A stretch of 64,000 nucleotides of DNA, taken from positions 62,001-126,000 of the IMG/VR virus record IMGVR_UViG_3300044998_001357; one strand, 5' to 3'. Positions 1 through 64,000 of this stretch are shown here, one piece after another. Position 1 is the stretch's first letter. Every line of letters begins with the position of its first letter. A program made the translations under genes and the position numbers. The DNA comes from a virus. Under the pieces are notes generated by a model. The model saw only the letters and a program-made list of their open reading frames with translations, was not told the DNA's origin and ran no database searches.

Positions 1-817
1 GGTAGACCGCGAGTACACCGGTCCGATACATCGTTTCCACAATAGAAACACAGAAATACTTGTTACTCCTAATCATAGAATGGTTTGCTTTAATAAAGCC
101 GGCGAGTACATTGTGACCACTGCCGAAAACCTCTCTGTGCGAAACACCAATCTGTTTCTTCCCGAGGCGGGTCGGCTGGTCGGCGATGGCGCTACCGAAC
201 TGTCGTTCGAAGAACGGTTGCGTGTGGCCATCCAGGCCGATGGTAATCGCCCAACGACGGGCCGGCGACCGCGATTGGGAGATGGGTCCGGGGTTGAATA
301 CGAAATCCGTATTAGCGAGCCACGCAAGGTCGAGCGACTAGACTGGATTCTTTCCAATCTTCCTGCGATTGGGTCGTCCAAACGACCCATTCCTTCGCAT
401 CCAGGCATGTTTTGTTACACGATTGGGATTGATGCAGAATACAACTACAAAGAATTTGACTGGGTTACTCTTGTCGGGAAAACAGCAGAGTGGTGCGAGG
501 ATTTTATTCAAGAACTCGCGGAGTGGGATGGAACACGACCGGCTGGTAAGAAGGTGAAGTATTCCACTACCAATCGGGCAGCCGCCGACGTGGCTCAGAT
601 GGTTGGGGTCGGAGCGGGTTACCGAGTTCACCTTGGAACCTACACGGATAAGCGCAAGGATGTGTATATCGTCTCTTTCACTTGCAATAGAGAGCGGGTT
701 AACTTGCCGTCGCTTAAGAGGGAGGTGGTGGACTACTCGGGGTGGGTGCGATGTGTGACGGTTCCTTCAGGTGCCATCATTACCCGGTATAATGACCAGA
801 CTTTTATTGCCGGCAAC
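1..817 (+). other. Intein in NrdB with LAGLIDADG-type endonuclease, 5'-partial
   Basis: Protein-splicing element. The start of the window reads through a splicing block (VTPNHRM, about 62-82). The C-terminal splice junction is FIAGN|C at 815-820, with Asn as last intein residue and Cys +1 as the first extein residue. The penultimate residue is Gly, not the usual His. Between these blocks are two LAGLIDADG-like segments: RLRVAIQADG (near 220-245) and FIQELAEWDG (near 502-532). Both end in the expected acidic residue, so the homing endonuclease looks intact. The intein in nrdA is clearly related (same block order, similar YSTTNR and YSTDRE segments). The N-terminal splicing Cys/Ser lies outside the window. 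Confidence 0.9.
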
Positions 818-1501
818 TGTGAGGTGCGCCATGCGGATGCTTATTCTCATCTCCTGGAAATTCTGGGCCTGAATACTGACTTTGAGTTATTACTCAAAAT
901 TCCAGAGATGCAGGGACGGGTGGAATATCTAGGTGAGTCTGTTCGGAGTGGACCCACCAATTCTGATTTCGCTTCTACATTGTCACTCTTCTCTCTTTTT
1001 GTAGAGAATGTGTCGTTATTTGGACAGTTTCTTGTGGTGAAAAGTATCAACAAGCATCGAAACTTGTTGAAAGATATTGACAATGTCATTCAGGCCACTC
1101 AACAGGAAGAGACTATTCACGCTCGGTTTGGGGCGTTTTTGGTCAATCTTATCAAGGCTGAGCACCCCGAGTGGTTTAACGATGATTTTGTCGTCCGTGT
1201 GCGTGAGGCGTGTCTGCGTGCGTATAAGTATGAGCATGCAATCATAAATTGGATTTATTCCGGCGGTGACCTTCCCTACCTTCCTCGCGAGGACATTTTT
1301 ACGTTCCTGCAGCACCGCTTCAACACCAGCCTGGCGATGATTGGTATCGAACCTCTCTTCGAGGTGGACCAGGCCCGGCTCGATAAAACCTTCTGGTTTG
1401 ATGAGGAAGTCCTGACCGAAACCCGAACCGACTTCTTCCACAAACGACCTGTCTCCTATTCCAAGCACAATAAGCCCGTGAATGCGGAGGATTTGTTCTA
1501 A
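1..1501 (+). CDS. nrdB: Ribonucleotide reductase class I small (beta) subunit, intein-containing, 5'-partial
   Basis: The beta subunit carries the metal/radical cofactor that activates NrdA for making deoxynucleotides. The frame is open from base 2, so the N-extein and the start of the intein lie outside the window; the ATG at 80 is internal. The mature C-extein starts at 818 with C-EVRHADAYSHLLEILGLN, the EVRH metal-binding helix typical of NrdB, and runs 227 residues to the stop. A second metal helix shows as QEETIHARFG (about 1105-1135). The C-terminus ends NAEDLF, as expected for the tail that docks on the alpha subunit. The intein sits inside the conserved metal-site motif, a common intein position. 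The stop overlaps the ATG of nrdA (TAATG), so the two are translationally coupled. Identity is clear; the missing 5' end prevents a full-length check. Confidence 0.93.
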   Translation, partial: VDREYTGPIHRFHNRNTEILVTPNHRMVCFNKAGEYIVTTAENLSVRNTNLFLPEAGRLVGDGATELSFEERLRVAIQADGNRPTTGRRPRLGDGSGVEYEIRISEPRKVERLDWILSNLPAIGSSKRPIPSHPGMFCYTIGIDAEYNYKEFDWVTLVGKTAEWCEDFIQELAEWDGTRPAGKKVKYSTTNRAAADVAQMVGVGAGYRVHLGTYTDKRKDVYIVSFTCNRERVNLPSLKREVVDYSGWVRCVTVPSGAIITRYNDQTFIAGNCEVRHADAYSHLLEILGLNTDFELLLKIPEMQGRVEYLGESVRSGPTNSDFASTLSLFSLFVENVSLFGQFLVVKSINKHRNLLKDIDNVIQATQQEETIHARFGAFLVNLIKAEHPEWFNDDFVVRVREACLRAYKYEHAIINWIYSGGDLPYLPREDIFTFLQHRFNTSLAMIGIEPLFEVDQARLDKTFWFDEEVLTETRTDFFHKRPVSYSKHNKPVNAEDLF

Positions 1502-4092
1502 TGAGCGCAGAGTATATCTGGTACACTGAATATACGCATAAGTTCATGAATGCGGGGAGTGGCTACCTTCTGTCCGGTGAGAACGTGGATGAACGCGTTT
1601 GGGAAATCTGTAACACCGCCGAGAAGCGTCTGAAGAAACCGGGCTTCGCCAAGAAGTTCCGTTCATACTTCCAGAGGGGTTGGTACTCGTTTTCAACCCC
1701 CATCTGGGCCAACTTTGGCACCGACCGGGGTTTGCCAATCAGTTGTTATAATTCGCATATCTCGGATTCAATTGATTCGATTCTGGGACATGCGCACGCC
1801 GAAATTGCCATGATGACCAAGTTGGGTGGCGGCACTTCGGCTTACTACGGTGAGGTGCGTGGTCGTGGTGAACCCATTCAGGGAGGCAAAAACGGCCAGT
1901 CTTTTGGCTCGGTCCATTTCGCCAAACATCACGAGTCGCTGATTCAGACCTGCTCGCAGGGCAGTTGCTACGCCGAGGGAACGGAAGTTCTGACCGACCG
2001 GGGATATGTCGATTTTCGCTATGTGAGGCCGACCGACAAATTGGCTCAACTTGACGACCGGAACCGCGTCTCGTTCACGAGCGACTACGAGTTGGTCCGA
2101 AACCCGTTTCGCGGGAACCTGAAAGTTCTGCGACTGAAGAAGCAGGGTGATGTGGTTTGCCGGGTAACGCCGAATCACCGAATGGTGGTGACTCGGCTAA
2201 AGATGGAAGCGCAGCAGCGGTACTGGCCCAACAACACCGAAATCGTCGCAGCTGCTGACCTTAAAGTCCATAGAGGTAATCGCATCCCAGCCGCCGGACA
2301 TCTTGCACAAGGCTCTCGACCTTTCACCTTTGCCGACCGCTTCCGGGTTGCGTTCCAGGCTAATGGGAAAAACGACAGCAACACCATCCGCTTCCGGCTT
2401 AAGAAGACCGGCAAGGTCAAGCGACTATTGTGGATTGCGTCTGGTCTTGGGGTCGAGTGCCGCATGACCAAAACCAACAGCATCACAGACCTGGTTTTCG
2501 ACCACTCGCCCGACCTAAAGGTCGCCAAGTTCTCGGATTGGGTGTCGCTAGCCGACATCGACAAGCAGTGGGCAGTCGACTTCCTGGATGAGCTAGGGCG
2601 ATGGGGTACTCAGACGGGCGAACGGGTCAATTACTATAGCACCGACCGAGAGAATGTCGATTTCGTCCAGGCGGTAGCCTCTATTTGTGGTCGCAAGACC
2701 CGACTGTCCGTTCGTCCGGCTAACGGCGCTCGTCGTCCGCTCTATAAGCTGACCATCGTCGAACAGGACTACCGCTCGGGCGAATCGCTTACGATTGAAG
2801 ATGAGCTGTACGACGGAACCGTCTACTGCGCGGTTGTTCCGCATGGGCGGCTACTAGTGAGGACCAACGGCCAGGTTACGGTCTGCGGCAACACGCGACG
2901 AGGGAACTTCGCGGGCTACTGGCCCATCGACCACCCGGATATTATGGAGGTCTTGCGTATCAAGACCGATGGTTTCCCCATTCAGCACATCTTTTCCGGA
3001 GTGTGTGTGGGCGACCAGTGGCTGACCGATATGGTCAACGGCGACAGGGTCAAACGGGAAGTCTGGGCAGAGGTGATTCGGGCTCGCCAGAACACCGGCA
3101 TTCCCTACATCCTGTTTATTGATACGGTTAATCGCGCCCGGCCGCAGTGGTACAAGGACCAGAACCTGGTGGTCAAATCCAGTAATCTTTGTGTTGAGAC
3201 GACCCCCACCTCCAACGAGGAGGAGTCCTTTGTTTGTGACCTCTCCAGTATGAATGTTCGGTACTTCCTAGAGTGGAAAGATACCGACGCCCCTTATCTC
3301 ATGACCTACTTCCTGGATGCGGTCATGAGCGAGTTCATCGAGAAGGCGTCGAGCATTCCCTATATGGAACGCGCGGTGCGTTACGCCGCGAGACATCGTT
3401 CGCTCGGCGTTGGCTGGTTTGGTTGGCATCACCTGCTCCAAAGTCAGATGATTCCGTTTGAGGGGATGGAGGCCAAGAATCTCAATTCGTTGGTGGCACG
3501 AACCATCCAGCGGGGCTGTATCCAGGCCAGCGAGGATATGGCTCGCGAGTATGGCGAACCCGAGGTGACCAAGGGTTACGGTCGACGACATGCGCTGCTC
3601 CAGGCGATTGCTCCCACCACCTCCTCGGCGTTTATTATCAATCAAACGTCGGAGAGTATCGAGCCGTTGGTGAGCAACTATGAGGTCAAAGACCTTGCCA
3701 AGGGAAAGTTCACGGTTCGCAATCCCTATCTGACAGAGGTTCTCAAAGCCTACGGCAAGGACGACCGTGGAACCTGGCAGTCGATTCTGGAGCGCGGTGG
3801 TAGTGTGCAACACCTTTCTTTCCTGACCCAGCGGGAGCGAGAGGTGTTTAAGACATTCCCGGAAATCTCCCAGCTGGAAATCGTTCAGCAGGCAGCCCAG
3901 CGTCAGCAGTACATCGACCAGGGTCAGTCGCTCAATCTGTTCTTGACCCCCAATGTCCCCACCAAGGAGGTGAACCAACTGCTCCTGGAAGGCTGGCGCA
4001 GTGGGGTGAAGAGCTTCTACTACAACAAGGGCCTCAATGCCGCACAACAACTCACAAGAAGCGTTCTTTCCTGTACTTCCTGTGAGGCTTGA
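1501..4092 (+). CDS. nrdA: Ribonucleotide reductase class I large (alpha) subunit with intein
   Basis: This is the catalytic subunit that reduces ribonucleotides to deoxyribonucleotides. The 863-residue precursor becomes about 554 residues after removal of the 309-residue intein. Visible marks: ISCYNSHISDS (first redox Cys), the GGGTSAYYGEVRGRG substrate loop, QGS/TRRGNFAGYWPIDHPDI (intein insertion point), SSNLCVETTP with the active-site NxCxE, the YY radical-transfer dyad in KSFYYNKG, and the C-terminal CTSCEA thiol pair. The N-terminus is short, with no ATP-cone, so dATP feedback through a cone is not expected. The ATG at 1501 overlaps the nrdB stop. All catalytic residues are present, so the enzyme should be active once spliced. 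Confidence 0.96.
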   Translation: MSAEYIWYTEYTHKFMNAGSGYLLSGENVDERVWEICNTAEKRLKKPGFAKKFRSYFQRGWYSFSTPIWANFGTDRGLPISCYNSHISDSIDSILGHAHAEIAMMTKLGGGTSAYYGEVRGRGEPIQGGKNGQSFGSVHFAKHHESLIQTCSQGSCYAEGTEVLTDRGYVDFRYVRPTDKLAQLDDRNRVSFTSDYELVRNPFRGNLKVLRLKKQGDVVCRVTPNHRMVVTRLKMEAQQRYWPNNTEIVAAADLKVHRGNRIPAAGHLAQGSRPFTFADRFRVAFQANGKNDSNTIRFRLKKTGKVKRLLWIASGLGVECRMTKTNSITDLVFDHSPDLKVAKFSDWVSLADIDKQWAVDFLDELGRWGTQTGERVNYYSTDRENVDFVQAVASICGRKTRLSVRPANGARRPLYKLTIVEQDYRSGESLTIEDELYDGTVYCAVVPHGRLLVRTNGQVTVCGNTRRGNFAGYWPIDHPDIMEVLRIKTDGFPIQHIFSGVCVGDQWLTDMVNGDRVKREVWAEVIRARQNTGIPYILFIDTVNRARPQWYKDQNLVVKSSNLCVETTPTSNEEESFVCDLSSMNVRYFLEWKDTDAPYLMTYFLDAVMSEFIEKASSIPYMERAVRYAARHRSLGVGWFGWHHLLQSQMIPFEGMEAKNLNSLVARTIQRGCIQASEDMAREYGEPEVTKGYGRRHALLQAIAPTTSSAFIINQTSESIEPLVSNYEVKDLAKGKFTVRNPYLTEVLKAYGKDDRGTWQSILERGGSVQHLSFLTQREREVFKTFPEISQLEIVQQAAQRQQYIDQGQSLNLFLTPNVPTKEVNQLLLEGWRSGVKSFYYNKGLNAAQQLTRSVLSCTSCEA
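1966..2892 (+). other. Intein in NrdA, splicing blocks present, endonuclease apparently decayed
   Basis: The 309-residue intein starts at Cys156 (CYAEGTEVLT) and ends VTVCGN before Thr465 of the extein (TRRGNFAG). The block VTPNHRM is identical to that of the NrdB intein. The penultimate residue is Gly. The two endonuclease segments are recognisable but altered: FRVAFQANGK has Asn where the NrdB intein has Asp (QADG), and FLDELGRWGTQ lacks the Asp seen in EWDG. Both putative metal-binding acidic residues are therefore lost, while the splicing residues (Cys1, terminal Asn, Thr+1) remain. This fits an intein that can still splice but has probably lost homing activity. Confidence 0.9.
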
Positions 4093-4120
4093 CGTTTCTT
4101 TATTTGCGGCGATAGTCAAT

Positions 4121-4143
4121 TACCCCTAAGACCTTTTGGGGTA
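4121..4143 (+). terminator. Hairpin downstream of nrdA
   Basis: TACCCC (4121-4126) pairs with GGGGTA (4138-4143) across an 11-base loop and is followed by CTTTATA. It lies 29 bases after the nrdA stop. The run of T is weak, so this is only a possible terminator or mRNA 3' end structure. Confidence 0.35.
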
Positions 4144-4179
4144 CTTTATATGGGTTTCCAGGGGCGAAGGAACGCTCCT

Positions 4180-4204
4180 GGGGACCATCGAGGCCCCTTT
4201 CTTT
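4180..4204 (+). terminator. Rho-independent terminator-like hairpin before the 4205 gene
   Basis: GGGG(A)CC at 4180-4186 pairs with GGCCCC at 4192-4197 across a five-base loop and is followed directly by TTTCTTT. It ends just before the ATG at 4205. It would end the nrdBA transcript. If so, the next gene needs its own promoter or is read through; no Shine-Dalgarno is visible between the hairpin and that ATG. Confidence 0.5.
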
Positions 4205-5239
4205 ATGGACCCACAAAAACTACATTCGCTTCGACATCCCAATGTGCCTTTCACCGCTTCGCAGTGGTCTGAAGGCCAGACACTACACGTTGCGGCCGTT
4301 TACTCCAATCCGGTTCGCTGGCGTACCCGACGGCAACTCTTTCTGGATTTTCGCCGGCATATGGAGTCGTGCCCCAATGTGCGGCTTTACGTGGGCGAAA
4401 TCGCCTACGGTGAGCGACCATTTGAGGTGACGCGACCAGACCATCCCTATGATTTTCAGTTTCGCTCCACCCACGAATTATGGCATAAAGAAAATCTCAT
4501 TAATCTGGTGGTCCAACGCTTTGCACCCGACTGGCAGTACGGGGCCTATGTCGACGGCGACGTGGTGATGACCCGTTATGACTGGGCCCTGGAGTCCATC
4601 CATCTGCTTCAGCACTATGACTGGCTGCAGCTTTTTAGCCATTATTGCGACCTGGGCCCCAAACATGAGCCGTTGCGAATCACACCCAGTTTTATGCAGC
4701 GGTGGACCACGGGAGACCTAACCCGTGAGGAATCGAAACGGCTTTACCGTGGCGAACCATATGTGGTGGGGGACGGACCGGCCAAACGTCCCGGAGCGGC
4801 GGCAACGGGACTGGCCTGGGCCTTTCGTCGCAACTCTTTTGAGGCCTGTGGAGGGCTTCTGGATACCTGCGTGGTCGGTTCAGGAGACTGGCACATGGCC
4901 TTTGGACTGATTGGCCTGCCCGATGAACACCCCCAGACGCCCGAGCTCCAGCATTGCGGTAGGGCGTATGCCGAGTCGATTCGCATCTGGCAAAACCGTG
5001 CCTCGCGTGCGGTGCGCGGCAACGTCGGGGTGCTCGATTGCCTAGCGGTGCATCACTATCACGGCCGCAAGGACCAGCGTGGCTACAGCTGGCGCTGGCA
5101 GATTTTACGCGATAATGATTTTGACCCCCGTCAGGACATCTTTCGGGATTACCAGGGGTTGTGGCAACTCCATGACCACAAACCCCAGTTGCGCGATGCG
5201 ATTCGCGCGTATTTTCGTGGACGCAATGAGGACGTATGA
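4205..5239 (+). CDS. Putative glycosyltransferase (GT-A-like)
   Basis: 344 residues. After about 25 residues the chain enters a Rossmann-like start (HVAAVYSNPVRWRTRR), then carries AYVDGDVVMTRYDWA, a D-x-D type motif of nucleotide-sugar-dependent glycosyltransferases, and later a GSGDWHMAFG segment and HHYHGRK near the C-terminus, a pattern common in GT families acting on polysaccharides. No signal peptide or membrane segment is seen. The frame could be extended to a TTG at 4136, but that would run through the terminator-like hairpin, so ATG 4205 is preferred; it lacks a clear Shine-Dalgarno, so the start is uncertain. It lies far from the main glycan island and may modify a virion protein or a host surface sugar. 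The acceptor cannot be told. Confidence 0.6.
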   Translation: MDPQKLHSLRHPNVPFTASQWSEGQTLHVAAVYSNPVRWRTRRQLFLDFRRHMESCPNVRLYVGEIAYGERPFEVTRPDHPYDFQFRSTHELWHKENLINLVVQRFAPDWQYGAYVDGDVVMTRYDWALESIHLLQHYDWLQLFSHYCDLGPKHEPLRITPSFMQRWTTGDLTREESKRLYRGEPYVVGDGPAKRPGAAATGLAWAFRRNSFEACGGLLDTCVVGSGDWHMAFGLIGLPDEHPQTPELQHCGRAYAESIRIWQNRASRAVRGNVGVLDCLAVHHYHGRKDQRGYSWRWQILRDNDFDPRQDIFRDYQGLWQLHDHKPQLRDAIRAYFRGRNEDV

Positions 5240-5330
5240 TGACGCCGCAATAGAAGCTGATTCAGATTATCGCTCCGCCGGGGTGGTGTTTGCTCTTTTT
5301 CTTGGGTCAAAAGAAGCGGTTGCCGAGTAA
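5228..5330 (+). CDS. Possible 34-residue ORF
   Basis: ATG at 5228 overlaps the end of the preceding gene by 12 bases and gives a short protein (MRTYDDAAIEADSDYRS...) ending KEAVAE. It sits in an otherwise empty 120-base gap. There is no motif, and the Shine-Dalgarno (GGAC) is weak. It could equally be non-coding leader of the 5360 gene. Confidence 0.25.
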
Positions 5331-5359
5331 TACTCTTTAGCTAAATCCGGGAGTAACCG

Positions 5360-5788
5360 ATGCCGACCTATCCCTACCACTGCGAAGCCTGTGGAAAAGA
5401 GTTTGATGAATTTCGTTTCATGAACGAACCCGCTCCCGAAGTGTGTCCTTACTGCGGGGTCCGGGGCCGGCTTCGTCAAATTTTCCATGGCGGCGAGGTG
5501 GTGGGGATGGTTCGTGGCTACGAGAACGCCAAGACGTTCGGGCAGGTGGCCGAACTCAATGCCAAGCGTATGGGCAAGGAACAGCTGGACAGGATGCGGG
5601 AAGAAGCCAATCAAAAATCTCCCTTCACCGGAAAACTTCCCGATGGCGCTCGGGTTAACGAGCGCAAGTCCGAAGAGGTTCCCATCTGGCGGGACGGTTC
5701 GCTGGGCAACAAGCCTATGAGCAAGCCGCTGGATATGAAAAAAGTGAAGAATGTAGAGAAATATATTCATACAGGAGAAATGGGATGA
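5360..5788 (+). CDS. FmdB-type zinc-ribbon protein
   Basis: 142 residues. The first 40 residues match the FmdB/Zinc_ribbon_8 pattern: MPTYPYHCEACGKEFDEF followed by CPYCGVRGRLRQIF, a CxxC...CxxC zinc ribbon. In bacteria such proteins are regulator-like and poorly understood. The rest is charged and helix-rich (QLDRMREEANQ), with no recognised domain, and the C-terminal part is Lys/Met-rich. A GGGAG-type ribosome site precedes the ATG. The stop overlaps the next ATG (ATGA), starting a tightly coupled run of small genes to 7338. Zinc binding is likely from the cysteine pairs; the role in the phage is unknown. Confidence 0.75.
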   Translation: MPTYPYHCEACGKEFDEFRFMNEPAPEVCPYCGVRGRLRQIFHGGEVVGMVRGYENAKTFGQVAELNAKRMGKEQLDRMREEANQKSPFTGKLPDGARVNERKSEEVPIWRDGSLGNKPMSKPLDMKKVKNVEKYIHTGEMG

Positions 5789-6009
5789 ACCTTCTTGAGC
5801 AGGTGGTGCAAGGAAGTGATGAGGCTCCTCACAAGGCGATTATCTGGATTCGTGCCGAGGTGTACGACCTAACCAGGACTGGCGAGTGTTCGGGGAATCC
5901 TCGCTATGGAATCAACCCCTTTGCCATTGAGATTGAGGGGTCCAACAAACCCGAAGTGATTCGGCGACTGAACGAGAGGCTTGAGCAAATCAAGACCAGT
6001 CATGGATGA
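5785..6009 (+). CDS. Hypothetical small protein
   Basis: 74 residues starting at an ATGA overlap with the zinc-ribbon gene. The predicted pattern is beta (KAIIWIRAEVYDL) then an Asn/Gly turn, beta (FAIEIEG) and a C-terminal helix (EVIRRLNERLEQIK), a compact alpha/beta fold. No known family is recognised. It is coupled on both sides, overlapping the 6002 start by eight bases, which supports expression as part of the small-gene operon. Confidence 0.6.
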   Translation: MNLLEQVVQGSDEAPHKAIIWIRAEVYDLTRTGECSGNPRYGINPFAIEIEGSNKPEVIRRLNERLEQIKTSHG

Positions 6010-6304
6010 GTACATTAAGTGTTCATCTTGTAACGCAATTCTCATGCATATTCTTCGCACGCGTCCCCAGGAACCGGAAATCTGGAGACTGCGTGCAACC
6101 TGCCCTTTTTGCGGCGATAGGTCGTTTATCGTCGATATTAAGGGAGGGTTTTGTCCGGGTGGGTATGGTCGCCCGGTAGAAGGCAGTCCAAGCGATGATT
6201 ATCCCAGTACAGCCATCGACCACTGGGAAATCGAAGATTGTGTCATCACTTTCCACATAAGAAAGGCCGAGGAAAATGCAAAGCCCTGCTACCGAACCGA
6301 CTAA
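6002..6304 (+). CDS. Small zinc-finger protein
   Basis: 100 residues. The cysteine pairs CSSCN (residues about 6-10) and CPFCGD (about 35-40) form a probable four-Cys zinc site, with a further Cys in the Gly-rich segment GGFCPGGYG. The ATG at 6002 is chosen over the upstream TTG at 5981 because it sits at an eight-base overlap with the previous gene, in line with the neighbouring ATGA-type junctions. No known family name can be attached. Several small zinc-binding proteins occur along this arm of the genome, so it may be a host-takeover or regulatory protein, but this is inference. Confidence 0.62.
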   Translation: MDEYIKCSSCNAILMHILRTRPQEPEIWRLRATCPFCGDRSFIVDIKGGFCPGGYGRPVEGSPSDDYPSTAIDHWEIEDCVITFHIRKAEENAKPCYRTD

Positions 6305-6608
6305 GACCAGTTATGGAATTGACGGTACTATCGCGCAGGATAAGGAGCTTATATTCGCACAGACTGTTGTGGACCAACACTCAGGCCGGAAAAGCTACTT
6401 TGTTCGGGTGTCTCGAACCCAGCATGGCTCTCTGCTTAATCCGTATGTCGATGGGTATCTGGAGAGCTACATGCGGGCGAATCATCCTGTGTACGGAGAA
6501 ATGTATCCGTTCAGGTCTGTTGATGAGAAAGTTTTCAACTGTTATCTTGACTTTTTGAGGACGAAAAATCCTCTTCTGTTTATTCACTTACAAAGGATGA
6601 TGACATGA
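6276..6608 (+). CDS. Hypothetical protein
   Basis: 110 residues. The ATG at 6276 has GAGGAAA just upstream and overlaps the previous gene by 29 bases. The N-terminal part is polar, then the sequence alternates predicted beta strands (LIFAQTVVDQ, SYFVRVSR) and aromatic-rich helices (VFNCYLDFLRTKNP). No motif or known family is recognised. A competing frame starting at 6238 is rejected because this frame ends in an ATGA overlap with the next gene and has ordinary codon use. Confidence 0.55.
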   Translation: MQSPATEPTKTSYGIDGTIAQDKELIFAQTVVDQHSGRKSYFVRVSRTQHGSLLNPYVDGYLESYMRANHPVYGEMYPFRSVDEKVFNCYLDFLRTKNPLLFIHLQRMMT

Positions 6609-6919
6609 CCGAGTCGCAGAAGTACTACCTGAATCAGTTTGGCAATCAGCTTCCGCTGGAAGAAATCGTGAAGCACACCGGGCTGACGGCCACCCAGGTG
6701 AAACGATACCTTAAGAAAAACAAGCCGGCGGAAGCCGCTCAGTCTGAGGCAGTTAGTCAGGCCGGCTACCAGGTTCAATCAGGCAATCCCGATGCGCCGG
6801 AACGCTTTGGTTCGCTGGCGATGACTCAGGCCGCGTCTCATCAGGGGGATAATATCAGAAAAGGGAGTAATAATCCCAAGTATCATGATAGTGTTCATAT
6901 TATCAGGCAGAAAAAATGA
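6605..6919 (+). CDS. Small helix-turn-helix-like protein
   Basis: 104 residues. The N-terminal 40 residues (YLNQFGNQLPLEEIVKHTG then TATQVKRYLKKNK) look like a helix-turn-helix: two short helices with a conserved-looking threonine/glycine turn and a basic recognition helix. The remaining 60 residues are low-complexity, rich in Ala, Gln, Ser and Gly, and probably disordered. A DNA-binding role is plausible but not proven. It overlaps neighbours on both sides (ATGA junctions). Autoregulation of the small-gene operon is one possible job. Confidence 0.5.
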   Translation: MTESQKYYLNQFGNQLPLEEIVKHTGLTATQVKRYLKKNKPAEAAQSEAVSQAGYQVQSGNPDAPERFGSLAMTQAASHQGDNIRKGSNNPKYHDSVHIIRQKK

Positions 6920-7338
6920 TTCATGGTGAAGATGACTACACCCGATGTCTGGAGTACGACCAGGGGGTGACCCTGTGGAGGGTTCAGCTGAGCGACGGTC
7001 GAATCATCGTGCAGGACGATGGACGACCCGGTGAGCAAGAGCCGTCTGCGTGGCTTCGGCTTTCTTCCTACCTGAAAGACAATCCTTTCTCGATTGAGCG
7101 ATTCTGGCTACAGTTTCGCTCCCATCATCTGCTCGACATCTTACCCTTGCGAGCTCCTGGCTATTTTTTTAGCAAGGGGCTTGCAGCCAATCTGTCTGGT
7201 TCCATGGTCTCGTTTTACCAACTGGGATTTATCCAGGAAGACCGGCTGATGGTGGGCCGCTGGGTCGTTCCCGATTTGGTGTTTCTAGGATGGGAATCGC
7301 GACCTATTCCAGAAGACTATATGATTTGGTCTAGCTAG
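6916..7338 (+). CDS. Hypothetical protein
   Basis: 140 residues starting at an ATGA overlap. The first third is beta-rich (GVTLWRVQLSDGRIIVQDDG). A Trp/Phe-rich central helix follows (SIERFWLQFRSHHLLDIL), then another beta segment ending MIWSS. No signal peptide, cysteine cluster or known domain is seen. It is the last gene of the small-gene run; a 69-base gap with no visible feature separates it from the replication block. Confidence 0.55.
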   Translation: MIHGEDDYTRCLEYDQGVTLWRVQLSDGRIIVQDDGRPGEQEPSAWLRLSSYLKDNPFSIERFWLQFRSHHLLDILPLRAPGYFFSKGLAANLSGSMVSFYQLGFIQEDRLMVGRWVVPDLVFLGWESRPIPEDYMIWSS

Positions 7339-7407
7339 CAACCTAGCTCTCTTGTGCTTTTAGTGGGCCGGTGTATTTTCTGGTTCTTAGAAGCCAAGGG
7401 AGACACC

Positions 7408-7863
7408 ATGAGCCAAACAGAAAAGCGACCCTATCTCTCCCGGTTTGGTGCGGGGAATATCAGCCCGGTTCAGTGGCTGGCCGAGAGCATGTGCGACCGC
7501 CTGGCTCGCCGGGACAAGGTGACGCTACCCCATCATTTTTGGAATCTGCCACGCTGGGAGAAGCAGTTTGTCTTGCAGACTGTTCACGCAGCCAAGTTAC
7601 TGAAGAGCTACCCCATCGAGTTTATTCTCGCCGCTCTGCGAACCACGCAGGGAAAAACCATCTACAGCCTTGGATTTAGAAGTAAGCTTATTCCCTTAAT
7701 CGAGGAGGAGAAGCGTAAGGATGATTTGATTAAACAAATGGCACAGATAACTAAAGAAGATTATGTTTCTCAAGAGGATGTAAAAGAACTGGCTTCCAAC
7801 GAGGTTGGACGCCCGGGGTTTATTCCCAAGAAAACTCTAATCGGAAAATTGCGAGATGAGTAA
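7408..7863 (+). CDS. Hypothetical helical protein before the recombinase gene
   Basis: 151 residues. ATG 7408 is preceded by AAGGGAGA at good spacing, so the upstream TTG at 7354 is not needed. The chain is mainly helical and basic (MCDRLARRDKV, LLKSYPIEFILAAL), with a charged C-terminal half (EEEKRKDDLIKQMAQ). No catalytic motif is seen. Its stop overlaps the start of the RecA-like gene by eight bases, so it is probably co-translated with it. A helper or loader role in recombination is a guess from position only. Confidence 0.5.
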   Translation: MSQTEKRPYLSRFGAGNISPVQWLAESMCDRLARRDKVTLPHHFWNLPRWEKQFVLQTVHAAKLLKSYPIEFILAALRTTQGKTIYSLGFRSKLIPLIEEEKRKDDLIKQMAQITKEDYVSQEDVKELASNEVGRPGFIPKKTLIGKLRDE

Positions 7864-8932
7864 AGACTCTTCGATGGATAGTTTTGTCGACCGGATTTAC
7901 GAAGAAGTTGGCAAGGACTTTGGCGAAGGTGTGATGATTAGTGGTCAGGATGCTTTACGTACCCAAGCCCAGGTGATTCCCTGGACGCCATCGCTTGATA
8001 TCATCACCTGCGGTGGAATTGAAGAAGGTTCGTGTGTTGGTATCACAGGAAATCCCAAGACCGGCAAGACCAGTGCCGCGCTATCTTTTTGCGCGAATGC
8101 CCAAAAACCGGAATACGGCTCCCGGCCCATCTACTACGCGAAAATCGAGGGTCGTCTTTCGCTGAAGCACCTGCAGGCCATTCAGGGGCTGAGCCTGGAG
8201 CGAGGGAAATTCAACATCATTCAGAGTGTCGAGGGGCGTATCCTCAGTGCTCAGGATTATTTAAGTATCCTGGAAAAGATTATCAAAACGGTCCCCGGGG
8301 CGGTCGTGATTCTCGACTCCATCTCGGCTCTGTGTGACGAGAAGGAGCAAAACGAGGGGGTTGGCACCGAGACGCGTGGCGGCGGTGCGAAAATCTTCTC
8401 TCAGTGGTGCCGGCTGCTCAATCAGGTGGTGCCCGTCAACCGAACCATCGTGCTCGGCATCACCCACCTGATTAGCAACACCTCGGGGATGGGCGCACAG
8501 TACGTGGAGCGCGCGGCAAGGATGTGGCTCTATCAGAAGGATTACGACCTGCGCACAACCATGAAATCCGCCTGGAAGGCGGGCAATGACCAGGTCGGCT
8601 TTATCATAAAGTGGGTGTGTAACACATCCAAGAATGGTCAGCCGGGCATGACCATTGATAGCTATCTTCGCTTCGGGATTGGTTTTGACCGTCTGTATGA
8701 AATCCAGGTTCTGGGCATGGCCGGCGGATTGATTCGCAAGACGGGTTCCTGGTTGCAGCTATCGTACCTGACTCGCGAGCCTTACCGCCACCTGCTGGAA
8801 ACTCCCGAGGCTCCCAAGTTCCAGGGCGGCGAGAAGCTCTACGAGGCGCTGCTTAAATACCCCCAGTGGGCCAATGCCCTGGAGCGCGAGGTGATGACTC
8901 TGGCCGGCGGTCTTGCCGGGGTGAGCGAATGA
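7856..8932 (+). CDS. RecA/UvsX-like recombinase ATPase
   Basis: 358 residues. The RecA-type ATPase core shows Walker A as GNPKTGKTS (about residues 64-72) and Walker B as AVVILDSISAL (about 149-159), followed by a glycine-rich GVGTETRGGG loop and a VLGITHL strand like the end of the RecA L1/L2 region. Such phage recombinases form filaments on single-stranded DNA and drive strand exchange for repair and recombination-dependent replication. The N-terminal about 40 residues fit the small polymerisation domain. The gene overlaps both neighbours: an unknown helical protein upstream and a PD-(D/E)XK nuclease downstream. A DnaB/RadA-type ATPase is the main alternative; the position in a recombination block and the length favour RecA/UvsX. 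Confidence 0.75.
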   Translation: MSKDSSMDSFVDRIYEEVGKDFGEGVMISGQDALRTQAQVIPWTPSLDIITCGGIEEGSCVGITGNPKTGKTSAALSFCANAQKPEYGSRPIYYAKIEGRLSLKHLQAIQGLSLERGKFNIIQSVEGRILSAQDYLSILEKIIKTVPGAVVILDSISALCDEKEQNEGVGTETRGGGAKIFSQWCRLLNQVVPVNRTIVLGITHLISNTSGMGAQYVERAARMWLYQKDYDLRTTMKSAWKAGNDQVGFIIKWVCNTSKNGQPGMTIDSYLRFGIGFDRLYEIQVLGMAGGLIRKTGSWLQLSYLTREPYRHLLETPEAPKFQGGEKLYEALLKYPQWANALEREVMTLAGGLAGVSE

Positions 8933-9354
8933 AAATCACCGGATTAGATGGCCAGGTTTACAACTGGAATCTGTCAGGACACCAGCCCCTGCGTAGCGAA
9001 GAGGTTGGGTCGAGTTACCACACGCGCTGCCGCGAACTTTTGGCAGAGTTGTTCCCCACCGAGAGTCGTCTGGAAGAGCTTCCTCTGCCGGGTAGCGGTG
9101 GTCTGACGGCCGACTTTTTCCTACCCTTGCGGCGCATGATTATTGAGGTTCATGGTCAGCAGCACTATGAATACGTCCAACATTTTCATCACAACCGTCT
9201 AGGTTTTTTAAGGTCCATACAGAGAGACCAGCGAAAACAGCAGTGGTGCGACCTGAACTCGATTCGCTTTGTGGAGCTACCCTGGAATGAGGGGGTCGAG
9301 CAGTGGCGGCTTCGAATTCTTTGCCGGGAGCAGACCGATGGCGGAAACGATTAA
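8929..9354 (+). CDS. PD-(D/E)XK nuclease, Vsr/DUF559-like
   Basis: 141 residues, starting at an ATGA overlap with the recombinase gene. The core reads TADFFLPLRRMIIEVHGQQHY: an Asp, a strand, and Glu-x-x-Gly-x-Gln-His, the active-site pattern of the PD-(D/E)XK fold as seen in Vsr-like and DUF559-like enzymes. A basic helix (RDQRKQQWCDLNSIRFVEL) follows, ending in the typical final strand. Products of this type nick or cut DNA at mismatches, branches or specific sites. Next to the recombinase, a branch- or junction-resolving role is likely, but the substrate cannot be read from the sequence. A second nuclease with a related core is at 36589. Confidence 0.7.
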   Translation: MKITGLDGQVYNWNLSGHQPLRSEEVGSSYHTRCRELLAELFPTESRLEELPLPGSGGLTADFFLPLRRMIIEVHGQQHYEYVQHFHHNRLGFLRSIQRDQRKQQWCDLNSIRFVELPWNEGVEQWRLRILCREQTDGGND

Positions 9355-9832
9355 AGAGCGACTGGGTCAACTGGACCGCATTCTTGATGACTTTGAGCGA
9401 CCCCTGGGCATTTCCGTGGTCGGCGAGGACGAAATCACCCAAGAAGCGCGTCGGCTCTTGCAGTTACCCCCCGATGCGGTCCGCAAGTTTTCGGCACGGG
9501 ATTGCTGTGTCGCCGCTTACGTTTTGTCGCAGTACACCCACCGGCTGCAGCAGGCCATCAACAGGGAACAGTGCCGGGTGACGTGGGCTGAGAACAGTAT
9601 TCGGCGGTTAATTGCTCCACGAATCAACAACTATCGTGGGTATAGCTTTGAAGAGCGTCGACTTCAGGCGATTTACGACGACGAGGCGGCCCAGGAGTAT
9701 GAGTCGACCCGGGTCAGGTCTCAGCTGCGAATCGATAGAATCAATTATCTTGCTAATAAAACAGATAATATGATTAAATCTTTGTTAAGCATGAAGAATA
9801 TTAAGGGCAATGATACCGATGAGTCCACTTGA
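9338..9832 (+). CDS. Hypothetical helical protein
   Basis: 164 residues. ATG 9338 has GGGAG upstream and overlaps the nuclease gene by 17 bases. Nearly the whole chain is predicted helix with heptad-like spacing (LGQLDRILDDFERPL, YVLSQYTHRLQQAINREQ). It is Arg- and Gln-rich in the middle and Lys/Asn-rich at the end. No known family or motif is recognised. Position between nuclease and helicase genes suggests a role in replication, perhaps as an accessory or loader, but there is no direct evidence. Confidence 0.5.
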   Translation: MAETIKERLGQLDRILDDFERPLGISVVGEDEITQEARRLLQLPPDAVRKFSARDCCVAAYVLSQYTHRLQQAINREQCRVTWAENSIRRLIAPRINNYRGYSFEERRLQAIYDDEAAQEYESTRVRSQLRIDRINYLANKTDNMIKSLLSMKNIKGNDTDEST

Positions 9833-10304
9833 ATTAATCCGAGAAGGAATTTTGTGTCGTGACTGGGAGATGGTCCATCAGGGATACCTCCAGTTTACCG
9901 GTGAGTCCCTGGCGATGCGCGATGCCCCAGAACAATCAGAGGCGTTTTTGAGGCGACATGCCCGGCTGGTTATCGAGGAGTTCTTCAAAACTCCCCTGGT
10001 GGGCGAGTCATTGCCAAAACCGGTGAAGTCTCCCCCACCCCAGACGGAAGCGCAAGCCGCAGGCGGCGGTTGGGTCGATGACGGCACCCTGGCAACGGAG
10101 GATATTCCCCTTAGTCTTGCTTTGTCTAAGGGGAAAAAAACAATCCCTCCTCGAAACCCGGAGCCAAAAGTCGAGGTTCAGTGTTCGCGATGCGGCAAGA
10201 AGGAGTTGGTTGCCCCTATTTTCTGTCCCATCAAATATGAAGATGGTGACAAAAGTAATTACGTCTGTAATAGTTGCATTACCAGAGGAGCTTCCCGTGG
10301 ATGA
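9819..10304 (+). CDS. Hypothetical protein with C-terminal zinc ribbon
   Basis: 161 residues; an in-frame ATG at 9810 is an alternative start. The N-terminal 65 residues are helical (SPLELIREGILCRDWEMV). A Pro-rich linker follows, then a C-terminal zinc ribbon CSRCGKKE...CNSCITRG. The four-Cys ribbon and the place just before the DnaB gene, with an eight-base overlap, make a helicase loader or DNA-binding accessory plausible. No family match is claimed. Confidence 0.5.
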   Translation: MSPLELIREGILCRDWEMVHQGYLQFTGESLAMRDAPEQSEAFLRRHARLVIEEFFKTPLVGESLPKPVKSPPPQTEAQAAGGGWVDDGTLATEDIPLSLALSKGKKTIPPRNPEPKVEVQCSRCGKKELVAPIFCPIKYEDGDKSNYVCNSCITRGASRG

Positions 10305-11799
10305 AATGAGGGATTTGGCGTCGGAGCGAGCCGTTCTGGCCGGCGTTTATCAATATGGTGGTTCAGCCTGGCTGGAGGTATCCGACCTGCTTTGTGCGGA
10401 TTCCTTTGTTCTGGAATCAAACCAGCATATCTGGCGATGCTTTCACGAGGTGTTTTTGGACAATCCCTCGGCTACCATTGACCTGCCCACCATCCTGACG
10501 GTTGCCGGCCGGCTGGGCATGAGCGACCGCTTTGAAAAACAGGAAGAAAAAACCTACCTGCGCTCGATTACGAATTTCCCGGTCAAACTCGATAACCTCC
10601 GGGCTTTTGCACGAGTCATCAAGAAGCTGGAAATTGCCCGTGAGGCCCAGCAACGATTGCTGGAGGCTGCCAATGAGGTGAGAAGAATCACCGGGAAGGA
10701 GTCCATTGACCAGATTCTGGGGATTACCGAACAACCTTACCTGAGTCTGGCGGAGAAACTAACCTCGGCGAACTCCGAGGGGCCAGAACCGATGTCTGAG
10801 GGTCTTGGGGATTATGTTGAGCACCTGGCGAATAATCCTCGGGACATGGTTGGTATTCGCTCGGGCTACCGAATGTTCGATGTTGCTATCGGGGGAGGGT
10901 TCCGACCCGGCACCGTTAATGTGATTGGAGCTCGTCCCAAGGTCGGCAAAAGCCTTCTGGCGACCAATATCGCGGCGCGAGTAGCCAGCGGTGCGGGTTA
11001 CGACTGGCCCCGCTTTAACCCGAAGTGCCACATTCCTGTTTTGCAATTAGACACCGAAATGACCAAGCAGGACCAGTGGCACCGACTTCTGGCCCTGGTC
11101 AGCCAGGTGCCCACTGAGGTTATCGAAACGGGCGTGTTTGCTAAAAAAGCCGCTACCAAAAAAGCTATTGATGAAGCTGTTGAAAAGGTGAATCAAATCC
11201 CATACGATTTCCTCAGCATTGCCGGACAGGCATTTGAGGAGACGGTTTCCGTCATTCGTCGCTGGCTGACTAAACGGGTTGGTCTGAATGAAGACGGCAC
11301 AGCGAAACCGTGCCTGGTGATATTTGACTATCTCAAGCTGATGAGCAGCGAGGGGATGCAATCTCAGAATCTCACTGAGTTTCAGCTGATTGGTTTCATG
11401 ATGACACAACTGCACAACCTTGCGGTGCGTTATGGTATTCCGATTCTTACATTTGTTCAATTGAATCGAGAAGGGGTTTCCGTCGAAGACACCACGGTCA
11501 TTGCACAGTCGGACCGAACGATTTGGCTATGTTCCAACTTCTCGATTTACAAGGCAAAAAGCGACGAGGAACTGGTGGAGAACCCCCAGTTCAATCGCAA
11601 GCTGATTCCGATTATTGGTCGTCACGGAGCGGGTCTGCAAAGTGGCGATTACATCAATCTGAATTCTCGCGGTGGTACAGGGACCATTCTTGAAGGACCA
11701 ACCCGTCATCAGTTGCAAAAGGGTGAGTATCAACCCGAAAAGAATCAGGGGTTTGTTATTGATGAAGCACAATCAGACACGCCCCTCTTCGCCGACTAA
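10297..11799 (+). CDS. dnaB: Replicative DnaB-type helicase
   Basis: 500 residues from a GTG at 10297, which has GAGGAG seven bases upstream and overlaps the preceding stop; ATG 10306 is an alternative. The N-terminal domain reads LASERAVLAGVYQYGG, the usual DnaB N-domain opening, with helices to about residue 160. The RecA-like C-domain has Walker A GARPKVGKSLLATNIA, the QLDTEM strand, Walker B LVIFDYLKLM and a TFVQLNR segment. It unwinds DNA ahead of the phage polymerase as a ring around one strand. It is followed, with overlap, by the DnaG primase gene, giving a standard helicase-primase pair. Reading the frame upstream to 10078 is not credible because that part shadows the previous gene. 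Confidence 0.9.
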   Translation: MDEMRDLASERAVLAGVYQYGGSAWLEVSDLLCADSFVLESNQHIWRCFHEVFLDNPSATIDLPTILTVAGRLGMSDRFEKQEEKTYLRSITNFPVKLDNLRAFARVIKKLEIAREAQQRLLEAANEVRRITGKESIDQILGITEQPYLSLAEKLTSANSEGPEPMSEGLGDYVEHLANNPRDMVGIRSGYRMFDVAIGGGFRPGTVNVIGARPKVGKSLLATNIAARVASGAGYDWPRFNPKCHIPVLQLDTEMTKQDQWHRLLALVSQVPTEVIETGVFAKKAATKKAIDEAVEKVNQIPYDFLSIAGQAFEETVSVIRRWLTKRVGLNEDGTAKPCLVIFDYLKLMSSEGMQSQNLTEFQLIGFMMTQLHNLAVRYGIPILTFVQLNREGVSVEDTTVIAQSDRTIWLCSNFSIYKAKSDEELVENPQFNRKLIPIIGRHGAGLQSGDYINLNSRGGTGTILEGPTRHQLQKGEYQPEKNQGFVIDEAQSDTPLFAD

Positions 11800-12952
11800 T
11801 CCCTATTTCGATTCTGACCGCCTTAGTGTTCTTCAGCGTCTTTTGTCCTTTCGAATCGACGACCTTCTGCGCGAACTGGGGGTTGACGGCTACAAGACAC
11901 GCAAGTTGTTTATTGGGTGCTGTCCCGTCCATGGCGGAGACAACCCCAGTGCGCTGAATTTGTATCTAGATGGAGAAGTTGCTCCGGGTCTGTGGCGATG
12001 CAATACACGAAAATGCCACGACCACTTCAAGCGGAGTCTCTTGGGTTTTGTACGTGGCGTGTTAAGTCGGCGTCATCACGCCTGGTCACGCCCGGGAGAC
12101 AAGCTGTACGGCTGGAAGGAAACCATCGATTGGTGCTGTCGCTTTCTGGAGTGCGATTATCTGAAGCTGGAGATTAACCGCGAGGAACTGGAAAAACGAC
12201 GTTTTGCCGAGGGGGTGTCTTCCATCACCCGCAATCCCGACCACAATCGGCATCCGGGCTGGTCTCGGCAGGAAGTGCGAAAAACACTGCAGATACCATC
12301 GTCTTACTACCTCCAGCGAGGTTACTCGGCCGAGGTTCTTAACCGCTACGACGTGGGAGATTATCTCCATCCCAACCGGCCCTTATATGGTCGGGCCGTG
12401 GTGCCGGTTTACGAGCAGTCTCACCTTTCGGCCGTTGGTTTTACCGGCCGTTCGCTCTATGAGCAGTGCCCCAACTGTTCGCGCTGGCATTCACCGGATT
12501 CTCCCTGCCCGACCAGGCAAGACCGGGTTCGCTGGGGACAATCGAGCAAGTGGTACAATCACAACCTCAACAAAGACGGTTATCTATATAATTACTGGTT
12601 TGCTCATAAATCGATACGCGAGCTCGGAAGCGCGATTATTGTCGAGGGGCCTGGTGATGTCTGGAGACTGGTCGAGGCCGGGTTGACCAACGTGGTGGGT
12701 CTTTTTGGTTCGGACCTGTCTGACGAGCAGCAGGTATGGCTAGAGATGTCCGGAGCGTTGAATTTGATTATACTAACAGATAACGATATAGCAGGCATGG
12801 AGGCAAAAGCAATGCTTCAAAAACGGTTGTGTCGGTCGTTTCGTCTTCATTTTCCCAGGCTGACTTCTAAGGACGTGGGTGAGATGCCGGTCGAGCGAAT
12901 TCAGAGCGACTTGATGCCTCACATTCAGCCGTTATTGTTGGGACGACCATAG
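11762..12952 (+). CDS. dnaG: DnaG-type primase
   Basis: 396 residues. The N-terminal zinc-binding domain is visible as CCPVHGGDNPSALNLY...WRCNTRKCHDHF, with a Cys/His/Cys/Cys arrangement. The Toprim domain has AIIVEGPGDVWRLVEAG with the conserved Glu, and LIILTDNDIAGMEA with the DxD pair. A basic aromatic region lies between. There is also a small cysteine knuckle (CPNCSRWHSPDSPC, about residues 235-250) not usual in DnaG. The protein is shorter than bacterial DnaG (about 600), lacking a long helicase-binding C-terminal domain, as in many phage primases. ATG 11762 is chosen because it lies in the overlap with dnaB; the longer frame covers dnaB coding sequence. Confidence 0.87.
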   Translation: MKHNQTRPSSPTNPYFDSDRLSVLQRLLSFRIDDLLRELGVDGYKTRKLFIGCCPVHGGDNPSALNLYLDGEVAPGLWRCNTRKCHDHFKRSLLGFVRGVLSRRHHAWSRPGDKLYGWKETIDWCCRFLECDYLKLEINREELEKRRFAEGVSSITRNPDHNRHPGWSRQEVRKTLQIPSSYYLQRGYSAEVLNRYDVGDYLHPNRPLYGRAVVPVYEQSHLSAVGFTGRSLYEQCPNCSRWHSPDSPCPTRQDRVRWGQSSKWYNHNLNKDGYLYNYWFAHKSIRELGSAIIVEGPGDVWRLVEAGLTNVVGLFGSDLSDEQQVWLEMSGALNLIILTDNDIAGMEAKAMLQKRLCRSFRLHFPRLTSKDVGEMPVERIQSDLMPHIQPLLLGRP

Positions 12953-12965
12953 AAGGAGAGACACA

Positions 12966-13466
12966 ATGAAGAAGCTACTAATCGTTGGTCATGGTCGTGC
13001 CGGCAAGGATACTGCGTGTGAGTATCTTTCACAGATTACCTCGTTACGAAATGCGGGCACCACGAGCAAGTACCTGTGCAAGCATGTTGCACAAGCCCTG
13101 GGACTTTCCGAGGAGGAAGCCTATCGTCGTCGCCACGAGAGCAACGAGATGCGTCAGACCTGGTTTAAGATTGGTAATCAGGTGCGCGAAAATAGTCCGA
13201 CCACTTTACTGCGCGAGGCTTTGATGCATGGCGAGATTACCGGTGGGGTTCGCGATATCGCTGAGATTGTCGGTGCGCGAGAGGAGAAGCTGGTTGACCT
13301 GATTATCTGGGTTGAGAATCGTCGTGTGCCGCCAGACCCCACGGTTACCTTTGGGGTAGAAGAATGCGATATTGTGATTCCCAACCACGGTAGCCTGGAC
13401 GAATTTTATTATCGGCTCTGGCGTCTTGCACAGTTCGCCAATCTTCCAGGAGTCAAGCCATTATAA
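12966..13466 (+). CDS. P-loop (deoxy)nucleoside monophosphate kinase-like protein
   Basis: 166 residues. It opens with MKKLLIVGHGRAGKDTACEYL: a strand and a P-loop (GHGRAGKDT), as in phage deoxynucleotide monophosphate kinases and adenylate-kinase-like enzymes. A GGVRDIAEI segment and LIIWVENRRVP follow where the substrate-binding and lid parts would be. It probably phosphorylates dNMPs, feeding the polymerase together with NrdAB. AAGGAG precedes the ATG. Its 3' end contains AGGAG at 13448-13452, well placed for an ATT start of the next gene. Confidence 0.7.
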   Translation: MKKLLIVGHGRAGKDTACEYLSQITSLRNAGTTSKYLCKHVAQALGLSEEEAYRRRHESNEMRQTWFKIGNQVRENSPTTLLREALMHGEITGGVRDIAEIVGAREEKLVDLIIWVENRRVPPDPTVTFGVEECDIVIPNHGSLDEFYYRLWRLAQFANLPGVKPL

Positions 13467-14524
13467 TTACCTTTTTTCGTTCGTCGAGCTTTAATACTTG
13501 GAGCTTTTGTCAGTTCCAATATTACTTAACGTATGTTTTAGGATTGAAGCCAGACAACGAGAACGGCTGGAAAATACCTAGCCCCCAGAAAAAGGCGGAT
13601 AAGGGCTCCATTGTTCACAAGGTTCTAGAACTGCTTGCTTCCAAAAAGTTGGCCCTACAGGAGGGTAAACCAACCTTTGGCAACGACGAGGTCCGAAAGA
13701 CCTGGGACGCCAACTCTTTTGATGTGGAAGACGCCATTGATGTTGCGTGGCATCATTATACCCAGACGCTACCTACTCCTTTTGAGTGGACGCATCTGGA
13801 CTACAAAGATGTCCGCAAGTGGACTTTTGCCGCCATGGAGTTTTCTAATGGACTATTTAACCCCCTGAACCGGACCATTATTCGCCCCGAACAGTACTTC
13901 GATTTTACCATCCGGGAGCCGTGGGCACACTACCGATTCGAAACTCCCAACGGAGAGAAAATCGAGGGTTATCTGGGCCTTAAGGGGGCCATAGACTTGA
14001 CGGTGGCGGTGGATGGCTCTGTGGATACGATAGAGCTCATCGACTGGAAAACGGGCATGCGTAAAGATTGGGCCTCGGGGCAGCCCAAGGACTGGAAGAA
14101 GCTCAGGCGAGACCCACAGCTTCGACTGTATCACTACGCACTATCACGACTGTATCCCGATGTAAAATACATCATTATCACCATTGTCTGGCTCCAGGAC
14201 GGTGGACCGTTCTCGCTCGATTTTGGTCCTCAAGACCTCGTCGAAACCGAAAAGATGATTAGGGAAAGATTCAATCATATCCGGGAGTGCGAGCGACCCA
14301 GGCGTATTCGGCAGGACGCGGTCAACCGGTGGAAGTGCGAACGACTTTGCGTGTTTGGCCTCAATAACTGGCAAAACACCGGTACGGCGGTTTGTGACCA
14401 CATCCACGAGGAGTTGTTACAAATCGGCCTGGATAAGGCAACGCTGAGGTTTGGCAAGAAGGACGCATACCGCTCCTACGGTGGGGGTGGTGGTGTGACT
14501 AACCGAGAAAAAGAGGGTGTCTAA
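13460..14524 (+). CDS. Cas4/RecB-like PD-(D/E)XK nuclease with probable ATT start
   Basis: 354 residues if started at ATT 13460. The frame is open upstream of the first standard start (TTG 13544) and encodes RSSSFNTWSFCQFQYYLTYV, the N-terminal S-x-S...C...Y segment typical of Cas4/RecB-family nucleases. It supplies the first Cys; three more lie near the C-terminus (KCERLCVFG and TAVCDH), as for a Cas4-type iron-sulfur cluster. The nuclease core shows KGAIDLTVAVDG then ELIDWKTGM (GxhD...D/ExK). AGGAG at 13448-13452 is seven bases before ATT 13460; ATT 13466 is an alternative. It probably resects DNA ends during recombination or degrades host DNA. The stop overlaps the Nudix ATG (TAATG). Confidence 0.72.
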   Translation: MIITFFRSSSFNTWSFCQFQYYLTYVLGLKPDNENGWKIPSPQKKADKGSIVHKVLELLASKKLALQEGKPTFGNDEVRKTWDANSFDVEDAIDVAWHHYTQTLPTPFEWTHLDYKDVRKWTFAAMEFSNGLFNPLNRTIIRPEQYFDFTIREPWAHYRFETPNGEKIEGYLGLKGAIDLTVAVDGSVDTIELIDWKTGMRKDWASGQPKDWKKLRRDPQLRLYHYALSRLYPDVKYIIITIVWLQDGGPFSLDFGPQDLVETEKMIRERFNHIRECERPRRIRQDAVNRWKCERLCVFGLNNWQNTGTAVCDHIHEELLQIGLDKATLRFGKKDAYRSYGGGGGVTNREKEGV

Positions 14525-15174
14525 TGGAACAGGTTCTGGTTATCCCGAGTTCAGAAATTTCGCCGTGGATGTTTTCCAAGCTCGAAAAGGGCATCTCTTC
14601 AGATGTCAACCTGCTGTTTGAGTTTGACGGCATCTTCAACACAAACAAGATGCGGTTTATGAACCGGGATGAGGCCGAGAAAGACGAGAATTACAAACAG
14701 TTGATTCCCTACTGCGTTCTGGCAAACCATGATGGGAAAGTTTTTGCCTATCAGCGCACCAAAAAGGGGGGTGAATCCCGGCTGCATCATCACTGGAGCG
14801 TCGGGATTGGGGGACATATCAATCCCGAGGATGCCGACAGTAACGCTTCGGACTGGTCGTATCGTCGCGGGATGATTCGCGAACTCAAGGAAGAGACCGG
14901 AATTGATTTGATGGCTCTTCCGGCGAATAAGCGGATTCTGTCAGAAATTTGGCGCGCGGTCATCTATGATTCTTCCAATCCGGTGGGGCGGGTTCATCTG
15001 GGTTTTGTTCATCTGGTGTATCTACCTAAGCAGCTAACGATTCAGTCTCCGGACCCGGCCATCGCTAATGGGTGTTGGTTGAGCAAAGAAGAGGTCTTGT
15101 CCGACCTCTCCCGGTTTGAGAACTGGTCACGCCTTATTTTGGAGGGCGACCTCTTATGGACATGGCTTTCTTGA
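14524..15174 (+). CDS. Nudix hydrolase
   Basis: 216 residues. The Nudix box is present in a stretched form: GGHINPEDADS...YRRGMIRELKEETGID, with the conserved RE-x-x-EE-x-G core (about residues 98-128). The C-terminal part (GCWLSKEEVLSDLSRF) matches the usual end of Nudix domains. A 60-residue N-terminal extension precedes the fold. Nudix enzymes hydrolyse nucleoside diphosphate derivatives such as oxidised dNTPs, nucleotide sugars or ADP-ribose; the substrate cannot be read here. Start ATG overlaps the preceding stop. Among replication genes, dNTP-pool cleaning or nucleotide-sugar turnover are both plausible. Confidence 0.8.
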   Translation: MEQVLVIPSSEISPWMFSKLEKGISSDVNLLFEFDGIFNTNKMRFMNRDEAEKDENYKQLIPYCVLANHDGKVFAYQRTKKGGESRLHHHWSVGIGGHINPEDADSNASDWSYRRGMIRELKEETGIDLMALPANKRILSEIWRAVIYDSSNPVGRVHLGFVHLVYLPKQLTIQSPDPAIANGCWLSKEEVLSDLSRFENWSRLILEGDLLWTWLS

Positions 15175-15350
15175 CGAAGTTGGTTCTTATCGTCACGATT
15201 GTTCTGCTGATTCTTTACAATCTAGTGGTATTGTATATCGCAGGACCAGATGCCACAATCAGTCGAGTAGCTTACCAAGCTGCACAGGAAAATCCTTTTC
15301 TTGTTTTTGCTCTTGGGTTCATTCTTGGTCACATCTTATGGCCACTGTAA
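15156..15350 (+). CDS. Small two-helix membrane protein
   Basis: 64 residues overlapping the Nudix gene. Two hydrophobic segments are clear: LTKLVLIVTIVLLILYNLVV (about residues 6-25) and FLVFALGFILGHILWPL at the very end, separated by a short polar loop with QAAQEN. GGAGGG lies nine bases before the ATG. It has no holin-type charged tail. A hairpin terminator follows at once. It could be a holin-like or superinfection-related inner-membrane protein, but nothing fixes its role. Confidence 0.6.
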   Translation: MDMAFLTKLVLIVTIVLLILYNLVVLYIAGPDATISRVAYQAAQENPFLVFALGFILGHILWPL

Positions 15351-15361
15351 ACTGGGCATAG

Positions 15362-15385
15362 CCCTGGCGGTAATGCCAGGGTTCT
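15362..15385 (+). terminator. Hairpin terminator after the membrane-protein gene
   Basis: CCCTGGC (15362-15368) pairs perfectly with GCCAGGG (15375-15381) around a six-base loop and is followed by TTCT. The stable GC stem 11 bases after a stop fits transcription termination, though the T run is short. It opens a gene-poor stretch of about 300 bases (15351-15648). Confidence 0.55.
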
Positions 15386-15403
15386 CCAGGTGCCCTGATT
15401 TCA

Positions 15404-15472
15404 CGGGGACGGACCGGAGTCCAGCAGAGTCTTCTAAACTCAGCATGCGGGGTTCGACACCCCGGTTCCCGG
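15404..15472 (+). tRNA. tRNA-like structure, anticodon UCU (Arg), compact D-arm
   Basis: CGGGGAC (15404-15410) can form a seven-pair acceptor stem with GTTCCCG (15465-15471; one G-U). GGAC/GTCC form a four-pair D-stem with a four-base loop CGGA. The anticodon loop is CTTCTAA (15431-15437, anticodon TCT) on a four-pair GAGT/ACTC stem, the next pair being an A-A mismatch. A five-base variable loop follows. The T-arm is CGGGG-TTCGACA-CCCCG (15448-15464), with the TTCGA consensus. Missing are the two linker bases after the acceptor, a normal D-loop, and an encoded CCA. It may be a reduced tRNA-Arg(UCU), which would help read rare AGA codons, or a tRNA mimic or remnant. Confidence 0.45.
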
Positions 15473-15493
15473 CTGCCGATGCAAACGGTACGC

Positions 15494-15598
15494 ATGAACG
15501 TGGTAGTTAGCGGTCGTTCCACGCGAGAACTCGGGCTGATACCCCAGCAGATTCGGGACGCCCTGAGGATTCGCCTGTTTCAAAGTACCACGCTCTAG
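15494..15598 (+). CDS. Possible 34-residue ORF
   Basis: ATG 15494 opens a frame (MNVVVSGRSTRELGLIPQQ...) ending at TAG 15596-15598. The amino acid pattern is protein-like, with a strand and an amphipathic helix (IRDALRIRL), but the ribosome site is weak and no family is recognised. It may be a remnant. Otherwise the stretch 15473-15648 holds only the strong AGGAGGT ribosome site of the next gene. Confidence 0.25.
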   Translation: MNVVVSGRSTRELGLIPQQIRDALRIRLFQSTTL

Positions 15599-15648
15599 AC
15601 AGCGACCAATCCCATGATACCCTCCTGGCACCAATAGGAGGTAGTTTG

Positions 15649-17589
15649 ATGTCCTGGTTTCCGTTACACTGCCACTCTCATTTTTCCTTGCTGGATGGTC
15701 TATCGAAGCCGGAGCAAATTGCTCAACGAATCGAGGAATGCGGCTACGAAGGGTCAGCTCTTACCGACCATGGTACGGTGGCCGGCTGTCCCGGCTTTCT
15801 GAAGGTGATGCAAAAAAAGAAGAAGAAGGCCATTCTGGGTTGTGAATTCTACATCTGCCGGAACGACGCTACCCAGCGAACAGCGGAAAATGCCTCACTA
15901 AGCCATCTTTGCGTTTTGGCACGGACCAAGCAGGGTTGGAAAAATCTGATGCGTGCCTCGTCGGCGTCCTGTCGACCGGAGGTGTCGTATCGCAAGCCCC
16001 GCCTGGACCTGGAACGGCTCGCGAGCTACTCCCAAGGGCAGTTTATTGTTTTCTCCGGGCACCTGGGAAGCGACCTGGCCAATATCTGTTTCGAGCAACC
16101 CAAGGCGGCTTACAGTGTCCGCGACTACGAGTCGGCGCGGAGTCTGGTTCACAAGGATTGGAAGAATCGGGTGATGACAGAGATTCATCGCTATCAAACA
16201 CTCTTTGGCAAGGAAAATTTCTATCTGGAAATCCAGCTGGTGGACCAGAAGAACCTACCCGCCTCGTTGGTGGTCGCCCGAATTTTGCGTCACTGTGCTC
16301 AGCAGACCGGAACGCCGACCGTGGCCACGGCGGATAGTCACTACTGTCGCAAAGAAGACGCGGCTGACCAGCGTGTCTTGCTGTGTTCGGCCCTGGACAC
16401 CACCATGAAGGAAGTCTATCGCCGGCTGGAGCGAGAAGAGGATGTTCAGCTAGGTGCCTTTTTTCGTTCCAACAACTACCACATCCCCAGCCTGGAGGAA
16501 ATGCGTGACCTCCACGGCGACCACCCTGAGGAACTAGAGAACGCCTGCGAGATTGCTCGTCGCTGCGAAGATTACACCATGGGAGGCAAGCCACTGTTTC
16601 CCAGTTTTGTCTGCCCCGATGGGCTGACTCCCGACGCCTATCTGGAACAATGGTGTCGCGAGGGATGGAAAGAAAAAATTGCAGGGAAGGTTTCAAAAAC
16701 CGACCTACCCAAATACGAGGAGCGACTCTGGAACTTGGAGATGCCGGTTATTCGCGGTACCGAGGGTTTTCTGGCGAGCTACTTCTTGGTTAAGGCGGAC
16801 ATCATTCGTTATGCCAACCGCGACCTAGGAGTTATCACCGGCAAGGGGCGTGGTTCGGCCGCTGGTTGCCTGGTCTCCTACCTGACGGGTATCACCCGGG
16901 TCGACCCCATTCGCTACGACCTGATTTTTGAGCGATTCTACAACGCAGGTCGAAACTCCCCTGGACGTATCGCTCTGCCGGATATTGATTCGGACTTTCC
17001 CTTATCTGCCCGGGATAAGGTCATCCAGTACATTCGCGACAAGTACGGCTCGGACCGCGTGGCGCAGATGGTCACCTTCTCCCGCATGCAGGGTCGTGGG
17101 GCCTTAAAGGACGTTCTGCGGGCTCATGAGCGGTGCTCTTTTGATGAAATGAACCGTATCACCGAGCATATCCCCGACGAGGCGGAAATTGCCGACCAGC
17201 TACAGGAAATGCGTGAAGAAACCGGTGAAGCCAGTATTATTCAGTGGGCCTTGTTGCATAATGGCGACGCCCTGCGAGAATGGGTGACTCTCCGGGAAGA
17301 CGGCACGCTAGATGGCCCCCTGGCTCTGGATTTTGCCCAGGCAATTCGGCTGGAGGGGACCAAACGAAATATGGGCAAACACGCGTCGGGACTGATTCTC
17401 TGCTCAGAGCCTCTGGCGGACATTTGCCCGATGGTTTACGACAAGTCAACAGAAGAGATGGTTGTGGGGCTGGATATGCGTGATGCAGAGGAGGCTGGGT
17501 TGGTAAAGCTTGACCTTTTGGGTTTGCGGACACTGGAGTGTTTGAAGACCGCCACACAAATTGTTCGCACAGGGAAAATTGAAGAATGA
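15649..17589 (+). CDS. dnaE: DNA polymerase III alpha subunit, N-terminal half
   Basis: 646 residues; ATG 15649 lies six bases after AGGAGGT. It begins with the PHP domain (FPLHCHSHFSLLDGLSK, LTDHGTVAG), then the palm: KGRGSAAGCLVSYLTGITR, PDIDSDFPLSARDKV with the two catalytic Asp residues, and LVKLDLLGLRTLECL, the third Asp. It stops about 15 residues later (RTGKIEE), just where the linker to the fingers would start. In an unbroken alpha subunit the chain would go on into the segment found at the start of the 18926 gene. No intein or recombination scar is visible at the end. The two halves must assemble as separate chains to form the replicative polymerase. The stop overlaps the next ATG. 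Confidence 0.92.
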   Translation: MSWFPLHCHSHFSLLDGLSKPEQIAQRIEECGYEGSALTDHGTVAGCPGFLKVMQKKKKKAILGCEFYICRNDATQRTAENASLSHLCVLARTKQGWKNLMRASSASCRPEVSYRKPRLDLERLASYSQGQFIVFSGHLGSDLANICFEQPKAAYSVRDYESARSLVHKDWKNRVMTEIHRYQTLFGKENFYLEIQLVDQKNLPASLVVARILRHCAQQTGTPTVATADSHYCRKEDAADQRVLLCSALDTTMKEVYRRLEREEDVQLGAFFRSNNYHIPSLEEMRDLHGDHPEELENACEIARRCEDYTMGGKPLFPSFVCPDGLTPDAYLEQWCREGWKEKIAGKVSKTDLPKYEERLWNLEMPVIRGTEGFLASYFLVKADIIRYANRDLGVITGKGRGSAAGCLVSYLTGITRVDPIRYDLIFERFYNAGRNSPGRIALPDIDSDFPLSARDKVIQYIRDKYGSDRVAQMVTFSRMQGRGALKDVLRAHERCSFDEMNRITEHIPDEAEIADQLQEMREETGEASIIQWALLHNGDALREWVTLREDGTLDGPLALDFAQAIRLEGTKRNMGKHASGLILCSEPLADICPMVYDKSTEEMVVGLDMRDAEEAGLVKLDLLGLRTLECLKTATQIVRTGKIEE

Positions 17590-17870
17590 ACACAATCTGG
17601 ATTATTTCTCTAGGTGTACTGGTCGGAATGTGGTTCTGGTCCTTGATGACGATACTGTCGACTGGTTCTCTCGAAGAACACATCCTGGAACTGGTCGAGA
17701 AAGGTTTTGAAGTCACTCGTAATCACCAGCATATTTACAAAGATGCATACTCAAAGTACATTGTGCTCGTTTTCGATGTGAAATCAGAAGATTACACCCC
17801 GGATTGCTACAAATTTCGGGACGCAAAGCGGGCAATCAGACTTTTCATGATGCTATCTAAGGAGAACTAA
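17586..17870 (+). CDS. Small membrane-anchored protein between the polymerase halves
   Basis: 94 residues, starting in an ATGA overlap with the N-half of the polymerase. One N-terminal hydrophobic segment (IWIISLGVLVGMWFWSLMTI) is followed by a soluble alpha/beta part with HILELVEKGFEV and a strand YIVLVFDV. This looks like a protein anchored in the membrane with the rest in the cytoplasm. No family is recognised. It has no evident link to polymerase function, and its location inside the split gene is notable. Confidence 0.55.
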   Translation: MNTIWIISLGVLVGMWFWSLMTILSTGSLEEHILELVEKGFEVTRNHQHIYKDAYSKYIVLVFDVKSEDYTPDCYKFRDAKRAIRLFMMLSKEN

Positions 17871-17872
17871 AA

Positions 17873-18136
17873 ATGTACGCATGGCTCAAAAGTCTATTTT
17901 TCGGTAGCAAACCCGTGCCGGTCGAACCCGAGCAAGAGCGGGAGTTGTCGCTCATTTTTGATGCGTTTTGTGCGATTGTCGCCGAACGAGGACGAGACAA
18001 CAAGATGTTCGTCAGCTACAACTCACTTCACAAAATCATTGATAAGCAAATGTCAATTGGTTTTAGTGCTGTTGAGGACGGGTTGTGGGTTCGCGTTTTT
18101 GAAAGCGATGAATCATCGGAAGAGAATCAGATATGA
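17873..18136 (+). CDS. Hypothetical small protein
   Basis: 87 residues. AAGGAG lies just before the ATG. An N-terminal aromatic/basic segment (MYAWLKSLFFGSK) could associate with a membrane. The rest has helices (ELSLIFDAFCAIVAERG) and beta strands (GLWVRVFES) with an acidic tail. No known domain. It sits between the two polymerase-half genes and overlaps a possible tiny ORF at 18133. Confidence 0.5.
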   Translation: MYAWLKSLFFGSKPVPVEPEQERELSLIFDAFCAIVAERGRDNKMFVSYNSLHKIIDKQMSIGFSAVEDGLWVRVFESDESSEENQI

Positions 18137-18234
18137 TTGGTGTTCAACTGTGGTGTGGTTACAAGCCGGTCCTGTTTTTCTTTTGGGGGAACGGCTTGTT
18201 CACTGAGATTCTTTGTAATGAACAAGGCTGATAT
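18133..18234 (+). CDS. Possible 33-residue hydrophobic peptide
   Basis: ATG 18133 overlaps the preceding stop (ATGA) and has GGAAGAG upstream at a suitable distance. The product is short and hydrophobic/aromatic (KPVLFFFWGNGLF in the middle). It ends inside the exonuclease gene start. The coupling and ribosome site support it; size and lack of any relative argue caution. Confidence 0.35.
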
Positions 18235-18886
18235 TATCGTTTTTGACTTCGAAACAGGCGGCCTGGACCCCAATTTCCACGAAGCGATTCAGATTGCCGG
18301 TAAGGCGTATAATTGCCGCACTCTTGAACCCTACCCGGCAGAGGAGGGTGGTGAGTTCTGCTCACTGATGAAACCGCTCTACTTTGACCGTCTCAACGAT
18401 AAGGCGCTTGCGGTCAACGGTAAGACGCGCGAGATGCTAAAGGCCGCTCCCGACCAGAAGGTGGTCTGGAACCATTTTGTTGAGTGGGTCATGCGGTTCA
18501 ACAAAAACCGCAATACCTTTACCGCTCCCTTAGCAGCCGGGAAAAACATCCGGAACTTTGACCTTAAGTTTGTGGAGGTGTTGAACAGGCTACATTGCCC
18601 AAAAAAGGAAAAGACCATTCTGTTTAACCCCCGAATCCATGTGGAGCTTGAAGATATTATCTTTATGTGGTTTGAGAATGAAAAAAATCCTGAGAAGTGG
18701 AACATGGATGCGCTTCGAGACTACTTTGGGATGTCGAAGAACAATGCTCACGACGCATTGCAGGACTGTCGCGATACTGGAGAGGTTATTGTCCGCTTTT
18801 TGAAGCTTCACCGCAAGCTGCAATCAATGAAAGCAAAAGACGGAAGTCCAATGATTAAGTTTAAGGGGTCGCTAGCCAAGGCATAA
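18218..18886 (+). CDS. DEDD-family 3'-5' exonuclease (DnaQ-like)
   Basis: 222 residues from ATG 18218; the longer frame from TTG 18137 encodes no recognisable sequence. ExoI motif IIVFDFETGGLDPN (DxE), ExoII region AAGKNIRNFDLKFVE (Asn...Asp), and ExoIII NAHDALQDCRDTGE (HxxxxD, the DEDDh type) are all present. The protein is the likely proofreading exonuclease for the polymerase, as epsilon is for Pol III. Its gene lies between the genes for the two halves of the alpha subunit, so the three chains are made together. The C-terminal tail is basic (MIKFKGSLAKA). An RNase T-like or oligoribonuclease-like role is the alternative. Confidence 0.82.
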   Translation: MNKADIIVFDFETGGLDPNFHEAIQIAGKAYNCRTLEPYPAEEGGEFCSLMKPLYFDRLNDKALAVNGKTREMLKAAPDQKVVWNHFVEWVMRFNKNRNTFTAPLAAGKNIRNFDLKFVEVLNRLHCPKKEKTILFNPRIHVELEDIIFMWFENEKNPEKWNMDALRDYFGMSKNNAHDALQDCRDTGEVIVRFLKLHRKLQSMKAKDGSPMIKFKGSLAKA

Positions 18887-18925
18887 TGCGATTTGTTGTA
18901 TATCTAAATTAATTTGGAGTTGGCG

Positions 18926-20584
18926 ATGCAATACTTTCAGTTTCCCTGTGGCTGTCGCTGGCCGGTGATTGGTCCCCCTGCGGTCGAAGGGGGCCTTCCC
19001 TTGCTTGATTTTGATGCCGAAAAAATCCCGGAGGACTGCTCAGCTACATGGGCGCTTCTGGGACGTGGTGAAACCAAGGGGGTTTTTCAGCTGGAAAGTC
19101 AGCTGGGAAAGGTTTGGACCAAGAAACTGGCACCAGAAAACCTTGAGCATATCACAGCCCTGGGGGCTATTCTCAGGCCGGGATGCCTCAAGGCCATGGA
19201 CAAGGACGGCATCTCCATGACGGAGCACTACTGCCTGCGCAAAAAAGGGCAGGAAGAGGTGAAGTCCTACCACCCGGCCATCGACCCCATCTTGTTTCCC
19301 ACCTACAACATTCTGGTCTACCAGGAACAGGCCATGGCCATTGCCCGGGCGGTTGCCGGCTTTGACATGCAACAGGCCGACACACTCCGGAAAGCCATCG
19401 GTAAAAAATTGCCCGAAGAAATGGTCAAATGCAAGAAGCTATTCATGGAAGGGGCGCAAAAGGCCGGAATCATCTCGCAGGAGATGGCCCAGGAGGTATT
19501 TGGTTGGATTGAGAAATCGCAAAGGTACTCCTTCAACAAATCACACGCATGTTGTTATGGGCTGACGGGTTATGAGTGTGCCTACATCAAGGCACATTTC
19601 CCGCTCGCTTTCTTTACCTCATGGCTCTACAACGCCCGGCACAAACAAGACCCCCGTCAGGAGATTGCCGAGCTTGTTTCGGATGCCAAGCTCTTCAAAA
19701 TCGAGGTGGAAGGCCCCGACCTGCGCTCCTTCGAGCAACACTTCCATACCGATGGCAAGGTGATTCGCTTTGGCATTTCCGACATCAAGGGCGTGGGGCC
19801 GTCTGGGGCAACAAAGATTCGCGAGGCCATCGAGACAGCAACCCAACGCCTGGGTAAACCGATTTCGCAGTGGACCTGGTCTGACTTTCTTTATCACTGC
19901 TCGTCATCCATCTACAGCAGTGTGATGGTTCGGCTCATTGAAGTGGGGGCTCTGCGCTGGTTGGGTCGAGCCCGACAGGAGCTTCTGGCCGACTACCGGG
20001 TGTTTAACGAACTCACCGACAAGGAGAAGGAATGGTTTACCAACCCAGGGACTCCCGACTGCTTTCTTGAGGCGCTTACTCTCGCAGCCCGGGACAAAAA
20101 GCAGGGGGGTGCCTGCAGTACCAAGAAGCGCGTGGAGGTTCTCCAGAGTCACCTCAGCATGCTCAAGAACCCGCCTAGCCGTTTATGGGATAGCCCCCAG
20201 TGGGTTGCTTACTGCGAGGAGGAACACCTGGGTTTGAGTCTTAGCTGCTCCCGGATGGATTCCTGTGATATCTCGGCAGTGAACTGCTCGCTGAGCGAGT
20301 ATATCTCGGGACGAACCGGCTTTATGGTCTTTGGGGTGGAGGTACGGGCAGTCCGAGAGATTACAACCCGCAAAGGCAAAAACCCCGGACAGAAGATGGC
20401 CTTCTTGACGCTGGCTGATAGTAGCTGCATGTTCGACGAGGTGGTGTGCTTCCCCGAAGAATGGAAGCAGTACTCCCATCTGCTAAATCAGGGAAATCTG
20501 GTGATTTTGCAAGCAGAGCGAGACCACAAGAAAGGCTCTTCGACCATGCTGGTGAAAAAAGTCTGGCAAGCAGTACAGAAGTAA
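18926..20584 (+). CDS. dnaE: DNA polymerase III alpha subunit, C-terminal half
   Basis: 552 residues. ATG 18926 is six bases after GGAG; an upstream TTG at 18914 is less likely. It starts with a Cys-rich extension (YFQFPCGCRWPVIG), then joins the family at DFDAEKIPEDCSATWALLG and GVFQLESQLGK. The fingers and substrate-binding parts follow: LRPGCLKAM, ILVYQEQAMAIARAVAG, TLRKAIGKKLPEEMVK, YSFNKSHACCYGLTGYECAYIKAHFP. A helix-hairpin-helix-like region (ISDIKGVGPSGATKIREA) and a C-terminal OB-fold (GFMVFGVEVRAVREI, FLTLADSSCMFDEVV) complete it. The catalytic aspartates are in the other half. The usual tau-binding C-terminal domain looks absent or very short. Cyanobacterial DnaE is split later, within the FNKSHS motif, by an intein; this break is elsewhere. 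Confidence 0.92.
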   Translation: MQYFQFPCGCRWPVIGPPAVEGGLPLLDFDAEKIPEDCSATWALLGRGETKGVFQLESQLGKVWTKKLAPENLEHITALGAILRPGCLKAMDKDGISMTEHYCLRKKGQEEVKSYHPAIDPILFPTYNILVYQEQAMAIARAVAGFDMQQADTLRKAIGKKLPEEMVKCKKLFMEGAQKAGIISQEMAQEVFGWIEKSQRYSFNKSHACCYGLTGYECAYIKAHFPLAFFTSWLYNARHKQDPRQEIAELVSDAKLFKIEVEGPDLRSFEQHFHTDGKVIRFGISDIKGVGPSGATKIREAIETATQRLGKPISQWTWSDFLYHCSSSIYSSVMVRLIEVGALRWLGRARQELLADYRVFNELTDKEKEWFTNPGTPDCFLEALTLAARDKKQGGACSTKKRVEVLQSHLSMLKNPPSRLWDSPQWVAYCEEEHLGLSLSCSRMDSCDISAVNCSLSEYISGRTGFMVFGVEVRAVREITTRKGKNPGQKMAFLTLADSSCMFDEVVCFPEEWKQYSHLLNQGNLVILQAERDHKKGSSTMLVKKVWQAVQK

Positions 20585-20640
20585 AGTCAGAACCGGGAGT
20601 AGAAACGTATAGTACGTAAACATCATTTGGCGGAGGTTTT

Positions 20641-21066
20641 ATGAATCAGTGTCACTTCATGGGCTATCTGACCGGCGACCCCGAGCTTCGAAATCTAAAG
20701 AACGACAAGAAAGTGGTCAGCTTCACCGTCGCGGTAAACCGCCGCTATAAACGGGGTGAAGAGACGGTCCAGGAGACCGCCTTTCTTCCCTGCGAGGCCT
20801 GGGATTCCGGGGCAACCCTGATTGTTAATAGCTTCAAGAAGGGCGACCCTATTATTGTCCATGGCAGCATCAAGCAGGACAACTGGGAAACCGCCGATGG
20901 GGAGAAGCGTTCCCGTCTGAAGCTCCGTGTGGTGAGTTTTGAATACCTGCCCCGCTCCTCGGAAAAGAACCAGAAAACCAAAAAGGAATCGGCAAAGTCT
21001 GAGTCCAAACTGGACGATGAGCCCGGCGTGTCGTTTGAGGGCGGCGAAGACGACATTCCTTTCTAA
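20641..21066 (+). CDS. ssb: Single-stranded DNA-binding protein
   Basis: 141 residues. The OB-fold reads MNQCHFMGYLTGDPELRNLKNDKKVVSF...FLPCEAWDSGATLIVNSFKKGDPIIVHGSIKQDNWET, matching bacterial-type SSB. A disordered, charged linker follows, then the acidic tip EDDIPF, the conserved C-terminal peptide through which SSB recruits replication and repair proteins. GGAGG is placed before the ATG. The protein coats single-stranded DNA at the phage fork. It is the last gene of the replication block before the glycan island. Confidence 0.93.
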   Translation: MNQCHFMGYLTGDPELRNLKNDKKVVSFTVAVNRRYKRGEETVQETAFLPCEAWDSGATLIVNSFKKGDPIIVHGSIKQDNWETADGEKRSRLKLRVVSFEYLPRSSEKNQKTKKESAKSESKLDDEPGVSFEGGEDDIPF

Positions 21067-21080
21067 TCTGGGTGGGTTTG

Positions 21081-22712
21081 ATGAAAAGGATTCTCTGGTG
21101 TGGCGAAAGCTCGTTCCTAAACACGGGCTTCGCCACGTATTCACATGAGATACTTACACGATTGCATAATACAGGTAAGTATGAGATTATGGAACTGGGA
21201 AGCTATGGGCCATTCGGCGACCCCAGGGCGCACGAACTACCCTGGCTTTACCGAAGCGTGATGCCCGACCCCGGTCAGCCCGCTTTGGTGGAATCCTACT
21301 ACTCCCAGCCAACCTACCAGTTTGGCGAGTGGTGTTTTGAGCAAACCTGTCTGGATTTTTGTCCGGATATCGTGGCAGATGTGCGTGACTGGTGGATGTG
21401 TGAATATCAAGCACGTTCACCGTTTCGCGACAAGTTTTTCCATGTTTTGATGCCGACCGTGGATGCGCTACCCCAGGATGAGCAGTGGATGGCCACCTAC
21501 CTGTCTACAGACGCTCTGTTGACCTACTCCGACTGGGGGGCCGAGGTTCTGCTGAGCCAATCCAACGGGCTGGCTCCGATTCGTGGTTCCGCACCGCCGG
21601 CCGCAGACATGGAGGTGTTCTCGCCGGTTCCCGACAAAAGACAGCACCGCACCCAACTGGGGATTGACCCGGACTGCTTCATTATTGGTACGGTGATGCG
21701 CAATCAGAAGCGAAAGCTTTATCCCGACCTGATTGACGCCTATGTACGGTTTCTGAAAAACGCTCCGGAGTCCATTGCCAGGAAAACCTTTCTTTATCTG
21801 CACACCAGTTTCCCGGACGTGGGCTGGGATATACCACGACTGATTCAGGAAAATGGCGTCGCTTCTCGTTGTGTGTTCACCTACCACTGCCGTTCCTGTA
21901 GAGCCACCTTCCCGAGTTTTTATCAGGATGCTCGTACCTACTGTCGTCGTTGTGGCCGGCAAACCGCCACGCTTCCCAACTCGCACGAGGGAGTGAGTCG
22001 AGAAACGCTGGCGAAGATTCTGAACCTATTTGACTGCTACGTGCAATACGCCAATTCTGAGGGGTTTGGTATGCCTCAGGTGGAGGCAGCCGCCTGCGGA
22101 GTGCCGGTTTTCGCGACGGACTACTCGGCCATGAGCGATGTGGTTCGAAAACTGGAAGGTTACCCGGTCAGGCTACTTCATCTTCTCCGGGAAAGTGAAA
22201 CGCACTGCCTGCGTGCGATTCCCGATAACGCGCATTTGGCCGAGCAACTCATCGCATTTTTCTCCCTGCCGCTGCCGGTTCGTAGCGCCAAGAGGTATGC
22301 AACCCGGAGGGCAGCCGCCAGACACTTCAGCTACGACCGCTCGGCTCAGGTATGGATGGAGGTTTTTGATGGTGTCCAACCCACACGGATGTGGCAAGAA
22401 CCAATAATGCTGTCCCAGGCGGAGCCCTTTGCCCCCCAGGCCGACAACGCCTCCTTTGTTCGCTGGGCCCTAACTCATGTGGCCCGGCGACCCGACCTGG
22501 TGTCGAGTTTTCTGGCTATGCGAATGGTGCGCGACCTCAACTGGGGTTCCACCATGCCGGGAATGGGCGGTCTGTACTTCAACGAGTCCTCAACCCTGGG
22601 CACCCAGCAGCGATTTCAGACCTTCACGCAAGAAGATTGTTATAACGAGTGTCTAAATATGCTGACACTCAAGAATCATTGGGAAGCCAAACGTATGGAG
22701 GCTAAAAATTAA
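21081..22712 (+). CDS. GT-B glycosyltransferase (GT4-like) with inserted zinc ribbon
   Basis: 543 residues. Start MKRILWCGESSFLNTGFATYSHEIL has the Gly-rich first loop of GT4-like enzymes; the second Rossmann half is seen in IIGTVMRNQKRKLYPDLIDAYVRF and in YVQYANSEGFGMPQVEAAACGVPVFAT (E-x-F-G-x-P-x-x-E), the nucleotide-sugar site. Between these, around residues 269-295, is a four-Cys zinc ribbon: YHCRSCRATFPSF...YCRRCGRQ. Such an insertion is unusual in this fold. The C-terminal about 100 residues (after MWQEPIML) form an additional unknown part. No membrane segment. It opens the glycan island and ends in ATTAA, overlapping the proposed ATT start of the next glycosyltransferase. Confidence 0.82.
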   Translation: MKRILWCGESSFLNTGFATYSHEILTRLHNTGKYEIMELGSYGPFGDPRAHELPWLYRSVMPDPGQPALVESYYSQPTYQFGEWCFEQTCLDFCPDIVADVRDWWMCEYQARSPFRDKFFHVLMPTVDALPQDEQWMATYLSTDALLTYSDWGAEVLLSQSNGLAPIRGSAPPAADMEVFSPVPDKRQHRTQLGIDPDCFIIGTVMRNQKRKLYPDLIDAYVRFLKNAPESIARKTFLYLHTSFPDVGWDIPRLIQENGVASRCVFTYHCRSCRATFPSFYQDARTYCRRCGRQTATLPNSHEGVSRETLAKILNLFDCYVQYANSEGFGMPQVEAAACGVPVFATDYSAMSDVVRKLEGYPVRLLHLLRESETHCLRAIPDNAHLAEQLIAFFSLPLPVRSAKRYATRRAAARHFSYDRSAQVWMEVFDGVQPTRMWQEPIMLSQAEPFAPQADNASFVRWALTHVARRPDLVSSFLAMRMVRDLNWGSTMPGMGGLYFNESSTLGTQQRFQTFTQEDCYNECLNMLTLKNHWEAKRMEAKN

Positions 22713-23814
22713 AGTTCTCTATATTGGTGTCTATCGGGACAATACAGGTTGGGCTCAAGCCGCCCTGGATAACATTCATGCCTTAGACCGCTCGGGTGCC
22801 CAGGTCGTGCCGCGAGCGGTTAAGCTCAACCGCGAAAAGCCCCAGTTGCCGGCCCGGGTCGCTGAGCTTGAGGGTCGCTCCTCGCGGGGGTGCGATGTCG
22901 TCGTCCAGCACCTATTGCCCCACCAGATGGATAGAAATGGTCGGATGCGCAACATCGGACTGTTTTACAGCGAGACCAGCGATTTTCGTGCTTCAAGCTG
23001 GACGGAACACCTCAACCAGATGGACAAGGTGCTTGTTGCGAACCGCCAACAAAAGGAAGCCTGTCTGGTCTCGGGTGTTCGTGCGCCCATCGAGGTGGTT
23101 CCCTGTGCCTTTGATATGGAAAAGTATGCCCGGGCTTACTCCCAGCTAACGGCCCTGCAGCCCTACAAGCAAAGAGGCGATTTTTTGTTTTATACGGTGG
23201 GTGAGATGGTCAGACGCAAGAATCTCAGCGCGCTTCTTAAAGCGTTTCATCTGGAGTTCGAGGTTTCCGAACCGGTTCAGCTGGTGATTAAATCCAATGT
23301 TCCAGGAGAGGGCGAACAAGAATCAAAGAAACATCTTGAGGCGTTTTGTACCAAAATACGAGAAGGTCTCAAGCTGCACCACACCAAACCGGAAATCCTT
23401 TTGCCCCAGCGGTTTACCACCGAAGGGATGATGCGGCTGCACGCCACTTGTGATTGTTTTGTTTTACCCAGCTACGGCGAGGCTTGGTCCCTGCCGGCCT
23501 TTGACGCCATGGCCATGGGCAAAACCCCCATTGTGACTGCGTGTACCGGCTTTCTGGATTATCTGAGCGACTCAGAGGGATGGATGGTGCCCTGGCAGGC
23601 TGAACCGGTGTTTGGCGAAAAGGGTTTTGGCGACCTGTTTACCGGTCATGAAACTTGGTGTAGTGTGAACATTCCCGAATTACGCCGAGCGATGCGAGAA
23701 GCCTACGAAAACCGGGATTTACGAGCAAAGAAGGCGGCGGCAGGGAAGCGGCGGCGTTACGATTTCGCTTACGAGACGGTTGGGCCACGCCTATTACGCG
23801 CGATGGGTGTATAG
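22708..23814 (+). CDS. GT-B glycosyltransferase with probable ATT start
   Basis: 368 residues from ATT 22708. The first standard start is GTG 22807, but the codons before it encode IKVLYIGVYRDNTGWAQAAL, the first beta strand and Gly-rich loop expected of a GT4-like enzyme, so the later start would remove a conserved part of the fold. GGAGG (22697-22701) is six bases upstream of the ATT, and ATTAA overlaps the preceding stop. The C-terminal half shows YTVGEMVRRKNLSALLKAF and the donor-site motif PSYGEAWSLPAFDAMAMGK (E...P...E). Probably adds a sugar from a nucleotide donor in the island's glycan pathway. Confidence 0.8.
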   Translation: MKVLYIGVYRDNTGWAQAALDNIHALDRSGAQVVPRAVKLNREKPQLPARVAELEGRSSRGCDVVVQHLLPHQMDRNGRMRNIGLFYSETSDFRASSWTEHLNQMDKVLVANRQQKEACLVSGVRAPIEVVPCAFDMEKYARAYSQLTALQPYKQRGDFLFYTVGEMVRRKNLSALLKAFHLEFEVSEPVQLVIKSNVPGEGEQESKKHLEAFCTKIREGLKLHHTKPEILLPQRFTTEGMMRLHATCDCFVLPSYGEAWSLPAFDAMAMGKTPIVTACTGFLDYLSDSEGWMVPWQAEPVFGEKGFGDLFTGHETWCSVNIPELRRAMREAYENRDLRAKKAAAGKRRRYDFAYETVGPRLLRAMGV

Positions 23815-23853
23815 GCGATTGGTTCGAAATCACCTCCTGGTCGGGAGCGTACT

Positions 23854-24798
23854 ATGAGTAAGCGAGAACGTGAACGGCACTGGACCCACCTGCGTGATGA
23901 ATCTATTACCGGGCTTTTTAAGTCAAAAATCACCCCCAAAACAACCAATCAACAACGATACATAAAAGCGCTTGAGAGTTCCACGGTAACGATTTGTACC
24001 GGCCCGGCAGGAACAGGAAAAACCTACCTGGCCTGTGCGATAGCCGCCAACCTCTTTCGGGAACATAAAATCGAGCAAATCATTCTCACTCGACCCATTG
24101 TGGGTTGTGATGAGAAAATGGGCGACCTGCCCGGCTCGTTGCTCGAAAAGGTTTCCGAAGATATGCAGCCCATGCTCGATGCCATGCGAGAGTTTTTTTC
24201 CAAACAGGAGGTCGAGAAGATGCTCCTGGAAGAGAAGCTTCTGGTCGTCCCCTTCAGCAAGATGCGCGGCCGGACCTTCAAGCGCTCCTTTGTTGTTCTC
24301 GACGAGGCTCAGAACACCACCTTTCGTCAGATAAAGATGTTTCTCACTCGACTGGGTGAGAAAAGCCGGATGGCGATTTGTGGCGACCATACGCAGAGCG
24401 ACCTGCCCAATCGTGGTGAGAACGCCTTGCTTGAGGTGATTCAGCGTTTCCGGGACCGTTGTCATGCGAGCATCTCGATTGTGGCCCTGGGACGCGAGGA
24501 TATTGTTCGCCACGAACTCATTCGGTGGATGGATGAGCGATTGAGCGATTCGGTAACCTACGCGCCTCAACAAGAGCTTCCCAAAGAAGCTTCTGAGGAA
24601 GATGAGTGTCTGGTCAAGTGCCCCGAGTGTCATAGCACCCTTGCCTGCGACCCTGTTGTTCAGGAGCATCCAGACCCCCTAGTGGAGTGCTGGAATTGTC
24701 AGGTCTGTATCCAGTTGCTGGATGAAGAGGGGGAGTATGACCCCCTGGCTGTGGATGAGGTTCCTCAGTTTATCTCGCGAGTACCCAAAGATGTCTAA
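23854..24798 (+). CDS. phoH: PhoH-like ATPase with C-terminal zinc ribbon
   Basis: 314 residues. PhoH-family P-loop ATPase: TICTGPAGTGKTYLACAIA (Walker A), IILTRPIVGCDEKMGDLPG, and SFVVLDEAQNTTFRQIKMFLTR (Walker B), then RMAICGDHTQSDLP. This covers about residues 30-235. An extra C-terminal piece holds two cysteine pairs, CPECHSTL and CWNCQVC, likely a zinc ribbon not part of the usual PhoH core. PhoH proteins are common in large phages and are linked to RNA handling or phosphate stress; the job is unsettled. The ATG follows GGGAG. The stop overlaps the CAP gene. Confidence 0.87.
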   Translation: MSKRERERHWTHLRDESITGLFKSKITPKTTNQQRYIKALESSTVTICTGPAGTGKTYLACAIAANLFREHKIEQIILTRPIVGCDEKMGDLPGSLLEKVSEDMQPMLDAMREFFSKQEVEKMLLEEKLLVVPFSKMRGRTFKRSFVVLDEAQNTTFRQIKMFLTRLGEKSRMAICGDHTQSDLPNRGENALLEVIQRFRDRCHASISIVALGREDIVRHELIRWMDERLSDSVTYAPQQELPKEASEEDECLVKCPECHSTLACDPVVQEHPDPLVECWNCQVCIQLLDEEGEYDPLAVDEVPQFISRVPKDV

Positions 24799-25204
24799 CT
24801 GGTTTCGTCCCGCCCCGGCACCCACACCACCTGGGCCTCAGGTTCGAGCGGAACTGGTTTTCGCTCACAATCTTCGACGACGCACCCCCCTGGTGGAGAA
24901 TCAGCAACTCCATCAGGCAGCCCAGAACCACGCCACACAAATGGCTCGTCTGGGCCGGCTGAGCCACATCGGCCCTGGCGGTAGCACTGTACGCTCTCGA
25001 GCAGCCCAGGCGGGCTACATTGGACAAATGCTGGGAGAAAATATCGCATTTGGACAAAGGACAGTTAGCGAAGTTATGGCTTCGTGGATGGGAAGCCCCG
25101 GACACCGAAGAAACATCGAGGCGGACTTCCGTGATATCGGCGTAGGTATCGCATTTGATGCTAACGGAAGAATTTACTGGTGTGTTGTTTTTGGAAGGAG
25201 ATAA
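24791..25204 (+). CDS. CAP/SCP-domain protein without signal peptide
   Basis: 137 residues. The CAP fold (cysteine-rich secretory/PR-1 superfamily) is recognised from VFAHNLRRRTPL, QLHQAAQNHATQMARLGRLSHIG, GENIAFGQ, SWMGSPGHRRNI and the final strand DANGRIYWCVVFG. Conserved His (LSHIG) and Glu (GENI), and His (PGHRRNI), are present. Bacterial CAP proteins are usually exported, but here there is no signal peptide, only a short Pro-rich N-terminus. The start ATG 24791 overlaps the phoH stop. It could be a virion or lysis-released protein, or an intracellular protease-like or binding protein; the role is unknown. Confidence 0.82.
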   Translation: MSNWFRPAPAPTPPGPQVRAELVFAHNLRRRTPLVENQQLHQAAQNHATQMARLGRLSHIGPGGSTVRSRAAQAGYIGQMLGENIAFGQRTVSEVMASWMGSPGHRRNIEADFRDIGVGIAFDANGRIYWCVVFGRR

Positions 25205-25309
25205 TATACAACGAGGCTCCTTGTTTTTCAGCATTGGTCTGCCCTCGCTCGTATGTGGACCTGCTTCCGGCGTTTAATCTATGACAACCATATTTAATTG
25301 AGTGATGTA

Positions 25310-26359
25310 ATGGCAAATGTTGTTGGCACCCTCACTCGCGCCGCCACGCGTCGAGACAATGAACCGCTAAATATCCTCACTTTTCCGACCCACGAGCGCT
25401 ATCAGTCGCAATTTGCCGAGATGTCCGCGAACTTTTACCTGGTGCGAGCCCCCCAGGTCAAGGACTGGAACCCGACCTACGCTACAGTGCCCGACAATCA
25501 TATCCTGCTCGACCCGGCCCTGGGCGAGAAGCAAATTCCTGCCCATGTCGATTTTGATTTGGTGCTTAGCCAGAACAAGTTTGGTCAGTATCAGCTAGCT
25601 CAGCAGATTGCTCGCTCGTTGCAGCTACCGCTGGTGAGCCTTGAACACACTTTGCCTCACCCGGACTGGTCCCGAGCCAAAATTGAAGCCATGAAGCAGC
25701 TTCGCGGAGACATCAACGTCTTTATCAGCGAGTATTCGGTGGAGCAGTGGGGCTGGAGACTCGATGACCCCAGTGTCCAGGTTGTTCATCACGCAGTAAA
25801 TACGGATGTCTTCTCTCCAAAAATTGAAACATCCAAGAATAGGCATATTTTATCAGTTGTTAATGATTGGATTAATCGCGACTGGTGCTGTGGTTATTCT
25901 CTCTGGCGTGAGGTTGTTGATGGGTTACCCACCCATGTCCTAGGAGATACGCCGGGGCTTTCCTCGCCCGCTCCCAACGTCGCCGGACTTGCGCTTGCCT
26001 ATGCCATGTCCGCCGTGTTCCTCAACACAAGCCTGATTAGCCCGGTTCCCACGGCCCTTCTGGAGGCTATGTCGTGCGGGTGCGCCGTTGTTTCCACGGC
26101 CACTTGCATGATTCCATCCATCATCGAGAATGGGGTCAATGGATTTATCTCCAACGACCCGGCGGAGCTTCGCAGGTACTGCGAGCTTCTTCTGGACGAC
26201 CCAAAACTCCAAAAGAAGCTCGGGCAGGCGGCACGAGAAACCATTACTCAGCGATTTAGCATCAAACAATTTCTCGGCAGGTGGGAAGCCATTTTTCGTC
26301 ACGCTGCCGAGATGGCCTGGACAGGAGAAAAACATGAAAATTCGCATCAATGTTCGTGA
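25310..26359 (+). CDS. GT-B glycosyltransferase
   Basis: 349 residues from ATG 25310 (an in-frame TTG at 25298 is possible). The N-terminal Rossmann half is seen from LNILTFPTHERYQSQFAEM to VFISEYSVEQWGW; the C-terminal half has FLNTSLISPVPTALLEAMSCGCAVVST, the P-x-x-x-LE-A-x-x-x-G donor-site signature of GT4 enzymes, and a final helix LLDDPKLQKKLGQAAR typical of the family. No membrane segment. It overlaps the next gene by 26 bases. A 105-base gap without clear promoter lies upstream. Confidence 0.8.
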   Translation: MANVVGTLTRAATRRDNEPLNILTFPTHERYQSQFAEMSANFYLVRAPQVKDWNPTYATVPDNHILLDPALGEKQIPAHVDFDLVLSQNKFGQYQLAQQIARSLQLPLVSLEHTLPHPDWSRAKIEAMKQLRGDINVFISEYSVEQWGWRLDDPSVQVVHHAVNTDVFSPKIETSKNRHILSVVNDWINRDWCCGYSLWREVVDGLPTHVLGDTPGLSSPAPNVAGLALAYAMSAVFLNTSLISPVPTALLEAMSCGCAVVSTATCMIPSIIENGVNGFISNDPAELRRYCELLLDDPKLQKKLGQAARETITQRFSIKQFLGRWEAIFRHAAEMAWTGEKHENSHQCS

Positions 26360-26771
26360 TGGTAATGTAGTATCTCCTGGATATGTTGCCGTATCACTGG
26401 ATGAGCTTGGTATGGCGGTGGACGACGGAGAAGCTACGGAAATCATCGCATATAATGTAATTGATTGTATTTCACACAGGACTGTGGATGATTGTTTGGA
26501 TGCCATCTTGCGCAAGCTTGCACACGGCGGACTGCTGGTTATCAGTGCCTGCGATTACCAGGCAGTTGCTCGTGCCATCACACAAGGAAGGCTCAATCCC
26601 GAAGAGGTCAATGACCTACTGTATGGACCCCAGGATGCGGGTTTCTGGAGTACGCGCAAATCGGCTTACTCTATGGATATGTTGGTAAATTACTTTAAGC
26701 ATAAAGGATACACAATTGAATCAGCGCGTTTCGATTTATATCAGGTGGTTCTATCTATTCGGAGGCCATAA
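26334..26771 (+). CDS. Methyltransferase-like protein (partial fold)
   Basis: 145 residues from ATG 26334, preceded by AGGAG. The pattern IIAYNVIDCISH...CLDAILRKLAHGGLLVISACDYQAVARAI resembles the later half of class I SAM-dependent methyltransferases, where a strand, helix and LxxGGxLxIxxxD segment occur. The first, SAM-binding glycine motif is not seen; a short N-terminal beta region (MKIRINVRDGN) takes its place. It may therefore be a degenerate or non-catalytic relative, perhaps acting with neighbouring glycosyltransferases. Longer frames to 26130 only shadow the previous gene. Confidence 0.5.
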   Translation: MKIRINVRDGNVVSPGYVAVSLDELGMAVDDGEATEIIAYNVIDCISHRTVDDCLDAILRKLAHGGLLVISACDYQAVARAITQGRLNPEEVNDLLYGPQDAGFWSTRKSAYSMDMLVNYFKHKGYTIESARFDLYQVVLSIRRP

Positions 26772-26974
26772 TGGCTGTATCTCTAAGACCATTACCAAAC
26801 AACCAGCATCCGGCGTTTGAAGAAACTATCTACAACCTGTATTGCGATATCTGTCAGGGATGGTTCGGTCGAAAACCCGATGGAACATGGCCGGACCGAT
26901 GCCCAGTTTGTGAACCAAACAAGGAACTAAAAAAGAATGAACGAGCTATCTCCCGTCCACACGAGTTGCAGTGA
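26771..26974 (+). CDS. Small zinc-ribbon protein
   Basis: 67 residues, starting at a TAATG overlap. Two cysteine pairs, LYCDICQGWFG and RCPVCEPN, with a spacer of about 20 residues, form a likely zinc site. The C-terminus is Lys-rich. It overlaps the next gene by 38 bases. No family match. One of at least six short zinc-binding proteins in this genome arm. Confidence 0.6.
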   Translation: MAVSLRPLPNNQHPAFEETIYNLYCDICQGWFGRKPDGTWPDRCPVCEPNKELKKNERAISRPHELQ

Positions 26975-27752
26975 GTGTATCTTTGCCCAGTATCATGAGA
27001 AGTCTCAGATTGGCTGTAACTTTCCCACCGATGAGGGGAGCCGACTTTCCGTTTTCTACAAACAAAACAAGGTTCTGGACGCCACCAACAACAAGCTCAA
27101 CTTTGCGATTATCAACGGTCGCTATTGTGTTGCCAAGCGTGAGTCGCACTGGGGTTCCCAGCGACCTCAGGAAACCTGGGTTTCGACCGTTCAGAAAGAG
27201 CTTGAGCAAAAGGTGGATATTCTGATTCCGGTTCAATCTCACGTCGATACTCTGCGGTTGCCCGAGACCCTGCGAAGCCTTAGGGAGCAGGAGCTTGCGC
27301 CGCACAGCCTGGTGGTGGTTAACAACCAGACCGACGTTCCGGTAGAAACGCTTCATCAGACCATTCAGCAGATGGCCGGTGACCTGAACTGGTTTACAAC
27401 CACCATTGCCGAGCGTACCGAGGAAAATCGTCCGGTGTCGCTGGGACGGGCTCTGGATATCGCCATCCGAAATCTACGGGGACACTTCTACGGCTTTTTC
27501 TTTGCCGGCACAGTGATTCCCAAAAACTATGTCTCAACCATTAACCGCAAGGTTCTCAACCTGGAACAGTTCGCCGTCCTTATAAGCAAATTCATTCCTG
27601 GTCACATGACCGTGGCTCTGTCGTTTCACCGACAGGTGGGTGGATTCCAGCCCACGGAAATCGCCGATGATGTGCTGGCCAAAGCCAGGCATCTGGCCAT
27701 GGTCCACGAGACACCCTGGCTTGTTGGTGAACTGGAGAATCTATGCGTGTAA
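26937..27752 (+). CDS. Glycosyltransferase family 2-like protein with Cys-rich N-terminus
   Basis: 271 residues. The N-terminal 65 residues contain CSECIFAQ, IGCNFP and YCVAKRE, a possible metal-binding module. From residue about 90 the chain reads KVDILIPVQSHVDTLRLPETLRSLREQ and SLVVVNNQTDVP, the first strands of a GT-A (family 2) fold; the middle keeps RPVSLGRALDIAIRNLRGHFYGFF, where family 2 usually has the DDD/DxD segment, here not obvious. So it may be inactive or use a variant site. It overlaps the next glycosyltransferase by 10 bases. Confidence 0.6.
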   Translation: MNELSPVHTSCSECIFAQYHEKSQIGCNFPTDEGSRLSVFYKQNKVLDATNNKLNFAIINGRYCVAKRESHWGSQRPQETWVSTVQKELEQKVDILIPVQSHVDTLRLPETLRSLREQELAPHSLVVVNNQTDVPVETLHQTIQQMAGDLNWFTTTIAERTEENRPVSLGRALDIAIRNLRGHFYGFFFAGTVIPKNYVSTINRKVLNLEQFAVLISKFIPGHMTVALSFHRQVGGFQPTEIADDVLAKARHLAMVHETPWLVGELENLCV

Positions 27753-28522
27753 TTGCTATTGTTCCGTGTCACAACCACGAACAATGGGTGGGAGATGCCC
27801 TCGAGTCTCTGTGGAGGCAGCAGGAACCTCCGTGTGGGGTGGTGGTGGTCAACGATGGCTCCACCGACAATTCGCGTGCTGCGGTTCTAGGAGGTCTGGT
27901 TCAGCACCATCCTCTGAAACTGCCGCTGAGCACCCCGCCTGGGGAGTCGGTACTCGGATTCTGGAAGAGATTGCCGGTGTTGTATCTGGGTTACCTCCAT
28001 GCTCGCGGCCCCTCGTTCGCCCGAAACCGGGGACTGGAGGTTGGGCGGATATTCCCCGATTTTGACAGCGATATTGTGGCATTTCTGGACTCAGACGACA
28101 TCTATGAGTTTGGGAAAATCGCTCAAAGCGCTTCGCTTTTGCGTCAGTACGAGGGTGAGGTGGGGGTGGTCTATTCGGACTACGACACCATTCGCCCCGA
28201 TGGGTTGCGCATCCGCCACTTCAAGGAGCCGTTCTCTCGTCGTCGTCTGCTTCAGGAATGTATTGTCAATTGCGACTCTCTGGTGTTGCGCAGTGCCCTG
28301 GAAAAGGTAAATGGTTTTGACGAAGAACTTCGGGTCTGCGAAGACTACGATTTGTGGCTTAGAATTAGCGAGCATTATGCCATTATGCATGTAGCCCATT
28401 CGCTGGTAACCATTCGGGTTGGACCTCATAGTTCGACCACCAAGGTTCGCTCGGAGATTTGGCAGAGGTGCTGGCAGCGAGTGGCCGAAAAAACAAATCA
28501 GCGAAACCAAAGAATATGTTAA
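27743..28522 (+). CDS. Glycosyltransferase family 2
   Basis: 259 residues. Clear GT-A features: MRVIAIVPCHNHEQWVGDALESL, GVVVVNDGSTDNS (first Asp pair), ARNRGLEVG, DIVAFLDSDDIYEFGK (D-x-DD metal site) and EDYDLWLRISEHY (catalytic ED). The enzyme should transfer a sugar from a nucleotide donor with inversion. No membrane segment is seen, so it acts in the cytoplasm. GGAG lies before ATG 27743. It overlaps its neighbours on both sides in the dense island. Confidence 0.88.
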   Translation: MRVIAIVPCHNHEQWVGDALESLWRQQEPPCGVVVVNDGSTDNSRAAVLGGLVQHHPLKLPLSTPPGESVLGFWKRLPVLYLGYLHARGPSFARNRGLEVGRIFPDFDSDIVAFLDSDDIYEFGKIAQSASLLRQYEGEVGVVYSDYDTIRPDGLRIRHFKEPFSRRRLLQECIVNCDSLVLRSALEKVNGFDEELRVCEDYDLWLRISEHYAIMHVAHSLVTIRVGPHSSTTKVRSEIWQRCWQRVAEKTNQRNQRIC

Positions 28523-29214
28523 CCCAGAAAGAGATACCATTCTATGAGTGGTTAGATATTATCATTCCTGTGGCGGGTTCTCGCCTAAGTTCCTACGGCG
28601 GGGTGGGTTCTATTTGGTTGGGTAAAGAGACGGTCCTTCAGCGTCAGATTCGTTTATTAGACGGGGTCTTTCCCGGTGCGAGATTTTGGATTGTGGTAGG
28701 AAAGGGGGTGGAATTGCCCCCGCTTCCTCCCTCGGTGACGGTCCGGGTGGTTCGCAACAACGACCCCAACAGCAATGTCTCTCATAGTATTCGGCTGGCC
28801 GCAGAGCAAACCCAACCCCCCAATACGTGCTTAATCATCTATGGGGATTTGGTCTTTAGTCGGTCCTTTCTAGACCGCTTGGATATTCGGCGTTCCATTG
28901 CCGTCTGCTCCAGAGGGAGCGAAGAATCCGACCACATCGGTATCACCAATCTAGAGGGGCCCATCGAGATTTTCTCCTACGGGTTGCCCCATCGCTGGCT
29001 ACAGATTTGTGTTTTGCAGCCGCGAGAGAAAAAGCTTTTCGTCAAAGCGGCGTCGGAATCCTACCGCAAACGGTTTTTGGGACATGAGATTCTTAACGAG
29101 GTCATCGAGGCCGGAGGTAGTCTCGATGCGTGGACCCCCTCTATTTCTTTGGTCGATATCGACAGTCCTCGGGATATCCCCCGTGCGGTGAGACTGACAA
29201 ACCGCGAGGATTGA
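28516..29214 (+). CDS. Sugar nucleotidyltransferase-like protein
   Basis: 232 residues from ATG 28516 (longer frames shadow the previous gene). The start reads WLDIIIPVAGSRLSSYGGVGSIWLGKETVLQRQIRLL, resembling the GxGxRL...KPL pattern of MobA-like and sugar-1-phosphate nucleotidyltransferases; LIIYGDLVFSRSFLD fits the metal-binding D segment, and the end WTPSISLVDIDSPRDIPRAV resembles the usual closing 'iDtpeDl' strand. It may activate a sugar-1-phosphate for the glycosyltransferases, for example together with the GHMP sugar kinase at 34134. The glycine loop is changed, so activity is uncertain. Confidence 0.6.
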   Translation: MLTQKEIPFYEWLDIIIPVAGSRLSSYGGVGSIWLGKETVLQRQIRLLDGVFPGARFWIVVGKGVELPPLPPSVTVRVVRNNDPNSNVSHSIRLAAEQTQPPNTCLIIYGDLVFSRSFLDRLDIRRSIAVCSRGSEESDHIGITNLEGPIEIFSYGLPHRWLQICVLQPREKKLFVKAASESYRKRFLGHEILNEVIEAGGSLDAWTPSISLVDIDSPRDIPRAVRLTNRED

Positions 29215-29217
29215 CTA

Positions 29218-29257
29218 CCTGAATTTCCGGGTGATACTCCGTCCTGGAATTCAGGAG
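29218..29257 (+). promoter_or_regulatory. Imperfect hairpin adjoining the ribosome site of the 29265 gene
   Basis: CCTGAATT at the left pairs with AATTCAGG at the right (29250-29257), with partial pairing further in (TTCCGG/CCTGG). The right arm runs into the AGGAG of the next gene, so folding could partly hide the Shine-Dalgarno. No T run follows, so this looks more like a translation-control or processing structure than a terminator. Confidence 0.35.
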
Positions 29258-29264
29258 AAGCACC

Positions 29265-30305
29265 ATGCGAGTTTTGTGTGAATTCACGCCGTGCGGACCA
29301 TCGTATGTTCGCTCGGGGTGGGGTCGAGTTTTTCAAGCTCTTGGTCATGAGTTTGTTTTTTGGAATCCGCAAACCAAACCAGCCTTTGATATGTTTGCAG
29401 AGTTTGAACCCGACCTTTTTCTGGGTTGTACCTACTCGGTTGACCGCGCAGTTTACAAATGTATTGCCTCCCGACCTCAGATGAGGGTCGCCCTATTTGC
29501 CAGTGCGTGGGGTCATTACCTCCGGGATGTTAATTTGGAGCAGTACCCTCTGGTGGTGGTCACCGAGCAGGAAAAGCGCACCATCGAGCAACTCAAGAAG
29601 CAAACCGGCCGACCGGACTTTGTGTTTATCCACGCTCACGGCCCCTGGCTGGAGGGGACACTCTCCGGCTGGAAGGAAATTGGTGTCGATACCTGCGGCA
29701 TCCTCAACGCGGCGGATGTCTTTGTTTACGCCAACAGCGTGTCGCGACCCGAGTTGGCCTGCGACATCGGTTTTGTGGGGGGTTACTGGCCCTACAAGGC
29801 CCGTAATCTCGACCGCTATCTGTTGCCTTTGTGTCACCCGCAGAAGGGTCTCAACATCCGAATCTTTGGTAATCAGCCCTGGCCGGTCCATTCCTACCTA
29901 GGTACTTGCGACGACCGTATTGCTCGCGACCTGTTTGCCTCGGCCACCGTCTGCCCCAATATCTCCGAACCCCACAGTACCGATTTGGGCTGGGATGTGG
30001 TCGAGCGAGTCTTCAAAGTGCCCGCAGCGGGTGGGCTTCTGGTTTGCGATGCGGTCCAGGAGGCAATCGACCTCTTTGGGGATGATTTGTTGGTGGTGAT
30101 TAGCCCCTTTGAACTGGAAGAGGCTGTTCAACATTTCAAGAAAAACCCCCATCTGCGGCAACACTATATCAAGCGAATGCAAGAAAGGGTTCTGATTGAG
30201 CACACCTATCATCATCGTGTTGCGACCATGCTCAACAAGCTGGATATGCCGGATGAAGCCGAGAAGTGCATTTTACACCTTAAATCCATGATTGGGAGTA
30301 TCTAA
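29265..30305 (+). CDS. GT-B glycosyltransferase, CgeB-like
   Basis: 346 residues. N-terminal Rossmann part: MRVLCEFTPCGPSYVRSGW, ALGHEFVFWNP, FEPDLFLGCTYSVD. C-terminal part: CDIGFVGGYWPYKARNLDRYLLPL, LNIRIFGNQPWPVHSY, ASATVCPNISEPH and VFKVPAAGGLLVCDAVQEAIDLFG, the spore-coat CgeB/Glyco_trans_1_2 pattern in which glycosyltransferases handle nucleotide-sugar donors. The AGGAG site is at the edge of the upstream hairpin. No membrane segment. Probable sugar transfer in the island's glycan assembly. Confidence 0.78.
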   Translation: MRVLCEFTPCGPSYVRSGWGRVFQALGHEFVFWNPQTKPAFDMFAEFEPDLFLGCTYSVDRAVYKCIASRPQMRVALFASAWGHYLRDVNLEQYPLVVVTEQEKRTIEQLKKQTGRPDFVFIHAHGPWLEGTLSGWKEIGVDTCGILNAADVFVYANSVSRPELACDIGFVGGYWPYKARNLDRYLLPLCHPQKGLNIRIFGNQPWPVHSYLGTCDDRIARDLFASATVCPNISEPHSTDLGWDVVERVFKVPAAGGLLVCDAVQEAIDLFGDDLLVVISPFELEEAVQHFKKNPHLRQHYIKRMQERVLIEHTYHHRVATMLNKLDMPDEAEKCILHLKSMIGSI

Positions 30306-30307
30306 AA

Positions 30308-30622
30308 ATGGAGATGGAAACAGTTCGTCAGTACGACCAAGACCGCTGCCTTCTTCGGTTTAATAACGGCTATGTGGTGGAGGCGGCCGTTCTTATCTGC
30401 CGGGACGAGCACGGCAATCCGGATGTCGACGAACGCCGAATTACCCTGGTCGACCCGTGTGATGGTCAGCCCAATATGCGGGTGGTTGTGGAAGCTACCG
30501 TATCCCGAAGCAAAATCCGGCATGTGGGAATTGCGCTCATTGGCACGCGAATACTCTCGATGAGGGTTGGGGTAAGTGCACGTCAGTCACCAAAATCGAT
30601 ATGTACGAAAACCCCAAGGTAG
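30308..30622 (+). CDS. Hypothetical protein, C-terminal part doubtful
   Basis: 104 residues. The first 75 residues are beta-rich and normal in codon use (CLLRFNNGYVVEAAVLICRDE, RVVVEATVSRSKI). The last 30 (SMRVGVSARQSPKSIC...) use rare codons such as ATA and AGG. They run over a second frame (30502-30705) that has better codon use and ends in a coupled ATGA junction. Either the two genes overlap by about 120 bases, or a frameshift joins the first frame to the second. No family is recognised. Confidence 0.45.
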   Translation: MEMETVRQYDQDRCLLRFNNGYVVEAAVLICRDEHGNPDVDERRITLVDPCDGQPNMRVVVEATVSRSKIRHVGIALIGTRILSMRVGVSARQSPKSICTKTPR

Positions 30623-30705
30623 GCGCGCTCTTCCATATTCGTACTCATAAAACGGAAGACGAAACCAAACGAATTTTTGGTGCGCGGCATTCACACAAGC
30701 CATGA
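30502..30705 (+). CDS. Cys-rich small protein, probable ATC start or frameshift product
   Basis: 67 residues if started at ATC 30502, which follows GGAAG by seven bases; there is no ATG, GTG or TTG in frame until ATG 30601. It has a four-Cys-like pattern PACGNCAHWHAN...GWGKCT near its start, as in small metal-binding phage proteins, then KTEDETKRIFGARHSHKP. Its stop TGA overlaps the ATG of the next gene (ATGA), as at most junctions here, so the reading frame is likely real. The alternative is a ribosomal frameshift or assembly error linking it to the 30308 frame. Confidence 0.5.
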   Translation: MPKQNPACGNCAHWHANTLDEGWGKCTSVTKIDMYENPKVGALFHIRTHKTEDETKRIFGARHSHKP

Positions 30706-30944
30706 CACGCTCGGATGCCGTGAATTTCCAGGAAATGCTCTTCGGTCGGGCCATGCTCACCGATATCTGCATGGCCCTACGTAGTGCCTGCAACGGCTCC
30801 GCAGACCCCTGGACGGATTACAAGAAGAGTCAGACTATTCGCTTGCTGAAGGCACGTCTGGCCACCTGGCAACTACCCAGCAACGAGGTGGACGAGGCGG
30901 TGAAACAACTGGTTTGTGCAACCCTGAAAGAGGTGGGTGCGTGA
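30702..30944 (+). CDS. Hypothetical small protein
   Basis: 80 residues, mostly helical (AVNFQEMLFGRAMLTDICMAL, QTIRLLKARLATWQL), ending in KQLVCATLKEVGA. Starts in an ATGA overlap with the Cys-rich frame and ends overlapping the next start. No family or motif is recognised. Confidence 0.5.
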   Translation: MTRSDAVNFQEMLFGRAMLTDICMALRSACNGSADPWTDYKKSQTIRLLKARLATWQLPSNEVDEAVKQLVCATLKEVGA

Positions 30945-31135
30945 TGAGTGGTCAAGAACTTCTTCCTCTGGATAAACAGTGGTGTGTGGTTCGCACCACC
31001 GGTGGTCAAATTTATACCGGAACCATCCATGTTCAGGGGGAGCAAATTCTATTGCTGACGCCCGTGAGTCATGTCATGTTCCCTTGCGAGGCCATCGCCT
31101 TTGCCGAGGCGGTCGCATCCCTCGCTCCTGGTTGA
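30944..31135 (+). CDS. Hypothetical small beta protein
   Basis: 63 residues from ATG 30944, overlapping the previous stop. The sequence WCVVRTTGGQIYTGTIHVQGEQILLLTPV suggests a small five-strand barrel such as an SH3- or LSm-like fold. The closing EAIAFAEAVASL is helical. No identified family; the barrel guess is from strand pattern only. Confidence 0.5.
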   Translation: MSGQELLPLDKQWCVVRTTGGQIYTGTIHVQGEQILLLTPVSHVMFPCEAIAFAEAVASLAPG

Positions 31136-31213
31136 GTGAAACTCATCGGGATACTTTTGGTTGTCTGTTTTAGGAGAAAACATGAAGTTAGAACGACTCT
31201 CAGGAAGGAGACC

Positions 31214-31351
31214 GTGAATCGTCCGACCAGGACCAGCAGGTCGTCGACGCCGGCGGTGGTCCTTACCCAGCGATGGGCACTCAATCTTGAAGAGATTGAC
31301 GCGTTTGCAGATAGGCTAAAAAGGTTAATCAAAACAATCGATGTAATATGA
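31214..31351 (+). CDS. Small basic protein, coupled to an 11-codon leader ORF
   Basis: 45 residues from GTG 31214 with AGGAAGGAG just upstream. N-terminal half is basic and disordered (RPTRTSRSS); the rest is a helix (NLEEIDAFADRLKRLIKTI). Just before it, ATG 31182 with an ideal AGGAG opens an 11-residue ORF (MKLERLSGRRP) whose TGA overlaps this GTG, so the small ORF may act as a translation-coupling leader. The frame could also be opened at GTG 31136. The stop overlaps the ATG of the next glycosyltransferase. Confidence 0.4.
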   Translation: MNRPTRTSRSSTPAVVLTQRWALNLEEIDAFADRLKRLIKTIDVI

Positions 31352-32220
31352 AAGTAAAAGCATCAATCTTGATTAGTTCGTATAATCGAATTAACCTGTT
31401 CAGGCGTACACTCGCGTCCATCGCGCGTTATGGGCCTGGGGTGCCTTTTGAGGTGGTGGTGGTCGATGACGGCTCCTCCGAGGATATCCTAGGTCTTTTG
31501 TCCGAATTTTCCTCGCGGTTCTGGTGGAAACTAGTTCGGTTTGACGCCCGGGTCTTTGAGCAGACGACCGGATTAACAAAGTTTCACAACAACCCCTGTG
31601 TGACCAATAACATCGCCTTTCGTCATGCTGAGGGCGACTGGCTCTTCCAGCAGGGCAACGAAGTGATTGCCCAGCCTGGGGCTTACGACAAGCTGATTGC
31701 CGACATTCCCAACGGCCCTTACTGGATGGTGATGTCGACCACTTACGACATCCCTAAGAGTGTGGTGGACCATCTGGGTCCGTATGGGGAAAATATCACC
31801 CGGGGGCTGGTGGCTTACCTAGAACGCTTTCCGTTGCAGTCGGCGAGTTACCGCAGCGACGTGACCAACTATCTGAGCCTAGCCTCACGAGAGCTCTGGC
31901 AGGAACTGGGGGGTTACGACGAGCGATACTACGGCGGGATTAGTGCCGAGGACTCAGACTTTGTTCGCCGGGCACGGGCTATTCCGGGATTCACCCAAAT
32001 CATCAGCACCGCCACCTCGTTGCATCAGTATCACCAGGGCAAAACCTGTTACTACGACCCACCGGCCGACATCATCACTCCGGAGCGCTGGGAGGAAGGG
32101 GTACGTCTCAATCACGCCATTTACCACCAGTGGGACGGCACGCCGCGCAACCCACAGGACTGGCCAATGGGGTTTTTTGGGGTGAGTCAAGTGATTACCA
32201 ATCGTTCGGAGGTGCGATGA
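31348..32220 (+). CDS. Glycosyltransferase family 2
   Basis: 290 residues. GT-A features: KASILISSYNRINLFRRTL, FEVVVVDDGSSEDI, a region GDWLFQQGNEV where family 2 normally has D-x-D (here the acidic residues are replaced), and LGGYDERYYGGISAEDSDFVRRARAI with the catalytic ED. The metal site therefore looks altered, while the rest is well kept. Starts at an ATGA overlap and ends overlapping the epimerase gene. Acts in the cytoplasm; no membrane segment. Confidence 0.82.
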   Translation: MKVKASILISSYNRINLFRRTLASIARYGPGVPFEVVVVDDGSSEDILGLLSEFSSRFWWKLVRFDARVFEQTTGLTKFHNNPCVTNNIAFRHAEGDWLFQQGNEVIAQPGAYDKLIADIPNGPYWMVMSTTYDIPKSVVDHLGPYGENITRGLVAYLERFPLQSASYRSDVTNYLSLASRELWQELGGYDERYYGGISAEDSDFVRRARAIPGFTQIISTATSLHQYHQGKTCYYDPPADIITPERWEEGVRLNHAIYHQWDGTPRNPQDWPMGFFGVSQVITNRSEVR

Positions 32221-33110
32221 AACGGATTCTAGTGACCGGTGCGACCGGGTTTTTAGGTCGGCACCTGATGCAGCTGTTGCGACGGGAACATTGTCTGTTG
32301 GTAGGGATGTCTCGCCACCGCAACGCCACGGGCCGGAGCGATATCGAATCTCTGGATATCACCAGCCCGATGGATGTACGTAACCTGCTTTATTCCTTCC
32401 TGCCGGATGTTATTTTTCATCTGGCGGGCAACCCTCTGGTCAAGGAAAGTGGTCCGGAGGTGATGCGAGTCAACACTCTGGGGACCAACCATCTGCTGGA
32501 GTACGCCCCCAAAGGCTGCCGGTTTGTCCTGGCCTCCAGCGCCACGGTTTATGGCGCACACGCTAGCGGTCTTCTGGCCCACGAGGGCTTTCCCTGCGCG
32601 GCGACCTCCACCTATGCCGCCAGCAAAATCGCAGCGGAGAGCCTAGTGGACGCCTATACCTTCACCGGTCGGGTTCGGGGTATCTCGCTGCGCTACGTCG
32701 CCAATGTCGGTCCTGGGGCCACCCACGGATTGTTACGCGATATCGTTCGCAAGCTTCGTGAGGATAGCAAAAGCCTGGAACTCCTGGGGGATGCACCCGG
32801 CTCGACAAAGCCGTTTATTCACGTTGCCGATACTGCGAGGGCCACGCGGTATTTTGGGCTTGATTGTGATTATATTGGTCATGTGAACATTTCTAATTCC
32901 GATTCGCTGAGCGTTCTGGAAGTCGCAACCATGGCGATAGATGCTCTTGGTATCCACAAGCCCATCGTCTGGAGTGGACAGGATTCTCTTTGGCCGGGCG
33001 ATATAAAGACCGTTCGTATTTCTCCCCGTAAGATGCAGGGGTTGGGTTTTGAGTTGACTTATAACACCTCGGTCAAGGCCGTGAAAAAAGCGCTGGAAGA
33101 AATGGAGTAG
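32217..33110 (+). CDS. NAD(P)-dependent sugar epimerase/dehydratase (extended SDR)
   Basis: 297 residues. MKRILVTGATGFLGRHLM is the G-x-x-G-x-x-G NAD(P)-binding start; DVIFHLAGNPLVKES, FVLASSATVYGAH and STYAASKIAAESL give the Ser and YxxxK catalytic pair of extended SDR enzymes acting on nucleotide sugars. The C-terminal half (GSTKPFIHVADTARATRY, WPGDIKTVRIS) matches the substrate-binding side. It probably changes a nucleotide sugar (epimerisation, dehydration or reduction) for the island's glycosyltransferases. The longer frame to 32130 shadows the previous gene. Confidence 0.88.
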   Translation: MKRILVTGATGFLGRHLMQLLRREHCLLVGMSRHRNATGRSDIESLDITSPMDVRNLLYSFLPDVIFHLAGNPLVKESGPEVMRVNTLGTNHLLEYAPKGCRFVLASSATVYGAHASGLLAHEGFPCAATSTYAASKIAAESLVDAYTFTGRVRGISLRYVANVGPGATHGLLRDIVRKLREDSKSLELLGDAPGSTKPFIHVADTARATRYFGLDCDYIGHVNISNSDSLSVLEVATMAIDALGIHKPIVWSGQDSLWPGDIKTVRISPRKMQGLGFELTYNTSVKAVKKALEEME

Positions 33111-33112
33111 GG

Positions 33113-34066
33113 ATGATGGCACAAAAAACCATTGTGGTGACGGGCTGTGCGGGTTACATCGGCAGCGTGCTGACCGAGTTGTTGCTACGCGAACGCTACC
33201 GCGTTATTGGGATAGATAATTTTTTCCATAGAGCCCAGCAGATTCAAAGCGTACTGCCTTTTCTCAATCATGCGGCCTACCGCTTTGTTTGTGGGGATGT
33301 TCGCGACAAGAACGACCTGCTGCGTTTTCTCATTGGTGCCGATGCGGTGGTGCCGCTGGCGGCGCTGGTGGGAGCGCCTTTGTGCGAAGAGCATCCCTTG
33401 ACCACACACGAGGTGAATTTTGACGCCATCAGGGACATGATGAATCTGCTGGGGTCCGGCGTTCGTGTGATTTACCCCAACACGAATTCCGGCTATGGCA
33501 AGATGGGTGAGCGTCCCTGTCTGGAAACAGACGAGATGCGGCCCCTATCGCTCTACGCACAAAGCAAGTGCGATGCCGAAAAGGTGGTTCTGGACCATCC
33601 CAATGCGGTGGTCTTCCGGCTCGCGACCGTCTTTGGCATCAGCGCGCGCATGCGTTTTGACCTTCTGGTTAATGACCTGGTTTCCCAGCTGGTCCTGAAG
33701 CGCAAGGTCCGTCTCTACCAGCCGCACTTCCGGCGAAACTACGTGGGTATTCGCGATGTCGCGCGAGCCATTCTCTGGGCGATTGAAGGGGAGCAAAAAG
33801 GGGTGTTCAACCTGGGACACCCTGAGGTCAATCTCACCAAACTTGAACTAGCCCGGCGGATTTGCGACCTACTGCAGCTAAACCCCGCCAAGACCATCGA
33901 ATTGGTCGAGGGCGAGGACCACGACAAACGCGACTATTTTGTTTCCAATGAGAAAATTCTCCAGGCGGGCTTCCGGTTCGAACACACCCTAGAACAGGGA
34001 ATTATCGAGGTGGCCGAACTGGTCCGGCTCGCCCCCGAGCTTGTCCGGCAGTGCCGTAATCACTAA
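33113..34066 (+). CDS. NAD(P)-dependent sugar epimerase (extended SDR)
   Basis: 317 residues. TIVVTGCAGYIGSVLTELLL is the dinucleotide-binding start; AVVPLAALVGAPLCEEHP, VIYPNTNSGYGKMG and SLYAQSKCDAEKV follow, with YxxxK catalytic Tyr and Lys. The usual Ser before the Tyr is in the TNSGYG segment, a variant found in some sugar epimerases. HFRRNYVGIRDVARAI and GVFNLGHPEVNLTK close the fold. It belongs to the same functional set as the SDR genes at 32217 and 35122. The exact nucleotide-sugar substrate is not readable. Confidence 0.87.
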   Translation: MMAQKTIVVTGCAGYIGSVLTELLLRERYRVIGIDNFFHRAQQIQSVLPFLNHAAYRFVCGDVRDKNDLLRFLIGADAVVPLAALVGAPLCEEHPLTTHEVNFDAIRDMMNLLGSGVRVIYPNTNSGYGKMGERPCLETDEMRPLSLYAQSKCDAEKVVLDHPNAVVFRLATVFGISARMRFDLLVNDLVSQLVLKRKVRLYQPHFRRNYVGIRDVARAILWAIEGEQKGVFNLGHPEVNLTKLELARRICDLLQLNPAKTIELVEGEDHDKRDYFVSNEKILQAGFRFEHTLEQGIIEVAELVRLAPELVRQCRNH

Positions 34067-34133
34067 AGGGCAGACCGATGGACGACCCGGCTGGTGTCAA
34101 TGATTATTGTTCGTAAGAAGGGGAGTGTATCCT

Positions 34134-35129
34134 ATGATTATTACCCGTACACCTTTTCGTGTGTCGCTTCTGGGCGGCGGAACAGACTATCCCGTCTGGG
34201 TGCGCAAACATGGCGGAGTTGTTCTTGGTGGAGCAATCAATAAGTATTCGTATATTACGGCTCGCCACCTACCGCCATTTCATGACTATCGCCACCGTGT
34301 GGTTTACCGTGAAACGGAAACCGTTGGCGCATTAAGCGATTTACGCAACAGGACCATCAAGGAATCGATTGAGATTCTGGGTTGGCCCGATAGCAAGGGG
34401 CTGGAAATTTCCCATTTGGGCGACTTGCCGGGTCGTTCGGGCACAGGCAGCAGTTCGACCTTTGTGGTTGGTCTTCTGCATGCGATATCGGCGTTGCAGG
34501 GCAAATTCCTTTCTCAGGACGAACTGGCCTCCCTGGCGATTCGCGTGGAGCAGGAGCGACTGAAGGAAACGGTGGGGTATCAGGACCAGACCTTCGCTGC
34601 TCATGGTGGCTTGAATCTGATTCGGTTTTTGCCCGATGGAACGGTTCACGTCAATCCTCTGGGACTGGAACCAGAGCATGTGCGCGAGCTTGAATCGCAC
34701 CTATTGCTCTTTTTTACCCGGATGACACGGACCTCCAGTCATGTCGCCAAAAGCTACGCGGGTAGCCTTCTTGATTTTTCCAAGGAGCAATTTACCCTCA
34801 TGAAACTGGCCGAGGATGGGGTCCGGAGTATTCTGGCTCGCGACTGGGAACAGCTGGGTCGAGCTATCGACCAGTCCTGGCGTATCAAGTCGTCGTTAAG
34901 CAGCCAGGTCAGTGGTATGCCCATCGACCACGCCTACGCCGCTGCCCAACTGGCGGGTGCCTGGGGTGGAAAGCTGACCGGTGCTGGGGGCGGTGGCTGC
35001 ATGCTACTGGTCGCACCCCCGGAAAAACAGCAGGCCATTCGTTCGCTCTTGTCGGGATGGGTCCATATTCCCTTTTCGTTTGAGCAGGCCGGTTCGCGAG
35101 TTGTTTTTGCGGAGAAATCCAATGTCTAA
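34134..35129 (+). CDS. hddA: GHMP kinase, D-glycero-D-manno-heptose-7-phosphate kinase-like
   Basis: 331 residues from ATG 34134, behind AAGGGGAG; the upstream frame to 34107 lacks a ribosome site. Start MIITRTPFRVSLLGGGTDYP is characteristic of HddA-like sugar kinases. The GHMP ATP loop is DLPGRSGTGSSSTFVVGLLHA, and the third motif is GAWGGKLTGAGGGGCMLLV. KETVGYQDQTFAAHGG matches the family's substrate region. HddA makes heptose 1,7-bisphosphate on the way to GDP-heptose; related fucokinase-type enzymes are the alternative. It implies that the phage directs a specific sugar (heptose or fucose type) into nucleotide-sugar synthesis. The stop overlaps the next gene. Confidence 0.82.
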   Translation: MIITRTPFRVSLLGGGTDYPVWVRKHGGVVLGGAINKYSYITARHLPPFHDYRHRVVYRETETVGALSDLRNRTIKESIEILGWPDSKGLEISHLGDLPGRSGTGSSSTFVVGLLHAISALQGKFLSQDELASLAIRVEQERLKETVGYQDQTFAAHGGLNLIRFLPDGTVHVNPLGLEPEHVRELESHLLLFFTRMTRTSSHVAKSYAGSLLDFSKEQFTLMKLAEDGVRSILARDWEQLGRAIDQSWRIKSSLSSQVSGMPIDHAYAAAQLAGAWGGKLTGAGGGGCMLLVAPPEKQQAIRSLLSGWVHIPFSFEQAGSRVVFAEKSNV

Positions 35130-36138
35130 ACAAACGGTTCTGGTCACGGGCGGTAGCGGCTTTCTGGGCCGCCATGTGGTTCAAAAACTGCGAGAAAACC
35201 CCGACCTTCGGGTGGCCGCAATTGGCCAGACCTCACGGATTGAAAAGGGTATCTCGGTGATTGGTTGCGACCTGACCAATCCTGGTGAGGTCGACCGGCT
35301 CTTTCGGGTTCTTTCTCCTGGGTACGTCTACCATCTGGCGGGGTACAACGGTGGCATCGAGTTTAACCGTCTGAATCCGGCACGTATTTTCCATGACAAC
35401 ACCTTGATGGCATTGAACATCCTGGAGGCATGCAAAAACCACAAGGTAACCAAGCTTCTAAGCGTGGTTGCTAGCTGTGCTTATCCATCATTAACGTTAA
35501 ACATTGATGGAGAATTGGTCGAAAGAGAATTCTTGTTTCAAAACAACTTTTTGGATGGTGAGCCTCACCCCAGCGTGGCCTGCCATGCCTACGCTAAGCG
35601 CAATCTGTACCTCGCCTCGCGGTTTTACCGTGAGCAACACAACCTTAACGCTATTTGCGTCTGCCCGACCACCCTGTATGGTCCCGGGGATAGCTTTGAC
35701 CCCCAGCGGACCAAGGTGATGGCGGCGCTAGTCAAACGCTTTGTGGATGCGGCGGACGAGGGGCTGCCCTCGGTGACCTGCTGGGGGACAGGAAACGCCT
35801 GGCGTGAGTTTCTTTATGTCGCCGACGCGGCGGATTGTCTGGTGTATGCCATGGACCATTACAATCACCCTGAGCTCTTGAATCTGGGAACCGGTCAGGA
35901 ACTTCTCCTTAAATCGCTTGTCCGTCTCGTTGCCCGGATTGCCGGCTTTAGCGGCGAGATTTACTGGGACCACGAAAAGCCCACCGGGCAGATACGTAAG
36001 TGCCTGGTGTCGAACGTATTCGCCAACCGGGCATTCCTGCCGCTTGAGCAAGGAATCGAAAAAACTGTCGCCTATTATCGAAACTACAAGCTCGGACATG
36101 AACGAGCCGCCAACGAATCTCTTGATGGGAGCTTGTGA
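35122..36138 (+). CDS. GDP-L-fucose synthase-like SDR (reductase/epimerase)
   Basis: 338 residues from ATG 35122, overlapping the GHMP kinase gene. QTVLVTGGSGFLGRHVVQKL binds NADP; YVYHLAGYNGGIEFNRLNP, SVVASCAYPSLTLN and HAYAKRNLYLASRFY give the catalytic Ser, Tyr and Lys; CPTTLYGPGDSFDP and WGTGNAWREFLYVADAADC, and DHEKPTGQIRKCLV near the end, follow the GDP-fucose synthase pattern. Related enzymes also make GDP-6-deoxy-heptose, which would fit the neighbouring heptose-type kinase. Confidence 0.86.
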   Translation: MSKQTVLVTGGSGFLGRHVVQKLRENPDLRVAAIGQTSRIEKGISVIGCDLTNPGEVDRLFRVLSPGYVYHLAGYNGGIEFNRLNPARIFHDNTLMALNILEACKNHKVTKLLSVVASCAYPSLTLNIDGELVEREFLFQNNFLDGEPHPSVACHAYAKRNLYLASRFYREQHNLNAICVCPTTLYGPGDSFDPQRTKVMAALVKRFVDAADEGLPSVTCWGTGNAWREFLYVADAADCLVYAMDHYNHPELLNLGTGQELLLKSLVRLVARIAGFSGEIYWDHEKPTGQIRKCLVSNVFANRAFLPLEQGIEKTVAYYRNYKLGHERAANESLDGSL

Positions 36139-36596
36139 TGAAATTGGGTGTGGCTGTCGACAATCTTGGGGCGAGTCAATTAAACTACCTTTTTATCAAT
36201 CAGGTAAACAAATACCTTGAAAACAATATTCATGATGTAATTGCATTTTATGAAGATGCCTGTAGACCGTGTATGTTGATGCGATTTGCCGCGATTCCCC
36301 TGGTGGAGGCATGGAGCTTTAACGGCACCATCATTTCCACCTCACTTTCTACCACCCAGAAGCTCCTGCGTCTACCGGGTGTACGCCGCCGGTTATTCAT
36401 GGTGTGGGATTTGGAGTGGCTTCGTGAGCCGCGACCTTTTGAATACCTGAACTCCATTTACCGAGCTTTGGGTATTGAGCTTCTCTGCCGAACCCCGGAA
36501 CACCAGAAGATTCTCTCGGATATCTTCCAAAAGCCGGTGAGCGTGGTCGGAGATTTCGACCTAAACCTGATTTTGGCGGTGATTAGCAATGAGTGA
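36138..36596 (+). CDS. Hypothetical protein of the glycan island
   Basis: 152 residues from ATG 36138 (GTG 36135 is also in frame), overlapping the previous stop. Alpha/beta pattern: MKLGVAVDNLGASQLNYLFINQ, HDVIAFYEDACRPCML, WSFNGTIISTSLSTTQKLL, RRRLFMVWDLEWLREP. The order resembles one Rossmann half of a GT-B enzyme, without a donor-site signature, so it may be a half-size or accessory glycosyltransferase-related protein. Two Cys lie close together (CRPC). Confidence 0.5.
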   Translation: MKLGVAVDNLGASQLNYLFINQVNKYLENNIHDVIAFYEDACRPCMLMRFAAIPLVEAWSFNGTIISTSLSTTQKLLRLPGVRRRLFMVWDLEWLREPRPFEYLNSIYRALGIELLCRTPEHQKILSDIFQKPVSVVGDFDLNLILAVISNE

Positions 36597-37362
36597 TTTT
36601 TTGTTTAATGTTGATGGATATTATTACCTACAGGAGTTTTATGTCAACAGGCAGTATTCAACATACGAAATAGCTAAAGAAAATAATACGTATGCAAATA
36701 AGGTTCGCCGCGCCTTAATTTACCATCGTATTCCGTTGCGAAACTACAAGGAATCTCAAAAAGCCGCCCAGGAAGCGGGTAGATACCACCACCCCACCCA
36801 GGGGCGGGAGCGAACTACGGAAGAAAAACGTCGCATTAGTCAGGGTCAGATACGCGCATGGATGAATCTCTCCGAAGAGCAACGCGAACGTCGCCGGGAA
36901 TTTGCCCGACAGCAATGGCTTTCGATGTCTCAGGAGCAACGAACGCGGTTTCGAGAGGAGGCCAAGAAGGCAATTAGCCTGGCTAGCATGGAAGGCTCGC
37001 GGCTGGAGCGGCAACTGGTCGAGTTTCTACGCGCTCATAAGCAATCCGTTCAGCACCGCTGTCTGGTCGCGGGCAAACCGGTTGAAATCCTGTTGGCCCA
37101 CAGTAAAGTGGTTATCGAAGTGGACGGACCGGCCTACCACTACCCCATCTGGGGTGAGGACTTGATGATAAAAAACCAGGAGCGGGTTCGAGGTCAAAAC
37201 GAGCTTCTGGTAGCCTTGGGATTTTTGGTGATTCGGTTGCAACAATTTGGTCGCTATCGAGAGAGTCAGAAAAAGCGAGCATTTGAGCATATTATGAATA
37301 TTCTTTCTTCTCGCGGCAATCATCAGGGTGTTATTCTGCTTGATATTGGAGTAAGTTTATGA
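36589..37362 (+). CDS. Free-standing homing-type nuclease: HTH, NUMOD-like helices, PD-(D/E)XK core
   Basis: 257 residues. N-terminal helix-turn-helix-like segment (YYLQEFYVNRQYSTYEIAKEN and ANKVRRALIYHRIP). A middle region with repeated basic helices (TEEKRRISQGQIRAWMNLS, SEEQRERRREFARQQWLSMS) recalls the NUMOD3 DNA-binding modules of homing endonucleases. The C-terminal core is GKPVEILLAHSKVVIEVDG...HYPIWGEDLMIKNQER...NELLVALGFLVIRLQ, a Vsr/EDxHD-like nuclease fold (D/E residues and a conserved Gln/Asn pattern). Such genes insert near their targets and spread by cutting. Overlaps neighbours on both sides. Confidence 0.65.
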   Translation: MSDFLFNVDGYYYLQEFYVNRQYSTYEIAKENNTYANKVRRALIYHRIPLRNYKESQKAAQEAGRYHHPTQGRERTTEEKRRISQGQIRAWMNLSEEQRERRREFARQQWLSMSQEQRTRFREEAKKAISLASMEGSRLERQLVEFLRAHKQSVQHRCLVAGKPVEILLAHSKVVIEVDGPAYHYPIWGEDLMIKNQERVRGQNELLVALGFLVIRLQQFGRYRESQKKRAFEHIMNILSSRGNHQGVILLDIGVSL

Positions 37363-38135
37363 CAAAGCGAATAATGGAAGAGTTGTCCAATCTCGAGGAT
37401 GCTATCTTGGGGGTGGATGATTTATCACTGGATAAGTCTATTGATGAGCCCACCATGACTTCGCCCGAGTGGTCAGAGTTTGTAATGCGTCAGTTTACGG
37501 AGAACGAGCTTGACGCGGAAGGCAGGCCGCTGGTTCATGGACTGAGGCGCGTGGTTCGGCTTCTTCTGGGGCCTATCCTGGAATCCCGGGCGCGGGTGGT
37601 TCAGGCTCCGTCGCTAATACCGAGTATTGAGAAGGTCGGTATACTCCAACCGGCGGTGGTTGAACACACGGTCCGCATCTTGATGACCCGACTGGAGCAG
37701 GGGTTGTCCGAGGCCTACCCGGTCGAATTTTGTGAGGCGGCGGACTGCTACTTTGGCAACGTCGGCGATATTGAGTTCGCACGCTATCAAACTGCCATGG
37801 CCTCAACCCGGGCCGAAAGCCGCGCCCTTCGCAAGGCGCTGCAAATCAACACCATCGCCTCGGAAGAAAAATCGGTCCTGCCTTCCTGCGAGGCCGGCCT
37901 TACGGGAATGATTTCGCCTGAACAGGTGAACTTCCTCACCGTCTTGTGCTCCCGGCTTGATATCAATGTTATGAAATATATCAACTCTGGGAAAACCAAG
38001 TATGACGCCGTGGAAAAGATTCCCTATGGCGTTGCTGCCTTGATGGTCGAGCATCTGTCTAAATATCAGAACAACCCCTCTACTATCCCCAGTGAATTTA
38101 AGGGGTATGTAAAGGGGTGGAGGAACAATAATTAA
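37359..38135 (+). CDS. Possible Rad52-like single-strand annealing protein
   Basis: 258 residues. An acidic N-terminus precedes HGLRRVVRLLLGPILESRARVV (a beta-hairpin-like basic segment), VEFCEAADCYFGNVGDIEFARYQ and ASTRAESRALRKALQINTIASEE, which resembles the conserved A-x-T-R/K-A...RALRxALxL region of Rad52-like annealing proteins in phages. The C-terminal half (SPEQVNFLTVLCSRLDINVMKYI...YGVAALMVEHLSKY) looks like a small helical module also seen at the end of such proteins. If right, it would promote annealing of single-stranded DNA. The call rests on weak patterns only. Confidence 0.4.
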   Translation: MTKRIMEELSNLEDAILGVDDLSLDKSIDEPTMTSPEWSEFVMRQFTENELDAEGRPLVHGLRRVVRLLLGPILESRARVVQAPSLIPSIEKVGILQPAVVEHTVRILMTRLEQGLSEAYPVEFCEAADCYFGNVGDIEFARYQTAMASTRAESRALRKALQINTIASEEKSVLPSCEAGLTGMISPEQVNFLTVLCSRLDINVMKYINSGKTKYDAVEKIPYGVAALMVEHLSKYQNNPSTIPSEFKGYVKGWRNNN

Positions 38136-38154
38136 CTCTATCTAAAGGTTTGGT

Positions 38155-38595
38155 ATGAAAGCACAAGTAAAGGTTGGTCCCGGTCTCATTATCGAAGTCG
38201 AGGCTGGTAAACAAAAAGATTTGTACAAGCTGATTGCTTCGGCCCACGAGGTATTTGGCGAAAAGTGTTGCGGTTTGTGTGGCAGCGAGAACATCGTGCC
38301 GGTCTGGCGTACAGTGAGCGTTGCGCGTGGCAAGAAGATGGAAACCTTTGAGTTCCCTGAGTGGCACTGTAATGGCGTCCTCGAAAACAAGGAGCGTTGT
38401 GGAGCCCGACTGTCGCTGGGAACCATCAACGACGATTCGGGCACTCTCTTTCCTCAGCGGCGACTGGTCTTCGAACCCAAGGATGTGAAACGCACCCACG
38501 GTCGACCGGCGACCAAGGAAGAAAAAGAGAAGGGAATCAACGGCGAGTACGGCCGTCATCGAGGATGGACCCGCTTCAAGGGCAAGGACGAATAA
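38155..38595 (+). CDS. Zinc-binding hypothetical protein
   Basis: 146 residues. An N-terminal small alpha/beta part (KAQVKVGPGLIIEVEAGKQKDLYKLI) is followed by a Cys-rich segment: CCGLCGSENIVPVW, WHCNGVL, RCGARLSLG, probably one zinc ribbon. The C-terminus is Lys/Arg-rich (HGRPATKEEKEKGI). The pattern of ribbon plus 'GTLFPQRR' is one seen in phage proteins of unknown job. It is the last gene of the + arm, before the strong hairpin at 38614. Confidence 0.6.
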   Translation: MKAQVKVGPGLIIEVEAGKQKDLYKLIASAHEVFGEKCCGLCGSENIVPVWRTVSVARGKKMETFEFPEWHCNGVLENKERCGARLSLGTINDDSGTLFPQRRLVFEPKDVKRTHGRPATKEEKEKGINGEYGRHRGWTRFKGKDE

Positions 38596-38613
38596 GCCTG
38601 GGTGCAACAAAGA

Positions 38614-38640
38614 CCGCAGTACTAAAACTTAGTACTGCGG
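38614..38640. terminator. Bidirectional hairpin between convergent arms
   Basis: A perfect 12-pair stem (CCGCAGTACTAA with TTAGTACTGCGG) with a three-base loop AAC lies 19 bases after the last + gene and 10 bases after the end of the - strand gene at 38650. It has no strong T run, but position and symmetry fit a terminator serving both convergent transcripts. Confidence 0.75.
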
Positions 38641-38649
38641 CAAGCTAGC

Positions 38650-39282
38650 TTACTGATACTCGATTTCGACCCATAGCCCGTACTGCTGTTTGCTGCCGAT
38701 GCTGTCGGGACTCGCGCTAATTGCGCAATACCAGTCGTGTTGGGTATCCGGACGGGTCGAGTTATTTCCGTTGCCCGCAAACAAGCCCGACACCCCCGGA
38801 CTGGGAGCCAGAGGAACCACCACGCCCGAACCCCCGGGAGTCCACCAGGTGCTGTCACCCGAACCATTGGCCACCTGATTGATGTCGGGGTGGATAATCT
38901 GGGCCACCCGGGTGGTTACTCCAGAAGGGGAACGATTCTCATTGACGCGGTCGTAGGCCCGGAGCCGCGCGGTGGGAACGCGAATGGGAGTGTTGGAGAC
39001 GACCCGAAGATTCAGCGTTGCCTGGTGGTTGGGGATTGCCCGCAGCGCTACTCCGGAACCGGTCTGACCCAAAATACCCGAACCGATGTTCAGAAATTTG
39101 ACGTTGTTCACCTCGGGGCCATGAGTTGTCCCATTGCTGTTGGTGATAAAGGTTCGTCCCTGATACTCACCCACCCGAACCGAGGCACCAAACCCCGCGT
39201 CACCGTAAAAGCCCAGACCCGAACCCGCGAGGTCGGCAATCTGAAACCCCTGTCCTGCCAAAAACTGGATTGCTACCGGCAT
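38650..39282 (-). CDS. Virion protein, probable fibre or baseplate component
   Basis: 210 residues. Gly-, Ser-, Asn- and Val-rich, with almost only beta-strand and loop segments (FLAGQGFQIADLAGSGLGFYG, TRVAQIIHPDINQ, YGLWVEIEYQ). This composition is typical of phage fibre, tail-tip or decoration proteins. GGAG lies before the ATG at 39282. It is the last gene of the - strand virion operon, after the large hub-like gene, a usual place for tail-tip proteins. No specific family is recognised. Confidence 0.55.
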   Translation of the reverse strand: MPVAIQFLAGQGFQIADLAGSGLGFYGDAGFGASVRVGEYQGRTFITNSNGTTHGPEVNNVKFLNIGSGILGQTGSGVALRAIPNHQATLNLRVVSNTPIRVPTARLRAYDRVNENRSPSGVTTRVAQIIHPDINQVANGSGDSTWWTPGGSGVVVPLAPSPGVSGLFAGNGNNSTRPDTQHDWYCAISASPDSIGSKQQYGLWVEIEYQ

Positions 39283-39325
39283 GATTTTTCTCCGCTCGTT
39301 AAGGACTCATACCCCATGCTCATAC

Positions 39326-42300
39326 TTAACCCGGACAATCTGCGGCAACGATATACCATTTGTTGTCCGTGGGAATGTAACTGACGATGACCTTGGTGGG
39401 AGCATTGACCGCCGTCCCAAACCAGTTCCAGACCGTTAGGCTTGTGTAGTTGGTATTGTCGCCATCATAGGCTCCCCCGGCCCGAACCACCATGAGGCCA
39501 CTTCCCTGCGGAGGAACGTCGTGGTATATCCGGCCCTTGAGAGTACCATGACAGGTCCAGACCCCCCGCATGTCGTCCCACAATGGGTCCAGAGGGCCGG
39601 CCTTCCATTTGTCTTGTCGGTAGGTATGGTCGTGGTCAAAGGTCGTGCCGTCGCCACTTCCTGGGATGCATTTACCATCCAGACCAAAGCCCCAACCCAC
39701 CAGTACCACCGGTGCTCGCAGCCCAAAGACGCGTGCAGAGGTAGGGGTGGCCCCACGCCGAAACGCATGAAGACCCCGGTAACTCTCCCCCCAGGTGTAG
39801 ACCTCGATATCGTTGGCCTGCTTCCAGGGGTTTAGCTGGGCCACCCCGGGAATAACCCCATTAATCAGCTGGTTCTGTAATCTGGGCATTGAGCCCTGAT
39901 AGCCACCGGCTGAAAACGGTCGAAACAGACCGTCAAGCGACATAATTGCCGTGTTCTTGAAAAGTTCCGTATTGGTGGCGTTGCAGAGCGAGACGCACTC
40001 TTCAAAGGTCGCGGTGAAAGTGTTCTGGCGATAGGCCTGGGTGTCGGAGTCCCAGAATCCGTGAGACAGCAAGCAGTCGTGAGGGGTCTCGCGTTTTCGT
40101 GCCTTGGCCTGTCGCTCCATCCAGACCCGTGCCCCTCGGGCGGCGTTACCCAGAGCGATATTTTGCCGGACCTGCTCTTTAAGCGCCAGCCGCATCGCCC
40201 GACGTAGTTCCATGTTGGCCAGGGAATTCTGACGCATCCGCTCAATAAAGGCCTTGGATAGCACCCCGAAGCGAGGGGTGAAGGTCTGGAATCGATACGA
40301 GGTGGTCACCCCCTGGGTGCCACACTGCACATCAATGGAGGTGATATTGGGTCCACCGGCCTCGAGAAGGTTGCCCAGCGAGGTAGTGGGCGGACCGACC
40401 AACTCCATCGTACCGGTCTCGCTGACCTGCATGTTGGTGATGGCCTGCAGCACCCGGGCCTGGCCGGCCAGATTCATCAGGGCATGTCCACCGTAATTCC
40501 ACGGGGTTAATGAGGGGTCTTGTTCCATTCGTACCTTGCCCGGGGCACCGGAGGCAAACCAGGGACCATAAAATGATGTGTTGGACTTAAGCGGAATACA
40601 GGCGACGGTCGGATGTCGAACCGCCGCCGATACCTTGATGGGAATCGGGGCTTGCTGCAAGCGTTTTTGTGCTTGCTGGGGGTTCATCTGCAACACAGCG
40701 GCGACAATATCGAGATTGCCCACGTTGTCCGGCGATTGCTCGACAACCGGTCCGCTCAGCGAGACCACAACACACGGTTCCGGGGCGGATACCATCCGTG
40801 GGTCAACTTGGACCTCCAGATAAAGCGTATTGTTTTCCAGCACCGCTCCCTGGGGGGAAATCCGGGAGAAGTCAACGCCGGCAAGATTGGAGTAGGCAAC
40901 AAAAGCGCGAAACCGACCATCGGGATTGCGAAGCATGTCCTCATTGAGCGGAGAGAGACCCAGAGGTGCGGCGGTTTCATCAAAATATCCCGCATCGGCA
41001 ACTTCGTAAGAGGTAGTTACACGACGAGTTTCTGAATCTGTCTGAACAAGGATAAAGGGCAATCCAACCAGATACTTCCGCCCCATGAACTCATCAGCAT
41101 ACCCGCGTACAAATTCATACATACGCATGCATTTTGCGTGAATATCTCCCTGGACGGCATTGTTAACTGCCAGTAAAACCTCCTTCCACTCGTCGTTGAC
41201 AAAGTTGGCTCGTACAGGAGCCTGGTTTGCTCCACCCATGTTCAAAAACGGACTTGAGACCCCAATGATGTCGGCCATAATGGGCCGGTGTCTGCGCAGG
41301 TAAAGTGCCCAGGATTCGTAGTTCACCTGAGCCATACGCATTTCCAGAGTGGTGCAGAGATAACGGACGTTGCCCAAAATGTCTGCAACCGGCGAGGCGT
41401 TCAGATTGACAATTTCGGTATTGATTTGCTGAAGAGGTTTTCCCGCTGCGTCGTTAAACATCTCGACATAGGGCGTGCTGAGAATCGGATTGCCGGCCGG
41501 GTCATAACCCCAAAAGTTGCGAATAGCAATGCTAGACCACATGGTATGCACTTCGCCACCTACCAGAAACGCACTGGTAAGTTCATTGCGCATTTCCAAG
41601 CCAACGGTCGAGCGAATCAGCGAACTACCCCAGTTGGAATTGGCAAGGGCGCTCAGGGTTCCCAGAGGAGGCTGCCGGAATCGGCTCACGGCCCTGATTT
41701 TGATGGTAAAGCCCACAAGCTCGACAAAAAAGTCACAGCCGCAATCCTTACAAACCTGGTCAATAATCTCCAGCAAGCTCGATGAAACGCCACCTCCCAC
41801 CCGGTAGTACTCGGGAGGAATTGGCATGTCATCTAAATCAAGTCCATATGTTTGGTTGGCAAATACCAGCGGGCCTCCATAGGCCACCGGCCGGGGAGCG
41901 TTGACCATGGCGCGGATGGCAACAGCCACCTGTCGCCAGGTCATGCCGCTATCATTAGCCCCGGAGACTCCATAGCCTACACTTTCCCAGTAACCATAGG
42001 GATTGAGCAGATTGGGTACATTTCCGACCGAGCCGGAATACCCACCGGTGATTACCTGGGTGCCCTCAAGAATTTCTCGTGGGTCACTGAGCACCACGCT
42101 GTAAACCGGGTTTCCCTCAGTACCCCGACCCGTCTCGGCCTTCTGGAGTAGCCCCCGGAAGGTGAAGCCGTAAAACTGAAAAGAAAGGGGGGTGCCGACC
42201 TTGGGCAGCTGAACGAACAACCCCTGAACCGGGTCGTCCACCAGCTGGAGATTAAGTTGGCTGGGTGAGCCAAGCCCCAGCCCAAGAGAACTCGAAAACG

Positions 42301-42340
42301 AGCGCACCAAACCACCAAGGAATGTACCTGGAATAATCAT
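39326..42340 (-). CDS. Large tail-tip protein, baseplate hub-like N-terminus
   Basis: 1,004 residues. The first about 250 residues read LNLQLVDDPVQGLFVQLPKVG, FRGLLQKAETGRGTEGNPVYSVVLSDPREILEGTQVI, and SSSLLEIIDQVCKDCGCDF, close to the pattern of baseplate/tail hub proteins (gp27/gpD-like), where ring domains read out a 'DPREIL' segment. The rest is long and without known domains. It has several Cys towards the end (CGTQGV, HDCLLSHG, CVSLCNA, GKCIPG, WTCHG). It is the only large gene between the tape measure and the fibre-like gene, but lies on the far side of the inverted block. GGAAG precedes the ATG. Likely forms the tail tip. Confidence 0.6.
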   Translation of the reverse strand: MIIPGTFLGGLVRSFSSSLGLGLGSPSQLNLQLVDDPVQGLFVQLPKVGTPLSFQFYGFTFRGLLQKAETGRGTEGNPVYSVVLSDPREILEGTQVITGGYSGSVGNVPNLLNPYGYWESVGYGVSGANDSGMTWRQVAVAIRAMVNAPRPVAYGGPLVFANQTYGLDLDDMPIPPEYYRVGGGVSSSLLEIIDQVCKDCGCDFFVELVGFTIKIRAVSRFRQPPLGTLSALANSNWGSSLIRSTVGLEMRNELTSAFLVGGEVHTMWSSIAIRNFWGYDPAGNPILSTPYVEMFNDAAGKPLQQINTEIVNLNASPVADILGNVRYLCTTLEMRMAQVNYESWALYLRRHRPIMADIIGVSSPFLNMGGANQAPVRANFVNDEWKEVLLAVNNAVQGDIHAKCMRMYEFVRGYADEFMGRKYLVGLPFILVQTDSETRRVTTSYEVADAGYFDETAAPLGLSPLNEDMLRNPDGRFRAFVAYSNLAGVDFSRISPQGAVLENNTLYLEVQVDPRMVSAPEPCVVVSLSGPVVEQSPDNVGNLDIVAAVLQMNPQQAQKRLQQAPIPIKVSAAVRHPTVACIPLKSNTSFYGPWFASGAPGKVRMEQDPSLTPWNYGGHALMNLAGQARVLQAITNMQVSETGTMELVGPPTTSLGNLLEAGGPNITSIDVQCGTQGVTTSYRFQTFTPRFGVLSKAFIERMRQNSLANMELRRAMRLALKEQVRQNIALGNAARGARVWMERQAKARKRETPHDCLLSHGFWDSDTQAYRQNTFTATFEECVSLCNATNTELFKNTAIMSLDGLFRPFSAGGYQGSMPRLQNQLINGVIPGVAQLNPWKQANDIEVYTWGESYRGLHAFRRGATPTSARVFGLRAPVVLVGWGFGLDGKCIPGSGDGTTFDHDHTYRQDKWKAGPLDPLWDDMRGVWTCHGTLKGRIYHDVPPQGSGLMVVRAGGAYDGDNTNYTSLTVWNWFGTAVNAPTKVIVSYIPTDNKWYIVAADCPG

Positions 42341-42767
42341 ATGCTACTTCCATTCAATTGCTTGAATGATTCTCGTTTCGACGCCCCAGCGTTAAAGTCT
42401 CGATTGTGGGATACACCGCACACACAAACCCATTCTCGATAGTCGACCACAGGCCCAGTCGGAACTTAATCCACCTTTGCAATCCTGCAAGGGGCGTAAT
42501 GAAAAATTTTGCCGACACACCGCGAACTCCTTCATAATTTTATTTTTTAATTGTGTGAGTTATCGTTAGCGCCGTGCTCCAAGGCGCAACAGCGAAAAAT
42601 AAAAATTTTGTGGTAGTCAAAGCTTGGACTCTGGAGATAGAATTAAGCAGGCCATGTTAAGGAGGAATACGTAAATACAGAATAAGACAAGAGTCAAGAA
42701 ACTAAGATTCTAGTGGTCGGTAGTAGACTGCGTCGGTGTAGTATCTCCTAGGATAAGGGGGATTCTA
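42341..42767. other. Divergent intergenic region (427 bases)
   Basis: No ORF is supported. The AT-rich middle (42530-42620) holds a hairpin GCGCC...GGCGC (42569-42587). TTGCA...TGCAA inverted repeat is near 42475-42492. AAGGAGG near 42660 has no gene directly after it. The 12-base sequence AGATTCTAGTGG at 42705-42716 recurs at 46118-46129. Related ATTCTCG motifs lie near 42368 and 42431. The region must hold promoters for the two divergent units, but no clear -35/-10 pair could be assigned by eye. Confidence 0.6.
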
Positions 42768-43301
42768 ATGCCAAATAAAGTCTATACCGCCAATGAGCAG
42801 CGAATCTTTTTCGTAGCACCCACGGTCGCCTCAGGACTGCAAAACACCTCGATATTGGTAGCTGGGCTGCCCCATGGTTCGGGCTATGTGTCCGACCCCA
42901 GGGATTTAGGCCCTTTTCCCCGCACGACGCTGTTCAACTGGCGTGCTCGCATGGCTTGTCAGTCCAATCCCACCCTCAACGGCAAACTTCAGTTGTTCTG
43001 GGCTGGTTTTGATAACCCGGATGATATCTCGCCAACAGGCACCCTGATTGGTATGGATGGCAATCTGGGAAGCGGCAACCACATGATTGCGGGTCGCGAA
43101 CGTAAAAGCAATTTGCAGTTTCTGGGTTCCATCACCGCCGACCGCTCTGAGTCGGGAGTTGCCTTTACCAGTAGCGGCCAATGCCAACTCCAGAGTCGCT
43201 TTGGGTCGCTCGTGGCGTGGAATGAAACCGGTGCGCAGCTGTCGACCCAGGATAACGCCTTTGTCTTCAGTCTCACCTTTGCGCCGGAAGAAATCCAATA
43301 A
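42768..43301 (+). CDS. Virion structural protein
   Basis: 177 residues, beta-rich (RIFFVAPTVASGLQN, GKLQLFWAGFDNPDDIS, NAFVFSLTFAPEEIQ). Small polar residues and scattered Trp/Phe resemble phage capsid-decoration or fibre-domain proteins. AAGGGGG lies before the ATG. It leads a four-gene + strand block within the - strand virion region, with a LamG protein next, suggesting a surface or adhesion complex. No family is recognised. Confidence 0.5.
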   Translation: MPNKVYTANEQRIFFVAPTVASGLQNTSILVAGLPHGSGYVSDPRDLGPFPRTTLFNWRARMACQSNPTLNGKLQLFWAGFDNPDDISPTGTLIGMDGNLGSGNHMIAGRERKSNLQFLGSITADRSESGVAFTSSGQCQLQSRFGSLVAWNETGAQLSTQDNAFVFSLTFAPEEIQ

Positions 43302-43355
43302 CTCCTGCAGTTCATACAAACAAGTCATTATTGATTTTTGTTTGGAGAAACGAAG

Positions 43356-44621
43356 ATGACACCCGAGGGATTGGTGGGTTTTTGGCCCCTCATTCTCGAT
43401 TGGTCAGATATGGCAATGGGGCACATTACTCAGGAAAATCCCGCCTCGGCACTAATTAGCCAGGGGTCTCGCGGGCAGCGGGCCGGGTGTCAATTTGAAC
43501 AGGTCTATCCAGGGCCAAGCTTGACGTGGTTGGAGGTGGCCAGCGACCCTGTCTTTTCCTTTGACTACTCCCAGACCTGGAGCGTTTCGGGCTGGTTCTG
43601 GCGAGATGCCAACGATTCGGTTCCTGCCCCCTATGCCTTGTTTTCCAAGATGGATAGTACCGGGCAGACAGGCTGGGAGGTGCTCCTGTCTTCCACAGGT
43701 GCTTTGACCGCACGACTGGTTAGTGACCTGGCCGCCTCTCAAGGGGTCGAGGCGATATCCCAGACCGCTGCTGCTCAGGATGGGCAATGGTTTCACTTTG
43801 CCGTGTGCTTTGATGGTGTGTTTCGGTTCTGGCTGGATGGTCGCCCACTTGAAAGTATAACCACTTTTAACACTCCAGTGGGAAATCCGGTCAATACAGA
43901 CACGCTCAAATTCGCCGGAAGAAAGGCCGGCAACGAAGCCAACTTTAATGGTCTGCTTCGATTGATGCGAATCTACGACCGTGCCTTAAGTGATGATGAG
44001 ATTTCACGAATCTACAGAAAAGAATCATTCGTCGGTACGCACAAACGGCTCGCACTCCGCAGGGTGCCGCCCCTTACTCAGCTGGGTCGCTTGGACCTGA
44101 TGGTCGCGGTTGATTTGCCGGTCGCGCACCAGGCCGCTGTATCCTTGATGGTGAATGGGCACAACTTTGTGGGAAATGGTTATTTTGGCAGTCTGGACCT
44201 GACCCTGTATTGCGGTCCGGATGGGAAGAGACCCAACGCCGCCCTGGTCTTGTTTCTTGAGACCACCACCACCGAAAGTATTCGCCGAGGTATGAATCTG
44301 ACACTAAGTGGTCAGAACTGGTCGGCCTCCCAGGGTCTGGAACTCTGGCTCAACAATTTGCAAACCGGGCTGACTCAGGGCATAACGCTCTGGATTCGGG
44401 GCCAGGAAGCCCAAGAGACCGCCTCGCTTGGCTGGTTCCTTGCCCGAAATCCCAGTGAAGCGATGACACTCTACCTCCAGGCACCCGGAGAGCAACAATC
44501 CCAGGCGGTGCCTTTGTTTGTTGGTGGCGAAACAGGGCAAAATTACTCCCTGGAACTGGTGGTCGCGCAAGTAACGGGAGCTTCGGCAAAGGGCAGCATT
44601 CTTTATACCCACGGATTCTAA
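43356..44621 (+). CDS. LamG-like (concanavalin-type) surface protein with C-terminal beta repeats
   Basis: 421 residues. The N-terminal about 215 residues form a LamG/Laminin_G_3 domain: TWSVSGWFWRD, WFHFAVCFDGVFRFWLDGRPLES, LLRLMRIYDRALSDDEISRIY. These domains bind sugars. The remaining 200 residues are a series of about 15-residue units of the form g-x-x-L-x-L-x-x-x-g (GMNLTLSGQNWSASQ, GLELWLNNLQTGLTQ, GITLWIRGQ, AMTLYLQAPGEQ), probably a stacked beta structure. ATG 43356 is used, after GGAG; the earlier ATG at 43338 has no ribosome site. Likely a virion adhesin. Confidence 0.75.
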   Translation: MTPEGLVGFWPLILDWSDMAMGHITQENPASALISQGSRGQRAGCQFEQVYPGPSLTWLEVASDPVFSFDYSQTWSVSGWFWRDANDSVPAPYALFSKMDSTGQTGWEVLLSSTGALTARLVSDLAASQGVEAISQTAAAQDGQWFHFAVCFDGVFRFWLDGRPLESITTFNTPVGNPVNTDTLKFAGRKAGNEANFNGLLRLMRIYDRALSDDEISRIYRKESFVGTHKRLALRRVPPLTQLGRLDLMVAVDLPVAHQAAVSLMVNGHNFVGNGYFGSLDLTLYCGPDGKRPNAALVLFLETTTTESIRRGMNLTLSGQNWSASQGLELWLNNLQTGLTQGITLWIRGQEAQETASLGWFLARNPSEAMTLYLQAPGEQQSQAVPLFVGGETGQNYSLELVVAQVTGASAKGSILYTHGF

Positions 44622-44624
44622 GAT

Positions 44625-46067
44625 ATGAGTGTTAGTTACGATGGCAAAAAGCTGATACCGGCTCCGTTTATCTCCATCCAGAGAGAACACATAACCAGAG
44701 AAGATGGGACGCCCCTTTCCTCTCTTTACACTCTGGTGGTCAAGGGGAAGTTGCTGGCCGACCGTGGTTCGCCCAATTCTCAAGGGGTGTTTCATCAGCT
44801 TTCGGGCTATCCCGCCAACGAATCCCTGGTTGGTCCTAACCGGTTTGGGTCCATTCTGGCCAAACAAAAAGCGTTGCAAAACCTCTTTGCGACCGATGGC
44901 AGGCTGTTCGAGGTTCAGGCCTCGGAAAACCACCCGCCCTTGAAATTCCGACCCCGGATTCGCCGGGTTGACATCCCCGAAGGAGAAGGTCGAGGGGGTA
45001 ACTGGACCGAGTATTGCGAATATATCATCACCATGGAAGCAGACAGTATTGATGGTCTGCTTGATATCGCAAACTCGTTGCGGGTTAGCAAAGTTTCGGA
45101 AGATTGGTCGATTGAAATCCTGGATGAAAATCGTAACACCTATCGATTGTCCCATTCCGTGTCGGCCACGGGCAGACGACTGCTCGATGATAGCGGCAAT
45201 TTACTGGAAAATAAACAGGCTTGGGAGCACGCCCGCGACCATGTTCTCAACACCCCCGCTGTCCAGGGCAAGGGTATCGGCCTTGGACTCAAGCCTGAGC
45301 GCATGGAAGCCCCCGGCGTCCTCAACGCCTCTTCGCTGCAGGCGTTTAACTATTTACGAACCCAATCGATTGGGGAAGCGGCGGGCACTTTTGCGGTCAA
45401 TGAGACCTGGGTATGTTTTGACCCCCAGGGTCAACCACCCGCCGTCAGCGAATACAATATCGTCATCCGTAGTTCGACCAACGATAATCGGACCACTGTT
45501 TCGGTCGATGGGTCCATCACCGGTCTAGAAGTTCGCGACAATACGACGCATGATATTATCTCGACGCGATGGGATAATGCTTACGCGAAATGGACTAATC
45601 ATGTTTCGCCTAATCTTTTTACAACCGCCCAAAGCGCGACAGCGACAATTCTCAACCCGATTCCCTTAAGCAGCCAACAAGGGCAGAATCGGCTTAGTGG
45701 CACCATCACTTACACCTACGAATTTGACAATCGGCCTGTGGCGACCACACCTGGTGCCCTATCCGAAAGCATCACGATTCAGGATGTCGGCGCTGCGGAT
45801 GTGTTTGCCACCCTGCCTGTGCTGGGTCGACCCCTGGGGCCTATTCTGCAGGGAATTGGGACCAAGACCGCAAAGAAGCGAACCATCAATATCGAAATTC
45901 AGATGCCGCCCGCCACGACCAATTCGGTAAGCAGTCAGCCCAACACCAACACGGTGGTTTTGTTGTATCTCCCGCCGGGAACTCAGGTCTATCTTGAGCA
46001 AGACGATGAAACCTGGACCCCGCTGACCGGCCGTTATACAAGAAACACTGTTTATGTGTGGGTGTAA
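44625..46067 (+). CDS. Virion structural protein
   Basis: 480 residues. Starts four bases after the LamG gene. The first 200 residues are alpha/beta (LYTLVVKGKLLADRG, QKALQNLFATDGRLFEVQ, YCEYIITMEADSIDGLLD), the rest beta-rich with Thr/Asn/Ser (SEYNIVIRSSTNDNRTTVS, RLSGTITYTYEFDNRP), like tail-associated proteins that combine a tail-completion fold with Ig-like beta domains. No catalytic motif. Probably works with the LamG protein on the particle surface. The exact family is not recognised. Confidence 0.5.
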   Translation: MSVSYDGKKLIPAPFISIQREHITREDGTPLSSLYTLVVKGKLLADRGSPNSQGVFHQLSGYPANESLVGPNRFGSILAKQKALQNLFATDGRLFEVQASENHPPLKFRPRIRRVDIPEGEGRGGNWTEYCEYIITMEADSIDGLLDIANSLRVSKVSEDWSIEILDENRNTYRLSHSVSATGRRLLDDSGNLLENKQAWEHARDHVLNTPAVQGKGIGLGLKPERMEAPGVLNASSLQAFNYLRTQSIGEAAGTFAVNETWVCFDPQGQPPAVSEYNIVIRSSTNDNRTTVSVDGSITGLEVRDNTTHDIISTRWDNAYAKWTNHVSPNLFTTAQSATATILNPIPLSSQQGQNRLSGTITYTYEFDNRPVATTPGALSESITIQDVGAADVFATLPVLGRPLGPILQGIGTKTAKKRTINIEIQMPPATTNSVSSQPNTNTVVLLYLPPGTQVYLEQDDETWTPLTGRYTRNTVYVWV

Positions 46068-46235
46068 ACATAGCTTTAAATAATCCATCTTTTGTTTATT
46101 GTGTGATGCCACAAAACAGATTCTAGTGGCCAACCCTCTTGCAAAATCCATGATGGTTATATAGACTCATTTTGTCGCCCCTGGGCTGGGGAGACTCTAA
46201 ACGCTTGAGGACAGGTAATTAGGAAGACTAACACA
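46068..46235 (+). promoter_or_regulatory. Intergenic region with candidate promoter
   Basis: The 168-base gap holds AGATTCTAGTGG (46118-46129), an exact copy of the 12-mer at 42705. It also holds a weak -35/-10 pair: TTGCAA (46139-46144), a 15-base spacer, and TATAGA (46160-46165). AGGACAGGT-type sequence near 46207 and AGGAAGA near 46222 precede the lipoprotein ATG. The promoter assignment is tentative. Confidence 0.35.
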
Positions 46236-46640
46236 ATGCAAACAAAACCTTTTCTTGCCATTCCCCTTTTGTGCCTGTTCGTTGGCTGCGAGCGACCCGC
46301 AACCAAGCCTATTCCACAACCAGCTTCTCCGCCTAGTAAAGTTCCAGAACCGTGGTTACAACCACGGCCGGTTGGTCTGACTGAGAAAGAGAAGGCAATC
46401 AAGGAGTTATTGCTCCGAAAAATAGCTCAAAAACGAGCTCGCGAGCGTGATAACGATGAGCATGAACTTCATCTAATCACCGAAAGGATGCGCGCCGCAG
46501 CCGGAAATCAGCCACGATTTCGCGCATCACGAGTCGGTGAGTACACTGAATACTTCATGATTGGACTTCGAGAAGCATTCAAAGACGCAACACCTGAAGA
46601 TGTGATGATAGCCATGCGGAATATGGGTATAACTCCCTAA
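46236..46640 (+). CDS. Lipoprotein with proline-rich linker
   Basis: 134 residues. Signal peptide MQTKPFLAIPLLCLFVGC ends in a lipobox (LFVG|C), so the mature protein would be lipidated at Cys18. A Pro-rich segment (ATKPIPQPASPPSKVPEPW) follows, then a helical, charged domain (EKEKAIKELLLRKIAQKRAR). The Pro-rich lipoprotein start recalls outer-membrane spanins, but the protein is longer and no inner-membrane partner is adjacent. Superinfection exclusion or lysis are possible roles. Its stop overlaps the tape measure stop on the other strand. Confidence 0.7.
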   Translation: MQTKPFLAIPLLCLFVGCERPATKPIPQPASPPSKVPEPWLQPRPVGLTEKEKAIKELLLRKIAQKRARERDNDEHELHLITERMRAAAGNQPRFRASRVGEYTEYFMIGLREAFKDATPEDVMIAMRNMGITP

Positions 46641-49600
46641 TCCAGATTGACCCCCGAATCAGGCATTTGCTCTCGGAAGATGCGGTTGAGCGAGGCACGC
46701 ACTTCCTTGGTAATCATGGCCTGAATTTCCGGGCTAATCCGAGACAGAACCTCTGCGCCGTTGATGTTGACATTCACCTGGTGAGTTCCCTGCAGGGTAA
46801 TGTTCTGCGGGATTCGTGAAATCGCGTCCGCCAGGGCGTTCGCGCTCCCCAAAAAGGAGGTGAACCCCTGGGAAAGCCGGCCCACGACCTCACCAAACCC
46901 ACCCGCCGCCCGCACAAACGCATTAAGTGTACGCGACAGCTGGTCGATTGCCTCACGCGGAATGGAGGGGCCAGGGATGGACTGACCACCAACCGCACCA
47001 CCCTGATTGAGTCGCTCCAGCGTGGGAGCACCCAGACCGCTGGCGGCTCGGCGGTTGAGGACAAACTCTCCTGGGGTGAGCAGGGCAGGGACAGTATCGA
47101 AAATTCCCGAACCCGGAACAGGACCGCCCGTGGCCATCCGGAGCGGTCGCTTTGCACCCACCATCACCACACCGGGTTGTGTGACGCTACGCAGCCAACG
47201 CTGATACTCGCGACTCTGGCTCGCGTTTTCTTTCCGAATCATCCCTTCGCGAGAAAGCAGGCTCATGGCGATGTTGCGCTGCCCGTCTTCGCCGGGACGA
47301 CCCAGCCCGCCAAACGAGCTTCGCTGGATGAAGTTCTCCATCTGGCTCGCCATGGCCAGCTGACCGACCTGAGCGGCCACAAAGAAGCGTTTTTGTCTCT
47401 CGTTAAACTTTCTGTCTCGAAACAGGTTGTTGCGAATGTAGTTGTTCGCTACCCAACCCTGAAGAACCATTGCCGAGGCCCCAAACGGGTTGATTGCTGC
47501 CTCCATTCGCAACTGCTCTTCGAGCTCAGCCGTGCCACCACGCGCCAGATAGACCGGGGAGGTCGACGAGTTAATCCGGCGCAGCAGTCCGGCGTTAGCC
47601 TGGGCAGAACGCCGATTGACCACGAACTCGCCCGGGGTCAGCCAGGCCGGAACCGTGTCCGTTCCCAGGGGGGAGCCAGGATGGCCGGCGACGTTGCCGC
47701 CGGTGGCCAAGCGAGCGGGAGCACCCTGAGGTGGGACATTCCCACCGGGAATTTGTTGCCGCAGACGAGCAATGGTGTCGGCCAGGGCCTTGAGTTCGGA
47801 GTTAACCTTGTTGATTTCCGTACCCAGATTTTCCAGCCGGTTATCCGTGGTATTGAAGGCGTTGAGGGCTTCCAGGAACTCCTGAGCGGCCCGTGGCCCT
47901 CCCTGCTGAAGCCGCTTTTCCAGTCCGGCGGTATCAAGACCACGGATGCCTCTGAGGCTTGCTATCGCTGTTTCAATCTCTTGATTCACACGAGCAAACT
48001 CACCGCCTGCTTTGGCGTCTCCCAACTCTAGTTTGATTGCCTTACGAATATCATCTCGGAGTACTCGATTATAACCGTCGGGTGTATGTACCTCCTCAGG
48101 AGTGATTGGTTTGGTTCGCACTTTTGCGAATCTTTCATAGGCGATTCGTTGAGCCGATTTCTGATCAACCCCCTGATTTTGGAGCCACCGAAACAGAGAT
48201 TCTTGTTGTTGCGGCAAATTCCCATTAATTTGAACATTGTCAACATCGGCAAGCGCTCGTTCTCGTGCTGTGTTGATTTGCGAGCGTTGCGTTAGCCCAC
48301 GAATCAGCGACTCGGCGCTTCCCCGCTGGTTCTGAAGGGCGACATATTGGTCGGTCGTGGTGACGCCAATACCGGCAAGCATATCACGTTGATTGGCAAG
48401 TCGTCCCAGGCGACCACTTTGCGCACTGAGAATGCCCTGACGATTTTCCGCTTCGACCAGGCGTTCTTTCAGCAGAATCGCCTCCAGACGAGCGAAAAAC
48501 TGCTCCTGTTGGGTGCCTAGATTACGGAAGAACTCGGCCGAGTTCTGTTGCTGGAATTGAATCAGCTGTATAGTGGCATCCTCGGCAGCCTTGAATCGCT
48601 GACCAATAACATCCTGGAGTTGCCGCTCTTCTTGTTGTTGACCATCATTCAGCCGGAAGGCACCGCCAAACGAATTGGAAAGTAGATTCTTAAGCAGGTC
48701 GTCGGCCCGGGGCGAGCCGGCAAAACCAGTCAACGTCACACCACCGGCCGACCGGAGCGTCTCGATGATGGAACGACGGTCGTCAGCGGAGAAGTTATCG
48801 AGATTCCCCTGGCGGGCCGCCTCATTGGCCAGAAGTAAGCCCCGGTTCATCCGCACCATCTCTTCAGGCCCGGCGGTGGCAAACCGTTCGGCAAGCCCCA
48901 GTCGGCCCTCCTTTTCCTGCTGAAGTCGGGACAGCTTCTCTTGAGCAACCGAAGTCTGATTGGTGACATCAGTCAGATTGCGCAAAGCGGTCTGCAGGTC
49001 GGCGGCACGCGATTTGAGACGGAGCACTTCTTCGGCCGCTTGAGCAAAAGCGGGGCCTCGACCACCGGTTTTGATAAACTCCTGTTGCTGGTTTCTTTCA
49101 GCATTTAGAAGTTGCGCACGGGTCTCACCCAAGCGACGACCCAAAAGGATAGGGTCAAAAGCCGCAGGCCCTGCCACACCCGCCAGTCTCGACTGCCGAG
49201 AGCGCTGACCAAACTCCAGCTGCTCTAGGCCGGCAAAATCCAGCGCCTGATTCCCACGTCCTGCGCGACTTGCCATGACTTCCAGATTCTGACGGAAGCG
49301 ACTGGTTTGTACGGAGGCTAGTTGGTCAAAGGACTCGCCAATCTGACGCAGACGACTAGTCAGTTGAGTAAGCTGCTCGGTCAGTTGATTCGCGTTGTCC
49401 TCCAGTTGACGTGCAACCTTACCGCCGATGTTTTTCAGGGGCTCGGCAAGATTCTGTAGTAGGCTACCACTCAGCGCGGTGGTATCCACCTGAACCTGAT
49501 TGATGAGGTTGGTCAGGCCCCCTCGGTCACTACTAAGTTCCTCGTTGAGCCGTCGACGTACCGAAGCCCGGGCGACACGAGCCTCCGTGTCGTCACCCAG

Positions 49601-52600
49601 ACGCTCGCGCAGCAGACGGTCCACCTGAGTGACAACATCGGCCTCGGAATTGTTTTGCGCGCCGGCTACCACGGTAGCCAAAATTCCCGGCAGAACACGC
49701 GACAGATTGTCCACCTGCGTGCCGGTGTTCAGCAACCTGGCACCCATTTCGCCACCTATGGCAGCAACCGTTTGCAGTGGCTGCAACCCCCCCCGGTCCA
49801 GTCTACCCAGCTGGTCCAGGTTTTCCGCACGAATCGAGACACGACTCGCTCCAATGGTCCCGTCAAAGACCTCAGCCAGGGCCTGACCACGCTGGCGAAG
49901 CTCCAAAAGCGAATCGGAGGCTGATTGAACAGCAAGCAAAAGACGACCAAACGAATTTATATTCTTCTCGTCTGTCTGTCGTCCCTCCAGATTACGCCGC
50001 TCGCTCAGGGTTGCCTGTTGCCCCTGGAGCACACTTTTGCGTAACTCTAAGAAAACATCATCAATGGACAGACCACGAATCGAGGCAATTAGTCGCACCA
50101 GTTCGTCGTTGAGGCCATCACCACTCGCACGCAGCTGCTGAATAATCCGACCAATATCTCCGTTGTATTGGGCTCGGCCCAGCGATTCCGCGTTGCGTTG
50201 CAGGTAGGACATCATCGAAGGCAGCTGCTGACCGAAATCCTGTCGTAGTGAGCGAGCCTGAAGTTCGCCAAAGCCCTTGGGGTCGTAGCCGCTGAAGAAG
50301 TAGGTCGAGGCAATCCGGTTTTTCTCAAACGCCTCTGCTCGGGCGGTTCGCAGCGAATCCCTGGCGGCGGTGATAAACCGACCATCGGTGGCCGGACCAA
50401 GATTGGCGAGTTGCTGAATCTTGTCGGAAAAAATAGTAAGAGCGTTGTTGATTTTGACCTGGCGAATCTCATCGGCACTCTCTCGCAGAGCGGACACCAC
50501 GCCTGCGACACCGCCAACAATTGCGCCCGCCGCACCGCCAATCACCGTTCCCACCAAAGGAATCATGCTGCCGACCGTGGCACCGATGGTTCCACCCACC
50601 AGAGCACCTTGCAATCCCCCTGAAATCGCCCGGTTGTTCGCATAGTACGAGGTGGAGCCGGCGGTTACCGCGTCTTCCACCCGGCCTGCACGATTATCAA
50701 AGAACGCCGACATCGCCGGAACGGCCATCATGGCCGCAATGGCACCCGGGCCTGAGAAAATGTTGGCAACCGGACTATTGTCCAGTCGTTGGGCCAGCCT
50801 ACTTGGTGTGGTCAGCCAGTTCCCCACCGCGCCCGCCATGCCGCCCAGGCGGTAGCCCAGACCACCTGCCAGGGGTGCATCAATACCTCGCGTATTGGCC
50901 TGTCGGACCGTTGATTCCAGACCCGCGATTTGTCCCGTGTTTAAACGTATCACACGAGCCTGACCCGACATGGCGGCTGCCACATCCTCGGTCGCCTTGC
51001 GATGAAGTTCCATGGCCGACATTTGCGGGTTGAGCTTCGCAAGCAATCGGCGTTGCGCCGAATAGAGTTCTCGCTCCGTTTTGGCGGACTCGGCGGCAAG
51101 GGCCTCTTGTTGAATCCGTGTTTGAGTCGTTTGGCTTAAATTATTTGCTCCACCCAGCCGACTCATTCGCCGATTAGCTTCCGTTTGCGCACGAGAGGCC
51201 AATCCGCCAGTAGGTACAATCTCCCCCGCTTCGTTCACCTGGGTGAGCGATTCACTACGAAGACCGATGCTCTGCAACATCCGCTTTTCAAGAATGGCTA
51301 GCTGGGTCGGCGACAGAGACCCCTTGGCCTGCTCCAGGAATGGGGTCATATCCTTAGAGCCGGAATTCCGGAATTGCTCCAGGATTCGCATCGTGACCAC
51401 ACCCGGGTCGTTTCGATAATCCTGAAGTTTTTGTTGGTTGTACCGAGCCTGTGCTTCTTGAGCCCTGACCTGTGCTTGCCTTTTCTCTTCCTGTTTTTGA
51501 CGCATTTTCGCTACGGCTTCTTCCCTCTTCTTGGAACCGGCGGCTCCAAAGGCATAGACAGCTGCGCCTGTACTTTGGTCTTGAAGCATCGCTTCTTGGC
51601 GTTGTCGAAGAGGGTCCACATAATTTCTGGCCTGGTATCGTTCCTCCTTCTTTTGCATCATTTTTTCGCCGGCTAGGTTTGCGATAATCTGCTCTTGATA
51701 TCGCACTGCCTCCGGGTCAGATTGAATCAGATTGGGATTAAATCCGGGGTCACGCCGCTTGACGGAGTTATCGAAATCTTTCTGGGTTGCCTTGACCTCC
51801 ATTTGGAATTTATAATTATCGAGTGCTTTCACGCGTTCGGCACGCAATTTTGTACCGGGAAGACCCTGAGAAACGTATGCGCCCGGCATACCGGTACTAT
51901 CTTTTACCATCTGTTTTACATACAGAGGGTCAGCATAACGGTTGCTTTCTTGACGCTGACGCGATTTTTCCATGGCCTGGGCAGCACGAGCAGCAGCCAG
52001 TACCTGCTCTTGATAATGGACAGCCCGTGGGTCTCTGGCCATCAGTGCCGGATTAACCTCGGCCGTGGAGCTAATTCCCAAGACCTTCGGTCGAGACTTG
52101 TAAGCCTCAAGCTCTTCTAGTTTCTTCTGTCGTAACGAACTACCCGGCAAGCCGTAAGCAACAAAACTACCCGGCATCCCAGATGTATCTTTCGCGTACT
52201 GTTTAAGGTACAAAGGGTCAACAAAAGGGTTGTTTTGTTGTCGCTGCAACCGAAGAAGAGCAATAGTCGAAGCAGCCGCCTCTGCCTGGGCTCGTTCAAA
52301 ATTACGACCCTGCCGTAGCTGTCTTTCAACTGCTTTGTCTAGATTTACTGCACGTGTTGCAGCAAGCATTTGTTCCTGATAACGAACCGCTACCGGGTCT
52401 TTTGCGGCAAATGCCGGATTGGGTAAACGAGCCAAAAACCATGCCTGCTCCCCGGACTCGGACGGTGTCGACGAAGAGGCGCGACCGCTTGTAGGCAGCT
52501 GATTCAACCAGGCCGGCGCGGGCATGGCAGGGTTGAGCCCCACGAGGGGGTTGTAGCCTAGTTGAGGGTAAGGCGGACGACCCTGAGGGTCGGGCGGGGG

Positions 52601-55600
52601 CGGAGGAGGGCCGGCCGCAGGCGGTGCCGGCGGTTGATTGGGGGGGACTTGCGCACCACCACCAGCCTGAGCGCGTCGAGCAGCAAGGCGCTCCTTCATG
52701 GAGCCCAATTTAACAGGAGGTGGCGCTTCCGCCGCTTTCATTTGCAAGAGTTGACGGTCTAATTCTTCACCAATACGAGAGTAGAGCGCGTCATTAGTTC
52801 CTGTTGCCGGCAGTCCAAGCTTCTTGGCAAATGATTTTAGTTCATTATAATTCGTCGGCGCAGAAACGCCCATCTTGGTAAGCAGGCGTTGAATTTCGGC
52901 GGACCTTTGTTCCTGAAGGAGCCCGGCAGCACCGCCCTCGCCCTTACCGGCGACATCCATCTCCTCGCCCCACGCCGAGGTCATGCGATACTCAAGGGTT
53001 TCAGAAATATCGCGTATTTTGGAATAAATGCCGCGACGGACATAGTTCCAGGGACGAAAATCTTTAGGGTCTCCCTGGTGTTGTATAACGGCTCGAGCAA
53101 GAGCACGGCTACCCGTTTCATACAGAATACCCGTGGGGTCCGAACCCCCAGCCACTCTCCCAATCGCCCTATCGATGATTCCCTTTCCTTCGAACTTGGC
53201 ATAGAGCGCAGCTTGTTGCGGCGTCATCCGCGAAAGGATATCGGCGGCACTTTGCTTTCCTTTGTCTGTCTGTTTGAGGGACTGAGTTGCTTCCTGAGCG
53301 GCCTGAGCCAGCCCCTTAAAGACAGGCCCCGCCTTAGTCATTTCCAAAACGATTTGAGTGGCGTTGGTGAGTGCTACTTTTAACTTGGCTGCCTCGGCCC
53401 GAACTGCATTCGCGATATCGGCGTTACCCTTGAAGTCGCCAAACTCAAAGGTTCCAGTCACCGATTCGTCTTTATTCGATACTTTGCCGCCTTTGGCATA
53501 GCCCCGAACCTTACCGGTCTGGTTCATATGATTCAGGTTCGCCAGCCCAATCCGAGAGGCCGCTTCTTTGTTGATGACAAATTCACCCGGCGTAAGCAAG
53601 GCAGGCACGGTGTCACTGGGGGACATTCCGCCCATAGCGAACTTCCGCTGCAGGAGCTTTGCCTGAAATATTGGGTCCGCCGGGTCGATGATGGCGGAGA
53701 AGGAGTTGCCTTTTGCCTTCCAGTACCGCTCGCCACCGGGCATCGCTAGTAGGGAGCGAACATCCCTGGGGGAAGCGGCAATAATATCCTCCGCCTCCTT
53801 CTCGCTCAGTAGGCCGCATTTGACCGCTGTGGCCATGCTTGACCTGAGTCGTGACCCAATGAACCGCCTATCCAGCCGGCCGTTCGCACCGAACTTTGTC
53901 GGCCAGACGTAGTAGCCTTGGAAGTCCTCGCCACGGGCTGCTAGCAGGGACATCTTCGGGGTTTCCACAAACCCCCCCGTAAGTGACGCCAGGGCTTGTC
54001 GCGCCAGCATCCGCGATGCCGAGCCGGATTGCCGAAAATCCTCATTTACAACGAATATTGAATTATTAATGCTGGCCTCGTAGGGGCTACTGGACGGGTC
54101 AACCCCACTATGTTTCTGGTAGGTCACCATACGCTTGGCGGAATACAGGTCATCCTTGTGTCTAAACCGGACATTGACCCAGCCGTAATTTTCCCTGCTG
54201 TCCTTCGACACGTTCAGGTGTACGATGTCGTCTGGACCAGCGCCCGCCAGCATGGCCGTATTTTCGAAGCCGTGTCGCTTGATGAAACTGTTTTCCAGTG
54301 CCCCTGATACCCATATATTGCGGCTCAGCGGGCCGGTCACGCCACGCCTCCTGAGCTCCTCGACGAAAGCCGTGTGATTCGAGCGGTCGACACTACCACC
54401 GCTGGCGAACCCTAACCAACGGGTGATTCCCCCCACCCATCCCTTGCCGCGAGCCAGATTACCAAAGAAGCCCAGGTCTTTGGGCTTGTAGTTTGCGTTG
54501 GTGCTCAACGCCACTCGCTCGATGATGTTCCGCTGAAAACCGCGTTGACGCAACGAATCAAGCTGGGTATTCTCTCGAAGGTTGCGGTCCATACCGGTTA
54601 GTGACTGGGCAAAAAGGTCCGCAAACCCCTCGTGGGCGGCGTACCGATAACGGCCCATCTGAGCACTAACATTGAGCCTGTCGGCACGGTCGCGTCTTCG
54701 GGTAATCTCGCCCTGAATACGGCCATAACGGTGAGCGCTCGTAAAATCGCGCTTGCTGGCCAGACCACGCCAACCATCCAGGTAGTTGTCGGCCGCATGC
54801 CCCAACTCGTGAGCAAGCGTGTACTTCAGTTGCTCAAACGAATTGATTTTTGATTTCGCGAGAGTGATAGTACCACGCAGGTCGCTCACATCTTTGGATT
54901 GCCTGTATACCCCTCTTGCCCCTGGAGACTTATCGTAGGTGTCGACGACATCGATGGTTCGCACCAGCTTGCGAAAATCAATCCCGGAATTTTGGCTTAG
55001 TTCCAGCAGGGCCTTCTTGATGGTATCGTTATTTAGGACGAAACCGTCTGAGGTGTGCTTCCGGCCTGTCATTCCCCTGAATGAAGGTCCGCCGGGAGCA
55101 CTTCCCATCAGTGTGTTGGCCTGACCACCCCGAGCAAAGCGCTGAACTCTTCCCTCGTTGAGTTCGGTCAGACGGTCGTAGCCAATCTGTCGGGCAGAGG
55201 ATTTGCGAATGATGAATTCGCCCGGAGTGAGCACCGCCGGAACAGTATCGCTATCTCCCACACCGGGAACGACGCCGCCACGGGCAAACCCACGAATGGG
55301 TTTGCCAACCTGGGCCGTTAAGCTGTTGACAAAGGCCCGAGTGGCTCCCCCCAGGCTTGTACCAATCTTGACTGCGGCAATCGCGGCCAGAACCGGCACC
55401 AGAGGCTGAGCGTATTCCAGGATTTTCGCAAACCCACCGGCAATTGTGATGAGCGAGTTAGCCAGGCCCTGAAAGCCCTTGCTATCGACCAGGCCGCGAA
55501 TGAGTTTGAGGTATTCCTCACCCAGACGTGCCGTCTTGTTGGCCAATGTTTCCTGCCGGGCCTCGGCCGCCGCGAGCAAGGAAATCTGACCGGTCATGGC

Positions 55601-56788
55601 GACATTGACCGCCTCCTGGGCAACCCGATTTTCCTTCAGGAGCGGAATCACCTTGGAGATTTGCCGGTAACCGCCCAGCTGCTCCACCACGGCGGCGAAG
55701 CGGGTATCGGTCTCGCGAAGACCCGCCAGGCCGGTGCTGAGCCGGTTGACTGCCTCGTAGGCCCCGACGAACTGGTTTTCGAGGTTTATATCACCCAGCG
55801 CCCGAGCTTCTTCTGCTGTGTAGCGAAGATTAATCCCCAGTTCGCGCACCGCCTGAACCGTGTCGGAACGCTGCAGACGAGTAAAAATGGTCCGTAAGCC
55901 CGTGGCAATCGTATCAGCCGATTCTCGAGTGGTTGCCCGTACCGAGGTGAACAGACCCATGAATTCGGCCAGGGCTTCCTGACCGGTCTTGGCATCACCG
56001 GCGACCGCAACGAAGGCACCACCCGCCTTTTGTATGGCGGTGATAAGGTCGCGCGACTCAACGGCGAAAGCACCGGCCACGGCGTTCATCGACCCGAGCA
56101 CCGAATTAAAATCCGCTGCCTGGGTCTTGAACTGACGCCATACAGCAATCAAACCTTCGGTGGTTTGCTTAATGGACTCAAAGTTGGGAGCCAGGTCGGA
56201 GCGTGCCAGCGCTTCCATGGCCACCTTGATCTCCGTCGAGGCCAGACCCGCCTGTTTCAAGACCACAGCCGATTCGGCGAGGGCCTGACTCGACACGCCC
56301 AAGGAGGTCGATAGCCGATTAATCTCGGTCCGGATTTCCGAGATACGATTGGTGGTATCACCTGAAACCTGGGCAATCTTGTTCATCTCGACATCAAAAC
56401 GAACCGCCGCAGTGACTGCCTGCTGGAAGGCACGAACGAAAGTAATCAACGAGCCTGCGGCCGCGCTAAAGGCCACAAATCGTCGAGTGGCCAGACCGGC
56501 CTGGCTGGCAAAATTTTCTAGCTGATTCACCCCGCCCTGGGTAACCCGGACTGTGGCAGCCAGGGTGGCATTCATGGTGGCGGCCTGAGACTGCACCCGA
56601 CGAAGGGCTGCTTGGGTTGCCCCCAGGCCCGAATTCAGACGTGCGATGCCCTGCCGAGAACCAGAACTGTCAATCGAGATGGTCGTATTTGCGCCGCGAA
56701 GTTGCTGATTGATACCATTGAGAACCTGCGGCAGATTGCGAGGCCCCTGAATGTTTAACTGAGCGACAATGTCGAAGACCTGAGCCAT
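46637..56788 (-). CDS. Tape measure protein, very large, with inserted enzyme-like domains
   Basis: 3,383 residues. The first 450 residues are helical with the TMP pattern (FVRAFQQAVTAAVRFDVEMN, TGQEALAEFMGLFTSVRAT). Four GG...DTVPA-x-LTPGEF-x-(I/V) segments occur (near 55200-55262, 53561-53622, 47601-47661 and 47040-47100). Between the first two lie an HELGH metallopeptidase-like site (H660 to H664, 54797-54811) and a GNAT-like stretch (EDFRQSGSASRMLARQAL near 54000). A sigma-region-2-like helical part (52975-53265), a proline-rich stretch (52570-52655), three tandem repeats (51500-52421), glycine-zipper membrane-type segments (VGGTIGATVGSMIPLVGT near 50480-50640) and long coiled regions follow. 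At about 1.5 A per residue it would allow a tail near 500 nm, less for the inserted globular parts. Confidence 0.9.
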   Translation of the reverse strand: MAQVFDIVAQLNIQGPRNLPQVLNGINQQLRGANTTISIDSSGSRQGIARLNSGLGATQAALRRVQSQAATMNATLAATVRVTQGGVNQLENFASQAGLATRRFVAFSAAAGSLITFVRAFQQAVTAAVRFDVEMNKIAQVSGDTTNRISEIRTEINRLSTSLGVSSQALAESAVVLKQAGLASTEIKVAMEALARSDLAPNFESIKQTTEGLIAVWRQFKTQAADFNSVLGSMNAVAGAFAVESRDLITAIQKAGGAFVAVAGDAKTGQEALAEFMGLFTSVRATTRESADTIATGLRTIFTRLQRSDTVQAVRELGINLRYTAEEARALGDINLENQFVGAYEAVNRLSTGLAGLRETDTRFAAVVEQLGGYRQISKVIPLLKENRVAQEAVNVAMTGQISLLAAAEARQETLANKTARLGEEYLKLIRGLVDSKGFQGLANSLITIAGGFAKILEYAQPLVPVLAAIAAVKIGTSLGGATRAFVNSLTAQVGKPIRGFARGGVVPGVGDSDTVPAVLTPGEFIIRKSSARQIGYDRLTELNEGRVQRFARGGQANTLMGSAPGGPSFRGMTGRKHTSDGFVLNNDTIKKALLELSQNSGIDFRKLVRTIDVVDTYDKSPGARGVYRQSKDVSDLRGTITLAKSKINSFEQLKYTLAHELGHAADNYLDGWRGLASKRDFTSAHRYGRIQGEITRRRDRADRLNVSAQMGRYRYAAHEGFADLFAQSLTGMDRNLRENTQLDSLRQRGFQRNIIERVALSTNANYKPKDLGFFGNLARGKGWVGGITRWLGFASGGSVDRSNHTAFVEELRRRGVTGPLSRNIWVSGALENSFIKRHGFENTAMLAGAGPDDIVHLNVSKDSRENYGWVNVRFRHKDDLYSAKRMVTYQKHSGVDPSSSPYEASINNSIFVVNEDFRQSGSASRMLARQALASLTGGFVETPKMSLLAARGEDFQGYYVWPTKFGANGRLDRRFIGSRLRSSMATAVKCGLLSEKEAEDIIAASPRDVRSLLAMPGGERYWKAKGNSFSAIIDPADPIFQAKLLQRKFAMGGMSPSDTVPALLTPGEFVINKEAASRIGLANLNHMNQTGKVRGYAKGGKVSNKDESVTGTFEFGDFKGNADIANAVRAEAAKLKVALTNATQIVLEMTKAGPVFKGLAQAAQEATQSLKQTDKGKQSAADILSRMTPQQAALYAKFEGKGIIDRAIGRVAGGSDPTGILYETGSRALARAVIQHQGDPKDFRPWNYVRRGIYSKIRDISETLEYRMTSAWGEEMDVAGKGEGGAAGLLQEQRSAEIQRLLTKMGVSAPTNYNELKSFAKKLGLPATGTNDALYSRIGEELDRQLLQMKAAEAPPPVKLGSMKERLAARRAQAGGGAQVPPNQPPAPPAAGPPPPPPDPQGRPPYPQLGYNPLVGLNPAMPAPAWLNQLPTSGRASSSTPSESGEQAWFLARLPNPAFAAKDPVAVRYQEQMLAATRAVNLDKAVERQLRQGRNFERAQAEAAASTIALLRLQRQQNNPFVDPLYLKQYAKDTSGMPGSFVAYGLPGSSLRQKKLEELEAYKSRPKVLGISSTAEVNPALMARDPRAVHYQEQVLAAARAAQAMEKSRQRQESNRYADPLYVKQMVKDSTGMPGAYVSQGLPGTKLRAERVKALDNYKFQMEVKATQKDFDNSVKRRDPGFNPNLIQSDPEAVRYQEQIIANLAGEKMMQKKEERYQARNYVDPLRQRQEAMLQDQSTGAAVYAFGAAGSKKREEAVAKMRQKQEEKRQAQVRAQEAQARYNQQKLQDYRNDPGVVTMRILEQFRNSGSKDMTPFLEQAKGSLSPTQLAILEKRMLQSIGLRSESLTQVNEAGEIVPTGGLASRAQTEANRRMSRLGGANNLSQTTQTRIQQEALAAESAKTERELYSAQRRLLAKLNPQMSAMELHRKATEDVAAAMSGQARVIRLNTGQIAGLESTVRQANTRGIDAPLAGGLGYRLGGMAGAVGNWLTTPSRLAQRLDNSPVANIFSGPGAIAAMMAVPAMSAFFDNRAGRVEDAVTAGSTSYYANNRAISGGLQGALVGGTIGATVGSMIPLVGTVIGGAAGAIVGGVAGVVSALRESADEIRQVKINNALTIFSDKIQQLANLGPATDGRFITAARDSLRTARAEAFEKNRIASTYFFSGYDPKGFGELQARSLRQDFGQQLPSMMSYLQRNAESLGRAQYNGDIGRIIQQLRASGDGLNDELVRLIASIRGLSIDDVFLELRKSVLQGQQATLSERRNLEGRQTDEKNINSFGRLLLAVQSASDSLLELRQRGQALAEVFDGTIGASRVSIRAENLDQLGRLDRGGLQPLQTVAAIGGEMGARLLNTGTQVDNLSRVLPGILATVVAGAQNNSEADVVTQVDRLLRERLGDDTEARVARASVRRRLNEELSSDRGGLTNLINQVQVDTTALSGSLLQNLAEPLKNIGGKVARQLEDNANQLTEQLTQLTSRLRQIGESFDQLASVQTSRFRQNLEVMASRAGRGNQALDFAGLEQLEFGQRSRQSRLAGVAGPAAFDPILLGRRLGETRAQLLNAERNQQQEFIKTGGRGPAFAQAAEEVLRLKSRAADLQTALRNLTDVTNQTSVAQEKLSRLQQEKEGRLGLAERFATAGPEEMVRMNRGLLLANEAARQGNLDNFSADDRRSIIETLRSAGGVTLTGFAGSPRADDLLKNLLSNSFGGAFRLNDGQQQEERQLQDVIGQRFKAAEDATIQLIQFQQQNSAEFFRNLGTQQEQFFARLEAILLKERLVEAENRQGILSAQSGRLGRLANQRDMLAGIGVTTTDQYVALQNQRGSAESLIRGLTQRSQINTARERALADVDNVQINGNLPQQQESLFRWLQNQGVDQKSAQRIAYERFAKVRTKPITPEEVHTPDGYNRVLRDDIRKAIKLELGDAKAGGEFARVNQEIETAIASLRGIRGLDTAGLEKRLQQGGPRAAQEFLEALNAFNTTDNRLENLGTEINKVNSELKALADTIARLRQQIPGGNVPPQGAPARLATGGNVAGHPGSPLGTDTVPAWLTPGEFVVNRRSAQANAGLLRRINSSTSPVYLARGGTAELEEQLRMEAAINPFGASAMVLQGWVANNYIRNNLFRDRKFNERQKRFFVAAQVGQLAMASQMENFIQRSSFGGLGRPGEDGQRNIAMSLLSREGMIRKENASQSREYQRWLRSVTQPGVVMVGAKRPLRMATGGPVPGSGIFDTVPALLTPGEFVLNRRAASGLGAPTLERLNQGGAVGGQSIPGPSIPREAIDQLSRTLNAFVRAAGGFGEVVGRLSQGFTSFLGSANALADAISRIPQNITLQGTHQVNVNINGAEVLSRISPEIQAMITKEVRASLNRIFREQMPDSGVNLD
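51500..52421 (-). repeat. Three degenerate tandem repeats inside the tape measure gene
   Basis: Each unit encodes NP-x...DP-x-AV-(R/H)-YQEQ, then a helical basic stretch, then (Y/F)-x-DPL...Q-x-x-KD-x-(S/T)-G-MPG-x-(F/Y)-V-x-x-GLPG-x-x-LR. Units begin near 52421, 52055 and 51745. The third is more diverged (AFGAAGSKKREE in place of GLPGSSLRQKK). They look like an internal triplication, so the tail length may have changed by repeat gain or loss. Confidence 0.75.
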
Positions 56789-56848
56789 CGTAGCACCGAT
56801 GATTGGTTCAGGCCCCCAACATCAAACGGGCCAGGGTTGCTCAAACAA

Positions 56849-57631
56849 TTAGTTCAAATCGTCAACGAATTCGGTGAATTCGACCTTGAACTCACCCTCT
56901 TCGGTCAACAGATTACCATCGATATCGATGAGTTGACCGGCCTCGTTCACCAGACGACCCTTGTCGTCGATTAGCCGACCCTTGTCGTCAATCGGGCGGC
57001 CGTCCTTCCGAATGAGCCGCAGGTCGCTTGCTCGACAGAAACCGTACTTGATAAGGAAACGGTTTTCCGGAAGTTTCTGGAGGTAGTCATCTTCCAGACC
57101 GTAAAGCAAATTCCCAAGCTGTTGTGAGGCAGGGAAGATAACAGGGTCGTTTTCCCGGCTCAGATAGTCATCCACATCACGGAAGTACGGTTTGCCTGTA
57201 TCGCTATACACCACCAGAGTGGCCATCAGGTAGTTGAAACGAGCCCGTTCGGCGTAGGCCTCGGCGGTGTGTTCATCAAGCTCATTTCGCTCGGCTGTCA
57301 TCTGACGAAGCTCATTTCGCTGCTCCCGCATCTGGATGGCAATGTCCCGAGCTACCGACAGGGGGATACCACCCTGGGCCAGTTTCTTCTCGTTGGCCCA
57401 CAAATCGCGATTGATTTGCTTGAACTTCGCTTCCTTCTCGTCATCCCAGAGATTTTGTTCTCGCAGAACGCGTTCGATGGCCTGCCGGACCATCAGGCCC
57501 GACTGAGTGGCGTTGCGAAACTCGCGGTTGTAAACGAGTTGAGCCTGCTGCGAGACCCGGTGGTTAGGCCTGAGTACCGAAAAAGCGACCTTCTTGCCCT
57601 CAATCTCTACCTCAAAATTCTTCTTGTTCAT
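56849..57631 (-). CDS. Tail assembly protein (chaperone-like position) with C-terminal repeats
   Basis: 260 residues directly upstream of the tape measure gene, where tail assembly chaperones usually sit. The N-terminus is a small beta part (NFEVEIEGKKVAFSVLRPNHRV); a long helical charged middle follows (KFKQINRDLWANEKKL, IAIQMREQRNELRQMTAER). The C-terminus has short repeats of the form (R/G)-x-(D/N)-x-x-G-R-L-(I/V) (RPIDDKGRLIDDKGRLV), which may form a beta-stack. No slippery heptamer for the usual frameshift was identified. Starts in an ATGA overlap. Confidence 0.5.
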   Translation of the reverse strand: MNKKNFEVEIEGKKVAFSVLRPNHRVSQQAQLVYNREFRNATQSGLMVRQAIERVLREQNLWDDEKEAKFKQINRDLWANEKKLAQGGIPLSVARDIAIQMREQRNELRQMTAERNELDEHTAEAYAERARFNYLMATLVVYSDTGKPYFRDVDDYLSRENDPVIFPASQQLGNLLYGLEDDYLQKLPENRFLIKYGFCRASDLRLIRKDGRPIDDKGRLIDDKGRLVNEAGQLIDIDGNLLTEEGEFKVEFTEFVDDLN

Positions 57632-57912
57632 GCCTTCTCCTGACGACTGTTTCTGGTATTGGTTTCTCGATTGTTTAATTCTTTTTCAATACTTCGCAAC
57701 TGATGGTTGGCATGATTGAGAATATCGGTACGACAATTCTCCCACTCCCTCCGCCACGCGAGCTCATTCTCTGTACAATCTTTCTGGGACTTGCCATGCC
57801 CCCAGAGATGGCCAAAATAGTGCTCAAACCGAGCTAGCGCCCCAATAAAACTCGTTCTGCTCTTAGATGCAACTATCTGACTAATTGACTTGGGTTTTTT
57901 GATGTTATCCAT
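57628..57912 (-). CDS. Hypothetical small protein in the tail operon
   Basis: 94 residues with a basic N-terminus (MDNIKKPKSISQIVASKSR), an aromatic middle (FEHYFGHLWGHGKSQ) and a C-terminal helix (ILNHANHQLRSIEKELN). Starts at a TAATG overlap with the 57912 gene and ends overlapping the next start. No motif. Probably a tail assembly accessory, from position only. Confidence 0.5.
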   Translation of the reverse strand: MDNIKKPKSISQIVASKSRTSFIGALARFEHYFGHLWGHGKSQKDCTENELAWRREWENCRTDILNHANHQLRSIEKELNNRETNTRNSRQEKA

Positions 57913-58976
57913 TATCCACCTTTCATCATTCGATTCAGTTCCATCTTAATTTTACGCTGAGTGTCTGGCATGTCTTGTTCGTTAACAACCCCCTTTTTGT
58001 TCAAGTAGCTAAAGCGCTGCTTTTGAATACTGCGCGCAAAATCATCGTTCAGTTCCATTACTCTACGCGCATCATCATCGTTTTCGGCCACTAGGAAAAC
58101 TTCCTGGGCCTTGGAAATTTTTTCATTGGAGATATCCTGACTGACGTTACGAGACTTGAGCTCCGACTCATGCTTTCGTTTTTGTTTAATTAGCCATCCA
58201 TCAAACATGTCATCGTCTGAAAGTATCTCTTCATCGGGACAATCTGGTGAAGAGTAAACTTTCTCGTAAAGTGAGGATATCTCAACCAGAGCTATTTGTT
58301 CTTCGGTATGCATCGAAGCAGGAACGCCAAATAACTTTCCCTCGGTGGTTCGGGCGTTCCAGATTGACCGCCATGGGTCTGTCCTGGCTAGTTCTCGAAG
58401 CGTGGCTTCGTCCAGTCGTGTCTGTCCATAAGTAACCATCGCTTCCTCAATGATGGTGTCTTCGGAGTTCCAGTACGCCTCCTCGTCGGCAAAAACAGGT
58501 CTTCCATCGGGGTAACGCAGAGCAAAAGCCAGTAATAGTCTTGCCTTGGCCATGTCGGCGACTCCGTTGGCGGAATAGTGATAATAAACATTTCGCTCAG
58601 ACTGAAGGCTGTGAAGTGTCTCCTTGGCCCTGGTCAGAGCTTTTCGAATCGAGGCGTTTTCCGACGAGCGAAACCGGCTATCCAGAAGACCAACCTTGAA
58701 TTGCTCAATTTCCTTGGGTAGGGAGAGCAAAAGTTTTTGTTTCTCCTCCGTCCACAGACCCAGTTCCATCAGCAGGCCGAGTGCTTCCTCAGCGGAATAT
58801 AAATTTTGCTCCATCGCGGCCTGATAGGTTCGCTCGTGTAATTCGCATGCGAGATACTTCTGCTCCTGGGTTACGTTGGTAATCAGGATAACCCCACGCT
58901 CCAGTCGCAAACGAACCGTGCCTGAACAAATCCGCGCCACAAGAAGTTCCCTGCGGTCACGACTTCTGCTCACCAC
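57912..58976 (-). CDS. Hypothetical tail-operon protein
   Basis: 354 residues, starting at GTG 58976 (with GGAG four bases upstream). Mostly helical and charged (EEALGLLMELGLWTEEKQKLL, ASIRKALTRAKETLHSLQSER), with a central part RLLLAFALRYPDGRPVFADEE that resembles LATLVVYSDTGKPYF in the 56849 gene, suggesting the two are related. Such proteins near the tape measure gene often act in tail assembly. The tail-completion role is inference. The true start could be a few codons in. Confidence 0.5.
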   Translation of the reverse strand: MVSRSRDRRELLVARICSGTVRLRLERGVILITNVTQEQKYLACELHERTYQAAMEQNLYSAEEALGLLMELGLWTEEKQKLLLSLPKEIEQFKVGLLDSRFRSSENASIRKALTRAKETLHSLQSERNVYYHYSANGVADMAKARLLLAFALRYPDGRPVFADEEAYWNSEDTIIEEAMVTYGQTRLDEATLRELARTDPWRSIWNARTTEGKLFGVPASMHTEEQIALVEISSLYEKVYSSPDCPDEEILSDDDMFDGWLIKQKRKHESELKSRNVSQDISNEKISKAQEVFLVAENDDDARRVMELNDDFARSIQKQRFSYLNKKGVVNEQDMPDTQRKIKMELNRMMKGG

Positions 58977-59112
58977 GCTGCTCCTTTAGTAAACGAAGAA
59001 GTTCGTCACGCTCCTGAATCAGTTTCAGTTTCTCCTGTCGCTCCTTATCAATTTGCTGGCAGGATTCGATGTATAGTTGCCCGACATACTTGCAAATTTC
59101 CGTGAAGTCCAT
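58957..59112 (-). CDS. Small coiled-coil protein (51 residues)
   Basis: ATG at 59112 gives a 51-residue protein (MDFTEICKYVGQLYIESCQQ...) whose second half is a strongly charged helix (KERQEKLKLIQERDELLRLL) with heptad-like leucines. It fits the gap after the terminator and overlaps the next start by 20 bases. Too short for a family assignment, but coding potential is clear. Confidence 0.5.
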   Translation of the reverse strand: MDFTEICKYVGQLYIESCQQIDKERQEKLKLIQERDELLRLLKEQRGEQKS

Positions 59113-59124
59113 ATATACCCTCAA

Positions 59125-59150
59125 ACAAAAACCCTCGTTTTCACGAGGGT
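59125..59150 (-). terminator. Rho-independent terminator after the tail tube-like gene
   Basis: On the - strand, ACCCTCGT and ACGAGGGT form an eight-pair stem with loop GAAA, followed by TTTTTG. It lies just after the stop of the 59186 gene. The hairpin with GNRA-type loop and T tract is a textbook terminator. It may let the abundant tube protein be made in excess over downstream genes. Confidence 0.85.
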
Positions 59151-59185
59151 AAAAAGAATCCCCTGAAATAGTACAAGGCGAACGC

Positions 59186-60187
59186 TTAGGTCAGACCACT
59201 CGGGTCTTGCGGGTGAGTAACCTTCATATCGTTGAAGTTACTGTACGTGTACGTCAGTGTCATGTTGCCACCGTTCTGACCGGCGTTCGCGCCACCCTGG
59301 GTCACGCCCGAAAGCTTGTTCTTGGAACCGCAGTGGACCACCAGGCCTTCGCGGGTCTTAATCACGATGGTTCGGTCCACGAGGTTCGAGGCATCTTCCA
59401 GTGCCGACACCTTATCGCCCTCGGTGGCAATCACCTCAATTTCCGTGGTGACCTCGACCGGGAAGGTCGCATAACGGTGATAGGGGCCTTTTCGTCCCAG
59501 TTCGAACATTTGCTCGCGACCTAGGTTGGTCGACACGCGAATACTCTGAATCGGCACCTGGAACCGGTCGCCGGTAACCGCCAGTTCGTTGGTGCCCGAG
59601 GCCGAAATGCCCGGAATATCCTGGGGCAGAAGGCAGCCGGCCGAACCAAAGAGTACGTCCTCGCGGCGATTCACGCCCTCAGGCGCGAGCGGCGAGTCGT
59701 TGTTGTTAAAGGCCGTGGCGGTAAAGGTATTGTTCCAGACCTTGTTGTTACCCACCAGTGTCACCGATTCGGTGCTGTTGTTACCCACATTAAAGCTGTA
59801 GCTTACCGAACTCACATAGACTCCCGAAACCGTCATCTGCGACAGCGGGACGCCCGAAGCCGATTCCTGCACGTCCGAATAAATACTCGCGCCAATCGTG
59901 GCTCGAATATTGGAGCGGCCCGACAGGGTAGCGCTCGAAGCCCCTTTGGTGGCCAGCAAATAAATCGGGCAATAACCGTCGAGCACCTTCTCGAGGGTAA
60001 CCTCCACATCCGGAATGTTTTCGATGTTTTCGTAAATCGAAATCTGGCCAATTTCGAACACCTGCTCCAGGTTGAATCGAGTATTGACGCCGGCCTGCTG
60101 CAAACCCTTAACGCTAGTGTAAATGTTCTCACCGCATCTGGAAATGCCAACCTGCTGTACCGCGTAGTAAATACGCTTATTGCTCAT
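59186..60187 (-). CDS. Major tail tube-like protein
   Basis: 333 residues from ATG 60187, with GGAG six bases upstream; the longer frame to 60235 lacks a site. The sequence is beta-rich with NNTFTATAFNNND and a C-terminal VTTEIEVIATEGDKVS, TIVIKTREGLVVHCGSKN, TLTYTYSNFNDMKV pattern typical of tail tube proteins, in which a sandwich fold and long hairpins form rings. IGQISIYENIENIPDVEVTLEKVLDG near the start also fits. Its own terminator (59125-59150) suggests high expression. It stands between neck genes and tail-assembly genes, as expected. Confidence 0.72.
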   Translation of the reverse strand: MSNKRIYYAVQQVGISRCGENIYTSVKGLQQAGVNTRFNLEQVFEIGQISIYENIENIPDVEVTLEKVLDGYCPIYLLATKGASSATLSGRSNIRATIGASIYSDVQESASGVPLSQMTVSGVYVSSVSYSFNVGNNSTESVTLVGNNKVWNNTFTATAFNNNDSPLAPEGVNRREDVLFGSAGCLLPQDIPGISASGTNELAVTGDRFQVPIQSIRVSTNLGREQMFELGRKGPYHRYATFPVEVTTEIEVIATEGDKVSALEDASNLVDRTIVIKTREGLVVHCGSKNKLSGVTQGGANAGQNGGNMTLTYTYSNFNDMKVTHPQDPSGLT

Positions 60188-60250
60188 TTTGGACTCCGTG
60201 TACACCTCGCCGTGTTTATCCACGAACAGGTACACCGGAATCCAAAACGA

Positions 60251-61195
60251 TTAGGGAATATCTACCTCGATGCGCAAGTTGACCTGGCAATACCGAATCC
60301 CACCCAGACCGGCTCGCTCGTAACTGCGGGCATGCTGGATACGAATCTGACGCCACTCGAAACCCCCCTCACCAGAGGGTTTGATTAGGTCTGGATACAT
60401 CATTCCTGAGGGTTTGGGGGTTCCGTTCCAGTCCAACGGAAACGCGTCCCGGGCAAACATCTGATTCACGTCAAAACCAACCAGTCTCTTTCCGACCTGA
60501 TTGGTGATTGCATCGTGTAACCAGCGGTAGGTGTCGGGGTCTTCCGCGAGGATGTGAAAGTGGACCTCTTGCTCAACGATTTGTACCTGGCTACCCAGTT
60601 CGTATCCTTTTCGCGAGGTGACATTGGGAACCACGTCAACCACCACAGCGGGTAGCTGAAGACGATACTCACCGGGAATATCCCAGACCCCTGAACCGGT
60701 CTGGGTAAAATGCGGGTCGTCGGAGCGGAACGAATCTTTCTGGAGTCGTCTCCAGCCCTCGTTGTTCGACGTGTAGACCTGAAAAAGTCGATAGCTATGT
60801 TCGCACTGAACAATACTTGTGGGTGAAACCGGCGGATGGAAATGGACCTGGCCATTGGGATAATCCACGAAGTGACCCGATGCCCGAAAAGTGCCGTTTA
60901 CCCACACGCCCGAGACCCGGATGGGTTGCTGGTCAAACTCCACGCCGGTTTCCCATACCCAGTCTTTTCGAAATCCCTGCCAGACCTGACCATCGGGATA
61001 ACGCGGGTCCGAGACGGGTCGCAATCGCGTTTCGTCGATGTTAAAACAATTGGGCTGACCCATTCGAGCAGAGAAGAAGCCACCCACCCCCAAAAAACCC
61101 CACTGGAAAAAAGTGGTCAAATTGGCTTCCAGCTGTTTGGACAACAGAGACTCGTGAACACCCCGGACACCTTTTAGCTGTGTGTGGGTCGGCAT
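60251..61195 (-). CDS. Virion (neck/tail-completion region) protein
   Basis: 314 residues. Mixed beta and loop, with PSGMMYPDLIKPSGEGGFEWRQIRIQH near the end and FHPPVSPTSIVQCEHSYRLF in the middle. No catalytic or binding motif. From position, between a connector gene and the tail tube-like gene, it is probably a neck, tail terminator or tail-associated protein. The start at ATG 61195 overlaps the previous stop. Confidence 0.5.
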   Translation of the reverse strand: MPTHTQLKGVRGVHESLLSKQLEANLTTFFQWGFLGVGGFFSARMGQPNCFNIDETRLRPVSDPRYPDGQVWQGFRKDWVWETGVEFDQQPIRVSGVWVNGTFRASGHFVDYPNGQVHFHPPVSPTSIVQCEHSYRLFQVYTSNNEGWRRLQKDSFRSDDPHFTQTGSGVWDIPGEYRLQLPAVVVDVVPNVTSRKGYELGSQVQIVEQEVHFHILAEDPDTYRWLHDAITNQVGKRLVGFDVNQMFARDAFPLDWNGTPKPSGMMYPDLIKPSGEGGFEWRQIRIQHARSYERAGLGGIRYCQVNLRIEVDIP

Positions 61196-61836
61196 TAGAA
61201 ACCTCGCTGAATCTCTTCGATGATGACTGCCGGAATGACTTTTTCCAGGGGGTACAGTGCTCGCGTAATCCAGTTATCCTGAGAGGTGCCGGAATACTCA
61301 GGTGGAACCTGCCAAGTACCCGAGCGCACCATGATGGCACTATCGGTTCGGGAACGTGCCGGATGGCCATAACTAATCCGGTGGTCCAAGACCAGTACCT
61401 CCTGGCCACGAAGAGTCAGCCACTCCAGCCAGTCAATTATGTAGCCACCCTCTGAGCGATAACTCCCATCAGCCGCGAGAACTTCAGAGTAGTCTCCTTT
61501 AAGTATCTCGATGCGTAAACCGCCATGAACCTCTCCACCCAGAGGTTTGACCCCCTGAGAGGTCACGCGACAACCTGCCGATAGATTCTGAATCACCCTC
61601 TGAATCACAAAGGCCGCATCCACCACACCCAGTTCTGAGCGAAGCGCTCCTTTCAGGAGCGAGTCGTACTCGGGAGACTGGGTAAGTCGTTCAGCAATCA
61701 AAATTCCAATCCGGTTACGAATAGGAGTCACCGCTTGTCCCAAAGCTCGATTAAGCTCTTTGGCAATCGCCTTCAGAATTGCGTCATAAGTCTCGGAGGG
61801 ACTCATGAGGCTTAGTTGAAAGCGAATATCAGCCAT
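61195..61836 (-). CDS. Head-tail connector or tail-completion-like protein
   Basis: 213 residues. N-terminal helices (SETYDAILKAIAKELNRAL and TPIRNRIGILIAERLTQS) then a beta part (HGGLRIEILKGDYSEVLAADG, EVLVLDHRISYG) resemble HK97 gp10-like neck proteins. It overlaps its neighbours. The assignment depends on gene order and the fold pattern. Confidence 0.5.
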   Translation of the reverse strand: MADIRFQLSLMSPSETYDAILKAIAKELNRALGQAVTPIRNRIGILIAERLTQSPEYDSLLKGALRSELGVVDAAFVIQRVIQNLSAGCRVTSQGVKPLGGEVHGGLRIEILKGDYSEVLAADGSYRSEGGYIIDWLEWLTLRGQEVLVLDHRISYGHPARSRTDSAIMVRSGTWQVPPEYSGTSQDNWITRALYPLEKVIPAVIIEEIQRGF

Positions 61837-62371
61837 TGAACTGTTCCCATACCGCGTAGAAGTAGCGGTTTTGAATGATATTGCTTCGGTCGCCGGGTTG
61901 GACCAGTAACCGAAATTTGTTGCGAATCAAACCCTGAATCGGTAGTTGCAAAACTAAATGGTCACACTTCAAAATTTTGGGTAGGTCTTTCAAGAACCCC
62001 TTGGTCTCCACCAAAGAGTAAGGAACAAACATATTCTGTTTTGCTATTGGCAATGGCGTAACAAAACGTCTTAAATCCCAGTTGCATCCAAGCGTTATTT
62101 GCTCGGACACCTCTTCGGGCTTTCGGCCCTCACCACCGCACAAGGGGCACTTCCCGCCGGTAAAAGGCGAGGGGCCCCCACTGCGGTAACGGCCCATCGA
62201 ACGACCCGAGAGCGGGTCGACAATACAATTCGAACACGCAACGAAACGAGGAGGGTAAACCAGAGAACAGGTTTTTCCCAGTCCGCCCTCCTCCCCATTG
62301 GCAAGAAGGTCATCCAGGGCATCCTGGATAACCTGTTTGGTCTGCGCATCGAGGGCAAAGATTTTAGCCAT
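61829..62371 (-). CDS. Virion-region protein with zinc-ribbon knuckles
   Basis: 180 residues. A helix at the N-terminus (KQVIQDALDDLLANGEEGG) is followed by cysteine pairs FVACSNCIVD and GGKCPLCGGEG, a DnaJ-like zinc ribbon, and a beta-rich C-terminal half (LVLQLPIQGLIRNKFRLLVQPGD). Position in the head-tail connector cluster suggests a neck component. The zinc ribbon is an unusual addition for such genes. Overlaps the previous gene (TAATG). Confidence 0.55.
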   Translation of the reverse strand: MAKIFALDAQTKQVIQDALDDLLANGEEGGLGKTCSLVYPPRFVACSNCIVDPLSGRSMGRYRSGGPSPFTGGKCPLCGGEGRKPEEVSEQITLGCNWDLRRFVTPLPIAKQNMFVPYSLVETKGFLKDLPKILKCDHLVLQLPIQGLIRNKFRLLVQPGDRSNIIQNRYFYAVWEQFNG

Positions 62372-62559
62372 TATGCGTTCCAGCCGCTGGGTGCCACTTT
62401 ATACCGGTTATCGAGATTCACGACCGTCTGCATCGAATCGATATTGGGTAACGAAGGAACCTCGGGCCGCTGAAACAGACTGGTCTTGCCGGGTCGAGCA
62501 ACCGCTGCCGCGCCGTCACGAATCGGTTCCGAGGGTACTGCCTTGGAATAAATCGCCAT
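62371..62559 (-). CDS. Small virion-region protein
   Basis: 62 residues, Pro/Ala/Ser-rich at the start (AIYSKAVPSEPIRDGAAAVA), ending RYKVAPSGWNA. GGGAG lies before the ATG at 62559 and the stop overlaps the next ATG. Probably disordered; may be a minor capsid or scaffold-linked protein. No family recognised. Confidence 0.5.
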   Translation of the reverse strand: MAIYSKAVPSEPIRDGAAAVARPGKTSLFQRPEVPSLPNIDSMQTVVNLDNRYKVAPSGWNA

Positions 62560-62571
62560 GTTGAGACTCCC

Positions 62572-63063
62572 TTAAAAGTAACGATTGTAATCGTTTTGGT
62601 GTGCGTAAAGCCGAAACGGGGTCATCACCGCAGCACCTGCAATGCCGCCCGACTGAGTGGTCAGATATTCCGCCTTGGCGTCCGTATAGACGGCGCACCA
62701 CCCCTTCTCCAGGAGCTTTAGCTTACCCTGGAGATTACCTCGCAGGTCGATGGCCGAAGTACCATCCTTGACCGCGATAGCCTGCTTGGCCGCAAGGATG
62801 GCCGCACCCCGGTCAGCGATACAGGCCGCTTTCAAACAGACGAGGTTGATAAACGATTCGTCTCTCGTCCCCATGGTTGGGTCCGGCGTCAGGGTCTCAT
62901 TAACAACATCCGCGCGATAATCAAGTGGGAAGGGAAGCTCCTGAGCCACCTGAAACGCCGCCACCAGGATAAGACGCAACAGCGAATCATCGGTGTAGGT
63001 TTGAGCTTCCTGGTCGTTGACCATCACCCGAACCACCAGAAGCATTTCTTCGTCCCAGGCCAT
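62572..63063 (-). CDS. Head-tail adaptor-like protein
   Basis: 163 residues from ATG 63063 (GAGG five bases upstream; GTG 63069 also possible). Helical: DSLLRLILVAAFQVAQELPF, ESFINLVCLKAACIADRGAA, a long linker and GWCAVYTDAKAEYLT. Small all-helical proteins of this size following capsid genes are usually the gp6/gp15-like adaptor that joins portal and tail. This is inferred from size, fold and location. Confidence 0.5.
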   Translation of the reverse strand: MAWDEEMLLVVRVMVNDQEAQTYTDDSLLRLILVAAFQVAQELPFPLDYRADVVNETLTPDPTMGTRDESFINLVCLKAACIADRGAAILAAKQAIAVKDGTSAIDLRGNLQGKLKLLEKGWCAVYTDAKAEYLTTQSGGIAGAAVMTPFRLYAHQNDYNRYF

Positions 63064-63070
63064 GACCACC

Positions 63071-63385
63071 TCACTTCAAATTGGGATATACCTTAAACTT
63101 TTGAATTTCGGAGTGGTTAATCATCCCACTGGGAAACCCCACCACGGCCTGAACCTTCCAGTTGCCGGGAAGATTGATATCCCCTGGTTCAACAATGTAT
63201 TCCATCTTGCCATCCGTACCATCGGTGACCAGCACCGCCTGTTTGTCCAGCACGCTACCGTCAGGTCGAGAGAACCACATACGCAGATTATTGGCATTCT
63301 GCAAATTCATAATGGAACCATCCTCGTTTTTCAGAGTGACCCGAAACGAGGTGCCCACATCACCAACATGGATTTCGCCCGTCAT
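63071..63385 (-). CDS. BppU/Ig-like baseplate or head-surface domain protein
   Basis: 104 residues, an Ig-like beta domain: FRVTLKNEDGSIMNLQNANN, LRMWFSRPDGSVLDKQAVLV, GKMEYIVEPGDINLPGNWKV. The order of strands and the L-x-N-A-x-x-L-x-M-W/F-x-x-P-D-G pattern match the N-terminal domain of BppU-like phage proteins. Probably a surface or baseplate component; its neighbours are connector genes. Good ribosome site (AGGAG) before the ATG. Confidence 0.65.
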   Translation of the reverse strand: MTGEIHVGDVGTSFRVTLKNEDGSIMNLQNANNLRMWFSRPDGSVLDKQAVLVTDGTDGKMEYIVEPGDINLPGNWKVQAVVGFPSGMINHSEIQKFKVYPNLK

Positions 63386-63387
63386 GA

Positions 63388-64000
63388 TTAAAACTCCTTT
63401 TGTCTCTTAGGAGTCCACAGAAACGGATAGACTAGCTGGATGGCCGAATCAAACTCGTACTGCGAAGCCAGCATCAACTCGACTTCGAGAATGGTGCCTG
63501 GTGCCGCACGTACCACCCAGAACAGTTCGGCCGCTGTCAGGACGCTATTGAGGTCTTGCCACCCCAAGACCATCTCAGCACCCAGTCGGCTACGAGTACC
63601 CCAAACCGGCTGACAAAGAGTACCGGTTCGTTGGTAAACATTCCATTCGGGAACAAGGTCGTGAGCCAAAACCGCTCGCAGGGACCACGGAACCGACGAG
63701 ATGAGCCCCACCCGTCCACGGGCCGGCCAGGTCAAGGTGAGCAGAGCAGCCAGTGTGGAGCGTTGGTTCCAGATTGTTTGAGCCGACCGATTAGCTAGCG
63801 ACCGAACCGACCATTGCAAACCATCCTCCGTCCCAGCCGGCGTCCGGGCTGACCACAAAAGCTCCTCTTCTTGGCCAATAGGCACATAGGTATTCCACAT
63901 ATAAGAATAAGTGCTGGAGAGCGGCGCATAAACAGACCACACCGTCTCGCTACTGGATGACACCGCCTGGACTGAGCCAAGCTCTGAAACATAGAGCGAA
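63388..64000 (-). CDS. Tryptophan-repeat protein, 5'-partial
   Basis: The frame is open to the window edge; the GTG at 63963 is probably internal. From the codon at 63939 to the one at 63519, eleven Trp residues are spaced by exactly 14 residues, in units such as LLWSARTPAGTEDG, LQWSVRSLANRSAQ and PVWGTRSRLGAEMV. The pattern is h-x-W-x-x-(R/Y), where h is hydrophobic. Two further units keep the period with Leu in place of Trp. The C-terminus is basic (TPKRQKEF). No family known to me matches. It is most likely a repetitive virion surface protein, as its gene leads the connector cluster. Confidence 0.75.
   Translation of the reverse strand, partial: SLYVSELGSVQAVSSSSETVWSVYAPLSSTYSYMWNTYVPIGQEEELLWSARTPAGTEDGLQWSVRSLANRSAQTIWNQRSTLAALLTLTWPARGRVGLISSVPWSLRAVLAHDLVPEWNVYQRTGTLCQPVWGTRSRLGAEMVLGWQDLNSVLTAAELFWVVRAAPGTILEVELMLASQYEFDSAIQLVYPFLWTPKRQKEF
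63470..63950 (-). repeat. Coding tandem repeat, 42-base (14-codon) period
   Basis: Eleven near-consecutive units, each with Trp at its third position and Arg or Tyr three residues later. The DNA copies have diverged, so the period is kept at the protein level. It starts at the left edge of the open frame and may extend beyond the window. Confidence 0.8.

Follow-up and report, generated by a model that had tools for sequence, protein, structure and literature searches.

Why should a viral protein carry a tryptophan at every fourteenth residue, and what might a virus build with it? The question arises at the end of the 64,000-nucleotide stretch of DNA analysed here (the window; G000:C1:62001-126000 of a 148,783-bp virus record), and reading the record past the window end gave us the complete gene. 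This gene, which we refer to as the array gene, occupies 63388..64000 and the first 68 nt beyond the window end on the minus strand; its ATG overlaps the end of an upstream 475-aa gene and its stop lies at window position 63388. The encoded protein of 226 residues consists of an N-terminal part of about 38 residues, eleven 14-residue Trp units (63493..63954, minus strand; the Trp is position 6 of each), two more units of that length in which Leu stands for Trp (63409..63492, minus strand) and a short C-terminal tail. The pattern reported by a sequence-only reading of the window, eleven Trp residues at exact 14-residue steps with Leu at the same position in the next two units, is confirmed on the complete protein; a twelfth Trp is out of register. 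The same reading had pointed to an Arg or Tyr three residues after the Trp, and one of the two is present in 10 of the 11 Trp units.

A regularity of this kind might reflect chance, composition or an antisense artefact, and some matches to the pattern elsewhere are indeed spurious, among them an antisense match in PeteCarol and a simple repeat in PhiR12_3. For the window protein the probability of such an origin is negligible, and we regard it as already refuted. In 20,000 shuffles of the protein, evaluated for all periods from 5 to 40, the best same-spacing chain had six members and was seen once, and a chain of eleven was never reached. The gene runs in the orientation of its operon, and its units have diverged in their DNA: mean identity between units is 22% at the amino acid level and 35% at the DNA level, which indicates that the periodicity is old and kept by selection on the protein, and is not a recent tandem repeat of DNA. 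In addition, the protein has an independent PHROG match (phrog_6079, E 3e-5, profile positions 50-170 of 605), and tblastn yields matches to gp15 of KVP40-like Vibrio phages.

Pfam, NCBIfam and PDB contain no family that spans the repeat, so that the earlier statement that it belongs to no named family holds for these collections, and a literature search found no paper naming it. Nor is the repeat confined to the window protein: it is already contained in phrog_6079 and in KVP40-like gp15. The members of phrog_6079 (e.g. Stenotrophomonas phage S1 gp21) are siphophage tail proteins whose N-terminal half is built of the same 14-residue Trp units as the window protein, but they have a further C-terminal tail-tip part of about 300 residues, whereas the window protein ends after the array. 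In the KVP40-like phages, the array is a C-terminal extension of gp15, fused to a tail sheath stabiliser domain, while the window protein is free-standing; in the more distant Vibrio phage EniLVp02, the ladder of the gp15 array consists of Tyr. A search of viral contigs with the window protein as single query found nothing; a five-unit DNA pattern search led to dozens of uncultivated phages, in which arrays run to as many as 29 units. The profile of 774 units reads [DST]-L-D-L-R-W-[DN]-[VI]-[RL]-x-x-[VIA]-x-x; positions -4, -2, 0, +2 and +6 are hydrophobic and those between them polar, and successive units are 14 residues apart in 817 cases, 17 residues in 46. The window protein matches the array HMM with E 6.6e-32, its own sequence being among the seeds. 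Elsewhere, whole arrays have Tyr or Phe in place of Trp and keep the 14-residue spacing; the constant feature is therefore an aromatic residue in an amphipathic strand and not Trp as such, and the idea that Trp itself is essential has to be given up.

The main new result is the genetic linkage of these arrays with a second family, phrog_13135 (160-200 aa), here labelled P169, which accompanies the arrays in a neighbour analysis and has full-length matches in 33 loci. Among viral pattern matches, P169 is present in 39 of 61 loci with true arrays and in 1 of 172 non-array loci (Fisher p 2e-27), and an array is recognized by profile in 53 of 80 loci fetched with P169 alone as against 0 of 33 capsid-control contigs (p 3e-12), counts to be read in the knowledge that loci are redundant, that some contigs are common to both sets (e.g. 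L125/L399, L043/L402, L181/L405) and that many loci are incomplete. P169 was not detected in 22 of the 61 array loci, many of which are incomplete stretches; visual inspection of P169 loci reveals several more Tyr-type arrays below the profile threshold. The two genes are always on the same strand and often 5-77 nt apart. They recur in two orders, one running from capsid through P169, other genes, array and connector to tail tube, the other from array through P169 and a gene of about 100 aa to the portal; in the KVP40-like phages and EniLVp02, the gp15 array, with W or Y, is followed directly by the P169 gene. Both genes occur in the window phage, KVP40, 6E35.1a and EniLVp02, and among cultured phages both are found in the same Vibrio group. 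In KVP40 the P169 homologue is KVP40.0353. The P169 of the window phage is a 197-aa gene after the major capsid gene, outside the window, which matches phrog_13135 with E 1.7e-33 over positions 1-182 of 182.

AlphaFold2 models P169 as a beta sandwich (pLDDT 89.8, pTM 0.87). Foldseek matches of this model to solved structures are weak and mostly to chaperone-usher pilins (E ~0.02, TM ~0.35), which suggests no more than an Ig-like fold; among viral proteins, an unnamed siphophage protein matches best. We also observed that the N-terminal 65 residues of Stenotrophomonas phage S1 gp19, a 1201-aa tail protein (L161:2147-5752) encoded two genes before the Trp-array gp21, bear a weak likeness to the beginning of P169 (E ~2e-5, calculated over a small set).

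The array gene of the window phage lies in a virion structural operon, in line with the earlier suggestion of a repeating virion fibre, and its neighbours all share its direction. It is preceded, in order, by the major capsid gene (phrog_2522, distantly like phage G), the P169 gene, a 166-aa gene and two fibre- or decoration-like genes of 589 and 475 aa. The array is absent from contigs related to the window phage by their major capsid protein, which places it in a variable region flanked by the genes of capsid and neck. Directly downstream lies a BppU_N-like gene of 104 aa (63071..63385, minus strand; PF10651 E 1.3e-4), whose 22.1 bits fall just under the curated cut-off of 23.1; a relative occupies the same place after the array in L125, L176, L226 and L239. 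Next comes a 165-aa gene to which no function is assigned (62572..63069, minus strand), conserved in the capsid-related contigs. From its position, one might guess at a head-tail connector; it has no family match and no connector match, and its comparison with head-tail adaptors was negative.

Several features of the surroundings deserve separate mention. The 475-aa and 589-aa genes, adjacent beyond the window (L002:3065-4492 and 4426-6195, minus strand), are likely paralogues with a common C-terminal part, and the latter has a head-decoration match (phrog_20658, E 1.7e-13). A conserved 180-aa gene (window 61829-62371, minus strand), for which no family was found, encodes two CxxC pairs (CSNC, CPLC) with a zinc-binding look. 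Further on, a tape-measure-like protein of 3383 aa (window 46637-56788, minus strand) has an internal HExxH zinc-protease-like motif (TLAHELGHAADNY).

Fusions and neighbours of the arrays in other phages give some indication of where such proteins sit on the virion. The array is fused to the head-tail adaptor phrog_442 in L433, L436, L439, L442 and L449, and the gp15 to which it is fused in KVP40-like phages is the tail completion protein, which seals the tail at its neck end. Copies in phrog_6079 are an exception and lie among tail-tip genes, not at the neck. The gene of about 100 aa that follows P169 in many loci is PF23148, Gp77, the fibre-tail adaptor of podophage GP4. It is present in 21 of the 80 P169 loci, and in L446 a Tyr-type array is fused to it. 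In the stretches of the window phage that were read, Gp77 has no match, and the BppU_N-like gene stands in its place; a comparison of these two as relatives was negative. Array proteins often carry a surface-active payload domain, such as a sialate acetylesterase (L448), a beta helix (L252) or a metallophosphoesterase (L061). According to a 2025 study (PMC12028318), which also includes virion proteomics of 6E351A, recombination in these Vibrio phages has two main hotspots, one of which maps to 125-130 kb of 6E351A; the array gp15 (QZI87474.1) and P169 (QZI87473.1) of this phage lie there, at 128.3-130.2 kb.

The sequence-only reading had also predicted a regular fold, for instance a beta-solenoid with a Trp ladder. 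From an alignment of 46 arrays, AlphaFold2, read at the level of secondary structure, predicts about one strand of some 11 residues per unit and 3-residue turns, with low confidence (pLDDT 62, pTM 0.50), and Foldseek with this model found nothing convincing. Since the turns between strands are short, we take neighbouring strands to be antiparallel, which would give a meander whose strands carry the Trp near their middle. The model lends weak support to the idea of a regular beta fold and an aromatic ladder, and would make it a meander more probably than a solenoid; at such confidence, the strand arrangement is a prediction only.

From these observations, we hypothesize that the array protein forms the rope, or stalk, of an appendage on the virion, most likely situated at the neck, which works together with P169 and a small adaptor; we consider this reading fairly probable. 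Each 14-residue unit would be one amphipathic beta strand with a central aromatic side chain, a run of units would place an aromatic ladder on one face, and the number of units would set the length of the rope. The rope would work with the linked Ig-like P169 and be fixed to the virion by the adaptor, BppU_N-like here and Gp77-like in many relatives. Because the ropes of relatives carry adhesin or enzyme domains, the appendage probably presents or spaces parts that bind the host surface. The periodicity, its spread, the linkage with P169, the fusions and the operon position are observed; for the window copy, we infer a place on the virion, contact with P169 and a role in host binding. More broadly, the array strings found across many unrelated phages suggest one undescribed kind of rope-based virus fibre.

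How rope and P169 might fit together is a matter on which we are more tentative. It is conceivable, if on the unlikely side, that each unit or pair of units is a strand docked on P169, so that the array acts as a ruler stringing a fixed number of P169 beads into a flexible chain. The whole would then be a modular appendage that phages with different types of tail exchange, and that is fixed to the neck or to the tail tip by interchangeable adaptors: Gp77, a BppU_N-like protein, or direct fusion to gp15 or to a head-tail connector. Somewhat doubtful, in our estimate, is an array that folds on its own into a beta rod (a meander, barrel or oligomeric prism) and serves as a plain spacer, P169 being a separate decoration protein. 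The antiparallel strand per unit and 3-residue turns of the AlphaFold2 model would suit such a rod, as would a spacing that is nearly always 14 with discrete 17s, the 22 of 61 arrays with no detectable P169 and the presence of arrays in phrog_6079 tail proteins. Yet the linkage of P169 to arrays holds for both gene orders and across phages that differ widely, which a shared operon alone explains poorly, and amphipathic strands with one hydrophobic face require a partner or closure.

Aromatic ladders also occur in carbohydrate-binding modules, where they bind glycans, and glycan-active domains accompany some arrays, so that the Trp ladder might be a carbohydrate-binding surface and the array a lectin-like adhesin. 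We consider this improbable: the aromatic position varies among W, Y, F and L and its same-face flanking positions are also hydrophobic, as befits a buried core residue, and separate adhesin or enzyme domains already fill the glycan role.

The nearest known parallel to the proposed rope is fibre I of the Ralstonia podophage GP4 (8JOU), in which an elongated rope protein reportedly links five gp80 dimers and a fibre-tail adaptor holds the fibre in place. Common to both is a late-gene cluster for a repetitive rope-like protein, a small bead protein and a Gp77 adaptor, and the PDB relative of the PF23148 Gp77 of array relatives is 8jou_D of GP4. Chain 8jou_a, present ten times at 140 aa and thus taken to be gp80, is a homologue of Burkholderia phage BcepIL02 gp55. 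P169 shows no detectable homology to this bead (hhalign E 0.45, with a two-sequence profile of 8jou_a homologues), and 8JOU is absent from the Foldseek top 50 for the P169 model. Between the bead homologue and Gp77 of BcepIL02 lies gp56 (L478:7114-7971), with repeats of about 20 residues (GAGxADLVLNVSGNGTRRTF) and no match to a solved chain; it is a candidate for the rope of a GP4-type fibre. This rope-like gene of GP4 relatives has a period of about 20 residues and lacks the aromatic ladder, as opposed to 14 in the window array, and the window phage, in the stretches read, has a BppU_N-like gene instead of Gp77. A profile search of BcepMigl found neither array nor P169. Given a P169 with no detectable bead homology and a candidate rope with a different period, we do not file the window system as a GP4-type member; in the rope reading it would work like GP4 fibre I, an analogy drawn here from sequence. 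Beside the Gp77 gene of Rhodococcus phage Shagrat, gp4 and gp5 (L479:1448-4468) contain diverged strand-like tandem repeats (ETAAASDPTPVxTV type) and are possibly other ropes.

An odd periodicity has in this way become a recognizable module of two or three genes (array, P169 and small adaptor), so that genes now listed as hypothetical can be annotated in many uncultivated phages. The module also suggests what certain stretches of phage adhesins may be that are repetitive and predicted poorly, as in gp34 of Alishewanella phage LSH1. A 2026 paper on that phage describes gp34-gp36 as an 'extra structural module' whose three genes always occur together in LSH1-related IMG/VR genomes (PMC13243795). 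One encodes a protein headed by an adhesin, with a C-terminal part that is predicted poorly and may be repetitive; another encodes a dimeric fibril protein that HHpred matches to 8JOU, and the third a protein with an Ig fold. We liken this module to the array system by its description, in which gp34 and gp35 might stand for array and P169; in Slicko01, which has the gp34 head domain, profiles found no array and no P169. Whether phages share a bead-on-rope fibre in which the number of repeats determines the length becomes a testable question, and one that can be put to the KVP40-like phages, since these are cultured.

The pattern searches also returned matches that we set aside. Those in Klebsiella Webervirus and PhiR12_3 are artefacts (the former reads a coiled-coil fibre in antisense, the latter is a simple repeat of 7 residues), and many TGG-pattern matches are LW/RW low complexity or antisense ORFs. 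A second fibre repeat, 'SANWNSTYTTVS', found in L055, L088, L096 and L135, resembles the array in having Trp every 14 residues; it differs, as seen in L055, L088 and L096, in the small residues around the W, a Tyr at +4 and the lack of any visible P169 linkage, and is apparently unrelated. Pattern matches in genome contigs are nearly all low complexity or antisense, except for two bacterial assemblies, a Pseudomonadales MAG (L335) and a Ca. Lithacetigena MAG (L286), in each of which an array is found with a P169 gene, probably in a prophage.
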